Part shown: piece after piece, positions 1-64,000 of the stretch
How positions within the stretch are numbered: the first letter of the stretch is position 1
How the letters are laid out: each line of letters opens with the position of its first letter
Source: Fervidicoccaceae archaeon
GTDB taxonomy: Archaea; Thermoproteota; Thermoprotei_A; Sulfolobales; Fervidicoccaceae
Assembly (NCBI GenBank): GCA_038734945.1
Contig: JAVYOA010000002.1
Location: 186,001 to 250,000 of the forward strand
Direction: 5' to 3'
Length of the DNA stretch: 64,000 bases
Position numbers and translations under genes: made by a program
The notes under the pieces: generated by a model
Database searches by the model: none
What the model was told of the DNA's origin: nothing
The model's input: the letters and a program-made list of their open reading frames with translations, nothing else

Positions 1-1
1 T

Positions 2-328
2 AGGGAGATAACAAAGGGAATAAGCGATGTTGAGGGGGATTCGAGAAAGGGTGTGAGGACTGTTGCTGTTAAATATGGAAGCAGGACCGCCTCATTGCTG
101 GCTTTTCTCTTTTTCCTGGCAGCTATCTCCCTCTCCCCTCTCCCATTTCTCCTGGGCCTAACAAATTTTCCATATTTGATCTTAGTTTCGATAACTGATG
201 CCATGCTTTTCTATTTATCTTTGTTGCTTGTGAAGTTTCCTGATAGGAAAACGGCTAAGATGGTGAAAAACAGAGCACTAATAGCCATGGCAGTTGGCCT
301 CTTGGCTTTCGCTTTGGGCTCAATTTAG
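2..328 (+). CDS. UbiA-family prenyltransferase, C-terminal fragment
   Basis: The window opens inside this gene. The codons ahead of the first Met are open in frame 2 and read the second aspartate-rich motif of UbiA prenyltransferases (DVEGDSRKGVRTVAV, about residues 10-24 of the fragment), followed by three hydrophobic segments (about 33-55, 58-80 and 92-108). In archaea the usual member with this motif is digeranylgeranylglyceryl phosphate synthase, the membrane enzyme that adds the second geranylgeranyl chain to the ether lipid core. The exact substrate cannot be told from the C-terminus. It ends 3 bases from the convergent gene at 332. Confidence 0.8.
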   Translation, partial: REITKGISDVEGDSRKGVRTVAVKYGSRTASLLAFLFFLAAISLSPLPFLLGLTNFPYLILVSITDAMLFYLSLLLVKFPDRKTAKMVKNRALIAMAVGLLAFALGSI

Positions 329-331
329 AAC

Positions 332-763
332 TTATATCTCAATTTCCACATGTGCTGCCGAGCTCATTGGAGGTTCGCTATCCTTTATCTGGGATATTAT
401 GAATTCGTTTGGATCACTCATTGCTTCATCCATACCCAGTACTGCTTGAAGAATATCTTCCTCAGATGGAGGTTTCCCGCTAGCAATGAGGCGGCCATTA
501 ACATAAATTGAGGGAATTTCGGATGTCAGTGGAAATGAGCCTGCACTCAGATTGATGTAAGTGCTTTCCACTTCCACATCAATGAGATAGCTGATTAGGA
601 GCTTTTTTTTAGCTTCAAGAACAGTCATGAGAGCTTGAGAGCTCGCCTCGCTCCAGTCCATTATAATTGCTATTTTTGGAGAAACCTCGCCTCTAAAGCC
701 TTCCGATGGAATGGTGTGGCGAGCAGTTTTCAATTGTCCAACCACCTTCTGAGCAAGAAGCAT
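332..763 (-). CDS. Thioredoxin-fold protein lacking the CxxC pair
   Basis: A 143-residue protein that reads like a glutaredoxin/thioredoxin-type domain. IPSIYVNGRLIASG (about residues 84-97) matches the cis-proline strand-turn of these folds (compare VPTxFVNG). An early strand, KIAIIMDWSEASSQAL, stands where the redox motif WCxxC should be but has Ser and Ala instead, so no redox pair is visible. A thiol oxidoreductase role is therefore unlikely and the real role is unknown. A TATA-like TTTTAAAA lies about 38 bases upstream of the ATG, on the minus strand near 798-805. Confidence 0.65.
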   Translation of the reverse strand: MLLAQKVVGQLKTARHTIPSEGFRGEVSPKIAIIMDWSEASSQALMTVLEAKKKLLISYLIDVEVESTYINLSAGSFPLTSEIPSIYVNGRLIASGKPPSEEDILQAVLGMDEAMSDPNEFIISQIKDSEPPMSSAAHVEIEI

Positions 764-853
764 AACTTCACTATGAAAGATCTCAGGTTTCTTCTAGTTT
801 TAAAAGGGAAAAGACACATTTTTTAAAGAAAAATAAAAAAAGGCTTTGTGCTG

Positions 854-1189
854 TTAATTTGTTTTATCCGATGAAATGAGCTCCTTAAGCTTCTTGTATT
901 CCTCAAGAAAGAGCTTACCCTTCTCTGTAATGTAGACCTTGCTGTCAATAATCAAATGTCCTTCCCTTTCAAGTTGCTTGAGATATTTCATCATTATCTT
1001 ATAATCCAGTAGGGCCCTGTTTGCTAGATGTGTCAGTTTTATGCCATCACTCGGTATTGATGAAAGAATGTCATATATTATTTCCAAATAATTACGTTTC
1101 TGTCTGAGCGGTATTTGCGAGCTTTCCACAAAGTTGATCCTTCTTTCCTCCATCATGAGACCCCTCATGTTTTTGTAACAGTAGCTCAA
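854..1189 (-). CDS. Winged-helix transcriptional regulator
   Basis: A 111-residue basic protein with the layout of small archaeal winged-helix regulators. YLEIIYDILSSI is the first helix, followed by a helix-turn-helix (about residues 52-78) and the wing IIDSKVYITEKGKLFLEEY (about 79-99). The ITEKG-xLFL ending of the wing is typical of archaeal wHTH proteins. The start could be the ATG at 1189 or an internal Met (MMEERR) about 11 residues later. The AT-rich upstream stretch 1190-1266 contains ATGTACAT and a TATA-like run and probably holds its promoter. Targets are unknown; self-regulation is possible. Confidence 0.7.
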   Translation of the reverse strand: MSYCYKNMRGLMMEERRINFVESSQIPLRQKRNYLEIIYDILSSIPSDGIKLTHLANRALLDYKIMMKYLKQLEREGHLIIDSKVYITEKGKLFLEEYKKLKELISSDKTN

Positions 1190-1266
1190 TTACAGATTGT
1201 GTTCTACATAGATATAAAAAATATCAATGTACATGGTATTTTTCACAATAAGTAAAAGTAATATAT

Positions 1267-1698
1267 TTATATTTTCTCTAGAAAATCAAGCGAATAGGCT
1301 TTCTCCGCATCTTCCCTTGTAACTTTCACTCCTCCACTTTCCATTCTTGTTGCCGAATCTAAAGGTACAAGCCTCCATCCCTGCTTTCTATCGAAATATA
1401 CTGCTATTAATCCAATTGCGTTTGAGCCTGCCCTCTTTACCCATTCCAGAACCTTCTCGACCTGATGCTTTTCTATGTAAACAGCATTACTGCTTCTTCT
1501 CGTTTTCACTTCAATAACGAGGATCCTGTTGTTCTTTGCAGCTATTATGTCAGGCTGATAGGTTTTCTTTGCCTTGGCTCCGCTTGCTGGTGCCCTTATT
1601 GTTGCATAACCCATATCCCAGAGCTTCCTGACCAGATCCCTCTCCTTCTGAAATCCCCTTCTTCTGTTCTTTCTGTGATAGTCGCTCATTTTTTTCAC
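1267..1698 (-). CDS. hjc: Holliday junction resolvase Hjc
   Basis: A 143-residue PD-(D/E)XK nuclease of the archaeal Hjc family, which cuts four-way DNA junctions symmetrically during recombination and fork repair. The catalytic set is intact: Glu in GFQKERDLV (about residue 19), Asp in YQPDIIA (about 50), and the E-x-K pair in LVIEVKTRR (about 62-64). A basic N-terminus (YHRKNRRRG) fits DNA binding. Length matches the family, with a short C-terminal extension. It lies 19 bases downstream of the MIP18-type gene and is probably cotranscribed with it. Confidence 0.93.
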   Translation of the reverse strand: MKKMSDYHRKNRRRGFQKERDLVRKLWDMGYATIRAPASGAKAKKTYQPDIIAAKNNRILVIEVKTRRSSNAVYIEKHQVEKVLEWVKRAGSNAIGLIAVYFDRKQGWRLVPLDSATRMESGGVKVTREDAEKAYSLDFLEKI

Positions 1699-1717
1699 AC
1701 TATAAAATAATTTTATG

Positions 1718-2083
1718 TTATTTTTGTTCCTGTTCTCTCTTTATCATTTCCTCTACTATATCATAGCCATATATAGCTTTAAGCTGCTCTCTTCCTTCCT
1801 TTGTAATCATTCTTGGAGACCATGGAGTTGATAAGTCTAACTCTACCCTAACATCTTTTGCCTCTGGGACTCTGTTCCTTATTTCGTCCTCCACGGCAGA
1901 AGATAAACTAGTCATTAGGGGACAAAAGGCTGTTGTTAGACCTAATCTTATGAAGACGTCTCCCTCGTCGCTTATTTTCAGTTCATAAATCAGGCCAAGA
2001 TCGTAGACATTGACAGGTATTTCAGGGTCGTAGACTTGCCTCAGCGCCTCTATGACTTTCTTTTCCAATTCTTCCTTATTCAT
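1718..2083 (-). CDS. MIP18/SufT-type (DUF59) iron-sulfur assembly protein
   Basis: A 121-residue DUF59-domain protein. ALRQVYDPEIPVNVYDLGL (about residues 13-31) is the family signature, followed by LTTAFCPLMTSL with the conserved Cys (about 53) and a C-terminal segment with STPWSPRMIT. Members such as SufT, PaaD and the eukaryotic Mip18/CIA2 help mature iron-sulfur proteins. The archaeal ones are usually assigned to FeS cluster delivery, but the partner is not evident here. The ATG at 2083 has an AT-rich upstream stretch with TATA-like sequence (about 2110-2135). Confidence 0.88.
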   Translation of the reverse strand: MNKEELEKKVIEALRQVYDPEIPVNVYDLGLIYELKISDEGDVFIRLGLTTAFCPLMTSLSSAVEDEIRNRVPEAKDVRVELDLSTPWSPRMITKEGREQLKAIYGYDIVEEMIKREQEQK

Positions 2084-2148
2084 GGTATAACTCCGAGAGT
2101 TTGCTTATCTCTTAAAATAATATATCTTAAATTTATATTTAAATCGGC

Positions 2149-2619
2149 TTATTCTTTGGATATCTCATCAAGAACTTGTGCAAGAAGCCCCCTAACTTTG
2201 TTGATCTTCTCCTGCAGTTTGCTTATTTTCTCTTCAGCCTCCTTTAGTTTTTTCTTAGTATCATCTTCCTCATGAGAGAGGTGAACGTTGGATAGCTCTA
2301 GGATTCCTCCGCTAGCTTTAATCTTTTCATAGGTTTCCTTCACTAGCCTGGATGCCTCAGTCTTTCCACTCAGATGATTTCTAATTGTGACCTCACTCCT
2401 GCCAAGCTCATCTGCAATTTTCTCTACTGTATATCCCCCTCTTTCTCTTGCCAATGAACCTGCTGCCACTACAAGTGAGTCGAGCCAGGTTAATCTATCC
2501 TCTGATGTTCTAATTTTCTCCAATACATCCTCTCTGAGGAGGGTCCCGATCAGTAGAGCGAGCTCAAGCTTCCTAACTTCTTCCTTACCCATCGGCTTGA
2601 GAGGTATGCTCTCGCTCAT
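2149..2619 (-). CDS. HTH regulator with C-terminal coiled coil
   Basis: A 156-residue protein in two parts. Residues ~35-100 look like a helix-turn-helix domain (YTVEKIADELGRSEVTIRNH is the likely HTH pair). Residues ~118-152 form a charged heptad-like coiled coil (KKLKEAEEKISKLQEKINK). The first domain resembles the regulatory domain seen beside KaiC-like ATPases in crenarchaea, but I cannot verify that. No KaiC gene is adjacent. A perfect 14-bp palindrome lies 43-56 bases upstream of the ATG, on a TATA-like element, which would suit autoregulation. It is probably a dimeric DNA-binding protein. Confidence 0.65.
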   Translation of the reverse strand: MSESIPLKPMGKEEVRKLELALLIGTLLREDVLEKIRTSEDRLTWLDSLVVAAGSLARERGGYTVEKIADELGRSEVTIRNHLSGKTEASRLVKETYEKIKASGGILELSNVHLSHEEDDTKKKLKEAEEKISKLQEKINKVRGLLAQVLDEISKE

Positions 2620-2661
2620 TCTATTTCACACCCCCAAAAATCCTTTTTTAACTTTATTTAG

Positions 2662-2675
2662 TAGGTTATAACCTA
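2662..2675. promoter_or_regulatory. 14-bp perfect palindrome in regulator promoter
   Basis: TAGGTTATAACCTA is a perfect inverted repeat. It sits 43-56 bases upstream of the ATG of the HTH gene at 2619 and includes the TATA-like TTATAA. A dyad overlapping the promoter of an HTH gene is the usual layout of an autoregulatory operator; binding itself is inferred. A second dyad, CTGAAA-GAAA-TTTCAG, lies at 2687-2702. Confidence 0.45.
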
Positions 2676-2732
2676 TAAAGATTTTTCTGAAAGAAATTTC
2701 AGTCTAAATAATTTAGGGAAAATAGAAAGAAA

Positions 2733-2948
2733 TCATTCTGATTTTTTCATTTTTCTTTTCAGCAATATGAGAGATAGTGAGGGGGTCATTACTAAGAGAA
2801 TTGCTCCCAAAATAAAGAGAAAAAAGCCAGGTGTTTCATTTAAACCAATTATAACTGAAATTCCTATGAGAAAGAAGGCGATGAGAAAGAAAGGGATCTG
2901 AAGGAGAAAAAAATCTCTAAGTTGTTTTTTTGCCTTTTCTCTACTCAA
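2733..2948 (-). CDS. Small two-helix membrane protein
   Basis: About 71 residues. A charged N-terminus ([13 protein letters not shown]) is followed by two hydrophobic segments (about residues 14-34 and 40-62) joined by a short GLNETPG turn, and a basic tail (KRKMKKSE). I do not recognise a family. I chose TTG at 2948 because it is preceded by GGTGG with 5-base spacing and overlaps the stop of the upstream gene; the frame stays open to a TTG at 2972. It is likely translated together with the CinA-like gene. Confidence 0.55.
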   Translation of the reverse strand: MSREKAKKQLRDFFLLQIPFFLIAFFLIGISVIIGLNETPGFFLFILGAILLVMTPSLSLILLKRKMKKSE

Positions 2949-3756
2949 TTTTACCACCAAGAACTCTAACAATTTCTAGCAATCTTTCCTTAATTTTAAC
3001 AATATCTTTCTGAAGATCCTCGGCACTGTTGGAGGAGATCATTATCTGGACTACTATGTAAGGTTCTCCTTCCGTTCCTCTTGGATGGGTCTTTATATAT
3101 GCCCGGGGAAAATCCCTGACTAATGAGTTGAGATATGGCGCTATTGCTGATTCCATTATCCCCCTTATTCCAAGGGTTTCCTCTGTAACAAGATTTCTAT
3201 TCCATACAGAGAGCTTAGGCTCAATCCATTTCTCGAATATTGAAGTCATTTCCTTGGGAACACCAGGCAGGGAAATAATATAGGAGTTTCTAGCTTTGAG
3301 GAGCATACCAGGAGCAGCTCCAACAGGATTTTCCAGAGGAACAGCGCCTCTGGGCATTTTTGCCATTTTCAGTCTTTCCTCTGTCAACTCCTTCCCCAAC
3401 TTATCATAGTAAGATTTGACCATCTGAAGAGCTGAGTCATTTATCTCAAGCGGAAGAGATAGTGCTCTGGATATCATTGTGAGTGTTGAATCATCATATG
3501 TTGGTCCGAGTCCTCCAGTTGTTATGATTACCCCCACACCTTTTTCTATGCCCCTAATCAGCTCTTCCTTGAATTCTATATAGTCATCTGGAACAACGAT
3601 TACTCTTCTGACAGCATAACCCAGAAAAGTCAGTTTTCTTGCTAGCCAGCTCGCATTTGTATTCTGTGTGAATCCTGTGAGTAGCTCTGTTCCTAGGTTT
3701 ACTATCCAAGCGTTAAAATTTGCTGGAGGTTCTTCGAAGTTGAGCGTATTCTTCAC
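2941..3756 (-). CDS. CinA/MoaB-type molybdopterin-binding-fold protein
   Basis: A 271-residue protein of the competence/damage-inducible CinA N-terminal family (COG1058). The fold's signature is clear: [19 protein letters not shown] near the N-terminus and [15 protein letters not shown] (about residues 77-91), the motif shared with MoaB/MogA. In bacteria the CinA N-domain acts as an ADP-ribose pyrophosphatase; archaeal stand-alone versions are less well defined. There is no C-terminal NMN deamidase domain. The GTG start at 3756 overlaps the glyA stop by 4 bases (GTGA), so the two are translationally coupled. Confidence 0.85.
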
Positions 3757-5060
3757 CCTTTAAGGAGGAGAAGATCATCCACATGAGTAACATCTTTAAG
3801 TGTGTATCCATACTTCCTCTCAAGAAAGGCCCTTCTAAGCTCCTTGACATCTGCGGATACCTTATCTGGATCCTCCTTCAATATCAGTATTCTCTTCATC
3901 AGGTTTGCTATCTCGATCATTTCCCCTTTTCCCATTCCATACCTCGTCATTTCCTGAGTACCGAGTCTTATTCCGCTGGGATTCTGCACAGCATCTGGAG
4001 GATCGTTTGGAAGCAAGTTCTTGTTGGTAATTATGTTTGCCCTCTCCAGGAGCTCAGCGCACTTCGCTCCTCCCCCTTGCTTAGAGACATCAATCACCAC
4101 CTGATGGCTCTGCGTATAGCCGAGGTTCTCTCCAAGAACCTTGAACCCCTCTTCTGCTAGTGCCTCAGCAAGAGCTCTAGCATTGTCCACTATTGCAGAA
4201 GCATATTCCTTTCCAAACTCCATCATTTCCAGATGGGTCACCAATGTAGCTGGGATTCTGTGCAGATGATGATTGCTGAGGAAGTAGGGAAAGATTGTCT
4301 TGGAGACTGCCTTGTAGAGGGATTCATCGCTAAATGCTATCAATCCTCCTTGTGGACCGGGGTATGTCTTATGCGTGCTAGCAGTCACCACGTCTGCTCC
4401 TTCCTTCAACGGATTTCTCCATTTTCCTCCTACTATCAATCCAAAAATATGAGCGGCATCATACACGACTTTAATGCCCTTTTCCTTTGCAGCCTGTGAT
4501 ATCTCCTTCACTGGATGGGGGAATAGATACATGCTTCCGCCAAGCACGACGAACTTGAAGTTCTCCTCTCGCAGCATCTTAACTGCTTTGTCCACATCCA
4601 CATTCATCCTCTCCTCATCATATGGCATGTAGACTTGTGTCATGCCTAGTGCTCCAAGTGTGCCGAACTTCGTGTGGCTCACATGGCTCCCGGCTTGAAC
4701 GGGGGCTATGAGTGCTCTGTCCCCCGGATCCCCTAGAACTCTGAACACAGCAGCGTTAGCTATTGTTCCGCTAATTGGTCTTGTCTCAATGTACTGAGTC
4801 TCGAGAGATTTTCCTATCATTTCTGAGAGCATTATTTCTAGGTCATCAATATACTTTGTTCCCTGATAGTACCTCTTTCTCGGTTTCCCCTCAGCATACC
4901 TGCTCATGAAGTCACTTAGGTAAACAGCCTCTGCCAGCTCGCTCATGACGTTCTCGCTTGCTATTAAGTTGATTGACTCCTTTCTTCTCCATCTGTTGTT
5001 CAAAGCAACTTTTGAGACAACATCATCAAGAATTTTTCTTGTGTCAAACAATATCCTCAC
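3753..5060 (-). CDS. glyA: Serine hydroxymethyltransferase
   Basis: A 435-residue PLP enzyme that interconverts serine and glycine while loading a C1 unit on the cell's pterin carrier (in many crenarchaea a modified folate-like pterin). The PLP lysine is in [13 protein letters not shown] (about residues 229-241), the cofactor aspartate in [10 protein letters not shown] (about 201), and the N-terminal substrate region in [11 protein letters not shown]. Length is normal for archaeal GlyA. The GTG at 5060 is the likely start; an AT-rich stretch with TATA-like TTATTAATAAAA lies at about 5078-5092. Confidence 0.95.
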
Positions 5061-5130
5061 CAGATACAGTTTAACAAATTATTAATAAAATAAAATAAGT
5101 ATTTTCATCTGTTCTGAAATTGATACAGTG

Positions 5131-5583
5131 CTATTCACTGCTGCAGTCAGGCTGAGGGACATCGATGTTCTTTATGGGTTTTCCCTCCCTTGTAGGAGGG
5201 GCAAGCCAATCTACAACTTCATGAATTCTTGGATGAACCACTGTTACAATAACGGGACCCAATGGTGATTCATTCTCATTGCTCACAAACGAGATCCTAC
5301 CAGCTGCTAGTGCCTGTTTGTGCATGAGAAAAGTGAGCGTGTCCCCATGGATCCCGCTCAATAAATACTTTCTGGCCGAATCGAGGATCCTCTCTCTTCT
5401 GAGCATGCTATGTAGCTTAGTTAGTGATGATAGGCAGGGGGAGGTTGCTAGAGCAACCCTTCCCATCTCTTCGCCCTCAATTCTTACGTCTGTGGAAGTT
5501 ATTATGGATTCTATCAGTTTCAGTATCACTTCTTCCTTCTCAGTTGGTTTTACAGGTACTTCCACGCGGACTCTGAATTGCAT
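5131..5583 (-). CDS. UPF0201-type RNA-binding-fold protein
   Basis: A 150-residue protein matching the archaeal UPF0201 family (COG1931), which is related to the small exosome-associated RNA-binding proteins. Visible features are the N-terminal strand RVRVEVPVKPTEKEEVILK, a central LHSMLRRERILDSARKYL helix, FLMHKQALAAGRISF (about 86-100), and the ending SPLGPVIVTV. Cellular function is not established. Its start overlaps the end of the upstream P-loop gene by 34 bases, so they are one transcriptional unit. A second protein of the related COG1325 group sits at 29589-30020. Confidence 0.8.
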   Translation of the reverse strand: MQFRVRVEVPVKPTEKEEVILKLIESIITSTDVRIEGEEMGRVALATSPCLSSLTKLHSMLRRERILDSARKYLLSGIHGDTLTFLMHKQALAAGRISFVSNENESPLGPVIVTVVHPRIHEVVDWLAPPTREGKPIKNIDVPQPDCSSE

Positions 5584-6128
5584 TTTTCTATCCTCTCCAT
5601 GTTTTTTTCTAGAGCGATTTCAACATCCCTTTTTGTACCTTCGTTAATGATGAGTGTATCGCACAGCGCCAAGACAGTCCCAAGTCCAAAGGAGAGCTCC
5701 TTCATGTCTCTCTGGAGAAACTCCTCGAACTTCATTGGATCTCCTGGCCTGTTTCTCTCCCTGATCCTCTGGAATCTAAGCCAAGGAGGAGAGTATAAGG
5801 CAACAACATGAATGCAGTTCCAAACTCTTCCGAAATATTTTATTTCATGTATGCTTCTCACTCCATCTATAACAATGGGGGGTTCAGTATCCTTGATCCT
5901 CTCTATCAATAGAGCAGCCACGCCTGCTGGACCGTATTTGCTCCTTATCTCCTCAGCTATTCTTAGCATGTTCTCCTGTGTTTTTTCGACTCCTCTCTCA
6001 TCAGCAATTTCTCTAACCACATCACCCATGCTGAATGATTTATATCCTTTCTTCCTCAGATATGATGTTACGATAGATTTTCCTGAACCAGGCATCCCAG
6101 CCACAAGGACAACAGCTTTACTGCCCAT
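5550..6128 (-). CDS. P-loop nucleotide kinase-like protein (UPF0200)
   Basis: About 192 residues. The Walker A motif VAGMPGSGKS sits near the N-terminus, followed by FSMGDVVREIA (acceptor-site region), VIDGVRSIHEIKYF and a RIRERNRPGDPM LID-like segment. This layout fits the archaeal UPF0200 family, related to dephospho-CoA and adenylate/cytidylate kinases (COG0237); the substrate is not known. The reading frame is open to an ATG at 6167; I prefer the ATG at 6128, which follows AGGAAG and puts the P-loop at the usual distance from the N-terminus. Confidence 0.78.
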   Translation of the reverse strand: MGSKAVVLVAGMPGSGKSIVTSYLRKKGYKSFSMGDVVREIADERGVEKTQENMLRIAEEIRSKYGPAGVAALLIERIKDTEPPIVIDGVRSIHEIKYFGRVWNCIHVVALYSPPWLRFQRIRERNRPGDPMKFEEFLQRDMKELSFGLGTVLALCDTLIINEGTKRDVEIALEKNMERIEKCNSESAWKYL

Positions 6129-6220
6129 GTAGATCTTCCTCATGTGAGCAAGGGAGAGAGCAAACATTCAAGAGCTGGATTTATGCGAAGAGTTAAAAAA
6201 TTTTGACATGAGGAGGGGTG

Positions 6221-6499
6221 CTACTGCTTTCTAGGGGGTGTGCGAGGACGAGAGGGAGTTGGTTCAAGATCTTCATAGCTCTCCTCATGTTCCTGGTAAG
6301 TATCATCTCCAAATTTAAGAAGCCTTTTTTTCTCTGCATATTCTTTTAGAATGTTCTCATCTAGGTCATACAGCCTCCTATCGTCAACATCGATTCCTTT
6401 GCTACGAAGGAAATCCAATAGGTCGTCCAGCAATCCAGCACTGAGAATTATCTCTATTATTTCATCCTTAGAATGAATTTCGCTCATTATTTTCACCAT
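6221..6499 (-). CDS. Small acidic protein of unknown function
   Basis: A 92-residue protein not recognised. The first 60 residues are predicted helical and acidic (LLDDLLDFLRSKGIDVDDRR); the last 25 are disordered-looking and proline-rich (EPTPSRPRTPPRKQ) with a basic end. A second ATG (MSEIHSKDE) is 4 residues in. It lies between the UPF0200 kinase gene and a divergent gene at 6646. The hydrophobic spacing of the helix suggests a protein-interaction domain; nothing more can be said. Confidence 0.6.
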   Translation of the reverse strand: MVKIMSEIHSKDEIIEIILSAGLLDDLLDFLRSKGIDVDDRRLYDLDENILKEYAEKKRLLKFGDDTYQEHEESYEDLEPTPSRPRTPPRKQ

Positions 6500-6645
6500 C
6501 CGAATTCAGCAATGCGAACTTGCCGACTAGAAAAAGGAATCTCTTGCTCAAGGTTTATTAAATTTATTAAAGTTAGTCAAACATAAACTTTCCTCTGTAG
6601 TAGAGTTTTTCTAATCTATCTAGCTCGTTTGAACTCCTCAGCCCG

Positions 6646-7107
6646 ATGGTGATATGTTTGGCCAAGTGCAGCAGAGCAAGACTAATTGAGAACAAATTTG
6701 TATGTGAGGATTCTCAAGAGAGAATAGAGTTCCTGGATGGACTGTACAGGACTAAGAAAGGATCAATGAAGGTTTCCGATGAGGAAGGGAAAGAGCTGGA
6801 CTGGCTGGAGATAATGCGCATCAGGTCTAAAAGTGATGCCAATTCATGGATAATTTTTTCGGTTTATTATGACCTTAGAGAGAGGGGGAGAAGCGTGAGA
6901 GAGGGTCCTTTTCCCAATACGCTGGAGCTAGTTTCTGAGGGAAAGCCCTTCGCTCTTGTTTTTGTCGTTGAGGAAACCATAAAGTTCAAAGTGAAAGTTC
7001 TATCCGATTGGCTCGATCTATCGAGAAGGTTTGGAAGAGAAGTAATTATAGCTATAGTTGATAAGCATGGAGATGTGTCCTATTACACTATGGAGAGATT
7101 CTCATAG
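6646..7107 (+). CDS. tRNA-splicing endonuclease, structural (non-catalytic) subunit
   Basis: A 153-residue protein whose C-terminal half matches the tRNA-intron endonuclease domain: WIIFSVYYDLRERGRSVREG, LVFVVEETIKF, and VIIAIVDKHGDVSYY near the end. The three catalytic positions of EndA-type enzymes (Tyr in the KFGxxFxVY strand, His before the YLVHV strand, Lys in the following helix) are not conserved: the region reads GPFPNTLELVSEGKPFALV. That is the pattern of the structural beta subunit of the crenarchaeal alpha2beta2 enzyme. The catalytic subunit must be elsewhere. Its partner's substrate, an intron-containing tRNA, occurs in this window at 19429. Confidence 0.8.
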   Translation: MVICLAKCSRARLIENKFVCEDSQERIEFLDGLYRTKKGSMKVSDEEGKELDWLEIMRIRSKSDANSWIIFSVYYDLRERGRSVREGPFPNTLELVSEGKPFALVFVVEETIKFKVKVLSDWLDLSRRFGREVIIAIVDKHGDVSYYTMERFS

Positions 7108-7194
7108 CTCTCCATTTATTATGGTTTGTCTCCTAGAAACCTTCTCTCCATCAATTGTTAATTCCCTTCCCTGTATAGCATGATTTTCAGAATT

Positions 7195-8343
7195 CTAATC
7201 GTGCTTGGAAAACAGAAACAGCTTTTTCCTAACTATGAGATCAATTTCCAGGAGATCCCTCTCTAACAGAGGAAGGGTTAAAGCGTTTTTGTCAGTTACT
7301 TTTCCCTCTTCCTGGTTTATTTTCAAAGATTCTATATAGAAAGGTGGATGGATCCTCATTCTCAGGGAGCTCAGAGACGTGATGGGGTTTGAAATTTCTG
7401 CTTTGATTCTCCAACCTCCTTCCTGCTCCGCAATCTCCAGATTTCTCACTAACAAGCTGGGGGGATCTATCCTGACATCCGGTGCGATATCTGAGCAAAT
7501 TGGGATAGGAAAGTCAATTAGAGATCTAAGTCTATGAATTAGGGAGAATTCAGGAATGTGTGAAAATGTCATATATGAGGGGGCTCTGGTTTCGATTATT
7601 ATTTCCTTTCCCTCATCTCTGACGAGAATTCCCTCTGAAGATGCAGCTGTAAATGTTCTAAATGGCATGTTTACTGAGATGAAGTTACTAACTATGCTTT
7701 CATTCAGTCTGTCGCTTACAACGGCGTAGGGCTGTATCCAATAAACTCTTGGATTAACTACGCTTTTTCTTATCGATAATTCTATGTTGGGGTCTACGTA
7801 GTACTCTTTTTTATCTGTATCGGAGAGAAGAAGAGCATTTTCACATAACCAGATTGGAGCCCCCCAATAAGCTGTTTGAAGACAAGAACCTAAGTTTTCT
7901 GCAGAAGCCCACTGAGGAAGTTTTGGACCTTCGGTTCTTTTTTCTCCATCTATTGCGCTTATGCTCTTAGAATCGCTCTTCTTGAAAATAGATCTTCCTT
8001 CTCTCTTTATAAAGAAGAGCTTGTCATCAAACCTAACTGCTGTCCAGGTTTTATAGATATTCGGAAAATAGAGATAGTCAGTATCTGAGGAGCAATTAAA
8101 GTTAAATTTTGCTCTGTTAGGTCTCCAGCCTGTATTTCTTAGAGGATCTTCCTCCTCCAGCCACACTCTTTTGTCCCCATCACACTCTTCAAGAAACTCT
8201 ATATGATCGCCATTCCAATCAACTATACCGCAGATACCTTTGCTGGTTAGCTTTTTCACTATGAGGTTTCCTTCATATGGGTTTCTTCTAATGATCTTCA
8301 GAAGCTCCCTGAAGCCAAGCAATGGATCTTTTTCATTTTTCAA
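7195..8343 (-). CDS. Unrecognised 382-residue protein
   Basis: No family recognised. The protein looks soluble, without signal peptide or membrane helices. The first 40 residues are a helical region (FRELLKIIRRNPYEGN). The middle (about 60-290) is rich in beta strands and aromatic residues with several Trp, Tyr and Cys (AYWGAPIWLCENALLL). The last 80 residues look like a beta-sandwich (VRNLEIAEQEGGWRIKAEIS, LSSLRMRIHPPFYIESLKI). The TTG start at 8343 is supported by GGAGGG seven bases upstream. It is convergent with the endonuclease subunit gene. Confidence 0.6.
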   Translation of the reverse strand: MKNEKDPLLGFRELLKIIRRNPYEGNLIVKKLTSKGICGIVDWNGDHIEFLEECDGDKRVWLEEEDPLRNTGWRPNRAKFNFNCSSDTDYLYFPNIYKTWTAVRFDDKLFFIKREGRSIFKKSDSKSISAIDGEKRTEGPKLPQWASAENLGSCLQTAYWGAPIWLCENALLLSDTDKKEYYVDPNIELSIRKSVVNPRVYWIQPYAVVSDRLNESIVSNFISVNMPFRTFTAASSEGILVRDEGKEIIIETRAPSYMTFSHIPEFSLIHRLRSLIDFPIPICSDIAPDVRIDPPSLLVRNLEIAEQEGGWRIKAEISNPITSLSSLRMRIHPPFYIESLKINQEEGKVTDKNALTLPLLERDLLEIDLIVRKKLFLFSKHD

Positions 8344-8453
8344 CTATAAACCCTCCTAGACTGTGAAGTGCGCATTCTCTTAAAAATTTGTCCTACTTTC
8401 CTTTCAACATCAGGCTATTGTTTAAAAAAAGTTTTTATTGCTGGAGCTTAGAC

Positions 8454-8897
8454 TTAGCTTTTCCTTTTTATCTTTTCGGCTTCCAGCTCACCCAGGCAAG
8501 ATCCCATGTTTTTAAGCAACTCCACCAAGTATCCCAGTCCTTTCTGAACTTTGGGATCTCTCATTTCTTTCAGAAGTCCTAAAATGCCCAGGCGGGGAGC
8601 CTTCTGGGGTGATGATGAGGAAACCGTGCTTAGGAGGCATAGTGCTGTATCCTCTGTATTCTCTTTCAAGTCAGCTATCTTGTCCGAATTCAACCTCCTG
8701 GAGGCCTCAAGCATAGCTCCAAGCAGGACTCCCAGCCTAAGAAGGCTCGTATCAGCCTGCATCCCGGAAAGCGCCTTCTGTGAGTCGGATAGCATTTCCT
8801 TCAGCATTCCCAGAATACCAGATTTCTTTAGCTCTACAGCTATTTCCAATAGATCCTTAATGGCTTGAATTTCAATTTCATTGGAATCGGATTCCAT
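8454..8897 (-). CDS. DUF1641-type protein, partner of the SQR-like flavoprotein
   Basis: About 147 residues. The C-terminal segment MRDPKVQKGLGYLVELLKNMG (residues split: MRDPKVQKGL then GYLVELLKNMG) is the hallmark of DUF1641, a helical family found next to sulfide:quinone oxidoreductase-like flavoproteins and formate dehydrogenases. The N-terminal two thirds are amphipathic helices. The ATG at 8897 is preceded by GGTGAT, which decides the start; the frame opens at a GTG at 8906. It begins 12 bases after the flavoprotein stop. Probably an accessory or membrane-docking subunit; the biochemical role is not known. Confidence 0.82.
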   Translation of the reverse strand: MESDSNEIEIQAIKDLLEIAVELKKSGILGMLKEMLSDSQKALSGMQADTSLLRLGVLLGAMLEASRRLNSDKIADLKENTEDTALCLLSTVSSSSPQKAPRLGILGLLKEMRDPKVQKGLGYLVELLKNMGSCLGELEAEKIKRKS

Positions 8898-8909
8898 GAC
8901 TATCACCTA

Positions 8910-10082
8910 TCAAAATTTAAATCTATCAAGCCAACCCTTGTAGAAGCCACGCTTCACCAATCTCATTGCAAAGTTCTCAGCGATATTGTAGCAGTTGCTC
9001 CAATCATATTTCTCTCCTTTGAGCTCAATTTCACAGAGGCCGAGAAAACCCTTATCACCGCAATAAGCTACACATGCTACTGGATGAATTTCATGTATAT
9101 CCTCCACTCCGTACTGCTCATTTAAGAACAAGGTGGCTGCTTTATATGTTGCAGTGTCAACGAAGACTCCAGCAGTTCCAAGCCCGACTGGAGGCATTGA
9201 ATGCTCCCCTGTCAGGAAAATGTTCTCATGTTCAGGGTGTCTGAAATCCTTTGTCCTCGCCTTCACGAATCTTTTGTCTTCATCAAACAGAAATACAGGA
9301 TCTTCGAGAACTTTTGGAGGCCTTGGAGGGGGAACTTTTATCAAGAGATCATAATTTTCCTCATAGTTCCTAGTTATTACTAGTTTCCTTTCATCATCAA
9401 CCCTCTCAATCCCATCGTGAGTTTTTATTTCAATTTGATGCTTTTCAAAATACTTCTGCCAGAGATTGCCTATATCCTTCCCTAGAGCCCATGAAATGTC
9501 TCTTCCATCATGGATTTTTGGACTAAGTATTAGGATCTCTGCCTTAATTCCTCTTACCTGGAACTTGTGTCCAAGAACTGTTGAGAACTCCATTGGATAT
9601 ATGCCACATCTGAAAGGCAGTTCTGGAACTGTCAGCACAACTTTTCCTCCTCTGAAATTCCTTATGGCCTTGTTCAGCTCCAGAGCACTTTCCGGTTCAT
9701 AGTTATGAAAACCAGCTCTCTCATATCCAGGTATAGCATCCCATCCATTCCTCAAGCCGAGAGTAACAAAGAGATATTCGTAGTCCATCGTTCTTCCATC
9801 ATTTAGATGAACGCTGTTCTTCTCTGGATCAATTTTTGTGGCTTCACCCTTCACAAACTTTACGCCATAGCTCTCTAGAGAATAAAGCGGGGCTCTTGTC
9901 TCATCGATGGATATCCCCTCCAGAGCTATATCCATCCAAAGGGGAGGCATGTAGTGCCATTCATCCCTGTTTATTACCACGATGTCCATGTCCAGATTGT
10001 GCTTCCTCTTGGCATCAGCCAGCGCAAGAGCAGCAACTACTCCACCAGCTCCTCCTCCCAGAATAACAATTTTCTTTGACAA
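8910..10082 (-). CDS. Sulfide:quinone oxidoreductase-like FAD flavoprotein
   Basis: About 390 residues. The N-terminal dinucleotide-binding motif KKIVILGGGAGGVVAA, the second pyridine-nucleotide/FAD strand VVLTVPELPFRCGIYPME (about 149-166) and the FAD-end motif IFLTGEHSMPPVGLGTAG place it in the SQR/FCSD/NDH-2 group. The Cys in PFRCGIYP is at the position of a catalytic SQR cysteine, and two more lie in CVAYCGDKGFLGLC. Sulfide oxidation with electrons to quinone at the membrane face is the likeliest role, but related NADH dehydrogenases cannot be excluded. The start may be GTG 10091, ATG 10088 or TTG 10082; GGTG favours 10082. Confidence 0.85.
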   Translation of the reverse strand: MSKKIVILGGGAGGVVAALALADAKRKHNLDMDIVVINRDEWHYMPPLWMDIALEGISIDETRAPLYSLESYGVKFVKGEATKIDPEKNSVHLNDGRTMDYEYLFVTLGLRNGWDAIPGYERAGFHNYEPESALELNKAIRNFRGGKVVLTVPELPFRCGIYPMEFSTVLGHKFQVRGIKAEILILSPKIHDGRDISWALGKDIGNLWQKYFEKHQIEIKTHDGIERVDDERKLVITRNYEENYDLLIKVPPPRPPKVLEDPVFLFDEDKRFVKARTKDFRHPEHENIFLTGEHSMPPVGLGTAGVFVDTATYKAATLFLNEQYGVEDIHEIHPVACVAYCGDKGFLGLCEIELKGEKYDWSNCYNIAENFAMRLVKRGFYKGWLDRFKF

Positions 10083-10327
10083 TCTCATCACCCTTCATAT
10101 TTGGATTCGATTAATAATATAAAAAATTACAGTGTGAATATGATAGCTGGAGTCGTGCAATCTTTAAAGGAGTTTAATTTTGTGAAGTTTTTCAAGATTT
10201 TTTACGCTTCACTTTCCCTTCAATCCTGTATGGGTTCTCGGTGCTATTCCTAGAATTAACTGTTTTTTGGGGCTGATGACCGCTTCCCGCGAAATACATT
10301 TAAAAGCAGTTAGACAGAGTATTTCTA

Positions 10328-10384
10328 AGATAATCCCGGTGGTATTACCTAGGGAATTGCCCGTTTTAGTGCGATTTTTGTTTT
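10328..10384 (+). ncRNA. Candidate short transcript in a 397-base intergenic region
   Basis: The stretch 10092-10488 has no credible gene. Within it a good archaeal promoter (BRE-like CGAAAT then TTTAAAA at 10299-10305) predicts initiation near 10328, and the T-runs TTTTTGTTTTT at about 10374-10385 look like an archaeal terminator. That leaves a transcript of about 55 nt without start codon or recognisable C/D or H/ACA boxes. A second TATA-like element (ATTATATAG, about 10453-10461) belongs to the zinc-ribbon gene at 10489. The RNA is inferred, not demonstrated. Confidence 0.3.
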
Positions 10385-10488
10385 TAATTCTAATGAGTGC
10401 TCAATGGTAATATAGAGCTGTTCTTGGTAATACTGTTAGCATAACTTCTAATTATTATATAGTATATTATGCTAGTTTTGGTGATATC

Positions 10489-10785
10489 TTGCCAATCGTA
10501 TATAGATGCAGAAACTGCGGATATGTTCTTCACTATTTACAGAAGGTTGGACAGGATTACATAGGGATTCCTTCAATTAATGAAATAATGAGCAAGCATG
10601 GATACATATGTCCTAAGTGCAAGACAAAGCTCTCCAAACCATCTCAGGAAGATATTTTGATTACCACAATAGCAGTTGCTAAGAAAAGGGGAATGATACC
10701 TGTAAGAATAGGTGGTTCATACTACGTTCCAATGAGCATTTTAGACAAGCTAAAGGGAGAGGGCTTAGTGGAGGAAGAAAGCTAA
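10489..10785 (+). CDS. Zinc-ribbon protein
   Basis: A 98-residue protein with one zinc ribbon: CRNCGY (residues 7-12) and CPKCKTK (about 41-47) supply four cysteines. The second half (ILITTIAVAKKRGMIPVRIG) resembles a small winged or alpha-beta domain ending in YYVPMSILDKLKGEG. I do not recognise a named family; similar short zinc proteins are common in crenarchaea. The TTG start at 10489 follows GGTGATA directly after a TATA box, so the leader is very short. It is convergent with the kinase gene, sharing the junction at 10785/10786. Confidence 0.65.
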   Translation: MPIVYRCRNCGYVLHYLQKVGQDYIGIPSINEIMSKHGYICPKCKTKLSKPSQEDILITTIAVAKKRGMIPVRIGGSYYVPMSILDKLKGEGLVEEES

Positions 10786-11484
10786 TTACTTGGAGAGAAT
10801 GTGACTTATTTTTTCCAGAATTTTTTCATCCGGTTTATTGAGTTTTCTCAGTTCCTTGTAGGACTTAGCTATTTCCAGAAGTTCTCCAATGTCTTTTTCG
10901 GATAAACCCAGCTTTTCTTTCAGAGTAGATGAGATGATGTTTTTTGAAAAGAAGAGCTGTGAGAGAACTTGAGTTAGATTGGATGCACTCCTACTCACAC
11001 TTGCGCTTCCGAAATCTATGAAAATTGGGGTTTCCTCAACAAAAATGACATGTTCTCCTACTCTGGAGAGCTCTCCATGAGCGATCCCAATGTTATCCAG
11101 CTCTACTGCTGCCTCAATCAGATTAATCAGCTTCCTCGATAGCAATTTTGGCTCATCCTTATCCACAATTTCCTTGACAATATTTCCACTAATCCTTTCC
11201 ATCAGGATGCAATATCTTGTATTCGCGAAGGCTCTAGGAGCTATTCTCTTTTTGGATTTCCAGCTGATAAGCCTGAGAATGTTTGCTTCTCTGTCTGCCC
11301 TGAGCATTCTATCGGTTCTCGAAATTTTGAGAACGAGATCGTCCTGAAAAAGAAAAATCGCAGAATCTGTTCCCTTAGAGAGAAACTCGAGCTCTCTTTT
11401 TTCCATTAGTAGAACGCTGCAGTCCCAGGTAAGCATTTGGCATTGCTCTTTATGGTGTGGAGGATAGCAAATCGAAGTGGCCAT
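10786..11484 (-). CDS. Archaeal serine/threonine protein kinase-like protein (COG2112-type)
   Basis: A 232-residue compact protein kinase fold. FLSKGTDSAIFLFQDDLVLKISR is the glycine loop and VAIK-lysine region (residues ~35-56), CILMERISGN is the hinge, IAHGELSRVGEHVIF replaces the HRD catalytic loop (HGELS), and IFIDFGSAS is the DFG motif (about 154-162). This matches the short archaeal kinases grouped in COG2112. Substrates are unknown. A TATA-like ATATAAGAG lies about 25 bases before the predicted start, consistent with a nearly leaderless transcript; an internal ATG (MEKRELEF) at 11406 is an alternative. Confidence 0.78.
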   Translation of the reverse strand: MATSICYPPHHKEQCQMLTWDCSVLLMEKRELEFLSKGTDSAIFLFQDDLVLKISRTDRMLRADREANILRLISWKSKKRIAPRAFANTRYCILMERISGNIVKEIVDKDEPKLLSRKLINLIEAAVELDNIGIAHGELSRVGEHVIFVEETPIFIDFGSASVSRSASNLTQVLSQLFFSKNIISSTLKEKLGLSEKDIGELLEIAKSYKELRKLNKPDEKILEKISHILSK

Positions 11485-11672
11485 ATTACCATCGTACCAT
11501 CTTATGAAAAACTTCTCTTATATTTCATGACCAGAAGATCCTTTTCGATTGAGGTAGGAAGAAGAATGAAGACGGAAAGCATATAGCATAAGGTTACATA
11601 TCATTGAAGCCAGAGAGGTATAAGAAATTTCTACTATCTAAGAAGCAGTGCTTGCCTATATTTCTACGCATC

Positions 11673-13112
11673 TCATTGAAAGAGAACTCTTTCCTCAGTT
11701 TCTCCCCTTAGTTCCTGGAGATATCTGGGCAACAGCCACCTGGGCTTTCCAATCTGAAAAAGGAGAAGCCATCTAGATGCTTCATCCTCTGCAGACATCT
11801 TTTCGCTATTCAATCTGTACAGTCTAATTTCTCCACTCTTCAGATCTCCAGCCAAGACCTCATCTAGCCTATCTTTTAGGAGCTGCAGAGGAGACCTTTT
11901 GTAGCGGATGTAAAGGGCATGAAGTCTTCCGTCATCTTCGAACCATGGTCCAGCCATTGGAATAGTCATGTACTTTTGAAGAAATTCAATGGAGTTCTCC
12001 TTTGTAAAGAAGGGAGGACCATTAATGCTGCCTAAGGGCTCCAGCATCTTTTCCTCGATTAAGCATGCTATAAGCGCTCTCTCTCTTTCATCTGTCCAGC
12101 AGTCACAGCGAATGACATTGAAATTGTTTCTCTCTAGGATTCCTCGAATTGATTTGGATGACCTCTTGAGCTCCCCCCAGAGAATGTCCGGATGAGGTGT
12201 GCTCTTTAGCTTGACATCTAGGACAACTGTGTGGTCGCTGTAAATTTCCAGCGGCAATTTTTTCGCCTCTTCGAGAAGAAGCAGCTCCGTTTTCTGTGAG
12301 AAATAGTACAAGCTGGGTCTTTCTAAATAGAGAGTTGAAGCGAGAGAAAGTTCTGCCATTTTTTTCCGTGTTAGAGCAGCAGCTACATTTCTTAGGGGAT
12401 CGGCTGGATCTGGTAGTATCATGGGTGATTCTGGGTATCTTTTTCTGAGCTGCTTGATAGTATTCTGATCTGACTCAAAGCTAATAATTACATGAGATCT
12501 CCATTTGGCTGCTTCATCCAGCAGTTCTCTGAAGCCTCCAAATTTAATAGTTAAAAGCTCAGCAAGATACCCGGAAAAGCCTCCAACCTTAACTTCTGCA
12601 CCATACACACCTGTTCCCTTCATGAATGCCTTGACTAGTCTTATCTCATCTCTCAAATTCTCATCAGTGTGCTCTAGAACAAATTTTGTATGCAGGGGGG
12701 TTCTATCAACAGCTGTCCTTGGTCTACCGCTCTCCTTCATTTTCAGTGATGGGACAATGTCAATGTTGAAACCATCCTTAGACAAAGTCAAATAGGGATG
12801 CTCAGCATATGAGATTCTGGGATTTAGATCCGCCATTTCCTTAGCTGCTTTTTCAACGATTTTCTTGAAATCCTCCCTAGACATTTCCTCTTCAAATATT
12901 ACGAAGATGTCCATTTCCGGATCATTTCTGAGCCAGGTGTCCTTAGCAATGCTCCCTTGAAGGCGAATATCGAAGGGAGAAGAGTAGTTTGATGAGAGTA
13001 TTCTCTGCATTCTCTCCCTTATGTCTTCGAAGGCTTTCTGAGCTCTTTCCTTATCTTCATCTCTCGGCTTTACCCATCTCAGAACTCTCAGCTCTGGTTC
13101 GGCAATGGTCAT
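11673..13112 (-). CDS. cca: Archaeal (class I) CCA-adding tRNA nucleotidyltransferase
   Basis: A 479-residue enzyme that adds or repairs the 3' CCA of tRNAs, which is needed here because neither tRNA gene in the window encodes CCA. The class I head domain is clear: LQGSIAKDTWLRNDPEMDIF (about residues 49-68) contains GS and the metal-binding D-x-D, with a third acidic position in GFNIDIVPSLK (about 113-123). The tail continues with RLVKAFMKGTGVYGAEVKVGG. Length is close to other archaeal CCA enzymes. It starts 6 bases after thpR, a common archaeal gene pair. Confidence 0.95.
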   Translation of the reverse strand: MTIAEPELRVLRWVKPRDEDKERAQKAFEDIRERMQRILSSNYSSPFDIRLQGSIAKDTWLRNDPEMDIFVIFEEEMSREDFKKIVEKAAKEMADLNPRISYAEHPYLTLSKDGFNIDIVPSLKMKESGRPRTAVDRTPLHTKFVLEHTDENLRDEIRLVKAFMKGTGVYGAEVKVGGFSGYLAELLTIKFGGFRELLDEAAKWRSHVIISFESDQNTIKQLRKRYPESPMILPDPADPLRNVAAALTRKKMAELSLASTLYLERPSLYYFSQKTELLLLEEAKKLPLEIYSDHTVVLDVKLKSTPHPDILWGELKRSSKSIRGILERNNFNVIRCDCWTDERERALIACLIEEKMLEPLGSINGPPFFTKENSIEFLQKYMTIPMAGPWFEDDGRLHALYIRYKRSPLQLLKDRLDEVLAGDLKSGEIRLYRLNSEKMSAEDEASRWLLLFQIGKPRWLLPRYLQELRGETEERVLFQ

Positions 13113-13118
13113 GGAGGT

Positions 13119-13682
13119 TCATCCGAGCATTTTTTGAATGAAGAGATCCTTATATATTGGACCCTTTGGAGTAAGAATGCTCTCCTTCAGCTTTATTTCA
13201 TTGAATTCCTCATCTCCAAAAACCATATCAGCATTTTTCTCTATGAAGGAAGCAAGCTTTTCAATGTTCCTTTTTCCCTTAACTCTCCCCAAGGTTAGAT
13301 GTGGAACAAAGTTTCTCTCTTTTTCAAAACTAATCCTATGTTCTCTCAATGCAGATTCAACTTTTTTCTGTAGCTGCACTATTTCCTGAGAGCCTCTTTT
13401 TATTCCAACCCAGACAACTCTTGGAGAATGGATCGTCGGAAAAGCCCCCATTCCTACCAGCTGGGCAGAGATTGGAGGGCTCACTACTTCGCTGATTGCT
13501 GATTTGATCTCCTCAACAATATCCTCCTCTACCTCCCCTATGAAGACAAGCGTTATGTGTAGGTTCTCAGGCTCAACCATCTTTATTGGAACTCCCAGAT
13601 ATTCGATGGATCGCTCTATTTCTATCAGCTTGTTTATCAAGGCTGGATTTTTCACCTCAACTGCTATGAAAACTCTCTTCAA
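13119..13682 (-). CDS. thpR: RNA 2',3'-cyclic phosphodiesterase (2'-5' RNA ligase family)
   Basis: A 187-residue member of the 2H phosphoesterase superfamily. Both catalytic HxTx motifs are present: HITLVFIGE (about residues 46-54) and HLTLGRVKG (about 126-134). The family hydrolyses 2',3'-cyclic phosphates and in vitro joins tRNA halves by 2'-5' bonds, so a role in RNA-end processing after tRNA splicing is plausible. The TTG start at 13682 follows GAGG with 10-base spacing. It is the first gene of the thpR-cca pair. Confidence 0.92.
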   Translation of the reverse strand: MKRVFIAVEVKNPALINKLIEIERSIEYLGVPIKMVEPENLHITLVFIGEVEEDIVEEIKSAISEVVSPPISAQLVGMGAFPTIHSPRVVWVGIKRGSQEIVQLQKKVESALREHRISFEKERNFVPHLTLGRVKGKRNIEKLASFIEKNADMVFGDEEFNEIKLKESILTPKGPIYKDLFIQKMLG

Positions 13683-13825
13683 TGTTTATGCGCCTCAAGA
13701 GATCTATGCTCAGATTTAGCTTTTAAGCTCTATTGAAATTCCGCAATATGAGATAATGAAAAAGAATAGTTTAATAATCTTCTAAAGGAATTTTTTAGCG
13801 GGTTAATTTAGAAAGGTGCATGCAC

Positions 13826-14071
13826 ATGGCAGACTATCTAGAAGAGCTGAGAGATAAAATATCTCTGAAGCTAAATGAGAAAGGAATCAAAATCCTTCCG
13901 AGAACAGGAATGTTGAGGTTGGTGAAGGATAACGAAATTGTCATGGTCCTTTCGGACAAGGGCGACTACATCGAAATGAGCTATAAGGGACAGACCTACA
14001 AGTATGATAAGTGGTACACAAAGCCAGAGCACTTGGCCCCAGTAATATTAAGGCAGTTTGGGGCTGAATGA
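13826..14071 (+). CDS. Small conserved-looking protein upstream of thrC
   Basis: About 81 residues, family not recognised. It begins with a charged helix (ADYLEELRDKISLKLNEKG) and continues with beta strands (MLRLVKDNEIVMVLSDKGD) and an aromatic-rich end (KYDKWYTKPEHLAPVIL). AAAGGTG at 13812-13818 has better spacing to ATG 13826 than to ATG 13820. Its stop overlaps the thrC start by 4 bases (ATGA), so it is translationally coupled to threonine synthase. No function is suggested by sequence. Confidence 0.65.
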   Translation: MADYLEELRDKISLKLNEKGIKILPRTGMLRLVKDNEIVMVLSDKGDYIEMSYKGQTYKYDKWYTKPEHLAPVILRQFGAE

Positions 14072-15105
14072 AGTTGGAATTCAGTTTCACCTGTCCAAAC
14101 TGCGGCTTTACCTCCAAGAAACCTACCAAGGATTGGAAATGCCCCAACTGTGGAGCTCCACTGAACGCTATTGCGAAGAGGACCCCCAGAATAAGAAGCA
14201 TTTTGGGAGAGGGAAATACCCCATCATTGAAGGTGAGAAAAGAGAATAGGGATTTGATATTCAAGCTAGAATATCTCAATCCATCGGGAAGCTTTAAGGA
14301 TAGGGGGACAGCCTTCACAGCTCAGTATTTCCTTGCGAAGGAGAAGTGCTCCTCGTTTGTCGAGGACTCCTCTGGGAATACCGGTGTGTCAACAGCAGCA
14401 TATGCTGCAAAGCTTGGAATTAAAGCAAACATATTCGCTCCAAAGACAATTGCTCCTACAAAAGCCAAGCTGCTCTCTCTGCTAGGAGCAACGCTCCATA
14501 TAACCGAAACTAGAGAACAAGCATATGAAAGCGCTCTGAGAATGATTAGAGAGGATAGCAGTGCATGCTATATAGGGCACATGGTGAACCCTCTATTTAA
14601 TTTTGGGATGTCGTTCATGATTGAAGAAGTTCTCAGAAGTTGGGGAGGAGGATTTACAGATGTCGTCCTTCCTCTGTCTTCAGGCACCCTGCTTCTTGGA
14701 ATTTATCAAGGTTTTCAGAGGAATCTAAAGAGAAATGGTTTCATGCCAAAGCTCTGGGCTGTGCAGCCAACCAGGATAAACTATTTGAGAGGAAAGGCCA
14801 AAATAGTGAGAGATGCCTCAGGTCCCTCAGATCTAGCAGATGCCCTTGTTGTCTCCAATCCCCCCAGGCTGAATGACATAGTCAGTGCCATAAATTCCTC
14901 AGGAGGAGGAGCTATCATTGTCAATGATGAAGACATTAAGTTTGGGATGAGAGCTCTCTACTCCATGGGACTCCTCGTCGAACCTTCAAGTGCCGTGATA
15001 TGGCCTGCGCTCGAGCACTTGGAGAAGAGTGGGCTTATCGGAAACAAGGTCCTCGTCCCTCTGACAGGTTCTGGACTGAAATATATAGATTTAATCAATT
15101 TGTGA
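14068..15105 (+). CDS. thrC: Threonine synthase
   Basis: A 345-residue PLP enzyme converting O-phosphohomoserine to threonine. The N-terminus has a zinc-ribbon-like pair (CPNCGF and CPNCGA, residues 6-29) common in archaeal threonine synthases. The PLP lysine is in NPSGSFKDRG (about residues 72-81), SSGNTG binds the cofactor phosphate side, and LTGSGLKY is near the C-terminus. A cysteate synthase or diaminopropionate enzyme of the same family is possible but less likely. Expression is coupled to the small gene at 13826. Confidence 0.9.
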   Translation: MKLEFSFTCPNCGFTSKKPTKDWKCPNCGAPLNAIAKRTPRIRSILGEGNTPSLKVRKENRDLIFKLEYLNPSGSFKDRGTAFTAQYFLAKEKCSSFVEDSSGNTGVSTAAYAAKLGIKANIFAPKTIAPTKAKLLSLLGATLHITETREQAYESALRMIREDSSACYIGHMVNPLFNFGMSFMIEEVLRSWGGGFTDVVLPLSSGTLLLGIYQGFQRNLKRNGFMPKLWAVQPTRINYLRGKAKIVRDASGPSDLADALVVSNPPRLNDIVSAINSSGGGAIIVNDEDIKFGMRALYSMGLLVEPSSAVIWPALEHLEKSGLIGNKVLVPLTGSGLKYIDLINL

Positions 15106-15142
15106 TAACAATAGATGTTTTTTAAAATCTAGATTGTTATCA
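15103..15142. repeat. Inverted repeat at the thrC stop; rest of 15106-15419 has no gene
   Basis: TGATAACAAT (15103-15112, including the thrC stop) and ATTGTTATCA (15133-15142) are perfect 10-bp arms, extended by AGAT/ATCT inside, with a T-rich loop. It could be a 3' hairpin or protein-binding dyad. The remaining AT-rich intergenic DNA to 15419 shows only a promoter for the next gene: TATAAAAAT near 15386-15394 and GGAGG/GGTG before the ATG at 15420. Confidence 0.45.
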
Positions 15143-15419
15143 ATTTGGGAAAAAAGCTTCAACAGTGAAAACCATGTCTCCATACGAAAATTGTATTTCC
15201 TTTGAAAATGCTGGATCGATATTTCAATTGAGTTTCTTCCTCGAAGAAAAGCATTAGATTTGAATAAATGGAGAGAAAATGCTAAATTATAACTGTTTCA
15301 TTAAATCATAGTAATTGAATGAAAAATAGCTAAAGGCAATGCTCTAGCACTGGTAAATTCAGAGCAGAGAAAATCCATGTTCATTATAAAAATAATTAGG
15401 GAGGAGTTGGTGGCTGTAG

Positions 15420-16511
15420 ATGTCTCAAGAAACCGCTAGCGAAAAGGAGTTCGAAGAAATAATTGAGAAACTGAAATCAAATACTGAATTGCTTATTTCA
15501 ACAGTTGAGCTGCTCCTCTACCTATACAAGAAGCAAATGGAGGGGAGAGATGAGATCCCTCATATAGGAGATAGGATAAGTTCAGCCTTTAACAGTATAG
15601 AGCTTGCTGCCTATGATTCCAACATCTCGCAGAATCTGATCAAGAATATTGAAGCTTGGAAAACAATTGAGGTTGATGTTGAGGGCAAAAAGAGATCTAT
15701 CTTGCTCTTCTTAGTTGATTTTAATATTCTAAGCATAAAGGAAGTTGAAAGAGTTATTGTATGTCCTATATGCAGCTCTCCAAGAGTGAGGGTGGTATTG
15801 CTTTGTCCTTATTGCGGATCAACGAATGTTGAGCCAAGTGAGATTGTCCAGCATTTCCTATGTGGATATGCAGGACCAAAATCTTCCTTCTTCTTTGGAG
15901 AGAAAATGATATGCCCAAACTGTAAGCAAAATGTAACCGAGAGAGATCTCAAGAAGCTTGGAAAGAGCTTTTATTGCGAATCATGCAGGAGGATATTTCG
16001 CAGTCCATCAGTTAAACTCATGTGTTTGAATTATTTAACAACTCTTCATCAGAAAAACTATCAGTTTGAATTGGTTGACTCAAAAATAAGGAAGCTTTAT
16101 GGCTATATCCTTACGAAAAAGGGAGAGGATTTGATTTTCGATGGGAGGATGCTGCTAGAGGCCCTCTCAGCTCTCCTTCCTCCAGCTTCCGGAATAAATA
16201 TTCTGAGGGGGGCTGAGGCAAAGGAATTCATCGAAAGAAAATACAACCTCAGGGATGTTGAGTTCTCAGCAATAGCGGTTAGGAATGAGAAAGTAGCAGC
16301 AATTGATATATTGGGAAAGGATCCTCTGCCATCAATACTGAAATCAGGAATAACTTCTTCGCTGAAAATTCCATACTTAGTAATCGCACACCCAGAATCG
16401 CTTAGATCTCTGACCAGCGTTGAGAAGGCCTATAGCAATGTGAGGATAAGGAGTATAATATCAGCTGACCTCAATGATTTGAAAAACGAAATTCTCTCTA
16501 TGCTTTCATGA
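15420..16511 (+). CDS. Multi-zinc-ribbon protein, possible TackOD1-like domain
   Basis: A 363-residue protein. The helical N-terminus (about 1-90) is followed by a cysteine-rich centre (about 115-205): CPICSSP, CPYCGST, HFLCGYAGP, CPNCKQN and CESCRRIF. The spacing of HxxCGY, CPNC and CESC resembles the TackOD1 output domain of TACK archaea, an assignment I am not certain of. Residues ~225-363 form an alpha-beta domain (VRIRSIISADLNDLKNEIL) with no cysteines. A regulatory or signalling role is likely for such domains. It is monocistronic, facing the Cas4-like gene. Confidence 0.6.
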   Translation: MSQETASEKEFEEIIEKLKSNTELLISTVELLLYLYKKQMEGRDEIPHIGDRISSAFNSIELAAYDSNISQNLIKNIEAWKTIEVDVEGKKRSILLFLVDFNILSIKEVERVIVCPICSSPRVRVVLLCPYCGSTNVEPSEIVQHFLCGYAGPKSSFFFGEKMICPNCKQNVTERDLKKLGKSFYCESCRRIFRSPSVKLMCLNYLTTLHQKNYQFELVDSKIRKLYGYILTKKGEDLIFDGRMLLEALSALLPPASGINILRGAEAKEFIERKYNLRDVEFSAIAVRNEKVAAIDILGKDPLPSILKSGITSSLKIPYLVIAHPESLRSLTSVEKAYSNVRIRSIISADLNDLKNEILSMLS

Positions 16512-16541
16512 AATTCAAGCGTTTTTCCTTGCTGCTATAGT

Positions 16542-17192
16542 TCATGCCTGGCTGAACGGGCAGAACCTAGAATATATGCAGCTCCTGCACTCCCAGTTCC
16601 AGAGTGGAACTTTCTCCTTGCTTAAATGCCTTCTCACCAATTCTGCTAAATCTATATTAGCTGAGGATACTGAGTACTCGGCGAACCTGTCTGGAGTCAC
16701 ATAGATTAGCGTTCCTTTCGTCACTCCAGTCATCTTCATGTAGATTTTCAACTGCATCATGTGATGTTCATGCGGGAGTCCTATGCCCGATCTCGCTGTC
16801 TTTATTTCAACAATGCTCTCGGGAGAGTAAGCGTCAATTCTTCCCTTGATAGTGTAGAGCTCTCCATCTACATTCACATCGAGGGAAAATTCCTTCTCGA
16901 TTTCATATCCCATATCACTCAATTGCTCTTGAATTCCTCTGTGGACCATATCTCCCAAAATCATATATGGCTCGAATTGAAAGGAGAGCTCAGTGTACTC
17001 TCTCCTGTAATCCCTCTTCAGAGGACAATAAGTTAGATCGGTTACATATATGATTTTTGGATTTTTCATGTCGGATATTCTTTCGTTGTAATCCTTCAGC
17101 CTCTCTATATAGAATTTCTTCAAAAGAAAAGAGAAAAGTTCTGAAGAGCTTGAATCTGCACTCAAACTGCTATCCCTTTTACCAGCTCTCAA
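16542..17192 (-). CDS. Cas4-like RecB-family nuclease (PD-(D/E)XK, iron-sulfur)
   Basis: A 216-residue protein with the Cas4 layout. A first Cys in TDLTYCPLKRDYR (about residue 57), H in LGDMVHRGIQEQL (about 84), GRIDAYSP (Asp) and SIVEIKTARSG (E-x-K) form the nuclease site, and the C-terminal CRSCIYSRFC supplies the other three cysteines of a 4Fe-4S cluster. Cas4 enzymes are 5'-3' exonucleases, but no CRISPR array or cas1/cas2 is in the window, so this is more likely a stand-alone DNA repair type nuclease. TTG 17192 is the outer start; an internal ATG (MKNPKIIY) is possible. Confidence 0.82.
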   Translation of the reverse strand: MRAGKRDSSLSADSSSSELFSFLLKKFYIERLKDYNERISDMKNPKIIYVTDLTYCPLKRDYRREYTELSFQFEPYMILGDMVHRGIQEQLSDMGYEIEKEFSLDVNVDGELYTIKGRIDAYSPESIVEIKTARSGIGLPHEHHMMQLKIYMKMTGVTKGTLIYVTPDRFAEYSVSSANIDLAELVRRHLSKEKVPLWNWECRSCIYSRFCPFSQA

Positions 17193-17442
17193 TTCCAGTT
17201 GGCTGCTCCGAACTAATAATATCTCTGCTCCATTTTATATAGTTCAATATGGAGATCAGCGCCCTTCTGGCTTTGCTTTCCTCAATGCATCTTGTTCTAA
17301 ATGTTTCTCCATCTCTTCCAATAGCTACAATCATCTTTTTCCTTGAATCTTCACAGTTCACCAGCTTTGCCTCAGATAGCTTATTTCCTAGGGCCATTGA
17401 TTCCAGCTCTATAATGCTGTAGCGTTTCTCATCGGAGCCCAT
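17179..17442 (-). CDS. Small unknown protein coupled to the Cas4-like gene
   Basis: An 87-residue protein not recognised. It reads as alternating strands and helices (RKKMIVAIGRDGETF, RRALISILNYIKWSRDI) with two cysteines. It starts at ATG 17442 and overlaps the Cas4-like reading frame by 14 bases, so the two are expressed together. The RHH regulator at 17522 is divergent and shares the promoter region. The function could be accessory to the nuclease, an inference from gene order only. Confidence 0.6.
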   Translation of the reverse strand: MGSDEKRYSIIELESMALGNKLSEAKLVNCEDSRKKMIVAIGRDGETFRTRCIEESKARRALISILNYIKWSRDIISSEQPTGIESW

Positions 17443-17521
17443 ATTGAATTCACCTCATGGAGTCTTTTTCAAAAAGCCCTGATCCTCCCGTTTAAATAAG
17501 TATTAAGAAATAAATAAAGTT

Positions 17522-17731
17522 ATGAGAGGGGCCAGGTTGAAGAGAACGATAACAATCAAGCTCTCAGATGAAATACTGTCAATGATCGATGAGCTTGTTG
17601 CATCAGGTAAATACAAGAATAGGTCTCAGGTTCTGGTCAAAGCGCTTGAGGATTTTGTTATAAAGGAAAGATTTGCTGTTTCCTATCTTCCAATTGTGAA
17701 TGATGAGGAGAAGGCAAAAGGAACTGCCTGA
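17522..17731 (+). CDS. Ribbon-helix-helix (CopG-type) regulator
   Basis: A 69-residue protein. RTITIKLSDEILSMIDELV (about residues 8-26) gives the beta strand and first helix, and KYKNRSQVLVKALEDFVIK the second helix of a ribbon-helix-helix DNA-binding dimer. Its target is unknown; it may control itself or the divergent Cas4-like unit. TATA-like GTTTAAAT at 17490-17497 lies about 26 bases before the ATG, so the mRNA is probably leaderless. Confidence 0.85.
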   Translation: MRGARLKRTITIKLSDEILSMIDELVASGKYKNRSQVLVKALEDFVIKERFAVSYLPIVNDEEKAKGTA

Positions 17732-17800
17732 AGTTCGCTTTAAATGCCCGAGCTTCGTGAGGGCTCTCCAGAAAGCGGTTTTTTCAATGAAAGCAAATAT

Positions 17801-18571
17801 TTATTTTGAGACATCTCTAGATTGGGACCAAAGATATTCGAAGTAGACTCTACCCAAATCGACGAAGTAAGCATGATCTGACCATAGACCGGAGAGCCTT
17901 CCTCCATTGCGAAAAACGAGCATGATTCCTCCTCCTATGATGCCACTTCCGAACATCTCTTTTATCACTCTCAGCTTGGTCTCTTTGAGCTTCACTTGGC
18001 CTCTGAGCGATTCAAGTACATCCCTTGTGAGGAGAATTCTTGCCCTTTCTCCCCATAGCGCAGAAATGAGTTCGAGAATTTCCTCTTCAAGAAGCTCCTG
18101 GTGAGCTATGGCGATGGAAATCTCCTTTCCCTTCCACTCGAGCATCTTTTTGAAAGATCTGTGAATTTCTTCCTCTCCTATGAGGACAATTTTGAATAGA
18201 GGTGACTGAGCTGATGCTACCCTCTCGATCAATGGAATTAGCTTTTCCTCTATTTCCAGCATTCTGGTTTCAATATTCCTTTTTGTCTCCTCCCATATCT
18301 CCTTTATGCTGACTGAATAGAACTTCCGTGGTCTCCCCTCTCCTCTCAGCACCCAACCCAATCTCTCTAGTTTTGATAGCGAGTCGTATGCCTTGGAGTA
18401 AGGAATGGAGAGAGACTGCGCTATTTCTCTAGCTGTTGAGGGGCCAGTTGTCAGTAAATACAAATATATGTTGATCTCCCTCTTCCCTAAACCCATGAGA
18501 TGAAGAAGCTTTGTCATTGAGCCAATTTCTGCTGAGATGAGATCAAGGGGATTGAAACCATTTTCACTCAT
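17801..18571 (-). CDS. TrmB-family transcriptional regulator
   Basis: A 256-residue protein. The N-terminal winged helix (LHLMGLGKREINIYLYLL, then GPSTAREIAQSLSIPYSKAY and LERLGWV, about residues 23-75) is the TrmB DNA-binding domain, followed by a coiled helix (ETKRNIETRMLEIEEKL) and a C-terminal sensing domain beginning KIVLIGEEEIH. TrmB regulators usually respond to sugars and control transport or glycolysis genes; no sugar gene adjoins. It overlaps the upstream gene by 8 bases and is transcribed with it. Confidence 0.88.
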   Translation of the reverse strand: MSENGFNPLDLISAEIGSMTKLLHLMGLGKREINIYLYLLTTGPSTAREIAQSLSIPYSKAYDSLSKLERLGWVLRGEGRPRKFYSVSIKEIWEETKRNIETRMLEIEEKLIPLIERVASAQSPLFKIVLIGEEEIHRSFKKMLEWKGKEISIAIAHQELLEEEILELISALWGERARILLTRDVLESLRGQVKLKETKLRVIKEMFGSGIIGGGIMLVFRNGGRLSGLWSDHAYFVDLGRVYFEYLWSQSRDVSK

Positions 18572-18938
18572 TGAGGAACAACCTTTCCATGCTGGTTATG
18601 CTCTCTACGTTCACAATAGGTATCATTAGCCAGCCTGGTATGCTTCTTTCTGAAAATTGAACCTGCTCTCCCCCTTCTACTACTCTATAGGCTAGGTATG
18701 GAGAATTTTTGCATCCCTGCATGGAATCCCCGCATTCATAGAAGAACACAATCGGAAGGCCCCTTAGCTCAAAGTAGTTAGGGAATGAAAGCAAGATGAA
18801 AATCAGTGTCCTTCCTTCAATAGTTATTCTGAAGATGTTCCTTGGAGGTGACATTGGAGAAGATGATGAGGCAGCCAGCCTAGCAATATCAGATATGCTC
18901 GAAACTTTAATGCCTAGAGATTTTTTCAGAAACTCCAT
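18564..18938 (-). CDS. Unknown protein upstream of the TrmB-type regulator
   Basis: A 124-residue protein, family not recognised. The N-terminus (about 1-35) is helical and Ser-rich; the rest is mostly beta strand (NIFRITIEGRTLIFILLSF, LPIVFFYECGDSMQGCKNS) with two Cys spaced C-x5-C. It has no signal peptide. The overlap with the regulator (ATGAG at 18571) means they are cotranscribed; it could be a sensor or small-molecule-binding partner, which is only an inference. Confidence 0.6.
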   Translation of the reverse strand: MEFLKKSLGIKVSSISDIARLAASSSSPMSPPRNIFRITIEGRTLIFILLSFPNYFELRGLPIVFFYECGDSMQGCKNSPYLAYRVVEGGEQVQFSERSIPGWLMIPIVNVESITSMERLFLNE

Positions 18939-18974
18939 TTTATTCCTCCTCCGTTAGCTCTTATTCACTTCTCT

Positions 18975-19043
18975 CGGGGACATCTCAGGATTGGTGTCAT
19001 TCCTCATTTTTCAGAAATACCAACCCTCATCATTGTTGCCCCA
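18975..19043 (-). ncRNA. C/D box sRNA (2'-O-methylation guide)
   Basis: On the minus strand all four boxes occur in order with ideal spacing: C box ATGATGA (19033-19027), a 12-nt guide (19026-19015), D' box CTGA (19014-19011), C' box ATGAGGA (19007-19001), a second 12-nt guide (19000-18989), and D box CTGA (18988-18985). GGGG and CCCC flank the boxes and can pair as a terminal stem. Archaeal sRNAs of this form recruit L7Ae, Nop5 and fibrillarin. The D' guide (GGGTTGGTATTT) is complementary, allowing G-U pairs, to the universally conserved AATACCAGC segment of the 16S 530 loop. L7Ae itself is encoded at 35695-36078. Confidence 0.8.
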
Positions 19044-19215
19044 TATTAAGTTATATGCGTCGGCGGGGTCTATAAGAATTACTTAAGAAGACCGTGGTTG
19101 TGAGAAATCAATTCATAACTTGTATAGAAAGCCTCAACAGAAAATTAAATAAACTCGCATGAAATAATACGTTGTGCTCAAGTGTGCTCAAGCATATAGA
19201 AAAGAGGTGCTTACA

Positions 19216-19386
19216 TTGCCTGTGAAGGATCCAGTGCTGGTAAACATTGTGGCAAAGAGAGTCCTTGATAAAATGGTGTGCAGAAGGTGCGGTGCCCTTA
19301 ATCCAATTGGAGCAACGAAGTGCAGAAGGTGCGGAAGCAAGAGCCTGAGGCCCAAGAAGAAGAAGCTGGGCATGAAGAAAGGCTGA
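19216..19386 (+). CDS. rpl40e: Ribosomal protein eL40
   Basis: A 56-residue zinc-finger ribosomal protein of the large subunit. The core is [20 protein letters not shown] (four Cys, C-x2-C-x10-C-x2-C) followed by the basic tail [13 protein letters not shown]. The frame is open upstream to GTG 19174, but TTG 19216 gives the family's normal N-terminus ([10 protein letters not shown]) and is preceded by GAGGTG with 6-base spacing. TATA-like AAATTAAATAAA is at about 19141-19152. Confidence 0.93.
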
Positions 19387-19428
19387 TCCGCAAAATTAAT
19401 TTTTGCTTCTATCTGAGAATACTTTTGA

Positions 19429-19535
19429 GCCGGGGTGGCCGAGCGGCCTAAGGCGGCGGGCTGCAGATGGTGTGCTTCAATAAAGCCCATTGGTTGAAAC
19501 CCGTTTTCTCGCGGGTTCAAATCCCGCCCCCGGCT
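19429..19535 (+). tRNA. tRNA-Cys (GCA) with an intron
   Basis: Acceptor GCCGGGG (19429-19435) pairs with CCCCGGC (19528-19534); discriminator is T, as in tRNA-Cys. D stem GCC/GGC, T arm GCGGG-TTCAAAT-CCCGC (19511-19527). Anticodon stem GCGGG pairs with CCCGT (19500-19504, one G-U), giving loop CTGCA-G/A with anticodon GCA (19463-19465). About 32 bases (roughly 19467-19498) interrupt the loop after position 37, the usual archaeal intron site. CCA is not encoded. A type II Leu/Ser reading was rejected because its anticodon would not fit. Exact splice points are uncertain. Confidence 0.82.
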
Positions 19536-19567
19536 TTTATTTCGTTCTTCGTGTAAAGGTGTGGGTT

Positions 19568-20560
19568 TTGAAATATGTGAATATTGGGAAAAGTGGAATA
19601 AAAGCGAGCGTTATAGGCCTTGGGTTCTGGCAACTTGGATCCAAGCTATGGGGGAAGGGAGGGAATAATAAAGAGAGAGCATTGAAAATCATTCAGAGAG
19701 CTGCTGAGCTTGGAATAAACCTATTTGATACTGCTGAAATATATGGCATGGGTGAATCGGAGAGAGTGCTGGGCTATGCGATTCGGAATCTGAGCCTCAA
19801 GGAGAGCGCAATCATCGTTTCTAAAATAGCAGGCTTCAGAGTTGAAAGAAAAGACATTGAAAAGAGCATTAAAATGATTAATTCCAGAATTGGGAGAGAA
19901 GTAGACATAATTCTTCACCATTGGCCTCCAGATAGAGGGAAAATATGCAATGTAGTCCAAGCTCTGGAGCAAATAGTTAAGGAGGGAAAGGCTCACTACT
20001 ACGGTCTCTCCAACTATGGTGATGAGGCTCTGAGATTTGTGCTGAGCTGCACAAAAAGCTTGGAGCCTGTTGCGGATGAGCTTCAGTATAGTCTTGGCTA
20101 CAGAACCATAGAGAGAGGGACAATGGAACTGCTGAAGAAAAACAACATTTCTCTAATAGCCTGGAGTCCTCTCGCCAAAGGAGCGCTTGCTGGAGCAACA
20201 GCTAAAAGCATTGTTCAGAGGGCAGACCCTGTTTTCAACGAGATAAAGAAAGAAGCTGTGTTGAATGAGGTGTTGGAAAACCTCGCTAGAAAGAGGGGTG
20301 TAACCAGAGCTGCTATTTCACTATCATGGATAGTATCAAAAGGAGGGATCCCTATTCCTGGAACCATGAATGAGAGAAGGGTTGAAGAATATGCTGCTGC
20401 AGGAGAGATCGAGCTAAGCGCTGATGAGATAGAAGCTCTAGATAGAGCTTCATCCAAGTTTGTGAACTTATGGGGAAATAATTATCTTCAGCCAAGGCCT
20501 ATTGTGAGTCTTCCCAAGGCTCTTCAAGCTCTCCTAGTAAATCTCATGAGAGGAATTTAG
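19568..20560 (+). CDS. Aldo/keto reductase
   Basis: A 330-residue NADPH-dependent TIM-barrel oxidoreductase. The catalytic set is visible: Asp and Tyr in LFDTAEIYG (D about 52, Y about 57), Lys in IVSKIAG, and His in ILHHWPP. The C-terminal cofactor region contains PIPGTMNERRVEE. The physiological carbonyl substrate is not evident. The frame runs back into the tRNA gene; TTG 19568 follows GGTG with 6-base spacing and gives the standard start KYVNIGKSGIKASVIGLG. It begins 33 bases after the tRNA. Confidence 0.92.
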   Translation: MKYVNIGKSGIKASVIGLGFWQLGSKLWGKGGNNKERALKIIQRAAELGINLFDTAEIYGMGESERVLGYAIRNLSLKESAIIVSKIAGFRVERKDIEKSIKMINSRIGREVDIILHHWPPDRGKICNVVQALEQIVKEGKAHYYGLSNYGDEALRFVLSCTKSLEPVADELQYSLGYRTIERGTMELLKKNNISLIAWSPLAKGALAGATAKSIVQRADPVFNEIKKEAVLNEVLENLARKRGVTRAAISLSWIVSKGGIPIPGTMNERRVEEYAAAGEIELSADEIEALDRASSKFVNLWGNNYLQPRPIVSLPKALQALLVNLMRGI

Positions 20561-20564
20561 CTTC

Positions 20565-21458
20565 CTATTTTTCCTCCTTCTCCTTTTCTTCTCTTTCCTC
20601 TAGCTGCCTCTTGAGGTTTCTGAATATTAGGGAGAAGAGCTCAAAAGAGTATTTTTGATCCTGCATTGATCCTTTCTGAGCATAATTCTGTAGCTCCAAT
20701 ATAACGACCTTTTCTTCTTCTCCCTTCTTTTCTTCTTCTCCCCTTCGACTCTCAAGGGATATCTCTTCGAGCAATCCCTCGGAGGGATCAAATATTAATG
20801 TTGGCAGTTCTGCCATTGTTTGCTCCTGACTCTTCGCAATACCACCAAGCGAAATTACAGGCAAATTGTTCTCCACGCTCCTCGACTCCAATAGCTTTTT
20901 CAGTTTCTTGTCAAAGACTGGCTCTACTCTTGGAAAGCCAACAAGAACGGTGGAGCCAAGTATTGTGAGTCCCCTTGCTATTTCAGGAAACAAAATATCT
21001 CCCTCAATCATTATCCCATATTTCTCTTTCAGATCGAAGTACTCTAGCGTTCTTCCCTCCGAAAAGCCAAGCGTCCTGTCGAGAGGACTCAGGACTATTT
21101 TTCTGTATCTCCTCATGAAGGATCCTGCCGGAGAAATAATAAATGAGGTGAGAAAAACTTTTGGTCCGGCCCTCTCGATTATAGGTCCAGCTATAATGAA
21201 TATTCCGTTTGCTACAGCAAGTGTGGAGAGAAAGCTTGCTGTTGGACCAGAGGGTATTCTCTCTGCATGATTCCTTATTATGGATTTTATCTGAGCTGGG
21301 CTGAAGAAGGAGAAAATAGGTCCGACATTTATCATTGATGGTAAAATTATTGCTTTTGCTCCTCTTTGCTTAGCCTCCTGAACAACTTTCTTGGTCTTCT
21401 CAAAGTTAACTTTTTTCGACATAAGCTTTAAGGACATGTGCGCTATTGCTATTCTCAT
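20565..21458 (-). CDS. Nitrilase-superfamily homologue without catalytic residues
   Basis: A 297-residue protein with the carbon-nitrogen hydrolase fold. RIAIAHMSLKLMSKKVNFEK is the typical first strand and helix, RGAKAIILPSMINVG the segment that should carry the catalytic Glu (LPE), RRYRKIVLSP keeps the catalytic Lys, and YGIMIEGDILFPEIARGL is where the nucleophile should be in ICxDxxFPE. The Glu position is Ser and the Cys position is not Cys, so it is probably not an amidase. The last 50 residues are highly charged (ESRRGEEEKKGEEEK). It starts 5 bases after the reverse gyrase stop, so the two are likely cotranscribed. Confidence 0.75.
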   Translation of the reverse strand: MRIAIAHMSLKLMSKKVNFEKTKKVVQEAKQRGAKAIILPSMINVGPIFSFFSPAQIKSIIRNHAERIPSGPTASFLSTLAVANGIFIIAGPIIERAGPKVFLTSFIISPAGSFMRRYRKIVLSPLDRTLGFSEGRTLEYFDLKEKYGIMIEGDILFPEIARGLTILGSTVLVGFPRVEPVFDKKLKKLLESRSVENNLPVISLGGIAKSQEQTMAELPTLIFDPSEGLLEEISLESRRGEEEKKGEEEKVVILELQNYAQKGSMQDQKYSFELFSLIFRNLKRQLEEREEKEKEEK

Positions 21459-21463
21459 TTTCT

Positions 21464-24400
21464 CTATTCCTCCATACCTTCCACTCGTTTTATTTCTTCA
21501 TATAGCTCAGCAATTACATCCAAATAGTTTATTCTCCCCTCGCTTATTTTGTCCATCTTGTTTTCCAGGGCTCTCGTCCTCTCTTCACTGACCATCTCTT
21601 TAAATTTCTCAATCAAATAATTAAAAATATTTATGCCTAGCTCCGTTGGAATTAGCTTTCCATGCTTTTTGCTCTCGATGACATATCTTCTTTCCTGAAG
21701 CTTTGATATGATAGTAGCATATGTGCTTGGCCTTCCTATTCCCCTTTCCTTCATCATAGCCACAACCTCTCCCTGTGTATATAGAGGTAATAGCTTCTTC
21801 CTGTAGTATTTAATACTGCTTACTTCAAATTCACCCTCAGCAAAAGGAGTCTCCAGCTTTAGTGTCTGATACATTTCGAGGAATCCGTGCTCAATAATTT
21901 TGTTAGTAAGTACTTCCCTCTCCTCTCTGATCTTATTGAATTGTATTTCTACTCTCTGACGAATAACTTCCGCATGCTTCATTTGAGACGCAATGAATCT
22001 TTTGAAGATGAGGTCATAAAGCAGCAAGTGTCTATTCGTTGGTAGCTTCACGAATTCTATTTCTCCCTCCTCAATAAGTCTTACAAGCTCCTCTCTACTG
22101 AATGGCTTTGTAGGTCTAATTGCCTCATGAGCCCCTCCCTCCCCCCATGTTCTTGGAACGAAGCTATCCTTCCATTTTTCCCCCTTTACCCTCTTCAGAT
22201 ATTCTCTCGCTATTTCTATTCCAGAGCTTGATACCCTGGTGCTATCTGTCCTGTGGTAGGTAATGAGCCCTAGCTCGAAGAGATCTTGGGCAAGCTTCAT
22301 AACTTCTGATGATGAAAATCTGAGGATCCTGTTGGCCTCAGAAATTAATGTATCCGTTGTGAATGGGGGAGGGGGGGATAATTTCACCTTTTCCTCATTG
22401 ACGATCCTTACTTGAAGCTTTTCTCCTTCTCCTTTTTCAAGTCTATCCTTGACCAGGAATTCAAAAGTTCTCATTTTCCCGCTTATATTAACGTCAACCG
22501 AGCAAACTAGCGATGTGCTCTTCAGGTAATTGTTGTATCGTTCAACTATCCAGCCTAGAACCGGAGTTTGCACTCTCCCTGCAGACAGATTCCTGTTCTC
22601 TCTGCAATTCGACATCCCTTTTTTCCTGCATAGTTCGATCCAAAAATCTGTTTGAAGCTTACGGGAAAGAGAGAAACCTATCCACCTGTCCTCAATGCGT
22701 CTGACTATTTGTGCCTTCACAAGTTTTTCATCGATAAGCCTCTCATTTTTCAAAGCCTCCAAAATTGCCTTCCTAGTAACCTCATGAAACTCTATTCTCC
22801 TAATCTCCCTGCTCAGTGGCCTCAGAAGGGCTGCAACATCCCAGCCAATTTTCTCTCCTTCTGCATCAGGATCTGTGGCTATAAGTACCTTATCGTATTC
22901 TGTCACAATATCTCTTAGAGCTCTGATTGTTTCATCTTTGTCGAAAATGTTAGTATTGTTGCAAATTGGGCATGATGTTAATTCTTCTACAAACTGATGT
23001 CCACATTTTCTACATTTCTTTATTGTCGAGTAAACTGGAATGAATATTTTTCTGCTATCATCATAGAGAACTCCGTAGAGTTCCTTCTTTAGCTTAGCAT
23101 ATTCAGCAACATCACTTTCAGCCCTGGGGACAAGATCGAGAATGTGTCCTTCGGTTGAGGTTATTGATAAGCTGATATTTCCTATTGAGACCTCGTAGAT
23201 TCTTCCTCCGCTCGGAAGTATTCTTATGCTCGGTTTTCCAAAAAAGGAAGCTATAGTTCTCGCCTTGTTCGGAGATTCAACAATCATTATGGCTGTCTTT
23301 ACAAGCTCTCTTATTCTTGGAGCTTCCCTGCCTTCAAGCGTATCAATGAGCTTCTTTCTATCCCTATCCACCTCCTCAATTGTTCTCTGAAGCTTCTCCT
23401 CTCTTAGCTGGAGAAATTCGAAGTTATCTATATAGAAGGAGAGGATCCTCTGGAGGGAGAGGAGCAGAGGTAATTCGGAAGAGTCAATGAGCGTTATAGC
23501 CAGGCCCTTTGTGAGACCTCCAGCATAGAGCCTGCTAGTCCTTCCAGTTGCCTGAATGTAAGTTTTGGCATCTGGCATGATCAAATAGGTAATATCGCGG
23601 TGCTTCTCAATGAAAATTTCCCCACTTTCCCTCAAAGCCCGCAGGACCCTTTCATCCTTGAAAGCTTCTCTAAGAAAGTCCTTCGCCTGGTTTAGCTGTT
23701 TTCGAATACTTTCAAGCTCTGCACTCAATTTTGAATCCGAGGAGAGCATCTGCAGTGCGGATGGAGAGAGCCTTCTAATTATCTTTCTCAGGGGAACTAG
23801 TATTTTTTTAGCCTTATATGAGATTGCTGGAATTTCTGACTCAGAGATTATAGAGAGCAACCTTAATGCATTGAAGGGGTGCGCCTCTTTTAGATCCAGA
23901 GAAAACTTGAACCTAGGCGGAGAGGTAAATACAGCATACCTTATCACAGCAGGAAGATCGAGTCCTCTGACCATGACTCCATAGTAGGTAGCTACTCCAA
24001 CCAGGACGTCTAGCTCGCCTCTCTGAAATGCGCTGAGAATTCTGTGGGATTTTGAGTGAAAAGATTCAGCCTTTATTCCCTTTTCCCTAAGCCTATTTAC
24101 CAGATCTTCAGCATAGCTCACTCCCATGTCTGAAGGAACAAATATTAGTCCTCCTTTCCCAAGCCTCATCACGAGCTCTGCTACTTTTTCCTCCAAGTTG
24201 GACTTGTCTACTATTTCATAGAAATCATCAACATTCCTGAATAGCTCTGTTCTTCCTCCTATCTGAAAACCGAGGAGTTCCCTGAAGAGCAAAGCCCTGG
24301 ATCCCCTAGCCCTCCCAGTAGCACTGCTCACTATCAGATTGCTCTTTATTCTCTTCTTTGCTCCATCTAGTTTGTTCAAAATTTCATTCAGCCTTTTCTC

Positions 24401-25183
24401 ATCTTCATCATTTCCATGACCAGAAGCGATCTTCCTTTTGAGCTTGATGGCTTCCATCGCAAGCTCTATCTCCTCACTGCTGAATCCCACTACATGGAGA
24501 GTGCTATCAATGCTCTTCTTGCTTCGAAGAACCGAATCCACGTCATCTATGAATATTAAATCGAAATTATAGGATGAAAGGTTCTCGCTTCTCGATATCA
24601 TGAATTTTGATGTTGTTATCAGTATGGAGAAGCTGCCGTTATTTAGCCTTTCCAAAGCAGCCTTTTTCTCCGACTGCTTCAGACTTCCATGGAGGCAAAG
24701 TATCCTATCACTATCAACAGCATTGATTTTGTTGTTAAATGCTGATAGCTTCTCGCACATTTGAATTACAAGTGGTGTTGTGGGAAAAACAAGATAGCTT
24801 TTTTTGCCCTTCATGGCAAAGTAGAGAGCCAAGAGGAGGCCAAATGCTGTTTTTCCTATCCCTGTTGGAGCTATGATTGAAAAGCTCCTTTTCTCGAAAA
24901 CTCTCCTTGCCCATGCTAGCTGGGAGCTCCATGGAGGAAAGCCGAGAGCTCTCTCAAATATTGATTTGAACTCGTCAGTTTCTTTCTCCACCAAGAGCTT
25001 TTCCCTAAGATTTTTTATCGTTCCTGCTTCTTCCAGAGCTTTGAAGAGATCCTCTGGCTTCAGCTCCGAGTAAATGCCTGGAAGGCATTTCTCACAGGCA
25101 AGTCCCTTGTTCAGCCTATCATCAGATATTGGTCCTCCACAGTTTGGACACTGCTTCAGATATATCCCGAGCCCTTTTGGCAT
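21464..25183 (-). CDS. rgy: Reverse gyrase
   Basis: A 1239-residue single-chain reverse gyrase, which introduces positive supercoils and is found in hyperthermophiles. Order: N-terminal zinc finger (CPNCGG and CEKC, about residues 12-34); SF2 helicase-like domain with SIIAPTGIGKTAFG (Walker A, about 101-114), LIFIDDVDSVLR, and motif VI-like YIQATGRTSRLYAGG (about 543-557); then a type IA topoisomerase domain with TOPRIM IVESPNKA, a second zinc finger CRKCGHQFVEELTSCPIC, DPDAEGEKIGWD and the active-site Tyr in GLITYHRTDSTRVS. Length is normal and there are no inteins. Upstream GGAGG precedes the ATG at 25183. Confidence 0.98.
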   Translation of the reverse strand: MPKGLGIYLKQCPNCGGPISDDRLNKGLACEKCLPGIYSELKPEDLFKALEEAGTIKNLREKLLVEKETDEFKSIFERALGFPPWSSQLAWARRVFEKRSFSIIAPTGIGKTAFGLLLALYFAMKGKKSYLVFPTTPLVIQMCEKLSAFNNKINAVDSDRILCLHGSLKQSEKKAALERLNNGSFSILITTSKFMISRSENLSSYNFDLIFIDDVDSVLRSKKSIDSTLHVVGFSSEEIELAMEAIKLKRKIASGHGNDEDEKRLNEILNKLDGAKKRIKSNLIVSSATGRARGSRALLFRELLGFQIGGRTELFRNVDDFYEIVDKSNLEEKVAELVMRLGKGGLIFVPSDMGVSYAEDLVNRLREKGIKAESFHSKSHRILSAFQRGELDVLVGVATYYGVMVRGLDLPAVIRYAVFTSPPRFKFSLDLKEAHPFNALRLLSIISESEIPAISYKAKKILVPLRKIIRRLSPSALQMLSSDSKLSAELESIRKQLNQAKDFLREAFKDERVLRALRESGEIFIEKHRDITYLIMPDAKTYIQATGRTSRLYAGGLTKGLAITLIDSSELPLLLSLQRILSFYIDNFEFLQLREEKLQRTIEEVDRDRKKLIDTLEGREAPRIRELVKTAIMIVESPNKARTIASFFGKPSIRILPSGGRIYEVSIGNISLSITSTEGHILDLVPRAESDVAEYAKLKKELYGVLYDDSRKIFIPVYSTIKKCRKCGHQFVEELTSCPICNNTNIFDKDETIRALRDIVTEYDKVLIATDPDAEGEKIGWDVAALLRPLSREIRRIEFHEVTRKAILEALKNERLIDEKLVKAQIVRRIEDRWIGFSLSRKLQTDFWIELCRKKGMSNCRENRNLSAGRVQTPVLGWIVERYNNYLKSTSLVCSVDVNISGKMRTFEFLVKDRLEKGEGEKLQVRIVNEEKVKLSPPPPFTTDTLISEANRILRFSSSEVMKLAQDLFELGLITYHRTDSTRVSSSGIEIAREYLKRVKGEKWKDSFVPRTWGEGGAHEAIRPTKPFSREELVRLIEEGEIEFVKLPTNRHLLLYDLIFKRFIASQMKHAEVIRQRVEIQFNKIREEREVLTNKIIEHGFLEMYQTLKLETPFAEGEFEVSSIKYYRKKLLPLYTQGEVVAMMKERGIGRPSTYATIISKLQERRYVIESKKHGKLIPTELGINIFNYLIEKFKEMVSEERTRALENKMDKISEGRINYLDVIAELYEEIKRVEGMEE

Positions 25184-25326
25184 TAAATTTCATTCCTCCA
25201 GCTATTCAGATTAAGACCGGGGATATATTTGACCTTATACTCCTAAATAAACGAGCATTCTTTGAAAAAAGAGTAGATGGAGAAGCTTAAAAAACCCACT
25301 TTCAGATAGAAAATGATGACCGCTAG

Positions 25327-25382
25327 ATGATGTGGAATCCGGGAACTGAGCAATGATGTTTTATTTATTCGGTCGCTTCTGA
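25327..25382 (+). ncRNA. Possible C/D box sRNA
   Basis: In the intergenic stretch between reverse gyrase and the HD gene, ATGATGT (25327-25333), a 12-nt spacer, CTGA (25346-25349), ATGATGT (25353-25359), a 19-nt spacer and CTGA (25379-25382) follow the C-D'-C'-D order. The first guide length is ideal, the second is too long, and both C boxes end in T instead of A. A perfect ATGATGA also lies upstream at 25313-25319. Weaker than the sRNA at 18975. Confidence 0.35.
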
Positions 25383-25472
25383 TGCGGTCCTTCTCTTCGA
25401 AGTTTGCGAAGGGATATGGAAGCTTTTTAAAAAACCTGAGGAGGTAATATATAGCAGAGCAAGGTGTGCGTT

Positions 25473-27185
25473 TTGAGAAAAAACAGGCAGCCGAGCAGAA
25501 TAAGAACTGTTTTCAAGGATCCAGTGCACAACATAATTCCAGTGAATGAATATGAGTACACAATACTGCAGCATCCTATACTCAATAGGCTCCATGGAAT
25601 AAAGCAGTTAGGATTCACATTTTATGTGTATCCCCAAGCAAAGCACTCCAGATTCGAGCACTCCATAGGAGTAATGCACATAGCTGGAAGGATAGCAGAT
25701 GCTATTGAAGCGAATTCGCCTGACAAGACAGATGCTCTGCTCAGAAAGAGGAGCACATACCAGGACTTTAAGCAGATTGCTAGACTGGTTGGACTTCTTC
25801 ACGACGTTGGGCATCTCCCATACAGTCATATCACAGAAATGCTGGTATCTGAAGCGGCATCCAGGGGAGAGACCTCAGAGGCCTTTGAGAGGGTGCTGAA
25901 GGAATCGAAGGAGAGAGGATTGAAGCTTCATGAGTATTACTCGTGCTTATTCGCTGAGAAGCTGACCAATGAGATAAAAAAAGAGAAGGATCACGGCAAG
26001 CTTTCGAGATATCTTCTCTCCGCATCACATGTTCTATGCAGATCGAAGTACGGTGATCCCATTCTCTCTCCTGCTGGCATTGAGACCATAGCAAAAATAA
26101 TATCTGGAGATATACTTGATGCTGATAAGATAGATTATTTGGCAAGAGATGCTTACAACACAGGATCAACTTATGGCATAATTGATATAGAGAGAATAAT
26201 AAGTGGTCTGGGGCTAGCGCTATATGACAATGAGCTTGTCCTCTCTGTTCCATCCAAGCTTCTTAGCTCCATCGAGGAGCTCTACTATGCTAGATATATG
26301 ATGTACAAGTGGGTCTACTTCCATCACAAAGTTATTTCACTGGATTTAACATATAGAAGCCTCCTTTCTGAGGTCTCAAAGAGGTGGAGTGCAATAAGGA
26401 AAAAACTGTGCCGACTCTTTCCGAAAATTCCTTCGAATTTCTGGGACCTCTTCCTTCCTGAAAGTATCTGGAAGTCCTCTGTGAAGTATGGGTACAGGAT
26501 AGATGATAGCTTCATAGATCTCATCTTCAAAGTCTCCGCCTCGAGCACCATGCCTCAGCTTTCCACGCTGTCAAGGGGAATACTTGACAGAAGGCTACCA
26601 CTTTTCTCGGTGCTAAAAAGGGAGGAGGATCTCATTTCAGCAATTAACAGCATATCCAAAGAGGAGGGAAGAGATATTGATGCTCTTTCCACTCTGGACT
26701 CTCTCTCCGAGGTCTTCTCTCTTCTTATCAGAGGAGGAGAAAATGCTTGCTCCAAGCTAGCTGAAAGCTTTCTCAGCGAGGATCATGACTGTTGCAGCTC
26801 AGCTATTTTACCAAATGAGAAGCTCTCCTGCATTGCTGAGAAATATATTGAGAAAGAATTGGGACACACCCACTTCAGAACTCGAAGTTTGCGTGTATAT
26901 GTTTCTCCTCCAATCTCACTGCAGGGGGAAATTGGGAAGATAATTCTATCTTCCGATAAGCAGATGATACCAATATTGAGATCCTCTCTCATTCTGAGGG
27001 AGATCATGAGGTTGGGTTCAAGACCTCTCGTTTATGTTTATTCCGAAGAAAAGCTGGATGAGAATGAAAAGAACTCTGTCAGAAAGCTAATAGGAGAATT
27101 TCTAATAAATCTGGAGCGTGGTCTTCGAGAGGGGAAATGGAGGGATGAGGATCCTACTGAGAACTCTGGGGTGCGCACTAAATAG
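25473..27185 (+). CDS. HD-domain phosphohydrolase (dGTPase/SAMHD1-like)
   Basis: A 570-residue member of the COG1078 group. The metal-binding HD set is clear: His in HSRFEHSIGV (about residue 60), HD in LVGLLHDVGHLPYSH (about 105-106) and Asp in ILDADKIDYLARD (about 210). VFKDPVHNIIPVNEYEY at the N-terminus is characteristic. Relatives hydrolyse deoxynucleoside triphosphates. The C-terminal 250 residues are helical and not assignable. TTG 25473 is chosen because AAGGTG lies 6 bases before it; the frame opens at GTG 25464. TATA-like TTTTTAAAAAA lies at about 25425-25435. It overlaps the next gene by 41 bases. Confidence 0.88.
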   Translation: MRKNRQPSRIRTVFKDPVHNIIPVNEYEYTILQHPILNRLHGIKQLGFTFYVYPQAKHSRFEHSIGVMHIAGRIADAIEANSPDKTDALLRKRSTYQDFKQIARLVGLLHDVGHLPYSHITEMLVSEAASRGETSEAFERVLKESKERGLKLHEYYSCLFAEKLTNEIKKEKDHGKLSRYLLSASHVLCRSKYGDPILSPAGIETIAKIISGDILDADKIDYLARDAYNTGSTYGIIDIERIISGLGLALYDNELVLSVPSKLLSSIEELYYARYMMYKWVYFHHKVISLDLTYRSLLSEVSKRWSAIRKKLCRLFPKIPSNFWDLFLPESIWKSSVKYGYRIDDSFIDLIFKVSASSTMPQLSTLSRGILDRRLPLFSVLKREEDLISAINSISKEEGRDIDALSTLDSLSEVFSLLIRGGENACSKLAESFLSEDHDCCSSAILPNEKLSCIAEKYIEKELGHTHFRTRSLRVYVSPPISLQGEIGKIILSSDKQMIPILRSSLILREIMRLGSRPLVYVYSEEKLDENEKNSVRKLIGEFLINLERGLREGKWRDEDPTENSGVRTK

Positions 27186-28437
27186 AGGAGATAGTCTGGT
27201 AATTAGGGATAGCTTGGAGAGGGCTGGCCACTCCTTTGTGGATGATCCGCATCAAGCAGATGTAATAATAGTGAATACATGCGCAGTTAGATCTGACTCT
27301 GAGCAGAAGAGCCTGAAGCTTATCTCGCGACTGACCTCGGAGAATCCAAAAGCTAAGCTCATAGTTACTGGCTGCTTAGCTGAAGTCAGCCCATATTCCA
27401 TTTTGAGGCTTTTTCCTGAAGCTTCTTTGATTTCACCATACCGAGTTGGTGAAGTTGTTCACGTTTTGGACAATGGTCAGAGGCTTCTCCTTGGATACAG
27501 CAGCGAGAAAAGGGAGCTTATGCCGATATCTGTCATGGGAGCAATTGCTATATTGCCAATAAATGATGGCTGCCTGGGAAACTGCAGTTTCTGTGTAACA
27601 AAGAAAGCTAGGAGGATTCTCTCCAGCAAGCCTCCCTCACTTGTGCTGCACTCAATAAGAGATGCTGTCAAGAAAGGTGCCAGAGAGATCCAGCTTGCGA
27701 GCCAGGATGCCGGAGCCTATGGAGTGGATCTCGCGGGGAAAAAGCTGCTTCCAGAGCTAATAGAAGCAGTTGATAGAGAGGTTCCAGGAAAGTACATGAT
27801 AAGAATAGCTATGATGAACCCCGATACTATCCGAGACATAATTTGGGAAGTTGTGGATATGTACAGATCAGAACATGTGTTCAAGTTTGCCCACATACCA
27901 CTTCAAAGTGCTGATGACAGTGTTCTAAAGCTAATGAACAGAAGGTATACACTCCAGGATTTCATGGGTCTTGTGGGCATCTTGAAAAGGGAAATACCCG
28001 GAATAACAATCGCAACGGATATACTGATTGGACATCCTGGTGAGGATGACGCTGCTTTCAAGAAGACGCTGGAAATTGTTAAGAGTGGCCTGCTCGATAG
28101 AGTTCATATAGCTCAGTATACACAGAGGCCGTTCACGTACTCGAGCAGGATGCAGCAGGTCTCTGATGGCGAAAAGAAGAGTAGAAGCAAGCTTCTGGCA
28201 GAGGTGCATTCCAAAGTTGCGCTCGAAAAAATGAAGTCATACATTGGCAGAGAAATTGAAGGATTTATTGTTGAGAGGAGCACGACAAAACAAACGTTGA
28301 CTGTTAGGAGCAAAAACTATACAAGCATAGTTGTGCCAGATACTGGAGAATATGCTTTGGGAGATGAAGTTGTTGTCAGAGTTGAGGAGGCAACGCACTT
28401 TGATCTCAGGGGGGTAATTGAAAGGAAAGTAGAGTAG
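27145..28437 (+). CDS. Radical SAM tRNA methylthiotransferase (CDKAL1/MtaB-type)
   Basis: About 430 residues in three domains. The N-terminal UPF0004 domain has its three cluster cysteines in TLGCALNRGDS, VNTCAVRSDSE and VTGCLAEVSP. The radical SAM core has NDGCLGNCSFCVTKKARR (C-x3-C-x2-C), and a C-terminal TRAM-like domain begins near GREIEGFIVERS. The archaeal clade converts t6A37 to ms2t6A37 in tRNAs reading A-starting codons. I prefer ATG 27145, which begins MRILLRTLGC; the frame also opens at GTG 27118. It overlaps the HD gene, so translation is coupled. Confidence 0.92.
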   Translation: MRILLRTLGCALNRGDSLVIRDSLERAGHSFVDDPHQADVIIVNTCAVRSDSEQKSLKLISRLTSENPKAKLIVTGCLAEVSPYSILRLFPEASLISPYRVGEVVHVLDNGQRLLLGYSSEKRELMPISVMGAIAILPINDGCLGNCSFCVTKKARRILSSKPPSLVLHSIRDAVKKGAREIQLASQDAGAYGVDLAGKKLLPELIEAVDREVPGKYMIRIAMMNPDTIRDIIWEVVDMYRSEHVFKFAHIPLQSADDSVLKLMNRRYTLQDFMGLVGILKREIPGITIATDILIGHPGEDDAAFKKTLEIVKSGLLDRVHIAQYTQRPFTYSSRMQQVSDGEKKSRSKLLAEVHSKVALEKMKSYIGREIEGFIVERSTTKQTLTVRSKNYTSIVVPDTGEYALGDEVVVRVEEATHFDLRGVIERKVE

Positions 28438-28457
28438 TATGATTGAGGTCTCTTACT

Positions 28458-28994
28458 TCAGCTCTTTGGCTTCAGCTCATCGGCAATTTTCTTGGCCTTC
28501 TTAATGCTTCCAACAGTTTTCAGGGGGAATATGAGCATTTTTGAACTTCGGTCCTTCCCTGCCAAATAGAAAGAGGCTATCAGCTGGTCTACCACTTCTC
28601 TTCTGCTTCTCAATATACCAATTTTTCTCTGCTCATCGTAGAATATGAGCGAAATATGAGAGAAGGATAGAAAAGGCTCCCCATAGAGCTTTGAAACAGC
28701 TTTTCTTATTCTCTCCTGTATTTCTTCCCTTCCTATATTCTCCTGCGATATAACTGAGAAAACTACGTATCTCTTTCGTATTCTTTTCTCCAACTTGAAC
28801 GGATGTACTCTGGTACTAGTACGTTCTATAAATTGAAATCTATTGGTTTTTTTCTTAATTTTTCTAATTTCAAGGAATAGCGCTGCTGATATGACTAGAT
28901 TAACAGCGATAGCAGCAGAAAGAACAAATGTAGATGTATCCAACTCTATTTTCCCTCCTTTCCAAAGTGCTTCGAATATTTGCTGAGAACCCAT
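28458..28994 (-). CDS. rnp2: RNase P protein Pop5 with an N-terminal membrane-like extension
   Basis: Residues ~70-178 are archaeal RNase P component 2 (Pop5): KRYVVFSVISQENIGREEI, FLSFSHISLIFYDEQRKIGI, and RREVVDQLIASFYLAG match the family. Ahead of it the frame encodes about 67 more residues including a 22-residue hydrophobic segment (FVLSAAIAVNLVISAALF, about 23-40) followed by a basic stretch (IRKIKKKTNR), the look of a signal anchor. The ATG at 28994 overlaps the rpp30 stop by 49 bases. TTG 28793 would give a normal-sized Pop5, but then 152 bases would be untranslated in an otherwise tight operon. Both forms are possible. Confidence 0.85.
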   Translation of the reverse strand: MGSQQIFEALWKGGKIELDTSTFVLSAAIAVNLVISAALFLEIRKIKKKTNRFQFIERTSTRVHPFKLEKRIRKRYVVFSVISQENIGREEIQERIRKAVSKLYGEPFLSFSHISLIFYDEQRKIGILRSRREVVDQLIASFYLAGKDRSSKMLIFPLKTVGSIKKAKKIADELKPKS

Positions 28995-29584
28995 TCTAGC
29001 TTGCTCCCGTCCATTATTGAGAGAGCCATCTCCCTTGTTAAGCCTGTTTGAACCAACATGCTAAGAACGATCTTTGGGTGGGCCAACTCGCTCAGCTCCC
29101 TTGCCCCGCTATAGATAACCATTCCTATGGAGTATTTTACTGAGTATTTCGTTAAATATGAGAGCCACCAAACGTTTCGTAAGTCATCCTGGATGCTGGA
29201 TAGGCTGAAACCAAGGAGGCTCCTTCCAACCTTCAAAAGCTTTGCTTGATTCGAATCAAGATATTGTGCTAGTTTTGGAGAAATCTCCACGATATGGATC
29301 CTGCTGTCTCTGCTGAAAACTCTCAACGCTCCTGCTCCATTTGCCCGGGCTATATTGAGAGCATCGTTTTTCCTTATATTGTGAAGAATTTCTTTTGCCT
29401 CTGCCTCGGTGGAGGCAGAAACAGCTCTCACGGGAAAAACTGAGATTTCCTCTGAACTTATGTTAGAAGGAAGAGATGAATAGTCCACTCCTACTGCTCT
29501 ATAGCCAAAGAGTTTTTCTGCTTTTAATATATCATTGAGATCCTTCGGGCTCCTGGGGGTCACATATGCATCTAAAAGGAGCAA
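28946..29584 (-). CDS. rnp3: RNase P protein component 3 (Rpp30)
   Basis: A 212-residue TIM-barrel-like protein of the archaeal RNase P Rpp30 family, which with Pop5 forms a heterotetramer that activates the catalytic RNA. Recognisable parts are LLDAYVTPRSPKDL at the start, RAVGVDYSSLP, DALNIARANGAGALRVFSRD (about 93-112) and the C-terminal SELAHPKIVLSMLVQTGL. The TTG start at 29584 follows GGGAGAT with about 7-base spacing. The order L15e, COG1325 protein, Rpp30, Pop5 is the known archaeal exosome/RNase P superoperon. Confidence 0.9.
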   Translation of the reverse strand: MLLLDAYVTPRSPKDLNDILKAEKLFGYRAVGVDYSSLPSNISSEEISVFPVRAVSASTEAEAKEILHNIRKNDALNIARANGAGALRVFSRDSRIHIVEISPKLAQYLDSNQAKLLKVGRSLLGFSLSSIQDDLRNVWWLSYLTKYSVKYSIGMVIYSGARELSELAHPKIVLSMLVQTGLTREMALSIMDGSKLEWVLSKYSKHFGKEGK

Positions 29585-29588
29585 GATA

Positions 29589-30020
29589 TTATCTCCCTTT
29601 CAGCTTTTCATTGAGGAATTCATCGATCGATTGAACTGATGAGAATCTTATTACTACCTTAACAACCTCATCGCTGTCGCTAATGACAAGCTTGTTTTTG
29701 AGCAGCATATGCTTGCTGAATCTTAGATGCAGCCTCTTTTCATCTTCTATTCTGCTGGATTTAGTAAGAAGGAGAATGTTTTTTGAATAGTCATCAATCG
29801 ATTCAAAAATATACTCAGCAACATGTTCGGGATCAGCTAGAGATTGAATTCTCATGAGGGTTATTTCATTTCCATGGTGTCCCCTTGATCTGATTTTCTG
29901 GATCTCGGCTCTTTCTCTCTCTAGAGGGGGGAGAAGAGCTAACATACATCTCTCCACTTTTGCCTCGTCTTCGGTCATGTGCTTAATTGCTGAAATTTCT
30001 ATTGACAATACTCTCTTCAT
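29589..30020 (-). CDS. Exosome-associated RNA-binding protein (COG1325)
   Basis: A 143-residue protein with the small RNA-binding fold grouped in COG1325, encoded between L15e and Rpp30 in the archaeal exosome superoperon. IEISAIKHMTEDEAKVERC at the start, SRGHHGNEITLMRIQSL (about 44-60) and the C-terminal LHLRFSKHMLLKNKLVISD are typical. It is thought to bind RNA in the processing machinery; the molecular role is not settled. The ATG is at 30020 and it ends 4 bases before rpp30. Confidence 0.82.
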   Translation of the reverse strand: MKRVLSIEISAIKHMTEDEAKVERCMLALLPPLERERAEIQKIRSRGHHGNEITLMRIQSLADPEHVAEYIFESIDDYSKNILLLTKSSRIEDEKRLHLRFSKHMLLKNKLVISDSDEVVKVVIRFSSVQSIDEFLNEKLKGR

Positions 30021-30079
30021 TTGGAAAGCCCTTCTCTCTAAAAATATGTGGAGAAGAAATTAAAAAGGTAGGGGATTAT

Positions 30080-30757
30080 TCACTTGATATCTCCGCCGTG
30101 GAACCTCTCCAGAACATCTGCAGGCGCTATGAGCCTTGCTCCTCTGCTTGCCTCATGTCTCTTCTTCTTCTCTCTCTCCTTTTGCTTCTTCTTGAACTTG
30201 TATGCTACCGTGTTCTTCAGTCCTCTGCTCTTTCTGAGACCCCTCATTTTCTTGCCTGCACTTGTCAAGGCCCTGAAGGCTCTTCCACGATTGCTCGGTT
30301 CTGCTATCCATTTTAGCTGCGGGTCATTTTTTATTGATGGGTGATTCGGATCTACGAGGATTACCTCATACCACTTGCTCTGCCCGTCTTCTCCCACATA
30401 GTAGCTATTCAGAACCTCCATGTTCGGATACTTCTTTGCTGCCCTCTCCTCGGCAATGAGCCTCAAGCTCTTAGCGACAGCGTAACCATAAACTCCGTAC
30501 CTCTTTGGTCTCCTTCCCTTGTTAGGTCTAGGTCTCCTCTGTCCCCCCTTTCTGACTCTGACTCTCACAACTATTATTCCCTGCTTAGCTTTATAGCCAA
30601 GAGCTCTTGCTCTGTCCAGCCTTGTTGGCTTGCTAATTCTTATGACCTTTACCTGTCTTCTCCATCTTATCATTCTCTCTCTGAGAACTCTGCCAAATTC
30701 TCCTGCATATGGCCTCTTCCACTGCAGTGATATGTAGTGATATGCGGACTTGGCCAT
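30080..30757 (-). CDS. rpl15e: Ribosomal protein eL15
   Basis: A 225-residue highly basic large-subunit protein. [36 protein letters not shown] and [20 protein letters not shown] match archaeal L15e over its length; the C-terminus ([17 protein letters not shown]) is the usual basic tail. It heads the RNase P/exosome cluster. The promoter is clear: CCTTATAAAC about 50 bases upstream of the ATG. Confidence 0.97.
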
Positions 30758-30805
30758 TTGATATGCACCAACGATTAAACAGCTATCTAGTAGTTTTTCA
30801 AAAGC

Positions 30806-30815
30806 GTTTATAAGG
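30806..30815 (-). promoter_or_regulatory. TATA box for the L15e-RNase P operon
   Basis: CCTTATAAAC on the minus strand, about 49-58 bases before the L15e ATG at 30757. A start site about 25 bases downstream (near 30785) would leave a leader of about 28 nt. This is a strong match to the archaeal box A; the start site is inferred. Confidence 0.55.
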
Positions 30816-30858
30816 TTAACAGGGGATGCGAAGGATATTCCAATTCGTGAGCTCTCCT

Positions 30859-31527
30859 TTATCCCATAGCGGACGTTATGTTCATGAGCTCTGGTCCTGT
30901 TGTTGTTCCACCTATGAGAATTCCGCTATTGTTCATGACTATTCCAACCTTGACAAAGCCAACTCCTTCATTGACTGTTGCATGTACTGTAGTGACCTTG
31001 AGCTCATTGCTTATCATCAGAGCTTCAGAGTCATTTATCATTGGATGTATGAATGCTAGCTTATCGTTCGTCACAATCATTGAGCCAACTATTGGAAGAC
31101 CTAGGTAGGACCTCCTGAAAACGGTCAAGCCAAGCGAGGATGATATTTCCTTCTCAGCATCCTTCTCAAATGAATCGGAAATGTATGCTGCCTTATTGTT
31201 CACTGAAATTAAATTACCCAATGCCGTGTGCTTAGTTTTAATAATAGCAATTCTTATGGATCCTTCAAGAACTTCTTTCAGGGAATCGAGCTCTTCCTGC
31301 TTTATTATATCTGGAATCAATAAGCAGGAATCATTTCCAGCAACCAGCACTCCGATTATGTGCATCCCTGCAATGGTTGTCTCAACCGGATCAACCTGAA
31401 GCGTATCAGCTATTGCCCTCTTTGTGGCCTTGGAGATGTTAGGAGGAACAAGTGCTATCTTGTTGTTAGCAAAAAGAAAGACACCTATGTTCGGGTTTCT
31501 ATATATGTTGAGCTTTGAAATATTCAT
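30859..31527 (-). CDS. eif6: Translation initiation factor aIF6
   Basis: A 222-residue anti-association factor that binds the large ribosomal subunit. The five-fold pseudo-repeat is visible as recurring segments such as [65 protein letters not shown] and [16 protein letters not shown] chose ATG 31527, which follows GGTG with 9-base spacing; GTG 31539 is the outer alternative. In archaea aIF6 is usually encoded with L31e and L39e, as here. Confidence 0.95.
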
Positions 31528-31623
31528 GAATGGTAACACCGTTGCCGTAGGAAATTCTCAATTGGCTATAAAATAATGATATGAAACGTATAAATATAGT
31601 TTTTTGATTTATTATATTCCCTT

Positions 31624-31953
31624 TCACGCAGAAGATTGCTTGCTCTCTTCCTTGATCGGCTCCGGAAGTGTTACTTTGACAAGTTTGGGGATCCTCACCG
31701 TCTTCCCATCCTTTGTCTTTATTTCCTCCGATTCTTCAATTGATATAAGCACTTTTACCTTCCTTGGAGGTTTCTCAATCCCTCTTTTCCAGATGAGTTT
31801 GTTCAGCTTCTCATCAATGAGCACTCGCTCTGCATGGGTTCTCCTCTTTATCAGATCCCTCAAATATCTCACTGCCCGTGCTGCTCTCTTTGTTCTTCTA
31901 GTTGTGTATACCTTTGATAGATTAAGAGTTAGCTCCAGCCTGTTGCCCTTCAT
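31624..31953 (-). CDS. rpl31e: Ribosomal protein eL31
   Basis: A 109-residue large-subunit protein. LELTLNLSKVYTTRRTKRAA (residues 6-25), RYLRDLIKRRTHAERVLIDE and NKLIWKRGIEKPPRKVKVLI are the conserved parts. The C-terminal tail (EPIKEESKQSSA) is a short extension. It lies 14 bases after L39e and upstream of aIF6. Confidence 0.96.
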   Translation of the reverse strand: MKGNRLELTLNLSKVYTTRRTKRAARAVRYLRDLIKRRTHAERVLIDEKLNKLIWKRGIEKPPRKVKVLISIEESEEIKTKDGKTVRIPKLVKVTLPEPIKEESKQSSA

Positions 31954-31967
31954 TACCAGCTTTCACC

Positions 31968-32123
31968 TCATACCTTTAGCTTTGTTCTCCTCCAATTCCT
32001 CCTCTTAAAATTGAATCTAACTTTTCGCAGGGTTTTCACAGATACCCAGACAGGAATGGGTTGGTTTGATTTCAGTGCCTTAGCCAGCCTTAACTTCTTT
32101 CCAAGAGGCTTGTAATGAGCCAT
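31968..32123 (-). CDS. rpl39e: Ribosomal protein eL39
   Basis: A 51-residue protein lining the ribosomal exit tunnel. The translation begins [19 protein letters not shown], continues with [18 protein letters not shown] and ends [12 protein letters not shown], matching L39e end to end. ATG at 32123, TGA at 31968-31970. It sits between PDCD5-type and L31e genes in the normal archaeal order. It is short enough to be missed by length cut-offs. Confidence 0.96.
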
Positions 32124-32141
32124 AAATTAAACACCCCTGGT

Positions 32142-32492
32142 CTATTCCTTCTCCCTAATTTTTATATTATAATCCTTTCTGGATCGGGAATAGATGTCCT
32201 GAAGGATTTCCCTGAGCTGCTCATCAGATATTGGCTCAGAAATTCTGCCGCTCTGAGCTAGCAATATCAGCTGCTCCTCTATAAGCTGGGCTATCTCTGG
32301 TCGAACTAGCTTCACATTATTAAGCCTGTTCCTTGCCTCAGGCGTCAAAATTTTCCTCAGGATCTCTTGCTTTTGTGCCTCGAGCTCTGCTCTTCTCCTC
32401 CTTTCTTCCTCCGCACTCATTCTTCTCTGGAGCTCCAACAGCTTTCTCCTCTGAATTTCAGCCAGTTCCTCGTCGTATTCCTCTTCTCCCAC
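32142..32492 (-). CDS. PDCD5/TFAR19-family DNA-binding protein
   Basis: A 116-residue helical protein: a highly charged N-terminal helix ([19 protein letters not shown]) and the conserved core [19 protein letters not shown] (about 48-66) followed by [16 protein letters not shown]. Archaeal homologues of human PDCD5 are annotated as DNA-binding proteins, but the cellular role is unknown. It is encoded between S19e and L39e, a conserved archaeal arrangement that suggests a link with translation. Confidence 0.92.
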
Positions 32493-32553
32493 TTTTCTAC
32501 ACCCTTATTATTGCATCTTTTGGCAGTATTGAGCTATTAAACTTCGCCTCTCT

Positions 32554-33021
32554 CTATTCAAAATATCTTTTCAGCTCGGGATTCCTCTCTACTAGCTCCT
32601 TCATTATCTCCTTGCTTATTCTATCGAGCATTGAAATTGCTGTTGGTGTGAGCTTTCTTCCGGCTCCCGGAACTCTCATCACCAAACCAGCAGATTCCAG
32701 CTGCTTCAAAATGTTTCTTATGATTGACCTGGATGCCCTTCTGAAGTGTGGGGGACTGCTTCCAAATCTCTTCCTTCCTCCATAGATAACGCTGAATGTA
32801 CCTATTCCCACCGGCTCAGCTGACCTATATAGCTTCCTTAAAATCGATGCTGCTCTTACATACCACCAATCTTCCTGGACTGGAGGAAATTCCTTGCCGC
32901 TCCCGGTTTTAACGAATCTTGCCCAATCTGGAGGAAAGATCTTGCTTCCATATTCTTCCTTCAGCCTTACAGCTACTCTCCTTATCAACTCGTCAGCAGG
33001 CACTTGCATAACTGAAACCAT
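32554..33021 (-). CDS. rps19e: Ribosomal protein eS19
   Basis: A 155-residue small-subunit protein: MQVPADELIRRVAVRLKEEY, PPDWARFVKTGSGKEFPPV, DWWYVRAASILRKLYR and GAGRKLTPTAISMLDRI are the family landmarks. ATG 33021 is preceded by GGTGAAAGA and is preferred over the GTG at 33030, which itself belongs to that ribosome binding site. It is the first gene of the S19e-PDCD5-L39e-L31e-aIF6 group. Confidence 0.96.
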   Translation of the reverse strand: MVSVMQVPADELIRRVAVRLKEEYGSKIFPPDWARFVKTGSGKEFPPVQEDWWYVRAASILRKLYRSAEPVGIGTFSVIYGGRKRFGSSPPHFRRASRSIIRNILKQLESAGLVMRVPGAGRKLTPTAISMLDRISKEIMKELVERNPELKRYFE

Positions 33022-33113
33022 TTCTTTCACCTTATGTGCTACCTACTGTTTCATGCAGCACGGGTTTACTTGCTGTTCAAGGTTTTTATATTTTAATACT
33101 GCTTGAAATTGAG

Positions 33114-33788
33114 TCATTCCCCAAAGGCTCTATCCCCAGCATCTCCCAGGCCGGGAACTATGTAGCCCTTCTCATTGAGCTCTGGATCAACATCTATTGT
33201 GTATATCATGGAGCTGGGATAAGCCTCGAGGAACCTCCTTATTGCTAGCTCAGTTGATATGACGTTAGCAAGTATTATCCTTTTTGGCTTTGCCCCCCTC
33301 CTCATCAGCTCGTTCATAACTGCTATAGCTGTTGAACCTGTGGCGAACATTGGATCGGCGATTATCAAATTATCATCTGAGTTTATCTTTGGAAACTTCA
33401 CATATTTTATTTCTATGTTGAACCACTTGTCAGAGCTCATTCCAAGCTCTTCAACTCTTCTGGCACTGACTACTCCCTGCCTTGCTCCGGGTATTATCTT
33501 TATCATTCCCTCAACCAGGGGCATTGATGCTCTTAGCACCTGAACTATCACTACATTATCCATGTCAGGTATCCTGATGCCAGATGCTTTAACTCCGAGG
33601 GGAGTTTCCACAGTGGTTTGTTCGAGTGGAAAGTCTTCCACAATCCTGTAGGCGAGAAATATTCCTAATCTTACAAGACCTCTTCTGAACTCAATTTGCT
33701 TTGTGTTCTTGTCTCTCAAGGTTGTTAGAATTGCTTTTGCCAGAGGATGAGTTACAAATTTTACCCTTTCATCAAATTCTATTCTCAA
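33114..33788 (-). CDS. upp: Uracil phosphoribosyltransferase
   Basis: A 224-residue type I phosphoribosyltransferase that salvages uracil to UMP with PRPP. The PRPP loop is LIIADPMFATGSTA (about residues 140-153), VLRASMPLVEGM precedes it, and the uracil-binding end is IVPGLGDAGDRAFG at the C-terminus. Length is normal. TTG 33788 follows AAGGTG with 6-base spacing; GTG 33797 is the outer option and lies inside the binding site. Confidence 0.95.
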   Translation of the reverse strand: MRIEFDERVKFVTHPLAKAILTTLRDKNTKQIEFRRGLVRLGIFLAYRIVEDFPLEQTTVETPLGVKASGIRIPDMDNVVIVQVLRASMPLVEGMIKIIPGARQGVVSARRVEELGMSSDKWFNIEIKYVKFPKINSDDNLIIADPMFATGSTAIAVMNELMRRGAKPKRIILANVISTELAIRRFLEAYPSSMIYTIDVDPELNEKGYIVPGLGDAGDRAFGE

Positions 33789-33966
33789 GTCAAGCACCTT
33801 TCTTTTTTTGAGAATCAGGCATTATAAGATTTCTCATTGCTTCAGCCATTGTTTTTATAAATATGAAGGAGTTAATGCAGATGCTTAACTTAATGTATTC
33901 GAGCTCAAAATACACAACTATATGCTAACGAAAACAATATGAAAGGAACATTTGCATCTGAAAATT

Positions 33967-34425
33967 TTATCTGCTCTGTGATACTATTAGCTTGGCTGCC
34001 TCTGGGTCGTATTCCCAGTTCTGAGGTAGAACTCCCTTCCTCTTGTAATAGGTTGCCAGTCTCCTTATTTTGGACTCGACCTCCTGAAGCCCTTTCTTCA
34101 CGTTTTCATCCTTTGGATGTTCGGACAGATGCCTCCTTATGTTTACAGCCCTTCTCATCAGATTGTAGAGGTCCTCAGGAATGGGGGGAAGCAGCTTTTT
34201 TTCCTTCAGTATCTGGGTTATTTTTTTGTTCGTAATCGATTTCACGAGTGGTATTCCATATTGGTCTCTCAGAATTATTCCTATCATTGATGGAGGGTAG
34301 CCCCTTCTTGCCAATTCAGCAACGAGCTCCTCCACTTCCTCTGGCTCCAAGCGAAGCCATTTAGGCACTCCCACCCTGACAGGACGCATGCTGTGAGATT
34401 TTCCCTTTTCTCTCGATTTGTTCAT
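33967..34425 (-). CDS. rps15: Ribosomal protein uS15
   Basis: A 152-residue archaeal S15 (S13e type): [20 protein letters not shown] at the N-terminus, [20 protein letters not shown] (about 56-75), [20 protein letters not shown] and [19 protein letters not shown] near the end. A minus-strand TATA-like CTTATAATC lies about 50-58 bases upstream of the ATG at 34425. Confidence 0.96.
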
Positions 34426-34506
34426 AGCATCTCAGCCCTTAAAGCATCTGCCAAAAAATTGGCCTTTTGAGATTATAAGCATTCTGATCGCGCTGACCTA
34501 AATTCC

Positions 34507-34619
34507 GCACTAAAGTGCAGGGTTCCTTGGGAGGCTTAGAGCTGCATTCTTAGCGAAGAATTGGTTAAGCTCTGCACAAGGTCTTATAGAATCACCTCTA
34601 CCCTGCATAATGCAGAGCT
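34507..34619. other. Cluster of hairpins in the S15-ndk intergenic region
   Basis: The 309-base gap 34426-34734 has no gene. It contains GCACT-AA-AGTGC (34507-34518); AGAGCT (34538-34543) pairing with AGCTCT (34568-34573) around ATTCTT-AGCG-AAGAAT (34546-34561); AGCTCTGCA (34568-34576) with its exact complement TGCAGAGCT (34611-34619); and CTGCATAATGCAG (34603-34615). AGCTCT takes part in two mutually exclusive stems. This may be a structured RNA, an attenuator-like leader or a mobile-element remnant. Nearer the S15 gene only its promoter is visible. Confidence 0.4.
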
Positions 34620-34678
34620 AATGGAAATGCTATCCTTCAGAGTTTTTGGAACATATAGAGCTTAAAACCTTACCACAC

Positions 34679-34711
34679 CCTCTCCGTCCTAAAGAGAGGA
34701 AGCTTTCAGTC
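34679..34711. repeat. Hairpin motif, copy A (shared with 50226-50256)
   Basis: CCTCTC (34679-34684) and GAGAGG (34694-34699) form a 6-bp stem around CGTCCTAAA, followed by AGCTTTC. The arrangement and much of the sequence recur at 50226-50256. Both copies lie just 3' of a minus-strand gene (here ndk). They resemble the right-end hairpin of IS200/IS605-type elements, but no transposase or tnpB is present, so a 3'-UTR hairpin is equally possible. Confidence 0.4.
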
Positions 34712-34734
34712 GCAAGATTAAAAAGAAACGTGTT

Positions 34735-35154
34735 TTAGAGGAGCTCCGATGGCGAGAAGAAGATTCTGTATTCTCTCTCAAAGCTCTCCTTCGAATCTGA
34801 AGCATGTACTACGTTTTCCTGTATGTCCAAGGCATAGTCTCCTCTGATTGTACCAGGAGCAGCCTTCCTACCGTCCGTTGAGCCTATCATCAGCCTAACA
34901 ACATCGATCGCCGAATCTCCCTCAAGAACCATAACAACTACTGGTCCTCTGGTAGCAAAATCAACCAGATCCTTGAAGAATGGCTTCTCCCTATGGGGTG
35001 AATAGAGGGATTCTGCCTGCTCTCTGGACATCTTCAGCATCTTCAGAGCAACAATTCGGAAGCCTTTTCTCTCGAATCTTGATATGATCTCCCCTACAAG
35101 CTTTCTTTCCACTGCATCTGGCTTGATCATGAGAAAAGTTCGCTCAAGCGCCAT
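34735..35154 (-). CDS. ndk: Nucleoside diphosphate kinase
   Basis: A 139-residue enzyme that transfers the gamma phosphate between nucleoside triphosphates through a phosphohistidine. [20 protein letters not shown] at the N-terminus, [32 protein letters not shown] and the catalytic His in ENVVHASDS (about residue 116) are all present. It closes the S28e-L24e-ndk operon, whose order is conserved in archaea, and starts 6 bases after L24e. Confidence 0.97.
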
Positions 35155-35160
35155 GGAAAT

Positions 35161-35349
35161 TTACCTCCCTGCTTGAGAGGCCCTAGCTGTCCACTTGAGC
35201 TTCTCTGGCTTTCTGTTCATTACAATCATGTTCTTGTAGCATTTCCTACTACAGAACCACTGCACGCTTCCGTCCAATCTGACAAACATGAAACCTGTTC
35301 CCGGAGCAATCTCCTTCCCGCAGAATGAGCATTTTATGAGTTTGGGCAT
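35161..35349 (-). CDS. rpl24e: Ribosomal protein eL24
   Basis: A 62-residue zinc-binding ribosomal protein: [19 protein letters not shown] holds the first Cys pair (C-x2-C), [11 protein letters not shown] the second (C-x3-C), and [16 protein letters not shown] is the basic end. It lies between S28e and ndk, 17 bases after S28e. Confidence 0.96.
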
Positions 35350-35366
35350 CTAGCAACTACCTCCTC

Positions 35367-35606
35367 TCATTTTCCTGAGAGCCTTCTTGCCTCTCTCTCT
35401 GTTTCCCTTAGTATCAGGATATCTCCTATCCTGACAGGACCCTTTACGTTCCTAGTGAGTATCCTTCCCTTGTCCCTTCCTTCAAGAACTCTGACTCTGA
35501 CCTGAATGATCTCTCCAGTAACCCCAGTCCTGCCTATTATCTGTATGACTTCAGCTGGATAGCCAAATTCTTCTATTACAGCGGATCTTTCCTCCTTCAA
35601 ACTCAT
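35367..35606 (-). CDS. rps28e: Ribosomal protein eS28
   Basis: A 79-residue small-subunit OB-fold protein. [20 protein letters not shown] (about 18-37), [19 protein letters not shown] and the terminal [11 protein letters not shown] are diagnostic. The first gene of the S28e-L24e-ndk unit. Confidence 0.96.
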
Positions 35607-35694
35607 TTTTGCTTTACCTCGTCAATCATTCCTAGGTTTATCCCTCAGATTATAAATTTTGAGGTTATGAAAAAATTGTGTTGATTTTTTCCTC

Positions 35695-36078
35695 TCAGCT
35701 AGACTTTGACTTGAGCTCGCTTACCTTAGATATTAGATCATTGAGCTCCTGCTTGGCTTCTCCTGGCTCAAGAACAGCGACAGCAGCAGATTGAACTTCG
35801 ATACCAGCGGCTTCTCCCAGCCTCTTCTTGCTAGGAACGTAAACGTATGGTATCTTCTTCTCCTCGCAAAGCAGGGGAAGATGGGCAACTACTTCAGGAG
35901 GATCGACGTCCTCTGCAATAACTACGAGCTTGGCAACTCCCCTTTCAACAGCCTTTGTTGTCTCGTTTGTCCCCTTCTTCACCTTCCCTCCCGAGGACCT
36001 TGCTTTTTCGACTAACTTGTATGCCTGTTCTGCAAGCTCCGGTGGAACTTGGAATCTCACATAGAAAGGTTTTGACAT
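35695..36078 (-). CDS. rpl7ae: Ribosomal protein eL8 / L7Ae, K-turn-binding protein
   Basis: A 127-residue K-turn RNA-binding protein that works in the large subunit, in C/D and H/ACA guide RNPs and in archaeal RNase [19 protein letters not shown] (about 30-47) is the RNA-binding signature, followed by [20 protein letters not shown] and [16 protein letters not shown]. It would bind the C/D box sRNA encoded at 18975-19043 and partner the RNase P proteins at 28458-29584. A minus-strand promoter-like CTTAAACTAATA lies near 36145-36156, giving a leader of roughly 50 nt. Confidence 0.97.
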
Positions 36079-36196
36079 GGTCTATTCATCTCCCTCTCTC
36101 ATTATTCGAGGGGGCTTATTTCATCCCCAAAGAGGCTATGTCGAAATGGGGTTTATTAGTTTAAGCTTGCACTGGATCACTAAAATGAGAGAAATT

Positions 36197-37960
36197 TCAT
36201 TCGTGAGTGTAGATGAAGGTTGCTACTGGAGATAGGGATTTCAGGACAGCAAATCCGATTCTCACAAGTTGAACATTTTTTCCAAGGAAATTCCGCAGCT
36301 TTTCTCCATCCTCCACTGCCCCCTCCCTGTAGTCTGGGCTTTTACTATTACTTTTTTTATTAGTATCAAATATTGTTGCCAGCTTTGCATTCTTCTTCTG
36401 CACCCACTGAACAATGCTTAGCTCCTTTTCCCTAGCATATGAAAGCTCCTTGGATATCATCACCAGCTTTCCACCATCTATTCTGTAGTTTCCAAGCTCC
36501 ATTAGTCTGAGCTCTCCATTCCTCTCCTTCAGAGCGTATTCATAGTCTTGTTTCGATATCAATATTCTATCGCCCGAACAAACGGTGAATTCTCTGCTAC
36601 CCAGCTCTGCCCTATCAGGATGATAGGGGATCCTGGTTGTGATGCAGCCTTCCTCTTCCCTGTTCTCTATTATCAGCTCAATTGGCTCCTCAACGAACAT
36701 CAGTCTAGGAGATACCGGATCGATTATCTTCCTGTTCTCCGATGCTAAATTTGCGAAGCTTATGCTTGCGTCGGATTGCTTAGCTCCAACGGTCATTATC
36801 ACGCTTCTAATTGCCTCTGCTTTTATTCCTCTCTCTCTCAGACCCATTATGGTTCCGAATCTCGGATCATCTGGGCCTGAATATGCGCCTCCGCTCTCCT
36901 TTAATATCTTCTTTATCTGGGACTTGCTCATTATGAATTCTTCCAGCCTGAGCCTTCCAAGGTGAATGGCTACTGGCTGCCTCCAGCCAAGATGATCAAA
37001 TAGATGTTTCTGCTTCATTGTGTTCTGAAGGTGCTCCTTTCCTCTAATGATGTGGGTTACTCCCATGAGATAATCATCGACAGCACTAGCAAAGTTGTAG
37101 GTTGGCCAAACGATGTATTTTGATCCTACAATTGGATGCGGATATCTCTCGGTATTGATAATTCTGAACGCTACCCAGTCTATTAAGCTCTTATCGCTAT
37201 AGCTCAGATCGGTTTTAACTCTGAGCACTGCCTCTCCTTCCTTATAGTAACCGGAAAGCATTCTCTCAAAAAGCTCCAAGTTATGCTCAGGAGGCTTATC
37301 TCTGTTTGGATGGATTTCTCCTTTGCTCAGCATTTCCTCATAGTTCTCCTTAGTGGTATCGTCGACAAAGCCTCCTCCTCTCATGATGAGCTCTTTAGCA
37401 ATTTTATAATATATGGGAAGCCTCAAGCTCTGGATATATTCCTCATCCCACTTTACGCCTAGCCATATTAGATCCTCCCTTATCTGCCTGTAAGCATCAA
37501 CCATTGGGGTCTTTATCCTTGGATCTGTGTCTTCAAATCTCAGGATGAACTTCCCGTTGTACATCCTAGCATATTCGTAACTCAAAATTGCTGGCCTCGC
37601 ATTTCCCAAGTGTATGACAAAATCAGGGTTTGGAGCGAACCTTGTTGTTATTCTCTCAAATTTATCAACATCTGGCAAGGGAGGCAGCCTCTTTGCTTCC
37701 TCCTTCTTTTCCTGTTCGAGTTTGATCTCGGGAAACTCGCTCCTGAGCATCTCCTCCTGCTGCTGTCTGCTCATGGAGTTCACTTTCTCAACAGCTCTAG
37801 ATACAATTTCCACCACTTCCCTAGCCCTAGTCTTCAGCTCTGGCTTTTCTCCGAGAACCTTTGATACGACTGCACCAGTTTGGGCTTTTCCTTCATGCTT
37901 TATAGCATTTATAAGTGCATGCTTCAGTGCTATTCTCTCCAGTCCATCCCCTTCCTCCAT
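36197..37960 (-). CDS. gltX: Glutamyl-tRNA synthetase
   Basis: A 587-residue archaeal-type class I synthetase charging tRNA-Glu (and, where Gat enzymes exist, tRNA-Gln). RFAPNPDFVIHLGNARPAI (about residues 108-126) carries the HIGH motif as HLGN, FILRFEDTDPR follows, and FIMSKSQIKKIL (about 349-360) is the KMSKS loop. The first 100 residues are a helical N-terminal domain typical of archaea, and the last 200 form the anticodon-binding beta barrels. ATG at 37960; the upstream promoter region is AT-rich. Confidence 0.96.
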   Translation of the reverse strand: MEEGDGLERIALKHALINAIKHEGKAQTGAVVSKVLGEKPELKTRAREVVEIVSRAVEKVNSMSRQQQEEMLRSEFPEIKLEQEKKEEAKRLPPLPDVDKFERITTRFAPNPDFVIHLGNARPAILSYEYARMYNGKFILRFEDTDPRIKTPMVDAYRQIREDLIWLGVKWDEEYIQSLRLPIYYKIAKELIMRGGGFVDDTTKENYEEMLSKGEIHPNRDKPPEHNLELFERMLSGYYKEGEAVLRVKTDLSYSDKSLIDWVAFRIINTERYPHPIVGSKYIVWPTYNFASAVDDYLMGVTHIIRGKEHLQNTMKQKHLFDHLGWRQPVAIHLGRLRLEEFIMSKSQIKKILKESGGAYSGPDDPRFGTIMGLRERGIKAEAIRSVIMTVGAKQSDASISFANLASENRKIIDPVSPRLMFVEEPIELIIENREEEGCITTRIPYHPDRAELGSREFTVCSGDRILISKQDYEYALKERNGELRLMELGNYRIDGGKLVMISKELSYAREKELSIVQWVQKKNAKLATIFDTNKKSNSKSPDYREGAVEDGEKLRNFLGKNVQLVRIGFAVLKSLSPVATFIYTHE

Positions 37961-38011
37961 GCCTGCTCAACACCTTTGCCTGATCCTCTGTATTAAAAAC
38001 AGAATATATTT

Positions 38012-38024
38012 CTCTGATTCAGAG
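38012..38024. repeat. 13-bp palindrome; 37961-38325 otherwise without a gene
   Basis: CTCTGA-T-TCAGAG is a perfect dyad 52-64 bases upstream of the gltX ATG, next to TATA-like sequence (AATATAT at about 38003-38010), so it may be a regulatory site. The rest of the 365-base gap shows no coding frame, no C/D boxes and no tRNA; it separates gltX from the end of the isoprenoid operon. Confidence 0.35.
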
Positions 38025-38325
38025 GCATATCTTGCTGAACAAGACTAATAACCGTTTCCAACCATAAATTTCTGCAGTTTTTGCTAACATGTTTTTCTTT
38101 CTTCTCCAAGCTTCACATTAGCTATTATCACTCTGAATGAAAGTCATGGAAATTTTTCCAGCTAAATAATCTCTGGGCTTTCCACACAGCTTCCCAGGCT
38201 GATTCCAGACATCCTGCAGAGACTAAAAAACTCAACATAGAACAGACTTCTCATACTCAAACGGAGAGGCTGATTTCTCTGCCAATTTCAGTTCATACAG
38301 CTTCAATGAAGTATTTTGGAAATAA

Positions 38326-39324
38326 TCATTTTCTCCTCTTAATGACAAGATACGCTATGTCCCTAAGGAGAACTAGATAATCATCTTCAGCAAATCCCTT
38401 CAAGCTTTCCAGATTTCTCAGCGCCTCCTCAACAAGCCCTTCAGCTTTCCTCCTTGCATACTCGAGAACACCGAGCTTCTCCATGATCTCAGCAGCTTCT
38501 CTATACTTTTCTCTTTCCAGATCCTTTTTTCCAAGGACATTCTCGATTGTTCTCCTATCATCACCGCTTGCCAGCTCGAGTGCCCTCAGAACGAGAAGAG
38601 TCTTCTTCCCTTCCCTCAGATCGCTATAAACAGGCTTTCCTGTCTCCTCCTCTTTTCCATAGATTCCCAGTATATCATCTACTATCTGGAAGGCCAAACC
38701 GAGATTCTTTCCGAACTCTGATATCTTCTTCAGCTCCCTCTCTTCTGCTCTCCCCAGAACCGCTCCTATATATGTTGATGCCTCAATTAGGGCAGCGGTT
38801 TTTTTGTATATCATTTCCATGTACTGCTCCTCACTCACTCGATCGATTTTCTCGAACATCATATCAAGAGCCTGCCCCTCAGCAACAGTTATGGATGCCC
38901 ATGCTAGCTTTCTTGAGGCTTCAATGCATCTGTAGTTGCTCAATCTCTGTGTGCAATAAGAGAGGGGAACATGGAGGCTAAGGGAGAAAAGAAGATCTCC
39001 AGCCAAAATTGCCACTGGAACACCGTAAAGCTTGTGAACTGTCGGAACACCCCTTCTATATTCATCGTTGTCCATTATATCGTCGTGAATTAGAGTGAAA
39101 TTGTGAAATAGCTCAACTCCAGTAGCAAAGGGTAGCAAATTCTCCTCGCTTGCCCCAAAGGCAAGACCGCTAGCAAAAACTAGGGCTGGTCTGAGCCTCT
39201 TCCCTCCTGCTCTAAATATATGAAAGGAGGCACTGTAGAGCTCCTCTGGATCCCCTTTTATGCTGAGAGCGGTGTCATTGACCATTTTTGCTACTTTATT
39301 GAAGAATTCTCCAAGCTCAATCAA
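38326..39324 (-). CDS. idsA: Geranylgeranyl (polyprenyl) diphosphate synthase
   Basis: A 332-residue trans-prenyltransferase making the C20 (or C25) chain for archaeal ether lipids. The first aspartate-rich motif is in HDDIMDNDEYRRG, the second in FQIVDDILGIYG, with GGKRLRPAL binding IPP. TTG 39324 follows GGAGGG and overlaps the fni stop by 8 bases, giving the family's usual length; the frame is open back to 39438, inside fni. Chain length cannot be read with certainty. It is the last gene of the lipid operon and probably feeds the UbiA enzyme at position 2. Confidence 0.93.
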   Translation of the reverse strand: MIELGEFFNKVAKMVNDTALSIKGDPEELYSASFHIFRAGGKRLRPALVFASGLAFGASEENLLPFATGVELFHNFTLIHDDIMDNDEYRRGVPTVHKLYGVPVAILAGDLLFSLSLHVPLSYCTQRLSNYRCIEASRKLAWASITVAEGQALDMMFEKIDRVSEEQYMEMIYKKTAALIEASTYIGAVLGRAEERELKKISEFGKNLGLAFQIVDDILGIYGKEEETGKPVYSDLREGKKTLLVLRALELASGDDRRTIENVLGKKDLEREKYREAAEIMEKLGVLEYARRKAEGLVEEALRNLESLKGFAEDDYLVLLRDIAYLVIKRRK

Positions 39325-40453
39325 GCTTCTTTCCCTCCATTTTATGTTTTTTTCCAATGAAATTAACATTTTCATTGTAGCTCCTTGAAGAAACGGATAT
39401 CTCCCTCTGTGAAAGCCAGGAAAGTATTTTTGGTCCAAGAACTACTGGCACTTTCTTCAAATCGTCAATGCTCCTTGCTCCAACCAAGAACATAACTCTC
39501 TTCAGAAGATAGATATAGCCAGACACGAGGTCCCTGAGCTCCTTATCGGAGAAAGCAACTGCTTTCAATGCTGGGAGGGCAAATCCTGCAAGGTCAGCGC
39601 CAAGAGCCAGCGATTTTGCAACATCCAGGCCGCTCCTTATCCCTCCGCTGGCTATTATAAAAAGATCTTCCGAAACGCTCCTCGCCTCTAGTATTGAGAT
39701 TGCTGTGGGTATACCCCAGGAAGCAATCTCCTGAATTCCCGGAATTTCGATCCTTTCTCCTTTCTTCTTTCTTCTGATTATCTCGACCTTTACCCAATTT
39801 GTTCCTCCAGCTCCCGAGATGTCGAAGATCTTTACTCCAGCTCCAGCCAGCATGCTGACAGTCTCCCTTGACATTCCACTCCCAGTTTCCTTAACTATTA
39901 TGGGCACTTGAAGAGAATCTACGACCTTTTCTATTTTCTCCAATATTCCCCTTAGGTCTGTGTCTCCCTCGCTCTGAAAGACCTCCTGAGCAGGATTCAG
40001 GTGAATAGCGAGAGCATCGGCCTCTATCATTTCAACTGCTCTTTCAGCTATTTCCACAGCTCTATTTCCAAGCTGCTGAGCGCCTATGTTTGCTATGACT
40101 GGTACGCTCCTTGCCTCCTCCCTCACAACCTTGTAGGTCCATGCAAGCTCCGAATTTTCCAGGGCAGCCCTCTGGCTTCCCACTCCAATAGCTATCTTGA
40201 GTTCTTCAGCTATTCTTGCTAGGTTCCTGTTTATTTCTCCAGCAGCATGATGCCCTCCAGTCATTCCTGTTATCATGAGTGGAGAGCTTAGGCGCTTTCC
40301 GAGGAATGATGTTGAGGTGTCCACTTCATGAAGGCTCATCTCTGGTAGGGATCTGTGTATGAGATTCACTTCTCCAAAGAGGGTATCTCCTGCTTCAACA
40401 TCATCCGAGAGAGCGATGATTATATGATCCAATTTCCTCTCAGCAGTGCCCAT
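39317..40453 (-). CDS. fni: Type 2 isopentenyl-diphosphate isomerase
   Basis: A 378-residue FMN- and NADPH-dependent isomerase converting IPP to DMAPP. SPLMITGMTGGHHAAGEINR (about residues 55-74), IAIGVGSQRAALEN, PVIANIGAQQLG and the flavin phosphate motif IASGGIRSGLDVAKS are diagnostic. Length is normal. It sits between IPK and the prenyl synthase, the common archaeal order. A minus-strand TATA-like TTTAAATTTAAC is at about 40491-40502. Confidence 0.96.
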   Translation of the reverse strand: MGTAERKLDHIIIALSDDVEAGDTLFGEVNLIHRSLPEMSLHEVDTSTSFLGKRLSSPLMITGMTGGHHAAGEINRNLARIAEELKIAIGVGSQRAALENSELAWTYKVVREEARSVPVIANIGAQQLGNRAVEIAERAVEMIEADALAIHLNPAQEVFQSEGDTDLRGILEKIEKVVDSLQVPIIVKETGSGMSRETVSMLAGAGVKIFDISGAGGTNWVKVEIIRRKKKGERIEIPGIQEIASWGIPTAISILEARSVSEDLFIIASGGIRSGLDVAKSLALGADLAGFALPALKAVAFSDKELRDLVSGYIYLLKRVMFLVGARSIDDLKKVPVVLGPKILSWLSQREISVSSRSYNENVNFIGKKHKMEGKKLD

Positions 40454-40530
40454 ACAATCACCATTTCTCGCAACATATAGCGCTTTAGTTGTTAAATTTA
40501 AATGTTTTTATGAAGTTCACTGGAAAGCTC

Positions 40531-41322
40531 TCATATTATCCTTGTACCCCTCACATCAGCTCCAAGAAGTGCTCCCAGCACTCTTTCCTCAATTCTTCCA
40601 TTGATTATAAGGACTTCTGGTCTTTGAGATAGAGATGAGAGATAGCTGTAGATCTTCATAATTTTCCCCAACAGCCCGCTAGTCACATCAACTGTTCCGT
40701 TACTCGTGAAGCTTATTTCACTGATGATTTTGGGTATGTCCTCGGCTCTAATTGTCTCAATCAAGGTTAAAGGGTTCGAAGGATTTCTCATAACGCCATC
40801 CACATCTGTAGCAAAAATTATCCTATCGGCTCCGATTCTGCTTCCCATCATGAGAGCCAGATCATCGCCTGATATGATCTTGGGTTCGCATCCCCTTTCT
40901 CCAAGCACAACATCTCCAAATGTAACTGGCAGCAATCCTGCATCAGCAGCCTCATAGAGAGGCTCGAGGGAACAGTTGAACCTTGATTCTCTGCAGGAGT
41001 AAAGGCACATGCTGTGGGGAGGATAGGTGACTGCTCTGAGCCCAGCTCTTAGCAAATGGGTCATCACAATGCTGTTGAGATTCATCATGGCAGAGGAAAT
41101 GCCTGGAACGGAAGTTGGGTGAAGCTTCCCATGCTTATCGATCTCGCTCTTGGCAGCTACATGCCCAAAGGATCCACCTCCGTGGACAACTAAAATTAAA
41201 GCACCTTTATCTTGAGCCTCTTTCATCCTTCTCGCCAGAGATTGAATGATTTCCTCTCTTGCTGTGTATGCCTTGGCCTTATCAGTTATCAGGCTTCCTC
41301 CAAGCTTAAGAACAACTTTCAT
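40531..41322 (-). CDS. Isopentenyl phosphate kinase
   Basis: A 263-residue amino-acid-kinase-fold enzyme phosphorylating isopentenyl phosphate to IPP, the last step of the archaeal mevalonate pathways. VVLKLGGSLITDKAKAYTA at the N-terminus and the diagnostic VVHGGGSFGHVAAK with the IPK-specific His are present, then KIISGDDLALMMG and FATDVDGVM. ATG 41322 overlaps the preceding stop by 4 bases (ATGA), which fixes the start. Its presence implies a phosphomevalonate-to-isopentenyl-phosphate route. Confidence 0.95.
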   Translation of the reverse strand: MKVVLKLGGSLITDKAKAYTAREEIIQSLARRMKEAQDKGALILVVHGGGSFGHVAAKSEIDKHGKLHPTSVPGISSAMMNLNSIVMTHLLRAGLRAVTYPPHSMCLYSCRESRFNCSLEPLYEAADAGLLPVTFGDVVLGERGCEPKIISGDDLALMMGSRIGADRIIFATDVDGVMRNPSNPLTLIETIRAEDIPKIISEISFTSNGTVDVTSGLLGKIMKIYSYLSSLSQRPEVLIINGRIEERVLGALLGADVRGTRII

Positions 41323-42095
41323 TTTTTTCTGCCACCCCCTATTCTGTAGAAGCACAGGGCTGATGGAGTGTCAAAAGAGTAAACCCCTTGTCTCATCGTT
41401 GGAACGCCATACATATAATGAAAAAGGGAATTTATGCCCCTCTCTGAAAGATTCCTCTTCTCCTCATTTTCCTCCAGGATTGATTCATAGTGATCAAAAA
41501 GGAAAAGGGAGTTCATTTTGGCTATGAGATCCGCCATCCTCTGCTCCAAAACAGGGGCATTTCCAATTCTCAACCTTTTCTTTGGGTAAACATCAATGGG
41601 AGGAGTGCTTATTTCCCTCAACTCAGAGGCTGAAAAGAGAAGAGATATCTTCTTCCTCGTGGCAATGGAAAGAGATTTACCAAGATTCCTGAAAAAGCCC
41701 AAACGCTCAGATAGGATCCCCTCAACTATCTCGTCCTTATCCTCATCCGAAAAGCTCTCCTCATAGTACTGTGAGGTTAGATCTATCAGCTTGAGAAGAG
41801 AGGAGACAAGCATTGATGGGATGAAGCAGCTGTGCTCCGTCTCCACATATACCCTGAGGAGAAAGGAATCGGGAAGGGCTTCCTTCACGATAACGTTCAT
41901 GGCATTTCTCAGCTGGCGAAGCGCTTCTCTACAAATTTTCCCCTCTATTTTTACTGCCCTCTTTCCAGATCTCGAAATATTCAGTTCCACTGCGAAAAAT
42001 GCTGAAGTTTTGTATATGAGGATGTGAGGATCCCTATCGGGGACTGGAACAAATAGAGGCAGATATAGGCTTTCCAAACTTTTCATCAATATCAC
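41319..42095 (-). CDS. Unrecognised protein in the mevalonate-kinase slot
   Basis: A 258-residue protein I cannot assign. In many archaea the gene between Memo and IPK is mevalonate kinase, a GHMP kinase. Here the GHMP ATP-binding motif (P-x3-GLGSSAA) is absent; a comparable position reads HSCFIPSMLVSSLLKLIDL. The N-terminal region (FFAVELNISRSGKRAVKIEG) and the C-terminal YSFDTPSALCFYRI could be remnants of a GHMP fold, but this is weak. The GTG start overlaps the Memo stop (GTGA) and its stop overlaps IPK (ATGA), so it is firmly embedded in the operon and under translation. Confidence 0.6.
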   Translation of the reverse strand: MILMKSLESLYLPLFVPVPDRDPHILIYKTSAFFAVELNISRSGKRAVKIEGKICREALRQLRNAMNVIVKEALPDSFLLRVYVETEHSCFIPSMLVSSLLKLIDLTSQYYEESFSDEDKDEIVEGILSERLGFFRNLGKSLSIATRKKISLLFSASELREISTPPIDVYPKKRLRIGNAPVLEQRMADLIAKMNSLFLFDHYESILEENEEKRNLSERGINSLFHYMYGVPTMRQGVYSFDTPSALCFYRIGGGRKK

Positions 42096-42958
42096 TTTCT
42101 AAGGGAAAAGCGAGCAGAGAGATACCCAACCACTGCATCCCTCTCTCCTGTCACATCCCCGGATGTTGCATATTTGAGTAGCTCCGCTCTGCCACCGAGG
42201 ATTCTTGAGAGGTGCATTAGAACCATAACCCCACCAGGACCACACATTGAGACATCGTTCTTCACAATATGCTCGAAGAACTTTCTAGTATCTCCTTGTG
42301 CTATCTTCTCGAATGTTTCCAGATCTTTTTTCATGACAAGATCGTGGGGTTCGTAGTGCGACATATCTGTGCTAGCAATGAATATAGCGTCTCTGCCAAG
42401 CTTCTTTACTCCCTCCAGCAGCTCCTCAGCAAGGGCCTCAGCAGTCCTCGGAGACTGCTCCTTCATGGCAATAGGAAGGATCCTTGGCGCTTCACTATAG
42501 ATGAACTGAATGAAGGGGAGCTGTACCTCAATGCTATGCTCGTAGAGATGGGCGCTGAACTCTGGCAGAGCTACCCTGGAGTTGGCTATCATGTAATCCC
42601 TCAGCTCAACATCTACTTCAACCCTTCCAAGAGGTGTCCTCCAGTACTTCCATGGAGCAAGTGATACGCTGGGACCTAAGCCTGTGTGGTTTGGACCTAT
42701 TATGATTATGGTCTGCGGCTTCTTCTCCCTTGAAAGAGATAGGTACGTGTGGGCTGCCACAGGACCAGAATAAAGATATCCAGCATGAGGCGAAATATAT
42801 CCTATTGATGCTCTCTCAGTTCCAGCAACCTTCTCTGGAAGATTGCCTGGACCTATAGGATGAAGAAATGCCCTCCTTATCTGCTCTTCAAGCGAGCTTC
42901 TCCTCAGCTCATAGAATGTTCCAGCAGCTACGGGTTCCCGCTCTGGCTCAACTGTCAA
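42092..42958 (-). CDS. Memo-family protein
   Basis: A 288-residue protein of the Memo (COG1355) family: [40 protein letters not shown] with the metal-type His, [12 protein letters not shown], and STDMSHYEP supply the conserved His/Asp cluster of the fold, which resembles extradiol dioxygenases. The archaeal function is unknown, though its place in isoprenoid operons is widely conserved. The TTG start overlaps the S2 stop (TTGA). Confidence 0.93.
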
Positions 42959-43608
42959 GCCTTTCCACCAATTTTTGTTTCGAAGGCATCGGGCGACTCA
43001 GGAAGATCTGCATTTGGAAGCAGCTCTCCCCTCTCTCTCAGAACCTGACGCGTCAGAATCCAATAGAGAAGGGCAAGGCTCCTTCTTCCCTTGTTGTTGG
43101 CAGGAATTACGAGATCTATTCCCTCTATCCTGTTATCAGTATCGCTGAAAGCTACTACAGGAATTCCTATTCTGAAGGCCTCTGTTATAATCTGCTGATC
43201 CGCCCTAGGATCTGTTACAAGAACCAGCTCTGGTTCCATGTAGTACTCCAAATGCGGGTTGGTGAGGATCCCTGGGATGATTCTGCCAGTTATGCTCTTT
43301 GCCCTTGTGTACTGAGAAAACTTCTTGACGGATTGATGCCCGTACTGCCTAACGCTGACTGCTACTACCTTTTCTGGCTCGTATCTAGCTATCATCTTGG
43401 AGGCAACTCTCAGCCTCTCATCTATCTTCCTCACATCCAGCACATAGAGACCATCTGGTCTTATTCTGTAGACGAACTCCCTTATTGCCTTGTTGCAGAC
43501 ATACGTTCCTATATGCACTCCCGCTGCAAGGTACTGATCAATTGGTACTAGAAGCTCGAGAGCATGGGACTCTATTTCACTCTTCATCTTGCTTTCTTCA
43601 TTTGACAA
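42955..43608 (-). CDS. rps2: Ribosomal protein uS2
   Basis: About 217 residues. [60 protein letters not shown] and [20 protein letters not shown] cover the family. TTG 43608 follows GAGGTG with 6-base spacing; GTG 43617 overlaps the rpoN stop and is the outer alternative. It links the RNA polymerase/ribosome genes to the lipid genes downstream. Confidence 0.96.
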
Positions 43609-43613
43609 TGGAA

Positions 43614-43814
43614 TCACCTCATGGGCTTGAACTTTATCACTTGATCTATCAACTCAACATGTGAGATGAGGGTTCTTCTGCAGCAATACCTCGTAACTCC
43701 CAGATCATCGAGCACCTTGTCTGGGTCTTCTCCATTCTCAACCCTCTGCTTGAATGGCTCCCAAAGATGCCCTATGGGCTTTCCGCATGTATAGCATCTC
43801 ACCGGAATAATCAA
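43614..43814 (-). CDS. rpoN: RNA polymerase subunit N (Rpb10)
   Basis: A 66-residue zinc-binding RNA polymerase subunit: [20 protein letters not shown] with C-x2-C, and [18 protein letters not shown] with the CC pair. The TTG start at 43814 is preceded by AGGTGAT with 6-base spacing. In the conserved order S9, RpoN, S2. Confidence 0.97.
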
Positions 43815-43820
43815 AATTCA

Positions 43821-44222
43821 TCACCTGTAGGACTTCTGCCACCTTCTTCTGGCGCTGTACCTCATGTACTTTTCTGGCTCGGTCTGTCTCGGATCCCCAG
43901 CAAGCATTACCCTGTCATACTCGAGAAATATTCGTTTCAGCTGCTCGCTCTCAAAGAACTTCACAAGACCTCGGGATATAGCAGTCCTCACAGCATCAGC
44001 CTGAGCCATTACTCCTCCTCCATTAACTCTAACAACAATATCAACCTTTCCCCTGAGCTCACTTCCAAGAAGCATTATTGGCTCCATAACTTTGTTTCTG
44101 AAAAGCTCTATTGGATGCAGCTCAAGAGGAATTTCGTTTATGTAAACCCTTCCCTTTCCTTCCTTTATTAGAGCTCTAGCAACCGCAGTCTTTCTCTTTG
44201 CTGCTGAAAGGACAAACTTCAT
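43821..44222 (-). CDS. rps9: Ribosomal protein uS9
   Basis: About 133 residues. KFVLSAAKRKTAVARALIKE, PIMLLGSELRGKVDIVVRVN, GGGVMAQADAVRTAISRGLV and the basic end YMRYSARRRWQKSYR are typical. ATG 44222 overlaps the L13 stop (ATGA) and follows GGTG; the frame opens 15 bases earlier at 44237. Confidence 0.97.
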   Translation of the reverse strand: MKFVLSAAKRKTAVARALIKEGKGRVYINEIPLELHPIELFRNKVMEPIMLLGSELRGKVDIVVRVNGGGVMAQADAVRTAISRGLVKFFESEQLKRIFLEYDRVMLAGDPRQTEPEKYMRYSARRRWQKSYR

Positions 44223-44668
44223 GCTTTTACACCCCATCCTAGAGCTCTTGCGAGCTCACCAACAGTTATTCGCTTGGATTTCAGCTTTGAGGAATCTGCC
44301 TCCTCTAGCCTCAAGAAATTCCTTCCCTCCAGCTCTTTGGGAATGCCTATATAAACTTTCAGGTTCTTATATGCTTCCTTCCCTCTTGGCTTATTTGGAA
44401 GCATGCCCTTCACTGTCCTCTTTACTATACCAGATGGAGTTCTTGGCCTCCTCATTCCCTGCTTTTCGGGATTTCTGAAGGTCCTCACCTTCCATAGGTT
44501 TCTGTATCCCTCAACAACCCTCTTCATGTCGCCGCTCAGAACAGCCTTTTCAGCATTGACTACTGTAACCTTCTTTCCCTGAAGCAGCATCTTTGCTATT
44601 GTGGAGGCCATTCTCCCCAATATTAAGCCTGAAGCGTCTATGAAAACTTCCTCTTCCTTTGCCTGCAT
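44219..44668 (-). CDS. rpl13: Ribosomal protein uL13
   Basis: About 149 residues. VFIDASGLILGRMASTIAKM, KVTVVNAEKAVLSGDMKRVV and RTPSGIVKRTVKGMLPNKPR match archaeal L13. ATG 44668 follows GGTGATAGGC and is preferred over the ATG at 44680. L13 is also the gamma-interferon-response regulator in eukaryotes, but here it is simply the ribosomal protein in the L18e-L13-S9 order. Confidence 0.97.
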   Translation of the reverse strand: MQAKEEEVFIDASGLILGRMASTIAKMLLQGKKVTVVNAEKAVLSGDMKRVVEGYRNLWKVRTFRNPEKQGMRRPRTPSGIVKRTVKGMLPNKPRGKEAYKNLKVYIGIPKELEGRNFLRLEEADSSKLKSKRITVGELARALGWGVKA

Positions 44669-44682
44669 GCCTATCACCATTG

Positions 44683-45060
44683 CTACTTGATTATTTTGAT
44701 CCTTGATCCTTTCAACTGCGAAGCAATTTCCTGTGAGCTAGCAGTTTCTCCAAGTAAAAGGATTCTGCATCCTGCACTGTTCAATTTCTCAAATGCTTTC
44801 TGCGAAAAGCTCTCAGCAATAACAGTAATTTTCTTCTCAATCTTACCAGCACCGAGGACTTTTCCAGGAACAATAATTACCTCTCCACTGCTTGAATACC
44901 TGTTTATCTTAGACAGATTAACTGCAATTCTCCTTCTCCTTGGAGAGCTGAGGAGCTCTGCAACTCTCTCCCATAGGCTTTGACCTGTTTTAGCAGAGAG
45001 GCCTCTCAGTCCTCTTATAACCTTTCTCCTGTGTAAGTTCGTTGTTCCCGTCCTGCTCAT
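44683..45060 (-). CDS. rpl18e: Ribosomal protein eL18
   Basis: A 125-residue protein homologous to bacterial L15. TTNLHRRKVIRGLRGLSAKT, RRIAVNLSKINRYSSSGEVI and VPGKVLGAGKIEKKITVIAE are diagnostic. The ATG at 45060 overlaps the rpoD stop (TAATG). Confidence 0.96.
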   Translation of the reverse strand: MSRTGTTNLHRRKVIRGLRGLSAKTGQSLWERVAELLSSPRRRRIAVNLSKINRYSSSGEVIIVPGKVLGAGKIEKKITVIAESFSQKAFEKLNSAGCRILLLGETASSQEIASQLKGSRIKIIK

Positions 45061-45905
45061 TATGCCTCACTCTCTATTTTGTTCAGTATATCCTCAAACT
45101 GCTTCAGCTTCTCCCTCAGTACCGAGAGGGAGAGCCTAATAATTGTCTGAGGGGAAAGGGATCCTGTTGACTCCAGCCTTAGAATCCTCTCATTATCAAG
45201 ATAATTAACCTTAATGCATCCCCTGCATTCCTTCTCCTCGCAGAATCTCAGAATGCTTGTATTCGAAAAATTTTCAATCTTTATTTCCCCCTTCTTTTTC
45301 CTCGAGATCTCCTCCGCGAGTTCTTGACTGAAGCTTGATATGCACTTTAGGCAGGCTGTGCTATCCTGGCAGTAGGATAAATCATATTCTACCAGGGGAA
45401 TAGATAGGAGGAGTGAAAGCGAGACTGGACTCCACTTTATGTGCTCCTTCCCTCTTCCTAGCCTTAGCTCGAGCTCTACTGCTATCTTCTGCCCTTTTCC
45501 AAGAACTATTATGGGGATCTCAGGTATGGCTGGATAGACTTGGGGATCCTCGAGCCTTATGTCCCTTGCATAAACTACCTTTTTTTCGCTGTCCTGATTT
45601 GAGACCTCGAGATAAGCCCTTGTATAGCATCCCTCGCACTGAGGGCACTCCATGCATTTCTCCGGTGAGCCATACTTCTCTATTGCCTCCTCGCTGTGGA
45701 ATGGAATCATCGCTAATCTGTGAGCAAGCACCTCGTCATGGAGAATTGAGTTATTCTCCAGAACCAGCACGCTGTCGACAGCCATTGTCGGGACCTCCTC
45801 TATCATCAGCCTTCGCACAGCTGAGAGCAGCTCAGTCGGAGCTCCCACCACTCTTAGCTCAGCAGTTTCTCCCTTTACTGAAACGCTCTTGATTTCCATA
45901 GACAT
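45060..45905 (-). CDS. rpoD: RNA polymerase subunit D (Rpb3-like), iron-sulfur type
   Basis: A 281-residue assembly subunit of archaeal RNA polymerase. LLSAVRRLMIEEVPTMAVDS and LAHRLAMIPFH are the alpha-like dimerisation parts. Cysteine-rich segments follow: KCMECPQCEGCYTR (about 83-96), CQDSTACLKC (about 181-190) and FCEEKECRGCIKV (about 218-230). The last two form the ferredoxin-like insert that binds one or two FeS clusters in some archaeal D subunits. Whether clusters are bound here is inferred from the cysteines. Confidence 0.95.
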   Translation of the reverse strand: MSMEIKSVSVKGETAELRVVGAPTELLSAVRRLMIEEVPTMAVDSVLVLENNSILHDEVLAHRLAMIPFHSEEAIEKYGSPEKCMECPQCEGCYTRAYLEVSNQDSEKKVVYARDIRLEDPQVYPAIPEIPIIVLGKGQKIAVELELRLGRGKEHIKWSPVSLSLLLSIPLVEYDLSYCQDSTACLKCISSFSQELAEEISRKKKGEIKIENFSNTSILRFCEEKECRGCIKVNYLDNERILRLESTGSLSPQTIIRLSLSVLREKLKQFEDILNKIESEA

Positions 45906-45923
45906 GACCTTTTGAATGCTCTC

Positions 45924-46325
45924 TTAGACTCTCCTTCCTCTTCTTCCTCCAGGTCTCCTTGTGGAGTCGTGCGGTATGGGAGTAACGTCCTCTATTCTCC
46001 CTATTATGAAGCCAGATCTTGCCAAAGCCCTTATTGCTGCCTGCGCTCCAGGTCCTGGAGTTTTAAGTCCATGTCCTCCGGGTGCTCTAACCTTTATGTG
46101 AATCGCCGTTATGCCTCTCTCCATAGCCAACTGTGCAGCTCTTGAGGAGCTTATCATTGCTGCATATGGAGAGGGCTTCTCCCTGTCAGCCTTAACAACC
46201 ATGCCGCCTGAAACTCTTGAGGCAGTCTCTGCTCCAGAGAGATCGGTAATATGAACTATTGTGTTGTTCAAGCTTGAGTAGATATGTGCTATACCCCACT
46301 TTAGCTCTCTAGAAGAAAGCGCCAT
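45924..46325 (-). CDS. rps11: Ribosomal protein uS11
   Basis: About 133 residues. [60 protein letters not shown] and the end [17 protein letters not shown] are the conserved parts. ATG 46325 follows GAGGTGA; GTG 46334 is within that site. Confidence 0.97.
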
Positions 46326-46330
46326 TGCTC

Positions 46331-46837
46331 TCACCTCGCCTCCTCAAGCATCTTTCTGAACGGACTTCCGGGAAGTATCTCGACAAGATCCTCCTCAGCC
46401 CTGCTTACCAAGTATCCGGGACTTGTAACCCTCCTACCTGCAATTCCAATGTGACCATGAACTATGAGCTGTCTAGCCTGATATGGAGTTCTTGCCAAAC
46501 CCTTCTGATATACTATTGTCTGAAGTCTCCTGTTGAGGATCTGCTCAACTGAAATTGAAAGGAGATCATCCAGCGTTGACCTCTCTCCAACTATTCCCAG
46601 AGCCACAAGCCTTCTTATGAGCCCCTCTTCCTCAGCCTTTCTTGCAGATTCAGGCAGTGCCTGAAGCTGCCTTGCCCTGTGCCTGATCTTCCTGGCCATT
46701 GTCTGGGCTATCCATATTTCCCTCTTGTTTCTCAGGCCATATTTGCCCATGATTCTCATTTCTGTTTCAAGTCTTGCCTTATCCCAGGGATGCCCAGGAC
46801 CACTCCACTTTTTCCTGAGCTTTCTCGGATCGCCCAC
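46331..46837 (-). CDS. rps4: Ribosomal protein uS4
   Basis: A 168-residue primary 16S-binding protein. [40 protein letters not shown] and the S4 RNA-binding domain [20 protein letters not shown] are present. GTG 46837 follows GGGGTGAT with about 5-base spacing. Confidence 0.97.
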
Positions 46838-46842
46838 TCAGA

Positions 46843-47328
46843 TCACCCCTGCCCTCCAGGCTGCTGCTTCTTGCCCTTCTTTGAAACTCCCACCGTCACT
46901 CCGAGCCTTCCAGTTGTATGGGTTCTCTGTCCTCTAACCTTTAGGCCCAGAGCATGCCTAATTCCCCTCCAGCTCTTGATCTTCTTCTCCCTCTCTATGT
47001 CCTGCTTAACCCTGAATATTAGCTCTGAGCCAATCAGATGGAAATCCTCCCCAGTCTCTATGTCCTTTCTCCTGTTGAACATCCAGGAAGGAAGGAGCTT
47101 TTCTTCGTGAATGCTCGAAATGGCTCTTTCTATTCGCTCTATTTCCTCATCGCTCAAGAAGCCAGTCCTCTTCTCTGGATCTATGTTCAGCCTCCTGAGG
47201 AGAGTGAAAGCAGTTGTATAGCCTATGCCCTTAATTCCAGCAAGGCCGTAGGCTAGCTTCTTCCTTCCATCAAGATCCGTGCCAGCTACCCTGACTATGT
47301 AGCGGAATCCCTCCTGTTCTGCAGACAT
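46843..47328 (-). CDS. rps13: Ribosomal protein uS13
   Basis: A 161-residue protein: YIVRVAGTDLDGRKKLAYGL, GIKGIGYTTAFTLLRRLNID, SWRGIRHALGLKVRGQRTHT and GRLGVTVGVSKKGKKQQ. It is the first gene of the S13-S4-S11-RpoD-L18e-L13-S9-RpoN-S2 array. The promoter must lie in 47329-47420, where TTTATAC-like and TTATATG-like elements occur. Confidence 0.97.
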   Translation of the reverse strand: MSAEQEGFRYIVRVAGTDLDGRKKLAYGLAGIKGIGYTTAFTLLRRLNIDPEKRTGFLSDEEIERIERAISSIHEEKLLPSWMFNRRKDIETGEDFHLIGSELIFRVKQDIEREKKIKSWRGIRHALGLKVRGQRTHTTGRLGVTVGVSKKGKKQQPGGQG

Positions 47329-47509
47329 GTGAAATCTACGCTCCTGTGAATTCTTTATACATAACCATCAGCTTGAGTATGCGCTTAAGTTATATGGAGT
47401 AAAGGGTTTTTATATTTGATTTTTGCTGCTATCAACATTTATTTAACCTTTCCATAAAAATCAAAAAAGATCTTTTTTTCCTCATAACAAAAAAGCAGCT
47501 GAGAAAGCA

Positions 47510-48883
47510 ATGTCTGGGAAGAAGCTAAGAGTGAGCAAAGAGGAAGTGCTGAAGGGAAGCATATACAAAACAATGATTAAGCTTGGAATACCTCTTGCGC
47601 TCTCGGAAATGGTTCAGGTACTCTATGATTTGGCAAACGTATTCTGGCTTGGAAGGCTTGGAAAGGAGGCAGTTGCAGCTCCATCTGCATCCTGGCCTCT
47701 CATCTCCACTTTCATGGCTGCAATGAGTGGATTGCTCGCTTCGGGAATTTCGCTTGTTTCTCAGTACAAGGGGGCTGATGATGTGGAGGGAATGAAGAAG
47801 AGCGTTGGGCAGGTATACTTCTTGGGGATAGCTGCCAGCATTGTCGCGAGCATCCTAGGCCTTCTCAGCATTCCGCATTTACTCAGAGCAATAGGAATAC
47901 CTGATGACACTTTTCCCTATGCCCTCTCATACTCTAGAATATTCTTCATAAGTACCATATTCATTTCGCTCTGGGAGAGCTTCAGAGCAGTTGTATCGGC
48001 AAGCGGCAATACAGTACTTCCAATGAAGCTGAATGCCTTCGGTATAGCCATGAATGCTTTGCTGGATCCCTTTCTAATATTGGGCCTCGGGCCTTTTCCA
48101 GCTTTAGGAGTAGAGGGAGCAGCAATTTCAACGCTGATCTCCAGATTCATTGTCTCAATAGTGTCGCTCAGGATAATAACAGGAGGATCAATTGGTGTGA
48201 GGCTTGAGAGGAAATATATGAGGCCGGACAAGCAGATGCTGAAGCTAATGCTCAAGATCGGTGCTCCTCTATCTCTCTCCTGGCTCATGGACGGGCTTGG
48301 ATTCACCGTGCTCACCTCTATAATAAGCATGGAGGGCAGCACTGCCCTAGCAGGATGGGGAGTTGGGGATAGGCCAATGAACCTTCTTCACTTTGCAGTG
48401 ATAGGTTTCATAGGAGCCACGAGCATAATGGTTGGACAGAGCCTTGGAGCAGGGCTTCCAGATAGGGCTAGAGAAATAGCAAAAAAGGCTCTAGTCATTG
48501 TCTCAATAGTAGGTTTGCTGGGAGGAATCGCATTTGCAGCTTTTGGAAGATCGATAGCTCTCTCCTTCATAGATGATCCCGATGTTGTTGAAGCTGCAGC
48601 AGAGTTCTTCCTATATATGGGGCTCACGATAGTTTTCTTCGAGATAATACAGCTGATGGGGGCCGTAGCACAAGGCAGCGGACACACCAGGTTCATGATA
48701 TTCATAAGCTTAGTCAGAATATGGCTTATAAGAAATCTCCTAGCTTATTTGCTCGGACCTGGCCCCATTGGGATGGGAATTAGGGGAATATGGATAGGAA
48801 TGTCCCTGAGCAATGTGATTTCCGGAATATTTGCTCTAGCCTGGATAGTAAAAGGAAATTGGTGGAGAGCAGTAATAAAGTGA
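47510..48883 (+). CDS. MATE-family efflux transporter
   Basis: A 457-residue membrane protein with about 12 hydrophobic segments in two similar halves. MIKLGIPLALSEMVQVLYDL near the N-terminus and GVEGAAISTLISRFIVSIVS, followed by a second start LMLKIGAPLSLSWLMDGLGF, show the internal repeat of the multidrug and toxin extrusion family. Substrates and coupling ion (Na+ or H+) cannot be read. It is divergent from S13, convergent with the peptidase gene, and apparently monocistronic. Confidence 0.92.
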   Translation: MSGKKLRVSKEEVLKGSIYKTMIKLGIPLALSEMVQVLYDLANVFWLGRLGKEAVAAPSASWPLISTFMAAMSGLLASGISLVSQYKGADDVEGMKKSVGQVYFLGIAASIVASILGLLSIPHLLRAIGIPDDTFPYALSYSRIFFISTIFISLWESFRAVVSASGNTVLPMKLNAFGIAMNALLDPFLILGLGPFPALGVEGAAISTLISRFIVSIVSLRIITGGSIGVRLERKYMRPDKQMLKLMLKIGAPLSLSWLMDGLGFTVLTSIISMEGSTALAGWGVGDRPMNLLHFAVIGFIGATSIMVGQSLGAGLPDRAREIAKKALVIVSIVGLLGGIAFAAFGRSIALSFIDDPDVVEAAAEFFLYMGLTIVFFEIIQLMGAVAQGSGHTRFMIFISLVRIWLIRNLLAYLLGPGPIGMGIRGIWIGMSLSNVISGIFALAWIVKGNWWRAVIK

Positions 48884-48891
48884 AAGATCTT

Positions 48892-49995
48892 TTACTTGAG
48901 AACTTTCTCTCTGATCTCATCGATCCATTGAGAAGATAGGGACTCGTAGAATGCCTTCAGCAGCTCAACCGAGTTGTGGAGATCTCTCAGATCCAGCAAT
49001 TCTACCTGGCTGTGAATGTACCTTGTTGGTATGCTTATCGTCCCAGCAGGAACTCCCTCCTTGTTGAGCTGAATAGCTGAGGAGTCAGTTGTTCCTCCCG
49101 TGAGAACCTCTGCCTGGTAGGGGATCCCCCTGCTTTTAGCAACAGATATGAGCCTCTCAAGAATTTTTGGATGCGTGAGAAGGCCAGAACCGCTTCTTCC
49201 ATCAACAATTTTTATTGCAGGACCCTGCCCTATCTTCGCAACAGCCTCATGCTCCTCGACATCTGGAACATCGTTGGCAGTTGTTGTATCGAGTGCAATG
49301 GCTATGTGTGGAGATATCTGGAAGGCGCTCGTTTTTGCTCCCTTCAAGCCAACCTCCTCCTGAACCGTGGCTACGAAGTAGAGAGTAACTTCCTTAGGCT
49401 CAGACTCTATGAATGCCTTTAGAGCAGCAACAAGGCCAACCCTGTCATCTAGAGCCTTCCCAGTCACTCTGTACTCTGTGAGAGATACAAGCTCCTGGTC
49501 AAATATAATCCTGGAGCCCTTCTCAACTCCAAGAGATAGAGCCTCATCCCTGGAAGAAGCCCCAATGTCTATGAAGAGCTTGTTCATCTCAATGACCTTC
49601 TTCTCCTCCTCTGGAGTTATCAGATGAGGAGGCTTAACTCCTATGACACCTTTTATCCATTTCCCGCTGCTTGTCCTCACCCTTACTCTGCTGCCTGGGA
49701 GCACCCTCTCATTCCATCCCCCTATTGGAGAGAATCTCAGAAAGCCCTTATCATCAATGTGCTTCACTATCAAGCTTATTTCATCCATGTGAGCAGCTAT
49801 CATCAGCTTCCTGTCCGATTCACCTCTCTTCAGAGCTATAACGTTTCCCATGGAATCAATCCAGAGCTTGTCGGAGCTATCCCTCAAATCCTCTATCAGA
49901 ATGCTTCTTACCTCGTCTTCAAGGCCGCTTGGGCCATTTGCATCTGCATATTTCTTTAGGAGAGAGAAGTATTCACTATAGTTAAACTGTTTCAT
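48892..49995 (-). CDS. M42-family aminopeptidase (TET/deblocking type)
   Basis: About 367 residues. The binuclear metal site of M42 peptidases is complete: His in LMIAAHMDEIS, Asp in GKALDDRVGLVA, Glu-Glu in VQEEVGLKGAK, Asp in IALDTTTAND, and His in TRYIHSQVE. NGPSGLEDEVR is the typical N-terminus. Such enzymes assemble into large tetrahedral complexes that trim peptides from proteasomes. ATG 49995 is 9 bases after GAGG; ATG 50004 abuts that site and the frame runs on to 50064. Confidence 0.93.
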   Translation of the reverse strand: MKQFNYSEYFSLLKKYADANGPSGLEDEVRSILIEDLRDSSDKLWIDSMGNVIALKRGESDRKLMIAAHMDEISLIVKHIDDKGFLRFSPIGGWNERVLPGSRVRVRTSSGKWIKGVIGVKPPHLITPEEEKKVIEMNKLFIDIGASSRDEALSLGVEKGSRIIFDQELVSLTEYRVTGKALDDRVGLVAALKAFIESEPKEVTLYFVATVQEEVGLKGAKTSAFQISPHIAIALDTTTANDVPDVEEHEAVAKIGQGPAIKIVDGRSGSGLLTHPKILERLISVAKSRGIPYQAEVLTGGTTDSSAIQLNKEGVPAGTISIPTRYIHSQVELLDLRDLHNSVELLKAFYESLSSQWIDEIREKVLK

Positions 49996-50076
49996 CCAAA
50001 TCATCCTCGCTCTATTTGATTTTTTCGGGTAGATTAAATTTTTATTCTTATTTCGTGAAATCATCCACAGAGAAAT

Positions 50077-50162
50077 GCCGGGGTGCCCGAGCGGACTAAG
50101 GGGCTGGCCTTGAGAGCCAGTTCCCCATTGGGGGAGCGCGGGTTCAAATCCCGCCCCCGGCG
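50077..50162 (+). tRNA. tRNA-Ser (TGA)
   Basis: Type II tRNA. Acceptor GCCGGGG (50077-50083) with CCCCGGC (50155-50161), discriminator G as in tRNA-Ser. Anticodon stem CTGGC/GCCAG with loop CTTGAGA, anticodon TGA. The long variable arm TTCCCCATTGGGGGA and the T arm GCGGG-TTCAAAT-CCCGC follow. No intron and no encoded CCA. Confidence 0.95.
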
Positions 50163-50225
50163 CCTAGACTCCTCGTGAACCTTGCGATTTCTTCCAAGGA
50201 GCCAATAAACTTGTCTCTAGGCTGA

Positions 50226-50256
50226 CCTCCTCCCCGCCCTAAGGGGCGAGGCTTTC
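50226..50256. repeat. Hairpin motif, copy B (shared with 34679-34711)
   Basis: CGCCC (50235-50239) pairs with GGGCG (50244-50248) around TAAG, with flanking CCTC/GAGG, then CTTTC. The block CTCC-CGCCCTAAGG-GCGAGG-CTTTC aligns with copy A. It lies 19 bases 3' of the MscS-type gene on the minus strand. It resembles IS200/IS605 right-end hairpins, yet no transposase is nearby; a 3'-UTR or terminator hairpin is the alternative. Confidence 0.45.
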
Positions 50257-50274
50257 GGGATTGTAAAAAGCTAT

Positions 50275-51033
50275 TCACTGGGAAGGTATTGTGGTTCTTG
50301 CCTCTGGATAGATCTCCAGGACTTTTCTAACTATTTCCTCCTGTATTAATGGAAGCTTGGATGCGTTTACAAGCTCCAAAACAACATCGAAAGCATACTC
50401 GTTTTTCCCGGCCCTCATGAGTATCTCCGGATCTGATGCCAGCTCCGGCCTTACGAGAGATGCTATCTCCCTAAGCCTATCTATAACTTCCACTGGATTC
50501 CTGCTCTGTGGAAGGAGAAAGGAAATGATATGAATCGATCCTATGTGCGTAGTTCTGTTAACTATTATTGAGGATGCAAGCTTTGTATTAGGAATAAATA
50601 TTCTTTCCCTCTTTGCGCTCTCCAGAACTATTCCAGATTCTTTTTCCTCTATGACCCTGCCATACTGTCCATCAACCTCTATCCAATCTCCCAACTTGAT
50701 CAATCCAGTTCCCCTCACAGCATACTGCGCTCCCCAGTTTCTCAGAGAATCGGAGAATGCTATTATGAGAGCGAGCCCAACAAGAAGGAGAAGGGTGGTT
50801 AGTATAGATGCCTCAGGAGATATGATTGCAATTGCGATTAGAGCTGCAACAAGATATATGATATACCTGATTACATCCTCTATCTCCTTCCTCACTCTCC
50901 TATCCATGGATCCAGCAACCCTGTCAAGTATGCGGGATATGTACTTGGTAAGGAAGTATATTGCTAATACGAAGGCTCCTGCGGCGAGCAGCCTCAGGAG
51001 GAGGAGAACAACAGGGCTTTCAAGCAGGCTCAA
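50275..51033 (-). CDS. MscS-family mechanosensitive channel
   Basis: About 252 residues. Two to three membrane helices (about residues 6-28, 54-74 and 77-99) are followed by the MscS pore-lining and beta domain (GTGLIKLGDWIEVDGQYGRV, IFIPNTKLASSIIVNRT), the signature of the family. Such channels release solutes on hypo-osmotic shock. TTG 51033 follows GGAGGTG with 7-base spacing and overlaps the HAD stop; the frame is open back to 51084. It is the last gene of the four-gene operon with the GT81-type enzyme. Confidence 0.92.
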   Translation of the reverse strand: MSLLESPVVLLLLRLLAAGAFVLAIYFLTKYISRILDRVAGSMDRRVRKEIEDVIRYIIYLVAALIAIAIISPEASILTTLLLLVGLALIIAFSDSLRNWGAQYAVRGTGLIKLGDWIEVDGQYGRVIEEKESGIVLESAKRERIFIPNTKLASSIIVNRTTHIGSIHIISFLLPQSRNPVEVIDRLREIASLVRPELASDPEILMRAGKNEYAFDVVLELVNASKLPLIQEEIVRKVLEIYPEARTTIPSQ

Positions 51034-51689
51034 GACTTTGCACCTCCATTCAAAATATTCTCCAAATATGCATGAGCACTGCATAGATCGCTGGAAATAT
51101 GTGTTGCATACCTCTCCAGTCCATTGGGGATGTTCCCCCTGTCTATGAGAATGAATATATCGGTCTCGAAGTGCATGCAGAGGTCTGGAAGGGAGTCACC
51201 TATACCTATGCTGGGCTCCCTTTTCATTTTTCTTGAAACCTCCCTCTTGCAAACGGGACATCTAATGCACCAGGGGGTTTCTATTATGTTGCTTCTGAGC
51301 AATACTCTTCCAGTTATCTTATTACTTTCATCGACATCCAGTATGGGGGCATGTATTTTAACTCTATTGAGAAAGCCCATATTTGATAGTATCGCCTCAG
51401 CCACCTGCCTGTATGATAGCGTAACAATATTTACCTCAAAGCCCCTCTTTATGAAAGATTCGATGATTTCCTTTGAGCAAGGGCTCATCCTCGTCTTTCT
51501 TGCTGCACTTAGCACATCATCCATTCTTCTTCCAGCTAGAATTGAAGCTATCTTTCTTGACTTCTCCTCTTCAGGTATAGGGAGCTTTAGAATCTCCAGA
51601 GTCCTTCCCATCAGACCTAGCTCCCTATCTATGACCTGTATGCTCCTCTCCTCAGTCAATGTCATGTCGAGATCGATGAACACGCTCAT
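51030..51689 (-). CDS. HAD-superfamily phosphatase
   Basis: A 219-residue SerB-like HAD hydrolase. Motif I VFIDLDMTLT (nucleophile Asp 6 and Asp 8), motif II in VNIVTLSYRQ, and motif III/IV IGIGDSLPDLC are intact. A short insert has two Cys pairs (WCIRCPVC). Its place directly after a glycosyl-3-phosphoglycerate synthase-like gene suggests it may remove the phosphate from that product, an inference from gene order only. Confidence 0.85.
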   Translation of the reverse strand: MSVFIDLDMTLTEERSIQVIDRELGLMGRTLEILKLPIPEEEKSRKIASILAGRRMDDVLSAARKTRMSPCSKEIIESFIKRGFEVNIVTLSYRQVAEAILSNMGFLNRVKIHAPILDVDESNKITGRVLLRSNIIETPWCIRCPVCKREVSRKMKREPSIGIGDSLPDLCMHFETDIFILIDRGNIPNGLERYATHISSDLCSAHAYLENILNGGAKS

Positions 51690-51693
51690 TTTC

Positions 51694-52374
51694 CTATCCC
51701 CTCGCTCCTTTCAGAATATCCATGAGCTTCTTGAGAATCTCTCCGGATCTGCTCTTCTTGACAGCTATCTCCACAATGTCCCCCCTCACTATCTCTCTGA
51801 TATCCTTCTCTCTACCGTCGCTTAGGGAAAAAGCAGCTATGCTCTTCACACCATCCATCTTCGGGATCTTCTCAAATATTGAATCGATTAGGGAAATTGA
51901 GTTCACAGGTCTCAGTACTATGAAGTTCATGCTCATGCTTCTAGGGAGAACAAGCTCAGTTGGCCTATCGATTGAGAGAAGGGCTTTTACCTCATTCACA
52001 ACTGAATCGACTGGGCTGAGAACAAAATCTGATCCGCTGCTGTACAAAAGCTCAACATTCATAGGATTATTTGCAAGAGCTATAACGAGGGGGACTGAGT
52101 AGTGCTTTTTTGCCCTCTCAACAATGCTGGCATTTAGCGCATCAGAGTCGGTCAGCGAGAAGAGGGTATCCGCAATTCTTATTCCAGCATTTTCCAGTGT
52201 AAGGCTTTCAGTCAAAGGGCCGTGGACTGCTCTTCCAGAAACTAGCTTGCTCATCACCTCAGCAACCTCAGGTGAGCGCTCAACAGTGTAGATGATTCCG
52301 CTGGGGTCAGACTCTCTTATTGCCTTCAGAATGAACATAGAGAAGTGAGTGGATCCTATTACAATGTGCCTCAA
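51694..52374 (-). CDS. TrkA-N (RCK/KTN) nucleotide-binding protein
   Basis: A 226-residue regulator of the kind that gates potassium transporters and channels. RHIVIGSTHFSMFILKAI is the Rossmann nucleotide-binding start, VHGPLTESLTLENAGI and DTLFSLTDSDALNASIVE match TrkA-N, and the last 80 residues resemble a TrkA-C ligand domain. The usual GxGxxG is altered to GSTHFS. No transporter is encoded next to it; the adjacent MscS-type channel is a possible partner. The TTG start overlaps the GT81 stop (TTGA). Confidence 0.83.
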   Translation of the reverse strand: MRHIVIGSTHFSMFILKAIRESDPSGIIYTVERSPEVAEVMSKLVSGRAVHGPLTESLTLENAGIRIADTLFSLTDSDALNASIVERAKKHYSVPLVIALANNPMNVELLYSSGSDFVLSPVDSVVNEVKALLSIDRPTELVLPRSMSMNFIVLRPVNSISLIDSIFEKIPKMDGVKSIAAFSLSDGREKDIREIVRGDIVEIAVKKSRSGEILKKLMDILKGARG

Positions 52375-53108
52375 GGAATCTCAGCCTCCACAGCTTTCAT
52401 CTTCATCTCAGAAAGCATTCTCTCTTCTTCCATCCTCGACAGCTTTCCATCCTTCACAGCTCTTCTGAGTATTGTTTCAGCTACCTCATACGCCATTTCA
52501 GTTAGCATCGGAAGGGGCTTCATATCGTGATCCTTGTAGCCAAGATGCCTCTCAACAATCCTGAATCCGCTTCTGAATATATCTATTACTATTCCTATGT
52601 CAACACCCCAGCCAAGCTCCCAATCAACTGAGGAGAAGGCATCTCTAGTTCCCGCAATTTCTCCGCTGAGAGGCTGAGAGAGCTTTGCGAGCTCTGGATA
52701 GAACATCCTGAGAAGGGGCTTAGCTACAAGTTCTGTCACCCTACCTGATGCCCTCTCGAAGGTTCCCTTAACGAAGTCCGCCTCCCCCCTTCTGAGGGGA
52801 TCTATGAGCTTCTCAATGAATTCAACAGAGAGATTCTTGATGTCTGCATCAAGGAAAGCAATTATGTCTCCCTTCGAGAAGTAGAAGCCATCCCTCATGG
52901 CAACGCCCTTTCCAGGATATCTCAGAAGGCTCTGATAGACTACCCTAGCTCTATTTCTCCTAGCTATCTCTGGAGTGCCATCAGTGCTCATTCCATCTAC
53001 AACTATTACTTCTCTAACTCCCTGAACCTTTCTAGCTATCTTTATCGAGCGAGAAATGAACCTGGCTTCATCCTTAGCTGGAAAAACTATGGAGATGTCC
53101 ATCTTCAA
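52371..53108 (-). CDS. GT81-type glucosyl-3-phosphoglycerate synthase-like glycosyltransferase
   Basis: About 245 residues. The GT-A fold starts DISIVFPAKDEARFISRSI, with VVDGMSTDGTPEIARR, the metal-binding IIAFLDADIKNLSVEF, and the segment SGRVTELVAKPLLRMFYPEL then LSQPLSGEIAGTR and GWGVDIGIVIDI, which matches glucosyl- or mannosyl-3-phosphoglycerate synthases. These make the compatible solutes glucosylglycerate or mannosylglycerate. TTG 53108 or ATG 53102 may be the start. It heads the operon with a phosphatase, a TrkA-N protein and MscS. Confidence 0.83.
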   Translation of the reverse strand: MKMDISIVFPAKDEARFISRSIKIARKVQGVREVIVVDGMSTDGTPEIARRNRARVVYQSLLRYPGKGVAMRDGFYFSKGDIIAFLDADIKNLSVEFIEKLIDPLRRGEADFVKGTFERASGRVTELVAKPLLRMFYPELAKLSQPLSGEIAGTRDAFSSVDWELGWGVDIGIVIDIFRSGFRIVERHLGYKDHDMKPLPMLTEMAYEVAETILRRAVKDGKLSRMEEERMLSEMKMKAVEAEIP

Positions 53109-53186
53109 TCCTGAATATTCTGGATAGAAGAAGAAATTAAAAGTTTAGGAAAAAAAGTTATGATATAGTTTTATAAATTAATTCTT

Positions 53187-56100
53187 TTACTTTGAGGGGG
53201 CAGCTGTAGTTGCAAGAGATTTCTTGAGGGTGCTGTAGACAACGAACGTTATGGCTATTGCAACGAGCACTAATATCAGGGTTATTATGCTGACATACAG
53301 AGCATTGCTGGCATTGCTGGAGGCACTTGCTGCTGCTGATGAAGCGTTGGCTGCTGCGCTTGAAGCGCTCTGTGCTGCACTCACAGCACTATCGATCTTG
53401 GAGCTCAGAGCATTGACTGCAGAAGCTGCAGTGCTTGCTGAGTTCGCTGCGTTCTGTGCATTGGTTGCTGCGCTCTGTGCTGCGCTGACAGCTGTGTCGA
53501 TCTTTGAGCTCATGCTGCTAACCTGCGTTGATATAGTGCTTAGCTGGGATGCCAAGTTATTCACAGCAGTATTAATTGTTCCGACCTGCGTGCTTATCTG
53601 ATTGACTGTTGCTGCCATTGAGTTGAGGCTGTTCTGAAGTCCTGAAACAGCTGTTCCCACATTGCTTATAGCGCTATTTAGGCTCTGAACTGCTGAGTTG
53701 AGGTTATTCTGCAGCGTTGTGAGCTGAGATGAGACTGAGCTTATTGCGCTGCTGAGGCTGCTTGCTGCACTGTTAACTGCATTAGTTATGTTGCTCACTG
53801 CTGCATTGACATCCATCACAGTGGCAAGCTTTGTGAGGTTGTTGATTACATAGACGTAGCCTGGATCTGTTGAGTTTATAGTCGTTCCAAGGGCATAGGC
53901 GAAGGATATAGCATAGGCTCCTGGCTCAAGCACTGGGATATAGAGTCCCAGTGTGCTTGTGAATGGACTGACGAGCAGACCATTAGCATTAGCGCTCCAT
54001 CTCTCAACGTTTGTGGTTAGGGCCATCACTGCATCGGTTCCATTGAACAGCACTGACAGTATTGAGACTCCTGGAGTGAATCCTGTTCCTATCACTCTGA
54101 CTATTCCAGGTCCTACTAGGACTGGAGCAGCGTTTGTGTTGAGATCAAGCAGCAATAGCTTTGGAACAACATTCACTGGAGAGTTGTAGAATGCTGTTGT
54201 GTTGAAGAACTGCAGTGTTAGGGTTCCGAAGGATGCTCCAGTAGCTGTAATACTGTATGAACCCTGAGGAACGGTTGGAACCACGAAAGTGGCAGAAGCT
54301 GCACCTGTACTGTCAGCAGTTGCTGTTGCTATTGGTATTGAGCCGAAGTATATTGTAACTGTTTCACCTGGGTTAAGTCCGTTGAGGAACACGCTTATCT
54401 GATCTCCAACGTAGTCACATCCACCATTGTACACAGCACACTGATCGCAGAACTTCAAGCCTGTGTACTGCCCGCATGGACAGACTGTTAGCGTGGCATT
54501 GTTGTATCCAGCATAAGCATTTGGAACAGTCTTTGGCAATCCTGTGAGCGGGTTGACTATCTCAAAGTATCCTTTTGATCCAATTATGATGGCAGCTGAG
54601 TACTCATATCCCCATGCATCCCTTCCCCATATGTAGTGAGCTCCGAATGGTATGTTTGTGCTTGGAAGAGTTACCGTAAATGTTAAGTTGCCATCCTTTC
54701 CGAGCGTTACTGTTGCAAGTATTACTGTCCTATCAAGTGAAACTGTTAGTGTGTTCTTCCCGCTGTATCCCCATGCTGCTCCTGGACCGTATCCATATGC
54801 TGTAATTGTCAGTGTGCTTCCTGGAAGTGCCGATGTTGGAGTTACTATGAGAATTGGCCTCACTAGATAGTAGGTGTTGGGGAATGGAAGATATGTCATT
54901 CCTGTTGGTGTCATCGTGACGGTGAGCTGATCATTGTAGGTTGTTGCATTTAGAGGAACTGTTACGGATACGCTTATTGACCATGAGATGCCAGCATCTG
55001 TGAATGAGGGGATTGAGGCTGATGCTGCTCCATTGCTGAACGTCAGAGTGCCTGTAAAGGTCTTCACTGTACCAGTATCAGTGTTGTTATATGTTACTGT
55101 GTAGGTGCTGTTTGTTGGAACAAATGAAAATGCATCGAGCTCCATCTGTATGAGGTTGGTGTAGTTGTAGAATATTACCTGGTAGAGGAAAGTGCCTGTA
55201 GCTGAACCTGTTGCGTTAGTTATACCCGTACTCGTTACATTGAACAGTAGAGCAGACACATTGGCATTTATGCTACTATCCCAAGTTGTGTTTACTGCCT
55301 GGGAGAAGATCTGAACCGTTGGGGATGCTGAGAGGTTGTAGAGAGCAAACATTACTGCTGTAGCATTGTACAACATACCGGTTATTTCGTATGTATATCC
55401 TCCGCTCGTGAAGTCGATTTTCAGTGTCTCAGTCTTTGTGTAGGACTGCGCTGCCGTCTGCTTCTGATATGCCCAGCTACCTGCTATGTTGAAAGTTGCT
55501 GTGACAGTTGCGTGTGTTCCCACATCGTTGTATATGGTTGATGAGGATATCGTTAGAGTGTCAGTACCGAATTGAACGTTTGAATGTGAGGCCGTCTCGG
55601 TCTTAGATATTGGAGTCTCAACCACGTTAAGCGTGTATAGCCCTGCAGTCATGTTTGTTGGGAATACGTTATATAAGTTGCTAAATGTCCAGTATCCTGT
55701 GTTGTCAGTTTGTTTGGGAGAGCTCAGTGTTGTGAAGTCGAAGTAGTAGAAGACATTTGTGAAGTTGGTGTTTGTGAAGTTCACTCCTGCTATGTTTACA
55801 TTTGGATCAAAGCTGTATCCTGTGAGAGTTATGCTAGTTAGGTCAGAATCAATTCCGTTACCGTTGTTCGGAGTGATTAGTAGGACAGGAAGTATTGTAA
55901 TTGTCCCTGGTTTTGCATAATCGGTATAATTTAAACCAGCTACATTATAGAAAGTGACGCTATATGTTCCTCTTGGTATTCCAGTTGTTGAATTGAGGCC
56001 TGAGTTTGGACCTGAAAGAATCAACGTTGTAGTATTTGTACCATCAGTTTTAACGGTTAGAGGTGTGGAGAAGACATATTGCCATGTAGAGGGCCCTGTA

Positions 56101-56615
56101 AATAATAGACTGTAGATTATTGAAGAAGGGGTGGCTCCATATATGTTAACTGTAGCATTTATTGGATTTCCATTCTGATCAACAACAGCTGTCTGAATTG
56201 GTGTGATAACTATCTTTGGATACACTTTTAGGGATGTAGAAGTATTTGTGAAGGGTCCTGTTAGGAGTATGTAAACTGCTGGTGGACTTGTTAAATTAGG
56301 CAATGATAGGGGTAGGGTCAGAGTTATTGTGTAAGTTCCTGTTGTAGGGGCATTGAACGTCTGAGATGCCCACACGGTTTTCCCAGCAGTATCGTTAGCT
56401 AACTCAACTGTGTAGCCTCCAGCTAAATTGACTTGAATTGTTACTGTTATTGGCTCTCCAGGATATGCGTTTCCATCTGAAGCTGTTCCTGTAGCGCTTA
56501 CTATTGTCGCTCCTCCTGTTGTTTGTGCTGTAGCAGTAGGTATGGTTAATGCTCCCACCAACAGAATTGGTAGGAGTGCAAGTACTATTAGCTCAATTTT
56601 TTCCGTATATTTCAT
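53187..56615 (-). CDS. Giant surface (S-layer-like) protein with coiled-coil stalk and membrane anchor
   Basis: 1142 residues. A signal peptide (IELIVLALLPILLVGALTIP, likely cut near TATAQ) is followed by about 870 residues of Thr/Asn/Ser-rich beta-sandwich repeats with many N-glycosylation sites. A lone cysteine cluster (CPCGQYTGLKFCDQC, then GGC, about residues 709-730) sits in this part. Residues ~925-1095 are a long Ala/Ser-rich heptad coiled coil (SSKIDTAVSAAQSA repeats). A membrane helix (YVSIITLILVLVAIAITFVV) and basic tail end the protein. It is probably an outward-facing S-layer or stalk protein. GGAGGT and a TATA box precede the ATG. Confidence 0.85.
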   Translation of the reverse strand: MKYTEKIELIVLALLPILLVGALTIPTATAQTTGGATIVSATGTASDGNAYPGEPITVTIQVNLAGGYTVELANDTAGKTVWASQTFNAPTTGTYTITLTLPLSLPNLTSPPAVYILLTGPFTNTSTSLKVYPKIVITPIQTAVVDQNGNPINATVNIYGATPSSIIYSLLFTGPSTWQYVFSTPLTVKTDGTNTTTLILSGPNSGLNSTTGIPRGTYSVTFYNVAGLNYTDYAKPGTITILPVLLITPNNGNGIDSDLTSITLTGYSFDPNVNIAGVNFTNTNFTNVFYYFDFTTLSSPKQTDNTGYWTFSNLYNVFPTNMTAGLYTLNVVETPISKTETASHSNVQFGTDTLTISSSTIYNDVGTHATVTATFNIAGSWAYQKQTAAQSYTKTETLKIDFTSGGYTYEITGMLYNATAVMFALYNLSASPTVQIFSQAVNTTWDSSINANVSALLFNVTSTGITNATGSATGTFLYQVIFYNYTNLIQMELDAFSFVPTNSTYTVTYNNTDTGTVKTFTGTLTFSNGAASASIPSFTDAGISWSISVSVTVPLNATTYNDQLTVTMTPTGMTYLPFPNTYYLVRPILIVTPTSALPGSTLTITAYGYGPGAAWGYSGKNTLTVSLDRTVILATVTLGKDGNLTFTVTLPSTNIPFGAHYIWGRDAWGYEYSAAIIIGSKGYFEIVNPLTGLPKTVPNAYAGYNNATLTVCPCGQYTGLKFCDQCAVYNGGCDYVGDQISVFLNGLNPGETVTIYFGSIPIATATADSTGAASATFVVPTVPQGSYSITATGASFGTLTLQFFNTTAFYNSPVNVVPKLLLLDLNTNAAPVLVGPGIVRVIGTGFTPGVSILSVLFNGTDAVMALTTNVERWSANANGLLVSPFTSTLGLYIPVLEPGAYAISFAYALGTTINSTDPGYVYVINNLTKLATVMDVNAAVSNITNAVNSAASSLSSAISSVSSQLTTLQNNLNSAVQSLNSAISNVGTAVSGLQNSLNSMAATVNQISTQVGTINTAVNNLASQLSTISTQVSSMSSKIDTAVSAAQSAATNAQNAANSASTAASAVNALSSKIDSAVSAAQSASSAAANASSAAASASSNASNALYVSIITLILVLVAIAITFVVYSTLKKSLATTAAPSK

Positions 56616-56626
56616 GACACGGATTT

Positions 56627-56670
56627 ACCTCCGTCGTTTTCAAATAATAGTTGAGAAGGGTATTTAAGAA
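56627..56670 (-). promoter_or_regulatory. Promoter and ribosome binding site of the surface protein gene
   Basis: On the minus strand TTCTTAAATA (56670-56661) is a TATA box about 46-55 bases before the ATG at 56615, and GGAGGT (56632-56627) is a full Shine-Dalgarno sequence with 11-base spacing. This is one of the strongest signals in the window, as expected for an abundant protein. Confidence 0.6.
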
Positions 56671-56713
56671 GTGTGTGTTTTTTTGTATACAAAAAGGAAA
56701 TAGCAAAGAAAAA

Positions 56714-57625
56714 ATGCTTTCAATTGAGAAAATAGCATTTTGTCCCCTAGCCTCTGTGTGCCTAGAGAGAAGCCTAGGAGGCAACAAAGTTTATTTGAGG
56801 ACTTGGTCCTACTCCTGAATGTACAGCTAACTGGAGAACAATCGTCATGACTTCGGTGAGAATGCCTCTTTTGAGCTAGAAAAAATAATCGTGCAGGTTG
56901 AGAAAAAGATCAACGAAGCTCTATCGAGTAATGAGAAGATCGAATATCTATCATTCGTTTCAGATGGAGAGCCTATACGCAATAATAATCTTGGAAAGTT
57001 TTTCTGAAAAGCTTTGGGATCCCAATAGCATTCTATTGAATTCTTTCTTCGTCTGAAAAAGATGGAAAAGGATGATGAGAAGAGCAGTTCTTGTTTCTCT
57101 CGTAATAGATGCAATTAGAGAAGAGTTTTAAGAAGAATAAGTAGACCGCACAGAGATCTAAGCCTGAATGCCATACTAAAAAGGATATAACAGGATCCTT
57201 CTCACTGAAACAATGCTGATAGAATGGAATTGAGCATAAAATGGGTTTGAGAGAATATTAGAGCTCCTCAGCAATCTGAGAAGTCATTATGGTGCCCACA
57301 TAGCTGTTCCTACGAGACATTATGGAGAAAGGTGGTTATGGCTCAAAAGGAGAAATTGAGAAATAAACATATCAATCTCTCGTAGAAGATGGGAAGAGGG
57401 GATCTAGCTTCAAATAGGCTATAATAGAATGTTTTTGATTGTTGATGAGAAGAATATGTTCTGAACATAGTATCGTTTCATCTAATGAGGAAAGAAGCTT
57501 TGGTGGAGTCCTAAAAAAGGTAAATGCTGAGTGGAGTTGTTGAAGATCTCCTGACAAAGAGAGAATGTGGAAACGAATATTTTGGGAAAGAAATAATGCT
57601 TGGAAGAATATCGAAAGCCAATTCT
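56714..57625 (+). pseudogene. Decayed radical SAM protein gene (COG0731-like)
   Basis: The 1.1-kb stretch before 57716 has no intact gene but carries protein-like segments in shifting frames in the right order. From ATG 56714: FCPLASVCLERSLGGN aligns with FGPVPSRRLGRSLG; then T-W-S-Y-S-stop-M-Y-S (56801-56827) stands where T-C-x3-C-x2-C should be, so the three cluster Cys codons are TGG, TGA and AGC. Next come EYLSFVSDGEP with NNNLGKF, then frameshifts, RISRPHRDLSLNAILKRI, RILLTETMLI, HYGAHIAVPTRHYGERW, LQIGYN and NAEWS-VVEDLLTKRE. At least eight stops or shifts exist. The family function is not certain. Confidence 0.82.
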
Positions 57626-57715
57626 AACCTACAAATCTTTAAAACTTATTATAAAATATCTTCAAAATAAAGTTTTTAGTCTAATGCTGTGTAAAGTATC
57701 AAGAAGCTGGTTGTC

Positions 57716-58297
57716 ATGTCAGATAGGGAGAGGAAGAGAAGATTTCTCGCTATCTCCGAGGATGTTATAGTGGAAGCAATGAACGTTGGAGAGAGAGTTG
57801 GAATTCCGTTCACCGCACTTATAGAGAACATATTGAGCGATGTTCTGAGAATAATGAAGTACAAGCCAGAGATATCAAGCGCAATAGCATATGCAGATTC
57901 GATGGACGATATTCTCAGACTCGGAGGTGTCGTCCTACCTTGGGAAGTGGTTAAAAAGGTCATAGAGAACATGAGCGAAGAGGAAAGGAAGGAGATGATG
58001 GATGAGCTCTACAGAATGTCCTCCTGGTACGCAGAGCTTGCCAAGGTCAAAAGGGGTTCCTCCCTCCTCGAGCTCAAGAACACAATATCGATATGGATCC
58101 CCTCGGCTAATCTGGACATAGCAGAGGAGGACGGAAGCTACAAAATAATTGTTTCATTTAGAGACTCGCAGTCCTCGCTTCTGGACTTCGCTGAGAGAAT
58201 AGTTGAGGGACTTCTAAAGGGCTATGGTCTCAAGATGATTGGGAAGGAAAGAAAGTCATCTCTTCTAGTATTCAAGGTGACTGGTTTCTATGAGTAG
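57716..58297 (+). CDS. Unrecognised protein, first of a coupled pair
   Basis: A 193-residue protein of no family I know. The N-terminus (RFLAISEDVIVEAMNVGERV then IPFTALIENILSDVLRI) has the strand-helix-helix pattern of a ribbon-helix-helix domain, and the last 60 residues form an alpha-beta unit (YKIIVSFRDSQSSLLDFAER, GYGLKMIGKERKSSLLVFKV). Its overlap of 8 bases with the next gene, and the similar architecture of the two products, suggest paralogues acting together, perhaps as a heterodimer. It follows the radical SAM pseudogene. Confidence 0.7.
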   Translation: MSDRERKRRFLAISEDVIVEAMNVGERVGIPFTALIENILSDVLRIMKYKPEISSAIAYADSMDDILRLGGVVLPWEVVKKVIENMSEEERKEMMDELYRMSSWYAELAKVKRGSSLLELKNTISIWIPSANLDIAEEDGSYKIIVSFRDSQSSLLDFAERIVEGLLKGYGLKMIGKERKSSLLVFKVTGFYE

Positions 58298-58790
58298 AAG
58301 CAGAAGAACTGTAGCTGTGGAGAAGGAGCTCGTTGAGGAGCTCTCCAGGTATGCAAGGGAGAGGGGGATGAGCCTGGCTAATTACATAAGATCAATATTT
58401 TCCTCAGCAATTCATGCTGAGAGGGTTGGCTTCTATCCTCCCAATCTTGTTAAAGAGGCCCTTGGATATGAAATGCTCAGGAGGCTCGGCTTCATATTGG
58501 TACCCCCCTCTCTGCTTGAAGGTAGATCAATCGATGAGCTAGATGGGTTTGGTTCCAGTGTTGGAAGGGCCCTGCTCGAGCTGACTCCTGAGGCGAAGGA
58601 CATATTTGAGAGCTATGCCCTCAGCTTGAAAATTGCTTTTCCAAAGGGGAACTCAATTCTCCTACCTCCATTGAAGGGATCAGCAGCAAGGCTCAGAGCT
58701 CTGCTGATTGGAATGGCGAAGGGACTGGGATTCAGGGTAGAGGAGGATGGGGAGATCGCTGTCATATATCTTGATGGCTCTTCTCGCTGA
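58290..58790 (+). CDS. RHH-like N-terminus plus unknown C-terminal domain
   Basis: A 166-residue protein. RTVAVEKELVEELSRYARER and MSLANYIRSIFSSAI (about residues 6-42) look like a ribbon-helix-helix DNA-binding domain; the rest (LGYEMLRRLGFILVPPSLL, SVGRALLELTPEAKDIF, LLIGMAKGLGFRVEEDGEIA) resembles the C-terminal parts of the products at 57716 and 63480. A chromatin, regulatory or antitoxin-like role is possible, but no toxin is recognisable. ATG 58290 follows AAGGTGA. Its 3' end overlaps the convergent fusion gene by 29 bases. Confidence 0.7.
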   Translation: MSRSRRTVAVEKELVEELSRYARERGMSLANYIRSIFSSAIHAERVGFYPPNLVKEALGYEMLRRLGFILVPPSLLEGRSIDELDGFGSSVGRALLELTPEAKDIFESYALSLKIAFPKGNSILLPPLKGSAARLRALLIGMAKGLGFRVEEDGEIAVIYLDGSSR

Positions 58791-59781
58791 TGATGCTCAG
58801 TGCCTCTGATGCTGTAACAATTTCAGCTCCATATAGGGACTTCATCATCTGGAGGCCTCTGCTCTGCCCCTCCTCGCTTATTGCCTCCACCAGCTCTCTT
58901 GGAACAATGATCCTGTAGCCTCTGTAGAAGGCATCAGCAGCAGTGTGCAATACGCATATATCGGTGCTTATTCCAGTGAGGATCAGAGAATCGACTCCTA
59001 GCTCCCTCAGCAGAAGATCGAGATCTGTCATGAAGAATGCGCTGTACCTCCTCTTGTAGACAATGAAGTCCCCATTTTTTGGTTTAAGCTGATCAACTAT
59101 CTCTGCCCCCTCGCTTCCCCTCATAGCATGCTCTCCCCATACTATCAGCTCACGATCGATGCTTGGAATGTGGGAGTCCACGGCATATATTATGGGGACT
59201 CCAAGGCTCCTGGCATTTTCCAAGAACTGGGCTAGGGGATCCACTATCTTGAGAGCCCTTTGGCTTCCGAGCTTTCCTGTGACGAAGTCCTTCAGCATGT
59301 CGATGACAAGAACAGCTGTCCTCCCCTTCCGCTTCTCCTCATACAGCGATACTTTCTCTATGTTTCTTTTTTCCCCTTCCTCTGGCTCCCCCACCGATGT
59401 CCATGCCTTCAGTATTTCCCTCGCAAGTATATCTGTTACAAGCCTTCCACTCATCGCGAGAACATTAGCATCATTCCAGAGCCTGGCTCCTCTGGCTGTT
59501 TCCGGGTCATTGCAGAGGGCAGCTCTTACCCCCCTCACTTTATTTGCCATTATGGATACTCCTGTTCCCGTATAGCATATAACTACTCCCCAATCAACCC
59601 TTCCTGAGGATACTAGCTCTCCAACCTCCCTTCCAACATCGGGCCATGGCTCCCCCCTGCCTGTTTTGAGGGAACCTACTTCAACTACATCGAAGCCATT
59701 TGATCTGAGAAAATCAACTGCAGCTCTGGCTGCAGCATAGAGATCATCGGATCCAACAGCAACTCTTCTTCCAAGGGGCAA
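58762..59781 (-). CDS. Fusion of RpiB/LacAB-type isomerase and nicotinamidase-like hydrolase
   Basis: About 339 residues. Residues ~1-130 are an RpiB/LacA/LacB domain: RVAVGSDDLYAAARAAVDFL, WGVVICYTGTGVSIMANKVR with the catalytic Cys, and NDANVLAMSGR. After a charged linker, residues ~155-330 are an isochorismatase-fold nicotinamidase: AVLVIDMLKDFV (catalytic Asp), YAVDSHIPSID (metal D-x-H), VYKRRYSAFF (Lys) and GISTDICVLHTAADAF (nucleophile Cys). Both active sites look intact. A link between ribose phosphate and NAD breakdown or salvage is an attractive inference. TTG 59781 follows GAGGTG; GTG 59790 is the outer option. Confidence 0.87.
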   Translation of the reverse strand: MPLGRRVAVGSDDLYAAARAAVDFLRSNGFDVVEVGSLKTGRGEPWPDVGREVGELVSSGRVDWGVVICYTGTGVSIMANKVRGVRAALCNDPETARGARLWNDANVLAMSGRLVTDILAREILKAWTSVGEPEEGEKRNIEKVSLYEEKRKGRTAVLVIDMLKDFVTGKLGSQRALKIVDPLAQFLENARSLGVPIIYAVDSHIPSIDRELIVWGEHAMRGSEGAEIVDQLKPKNGDFIVYKRRYSAFFMTDLDLLLRELGVDSLILTGISTDICVLHTAADAFYRGYRIIVPRELVEAISEEGQSRGLQMMKSLYGAEIVTASEALSIISEKSHQDI

Positions 59782-59791
59782 TTTGCGCACC

Positions 59792-60517
59792 TCAATCGGC
59801 GGGAATGCTCAATCCTCCATCCATTATCAAATTTGATCCGGTGAATCTTGGAGATGATTTGCTCAGCAGAAAGGCAACAGCCTCTCCAACATCCCATGAG
59901 GGTCTTGGCTCAGCAGATCCCAGCTTGATCTCCAGATCCTCTGGTGATGAGGGATCATGCGATGTTGGTCCTGGGGAAACGCTGTTTACCCTAACGCCAT
60001 ATTTCAACATCTCCTTGGCCAGCCTCTTCACCAGCCACAGCTGCGCACCCTTGGTAGCTGCATAAGCTGCGTTTCCCGCAACTATTGTGGAGGGGGAAGC
60101 TGCTATAACAACTATGCTCCCCTTTCTTTCCCTGAGATCCTTCAGCAGCTCCTTAACCGAGATGAATAGTCCCCTGATGTGAAGGAAATACGCCTTGTCC
60201 AGCGTATTTAATTCAAGGCTATCCAGCTCCTCGAGAGAGAAAAAACCTCCCGCATTGTAGACGAGAGCATCTATTCCAAGTAGAGCATTCCTAGCCTCCC
60301 TAAGTGAACTGACAAGGGATCTCTCATCCATAGCATCTGTTCCAATGGCTATGCACTTCACCTTCAATTCCTCTGCCTCCCTGCAAATTTCGTTTAGTCT
60401 ATCCATGCTTCTTGAGAGGAGAGCCAGATTCCAGCCTCTTGAGGCGAGGGAAAGAGCTATTGACCTTCCCATTCCAGTTCCCACGCCTATTATTACTGCA
60501 TTTCCTCTTCTTTCCAT
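59792..60517 (-). CDS. Short-chain dehydrogenase/reductase
   Basis: A 241-residue SDR. The cofactor motif is VIIGVGTGMGRSIALSLA, NAGG lies at about 89-92, catalytic Ser is in IAASPS, and Tyr/Lys in AAYAATKGAQLW; the C-terminal FTGSNLIMDGGLS is typical of ketoacyl-reductase-like members. The substrate is unknown. ATG 60517 is favoured by GAGGTG just upstream (GTG 60529 belongs to that region). It ends 10 bases before the RpiB-nicotinamidase fusion, so both are probably cotranscribed. Confidence 0.92.
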   Translation of the reverse strand: MERRGNAVIIGVGTGMGRSIALSLASRGWNLALLSRSMDRLNEICREAEELKVKCIAIGTDAMDERSLVSSLREARNALLGIDALVYNAGGFFSLEELDSLELNTLDKAYFLHIRGLFISVKELLKDLRERKGSIVVIAASPSTIVAGNAAYAATKGAQLWLVKRLAKEMLKYGVRVNSVSPGPTSHDPSSPEDLEIKLGSAEPRPSWDVGEAVAFLLSKSSPRFTGSNLIMDGGLSIPAD

Positions 60518-60559
60518 GCACCACACCACCTCTTCATTTTGCTGATATGCTATTTCTAT

Positions 60560-61168
60560 TTAACGCACTCCTCCAAGCTCTCTCTCTAGCTGCTCTAGAA
60601 AGGCCTTAACAAAAAGAGCTCTTTCATTGGCAATTTTCCTCCCCAATTCAGTATGCATTTCCTCTGGGAGCTTCAATATCTTCTCTCTGAAGTGCTCTAT
60701 GCTCTCCTCAATTGTCCTTCCCATTTCTCCTGCATATTGGAAAACTCTGGCCACTCCAACAGCTCCAAGTGCATCAATTTTATCGGCATCGCTCAATATC
60801 TTAGACTCAATGCTGCTTTGCTCCCTTTTTTCAGAGAAGCTGTGAGATGAAATTGCCTCGAGAACTCTCTTTACCTTTCCTTCTTCTACTCCCATTCCCC
60901 TAAGGATCTCCCCTGCAAGTGCAGCGCTTTCCTCAGCATGATTCCTGCTGCTCTTCCTCCTCGATGAATCATGCAGAAGGCAAGAGGCTCTGAGAATGAA
61001 CTCGCTGACCTCATCTTCCTCTGCTTCAGCAATTCTGAGAGCAATAGCTAAAACTCTCTCTATATGCTCTATGCCGTGAGTTCCATGCCTTGGATAGATC
61101 AGCTTGGCAATCCTCTCTATCCTCTCTATTTTATTCCTTTCATCCTCGCTCATTTTCCTCAGCATCAT
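60560..61168 (-). CDS. HD-domain phosphohydrolase (YedJ-type)
   Basis: A 202-residue HD protein: HGTHGIEHIERVLAIALRI (first His), ASCLLHDSSRR (HD pair), ISSHSFSEKR (His) and LSDADKIDALGAVGVARVF (Asp) make up the metal site of the COG1418/YedJ group, which act on nucleotides or nucleotide-like phosphate esters. The ATG at 61168 overlaps the YjbQ stop (ATGA). Confidence 0.88.
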   Translation of the reverse strand: MMLRKMSEDERNKIERIERIAKLIYPRHGTHGIEHIERVLAIALRIAEAEEDEVSEFILRASCLLHDSSRRKSSRNHAEESAALAGEILRGMGVEEGKVKRVLEAISSHSFSEKREQSSIESKILSDADKIDALGAVGVARVFQYAGEMGRTIEESIEHFREKILKLPEEMHTELGRKIANERALFVKAFLEQLERELGGVR

Positions 61169-61587
61169 GTCTCCCCCATTACAGTTACAACAATTTCCCT
61201 CTCGCTCCTTGGACCGTCGAGCTCAAGGAAGAGAATGTTCTGCCATGTTCCTTTTCTCAGCTTACCATTTTCCACGGGAATAGCTCTGGAGCTTCCAATG
61301 AATGAGGATGCTATATGAGAGGAGGCATTGCTATCAATGAGATTGTGCCTATATTCAGCATCTCTTGGAAAAATCTTTTCCACAAAGTTCACTAGGTCTT
61401 CAAGAAGCCCAGGCTCGTTCTCATTGAGAACTATCGCTGCAGTTGCATGAGGTGCAGTAACTAGACAGATTCCCCTCCTTATCTTGCTCTTCGCAACGAG
61501 CTCCTCCACTTCTTTGCTTATGTCAATGATCTGAATTCTTCTGCTAGTTTTCAGCTTTATGCTGAAGTTCTCAACTGAAAAGGTCAA
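61165..61587 (-). CDS. YjbQ/UPF0047-family protein
   Basis: A 140-residue single-domain protein: GICLVTAPHATAAIVLNENE (about residues 39-58), EYRHNLIDSNASSHIASSFI with conserved His/Asn, GTWQNILFLELDGPRSEREI. Family members have weak thiamine-phosphate synthase activity in vitro and an uncertain role in vivo. The TTG start is at 61587; it is coupled to the HD gene downstream. Confidence 0.93.
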   Translation of the reverse strand: MTFSVENFSIKLKTSRRIQIIDISKEVEELVAKSKIRRGICLVTAPHATAAIVLNENEPGLLEDLVNFVEKIFPRDAEYRHNLIDSNASSHIASSFIGSSRAIPVENGKLRKGTWQNILFLELDGPRSEREIVVTVMGET

Positions 61588-61644
61588 GCTTATCCCCAGG
61601 GCAATGATATTAACTTTTCAGAAGAAAAAGGCTTTGGTGTCTGG

Positions 61645-62316
61645 ATGGAAACAGATAGAAAGGATTTTTTGATTGGCAATTTGAAAATCGTGAGGATTCC
61701 CCACGGCATTTTGAGGACTAATAGCTATCTGATCTACTCAGCTGGGAGAAAAAGTGCCATTCTCATAGATCCAGGGGAAAATTCCAATGCTGTAGAGGAG
61801 GAGGTAAAAAGAAGCGGGCTTGAAATAAAAATGATTGCCCTGACTCATGGACACTTTGATCATGCATGTGCAGCTGGAGAATTAGCCAGAAGTCACGGGG
61901 CAAAAATAGCGATGAGCTCGAGGGATCTATTCTTTCTGGATCTGGATAGAAAGGCCATGGAGAGCTTTGGCTTAAAAAGCTCCAGCTGCTCATTCTGGGC
62001 TGATATTGACCTATCGAATGAAAATGATTTGAGTGTGGAGGGGTTGAAAATGAGAGTCCTGAGAGTTCCAGGCCACTCTCCAGGAAGCGTTTCTTTCCTA
62101 ATTAACGATGGAGAGGCCTGCTTGACAGGGGATACGCTCTTCAGAGGTTTTGTGGGCAGGACTGATTTTCCAGGAGGGAGCGAGGATGAGCTTAAGAAGA
62201 GCCTAAGAACTTTAGTTGATTTGCTGGGAGATCAGGCGCTCATCTTGCCTGGGCATGGTCCTGAAACATCAATGAAGAATGAGAGAAAATGGCTTCTCGA
62301 ATGGATTGGATATTAG
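61645..62316 (+). CDS. MBL-fold metallo-hydrolase (glyoxalase II-like)
   Basis: A 223-residue metallo-beta-lactamase-fold hydrolase with all metal ligands: ALTHGHFDHACAAGELA (H-x-H-x-D-H), VPGHSPGSVSF (His), CLTGDTLFRGFVGRTDFPGG (Asp) and LPGHGPETS (His). The GRTDFPGG segment is typical of the glyoxalase II-like and persulfide dioxygenase-like branch; the substrate is unknown. It starts a rightward set of three genes. Confidence 0.92.
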   Translation: METDRKDFLIGNLKIVRIPHGILRTNSYLIYSAGRKSAILIDPGENSNAVEEEVKRSGLEIKMIALTHGHFDHACAAGELARSHGAKIAMSSRDLFFLDLDRKAMESFGLKSSSCSFWADIDLSNENDLSVEGLKMRVLRVPGHSPGSVSFLINDGEACLTGDTLFRGFVGRTDFPGGSEDELKKSLRTLVDLLGDQALILPGHGPETSMKNERKWLLEWIGY

Positions 62317-62328
62317 GAGGGGAAACAG

Positions 62329-63045
62329 ATGTCGAGCATTCCAAGAATTGTTATCATGGAGGCATCTCCAAGAAAATATGGCAACTCTGCAAAGCTAGCA
62401 TATGTTGCTGAGAAGGGGGTGATTGATGAGGGTTGCTCAGCTGAAATTGTCTGGATAGCTGATCTGAGCATAAAGCCATGCATAGGATGCGTTTCAGATG
62501 ATATAATGGAGTGCAAGTTTCCATGCGTTATAAATGATGACTTCAACTCCTTTGCGCAGAAGCTCATATCTTCAGAGGGAATAATAGTCTCCACTCCAAT
62601 ATACTGGTACATGGTTCCTGGACAGCTGAAAATTCTTCTGGACAGGATGACAAGCCTAGAGAACATGCTCCTTCACTCTGGAAGAAGCCTGCTCGATGGA
62701 AAGGTTGCTGCCTTCATTGCTACTGGAAACGATGCCGGGACATCCATGGCAATTTCCTATTTGATGGATGTCTTCAATAGCTACGGATGCCACATACCTG
62801 CTTGGGCCCTTGCATATCACCACTCCTATGATGATGTTCTTGAAAATGGATTTGCTGTTATCGATGCTTACAATATAGGAAAGAACGTGTGCAGGCTATC
62901 AAAGATATTGAGGAGCGTTAAAGATGATCCCTGGTACACCTTCGATGTTGATGTTGAGGAGCTGAGAAAATTTGCTAGGAAGAGAGCAGAGTCTCAGAAA
63001 GGAGAGCTGCTAGAAAACAGGAGGAGGAAAATCAATGGAGAGTAG
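62329..63045 (+). CDS. Flavodoxin-fold, iron-sulfur flavoprotein-like oxidoreductase
   Basis: A 238-residue protein of the NADPH-dependent FMN reductase/Isf group. IVIMEASPRKYGNSAKLAYV is the FMN phosphate-binding start, IKPCIGCVSDDIMECKFPCV has four cysteines in the position of an Isf-type cluster, and VSTPIYWYMVPGQLKILLDR is the flavin-contact segment. Electron transfer or redox-stress defence is probable. The ATG follows AGGAGGGG. It overlaps the Nudix gene by 11 bases. Confidence 0.88.
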   Translation: MSSIPRIVIMEASPRKYGNSAKLAYVAEKGVIDEGCSAEIVWIADLSIKPCIGCVSDDIMECKFPCVINDDFNSFAQKLISSEGIIVSTPIYWYMVPGQLKILLDRMTSLENMLLHSGRSLLDGKVAAFIATGNDAGTSMAISYLMDVFNSYGCHIPAWALAYHHSYDDVLENGFAVIDAYNIGKNVCRLSKILRSVKDDPWYTFDVDVEELRKFARKRAESQKGELLENRRRKINGE

Positions 63046-63499
63046 GGAGAGACCCTACATAGGGGTTGGAGCCGTTGTGTTTGATTCCAGGGGCAGGATT
63101 CTGCTGGTCAGGAGGGGATATCCTCCACAGAAGGGGAAGTGGGCAATCCCAGGCGGGCATCTTGAGCTTGGAGAAACTATTTTCGAGGGAGCGAGGAGGG
63201 AGCTTCTCGAGGAAACAGGATTGGAAGGAGAGCCAAAGTGCATAGTAAATCTTGATGAGCTGATTGTGAGGGATTCCAATGGAAATGTGAAGAAGCATTT
63301 CGTTCTCATAGATGTTCTCTTTGACAGCATCTGGGGATCTCTGAGAGCTGGAAGTGATGCAGTTGAGGCTAGGTTCTTCGATATAGAGGAAATAAAGGAG
63401 AGCGCTGAGGTCTCCTTCTCCACAAGGACCTTTCTGAGAAAGCTTCTGAACAATGAGCTATACTGCATAGAAACCTATGTCAACCAATATGCTGAGTAG
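63035..63499 (+). CDS. Nudix hydrolase (ADP-ribose pyrophosphatase-like)
   Basis: A 154-residue Nudix protein. The box GHLELGETIFEGARRELLEE, followed by TGLEG, fits G-x5-E-x7-R-E-U-x-E-E-x-G-U exactly. GVGAVVFDSRGRILLVRRGY precedes it. Likely substrates are ADP-ribose or related nucleotide sugars, in line with the nicotinamidase-RpiB fusion nearby, but this is inference. It is coupled to the flavoprotein gene and its 3' end overlaps the convergent gene by 20 bases. Confidence 0.9.
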   Translation: MESRERPYIGVGAVVFDSRGRILLVRRGYPPQKGKWAIPGGHLELGETIFEGARRELLEETGLEGEPKCIVNLDELIVRDSNGNVKKHFVLIDVLFDSIWGSLRAGSDAVEARFFDIEEIKESAEVSFSTRTFLRKLLNNELYCIETYVNQYAE

Positions 63500-63995
63500 T
63501 TCTCACTCCCCCCCCCCCACCAACACTCTCTAATTCTGTGCGCTTTATTGTCACAACTATTATACCATCGCGCTTCTCAACATTCCAATTCCCCTCATTG
63601 CCAAGAGCTGCTGAGCTTATCCCTCTGAAAAGCATGTATAGGAAATCCATGCTTTCCTTGTGATCTATTGAGAGGTTTATTATGAGCCTTTTTTCCTTCT
63701 CGTTTCCCCACTCTGGAAATATGTTCGTTTCTCCTACAAAGAGTGTTGCTAATCTCTCTATCAGTACAGCAGGATCATTCTGCTTGAATCTCGCACGCGC
63801 AACTTCATATATGACCTTGCCCAGCTGCTCCACGTCCTCGAGAGGAATTCTTGGTGGCTGAAGGCGAAAGCCCATGGTCTTAAGCGTGTCAAACAGAATC
63901 AAGTCGAGAGCTATATTTTCTGGCTCGTTTATCTTTGCCTTGTAGAGGAGGAGATAGGTTTCAAGGGCCTTATTTGTCAAATTATACATGCTCAT
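63480..63995 (-). CDS. Unrecognised protein, possible relative of the 57716/58290 pair; start possibly outside window
   Basis: At least 171 residues. NIALDLILFDTLKTMGFRLQ and VEQLGKVIYEVARARFKQND resemble the middle of the 58290 product, and the end (KRLIINLSIDHKESMDFLYM, GNWNVEKRDGIIVVTIKR) its C-terminal alpha-beta unit; the similarity is by eye. ATG 63995 is only 5 bases from the window edge and the frame stays open, so the true N-terminus may lie outside. The 3' end crosses an 11-base G run, so the last residues (VGGGGGVRTTQHIG) depend on the exact count. Confidence 0.6.
   Translation of the reverse strand: MSMYNLTNKALETYLLLYKAKINEPENIALDLILFDTLKTMGFRLQPPRIPLEDVEQLGKVIYEVARARFKQNDPAVLIERLATLFVGETNIFPEWGNEKEKRLIINLSIDHKESMDFLYMLFRGISSAALGNEGNWNVEKRDGIIVVTIKRTELESVGGGGGVRTTQHIG
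63508..63518. repeat. 11-base C (G) homopolymer inside the 3' end of a gene
   Basis: Eleven consecutive C on the plus strand. Read on the minus strand with 11 G, the gene ends ...VGGGGGVRTTQHIG; with 10 G it would stop at once (VGGGGE then TGA); with 12 G it would read on to a third tail. Such runs are rare in this AT-leaning sequence and are prone to slippage or sequencing error. Confidence 0.7.
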
Positions 63996-64000
63996 GTTTC

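Follow-up and report, generated by a model that had tools for sequence, protein, structure and literature searches.

A conserved Thermoproteota operon predicted to combine sugar-glycerate osmolyte synthesis with an RCK-linked MscS channel

The genome of a heat-loving Fervidicoccaceae archaeon contains a tightly packed cluster of four genes on the - strand, which raises the question of whether the synthesis of a compatible solute, a regulatory sensor, and a release channel are encoded there as one functional unit. The cluster occupies positions 50275-53108 of the window, by which we mean the whole 64,000-nucleotide stretch of contig JAVYOA010000002.1 analyzed here, and its ORFs encode a glycosyltransferase (GT), an RCK protein, a HAD phosphatase, and an MscS-family channel. 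These features, along with the GT motifs on which the functional prediction relies, are as follows.

52371..53102, - strand: GT81-like glycosyltransferase, candidate glucosyl/mannosyl-3-phosphoglycerate synthase, with an alternative TTG start at 53108
52842..52850, - strand: GT DxD metal motif (DAD), aligned with Asp134-Ser135-Asp136 of M. tuberculosis GpgS (PMC2581804)
52734..52745, - strand: GT GRVT acceptor (3-phosphoglycerate) motif, aligned with the Val186/Thr187 site of GpgS
52659..52673, - strand: GT PLSGE donor-sugar loop, identical to the PLSGE motif of GpgS
52527..52529, - strand: conserved GT His, aligned with His258 of GpgS
51694..52374, - strand: soluble regulatory RCK protein (TrkA_N plus a divergent C-terminal subdomain), from Pfam TrkA_N and a structural model
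51030..51689, - strand: HAD-IB phosphatase, a candidate for dephosphorylating the GT product, with cysteines in CxxCxxCKR and DxCM, from models and motifs
50275..51033, - strand: MscS-family channel with about three transmembrane (TM) segments and a beta domain, from Pfam MS_channel, MscS structures, and hydropathy

The sequence-only reading had described four overlapping leftward genes, which is correct as regards the four leftward ORFs but not as regards every junction. The GT stop and the RCK start overlap by 4 bp (TTGA, 52371-52374) and the HAD stop overlaps the TTG start of MscS at 51033 (again TTGA), whereas the RCK stop and the HAD start are separated by 4 bp. For the GT, the starts of orthologs favor the in-frame ATG at 53102 over the TTG at 53108 (52371-53108), while the TTG at 51033 was preferred over the ATG at 51084 as the MscS start because of the TTGA overlap and of the ortholog starts. 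Directly upstream of the operon, an S-layer-like gene (53187-56615, - strand, 1142 aa), whose product features a coiled-coil stretch and a C-terminal TM segment, ends 78 bp before the GT; it was rejected as an operon member, since the upstream genes differ at other loci. The tRNA-Ser gene located downstream (50077-50164) is on the opposite, + strand and falls outside the operon.

When we inspected 398 Thermoproteota genomes, a strong GT ortholog (E<=1e-100) was present in 16, many of these carriers being metagenome-assembled genomes (MAGs), and the RCK gene adjoins the GT gene in all 16. MscS comes next in each of the 15 whose contig continues, and the operon HAD was found in 13 of the 14 where the contig allows it. 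The sixteenth carrier, G263, is split, with a second contig encoding the rest of the RCK protein followed by MscS and a HAD-IIB. Searching for RCK at E<=1e-40 returned exactly the same 16 genomes. As the sampled genomes are related, no p-value is claimed for these counts. Among the named relatives are Wolframiiraptor, Geocrenenecus, Benthortus, and Nezhaarchaeota MAGs, while inside the window's own family the distribution of the operon is patchy; a pattern-based scan found no trio outside Thermoproteota. A gene order unique to one strain had been named beforehand as a refutation, and the order is not so confined. Since it recurs across families and classes of Thermoproteota, the clustered order of GT, RCK, HAD, and MscS is confirmed as real rather than due to chance. 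In G001, a genome of the window's genus, an internal deletion (L043:3405-3911) joins about the first 61 GT codons to the C-terminal part of RCK, with HAD and MscS remaining, which could be either a true loss or a MAG assembly fault.

The GT matches Pfam Glycos_transf_2 (5e-18), and its best curated model is GpgS PRK13915 (3e-55); since its 187.5 bits fall under the 262-bit cut-off of this model, we class it from sequence as GpgS/MpgS-type and do not assign it as a named GpgS. Its best solved relatives in the PDB are GpgS (5e-31) and mannosyl-3-phosphoglycerate synthase (MpgS; 3e-26). Residues were compared with those given in passages of the structure paper on GpgS of M. tuberculosis (PMC2581804). 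According to the alignment, the metal motif and the Lys-Asp-acidic network are kept, as PGKG, DAD, and GWGVD, and so are the 3-phosphoglycerate site and the donor loop, which in the window GT read GRVTELVAKPLL and QPLSGE; most orthologs conserve them, L041 and L042 being the loci where they are lost. Tyr229, Glu232, and Ser81 of GpgS are replaced in the window GT by Trp, Asp, and Gly, respectively, of which the first two are as in MgS. As to the donor (glucose or mannose; UDP or GDP), the residues give a mixed picture, with a GpgS-like PLSGE loop but MgS-like Trp/Asp at 229/232 and Gly in place of Ser81. The GT is predicted to transfer either glucose or mannose from a nucleotide diphosphate sugar to 3-phosphoglycerate.

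The second enzyme of the presumed pathway is a HAD phosphatase (Pfam HAD 6e-08) of class HAD-IB. The catalytic motifs (DxDxT, Ser/Thr, Lys, GDxxxD) are all present, including the Ser/Thr of motif II, with D6, D8, T10, K148, G164-D165, and D169 being invariant. Cys147 and Cys171 are invariant in the seven aligned relatives. Cys141 and Cys144 are likewise invariant among the six relatives of the operon type but are not kept in the AOA-like one. The structural model (pLDDT 92) has phosphoserine phosphatases as its closest structures. Assignment to MPGP, which belongs to HAD-IIB, was rejected (12 bits against the TIGR01486 cut-off of 164.75), and no TIGR01486 match was detected anywhere in the window genome, G000; assignment to SerB was rejected as well (23 bits against the TIGR00338 cut-off of 144), although the fold is closest to SerB. 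Unlike the known MPGP type, the protein is a HAD-IB that resembles SerB and carries a cluster of Cys residues. The HAD-IB family is not strictly GT-specific either, as its distribution is wider and relatives occur in genomes lacking a window-type GT.

The comparison of the operons showed that the phosphatase is replaced between lineages. The order GT-RCK-HAD(IB)-MscS is found in the window lineage and in G268, while Caldarchaeales and Nezhaarchaeota share the order GT-RCK-MscS-HAD(IIB). G005, the sole carrier without an operon HAD, encodes elsewhere an MPGP-like protein (158.5 bits against the cut-off of 164.75), and G347 and G313 pair more distant, solitary GTs with MPGPs above the cut-off. 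The best evidence that the GT would make a phosphorylated glycoside which is then dephosphorylated, as in glucosyl/mannosylglycerate synthesis, is this occurrence of non-orthologous phosphatases beside the same GT. Since the GT retains its GpgS/MpgS-type residues and is accompanied by a phosphatase from either of two unrelated HAD classes, the two-step glycosylglycerate route by GT and HAD proposed from sequence is well supported in silico. A related arrangement was observed in the AOA-like genome G361, where a GT81-type GT, an asparagine-synthase-like gene, and a Cys-type HAD-IB lie in a row without RCK (L105:5707-8742), with an MscS gene divergent upstream of this cluster. The AOA literature infers MPGS, the phosphatase not being named in the passage concerned (PMC7554672).

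With respect to the regulatory gene, the RCK protein matches TrkA_N (1.3e-15, 58.1 bits against a Pfam cut-off of 23.8) and is the sole strong TrkA_N match of G000. The closest structures to its AlphaFold model (pLDDT 92) are TM1088, MthK, and the TrkA RCK. It shares with TrkAH/KtrAB and MthK the RCK fold, made up of an N-terminal Rossmann part and a C-terminal subdomain; however, those systems have a GxGxxG motif, whereas the operon RCKs feature GSTHFS (window) or GGGHSA (Caldarchaeales) instead, and the window RCK is linked to an MscS-type gene and not to TrkH/KtrB or a K+ channel. Some RCK_C proteins are controlled by c-di-AMP. Sensing of this nucleotide by the operon RCK is disfavored, as no diadenylate cyclase (PF02457) was found in nine carriers.

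MscS channels are tension-gated valves. The channel encoded in the window, one of three MscS genes in G000, matches MS_channel (2e-07, 31.4 bits against a cut-off of 20.2), has TM segments by hydropathy, and shares with MscS/MscK the TM and beta-domain homology, but differs from them in its genetic linkage to a distinct RCK protein and to osmolyte enzymes. Weaker RCK homologs (1e-20 to 1e-28) were identified in ten further genomes that lack an intact GT, and in nine of these ten, spanning five families, the RCK gene adjoins MscS (on opposite strands in one of the nine), a count that carries some ascertainment bias because the search profile was built from MscS operons. An amino-acid permease (PF13520) was observed beside RCK-MscS in families f63, f18, and f35 (L171, L172, L173, L174, and L176, the Pfam run covering L171, L174, and L176), and a protein of about 235 aa is encoded upstream of the pair in family f3 (L168:6374-7069, -; L169:6467-7186, -; L170:5059-5811, +). 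From this distribution, RCK-MscS appears to be the deeper core of the operon. The sequence-only reading had envisaged synthesis, sensing, and release as a unit; genes predicted for all three do lie in a conserved operon, but conservation is highest for the pair of RCK and MscS, which also occurs without an intact GT.

We think that the operon is best interpreted as an osmolyte synthesis and release module with an RCK-regulated MscS, to which we assign a probability of about 0.6. The GT would use a nucleotide sugar to attach a hexose, either glucose or mannose, to 3-phosphoglycerate, and the HAD phosphatase would remove the phosphate to yield anionic glucosyl- or mannosylglycerate. This product may accumulate and serve both as a compatible solute and to balance K+, a counter-ion function described for glucosylglycerate in a passage of PMC11009771. 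The MscS channel would release the solute upon a rise in turgor, while the RCK protein would act as its dedicated soluble regulator, possibly by direct physical contact, with opening set by a cytoplasmic ligand. Alternatively, the channel may respond to membrane tension alone, RCK then acting elsewhere. Other points that weigh against the module are the GT score under the GpgS cut-off, the wider occurrence of the HAD-IB family, and the patchiness of the operon in the window's family. A tentative variant, which we favor clearly less, deems RCK the gating partner of a ligand-controlled MscS, a module combined with various solute-supplying genes, such as those for glycosylglycerate enzymes or amino-acid permeases, with the GT being a non-catalytic subunit in some lineages.

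The lineages represented by G021 and G031 are relevant in this regard, since they maintain GT-RCK-MscS without HAD and their GTs (L041:9958-10671 and L042:6385-7143) have lost the GRVTEL motif, the GE of PLSGE, and the His, with DSN also replacing DxD in G031. Neither genome yielded an MPGP in a profile search, a strong match to the operon-type HAD-IB (a single 25-bit hit was obtained in G031), or a second close GT. Nevertheless, the dN/dS between G021 and G031 is 0.18 for the GT, close to the 0.14 of RCK and 0.15 of MscS, these values being rough since synonymous sites are near saturation (dS 1.1-1.8); the GT appears to be under purifying selection and has therefore probably been kept with an altered function or as a pseudoenzyme. 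The flanks of L041 and L042 contain, by eye, short LAGLIDADG-like ORFs in apparent rRNA sequence near the operons. In these lineages the GT may serve a purpose other than making a solute, which counts against the module interpretation and agrees with the proposal of a ligand-gated MscS in which the GT works chiefly as a binding or regulatory subunit, reporting nucleotide-sugar or 3-phosphoglycerate status to RCK-MscS, with synthesis secondary. The protein occupying the GT position in family f3 points the same way, as it aligns colinearly with the GT profile and may be derived from it, but this homology is weak (hhalign E 1.8e-4, probability 49%) and no confident Pfam family was detected. Moreover, the GT is strongly conserved in the 16 sampled carriers and most of them have the phosphatase, for which a pure sensor would have no need, so that we regard an enzyme-derived sensor as unlikely.

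Two other explanations appear less probable still. The GT and HAD might make glucosylglycerate as a precursor of a polysaccharide or glycolipid, with RCK-MscS being a neighbor for general turgor control; as a precedent, mycobacterial GpgS starts methylglucose lipopolysaccharides according to a passage of PMC2581804. However, we saw no other glycosyl- or methyltransferase gene repeated from operon to operon; the linked genes encode instead a channel and a likely regulator, and we consider such a role improbable. Nor do we give much credence to the idea that the partner of RCK is a K+ transporter encoded elsewhere in the genome, its place in the operon reflecting nothing more than co-expression. 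Most characterized RCK proteins do control potassium channels or transporters, and two of the closest structures named above, TM1088 and MthK, are in line with it, but a search confined to the TrkH model found no TrkH in 10 of the 13 carriers tested, G000 among them. Given this lack of TrkH in the window genome, RCK is unlikely to be a Trk/Ktr subunit, and the adjacency of RCK and MscS in nine of the ten weaker, GT-lacking cases, in several families, argues against this explanation as well.

Among known systems, the GpgS/MpgS-GpgP/MpgP pathway (with the mycobacterial GT81 GpgS and the Rubrobacter MpgS) shares with the operon the GT family, the acceptor, donor, and metal residues, and the pairing of synthase and phosphatase. 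It differs from the window operon in the phosphatase, here a HAD-IB with a Cys cluster, and in the addition of RCK and the channel; in the Caldarchaeales operon, the phosphatase is a HAD-IIB resembling the phosphoglycolate and sucrose-phosphate phosphatases of archaea, with a weaker similarity to MPGP. The nearest precedent found is kamA-ablB-ynaI of Methanoperedens, which likewise combines in one archaeal operon the synthesis of a solute, N-epsilon-acetyl-beta-lysine, and an MscS-like channel, YnaI, although the solute and the enzymes are different and the passages of that report name no RCK gene (PMC11337218). The novelty claimed for the four-gene unit stands within the literature searched, which was open access, with most subscription journals outside the search: it contained no description of the operon or of the RCK-MscS pair, in which a potassium-channel-type sensor is linked to an MscS pressure valve.

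For sugar-glycerate solutes in, e.g., Caldarchaeales and Nezhaarchaeota, the operon provides candidate enzymes, namely a synthase and phosphatases of two non-orthologous types, and its comparison across genomes also nominates a candidate phosphatase for one AOA-like genome. More broadly, the conserved pairing of RCK and MscS across Thermoproteota suggests a safety valve that is chemically regulated.
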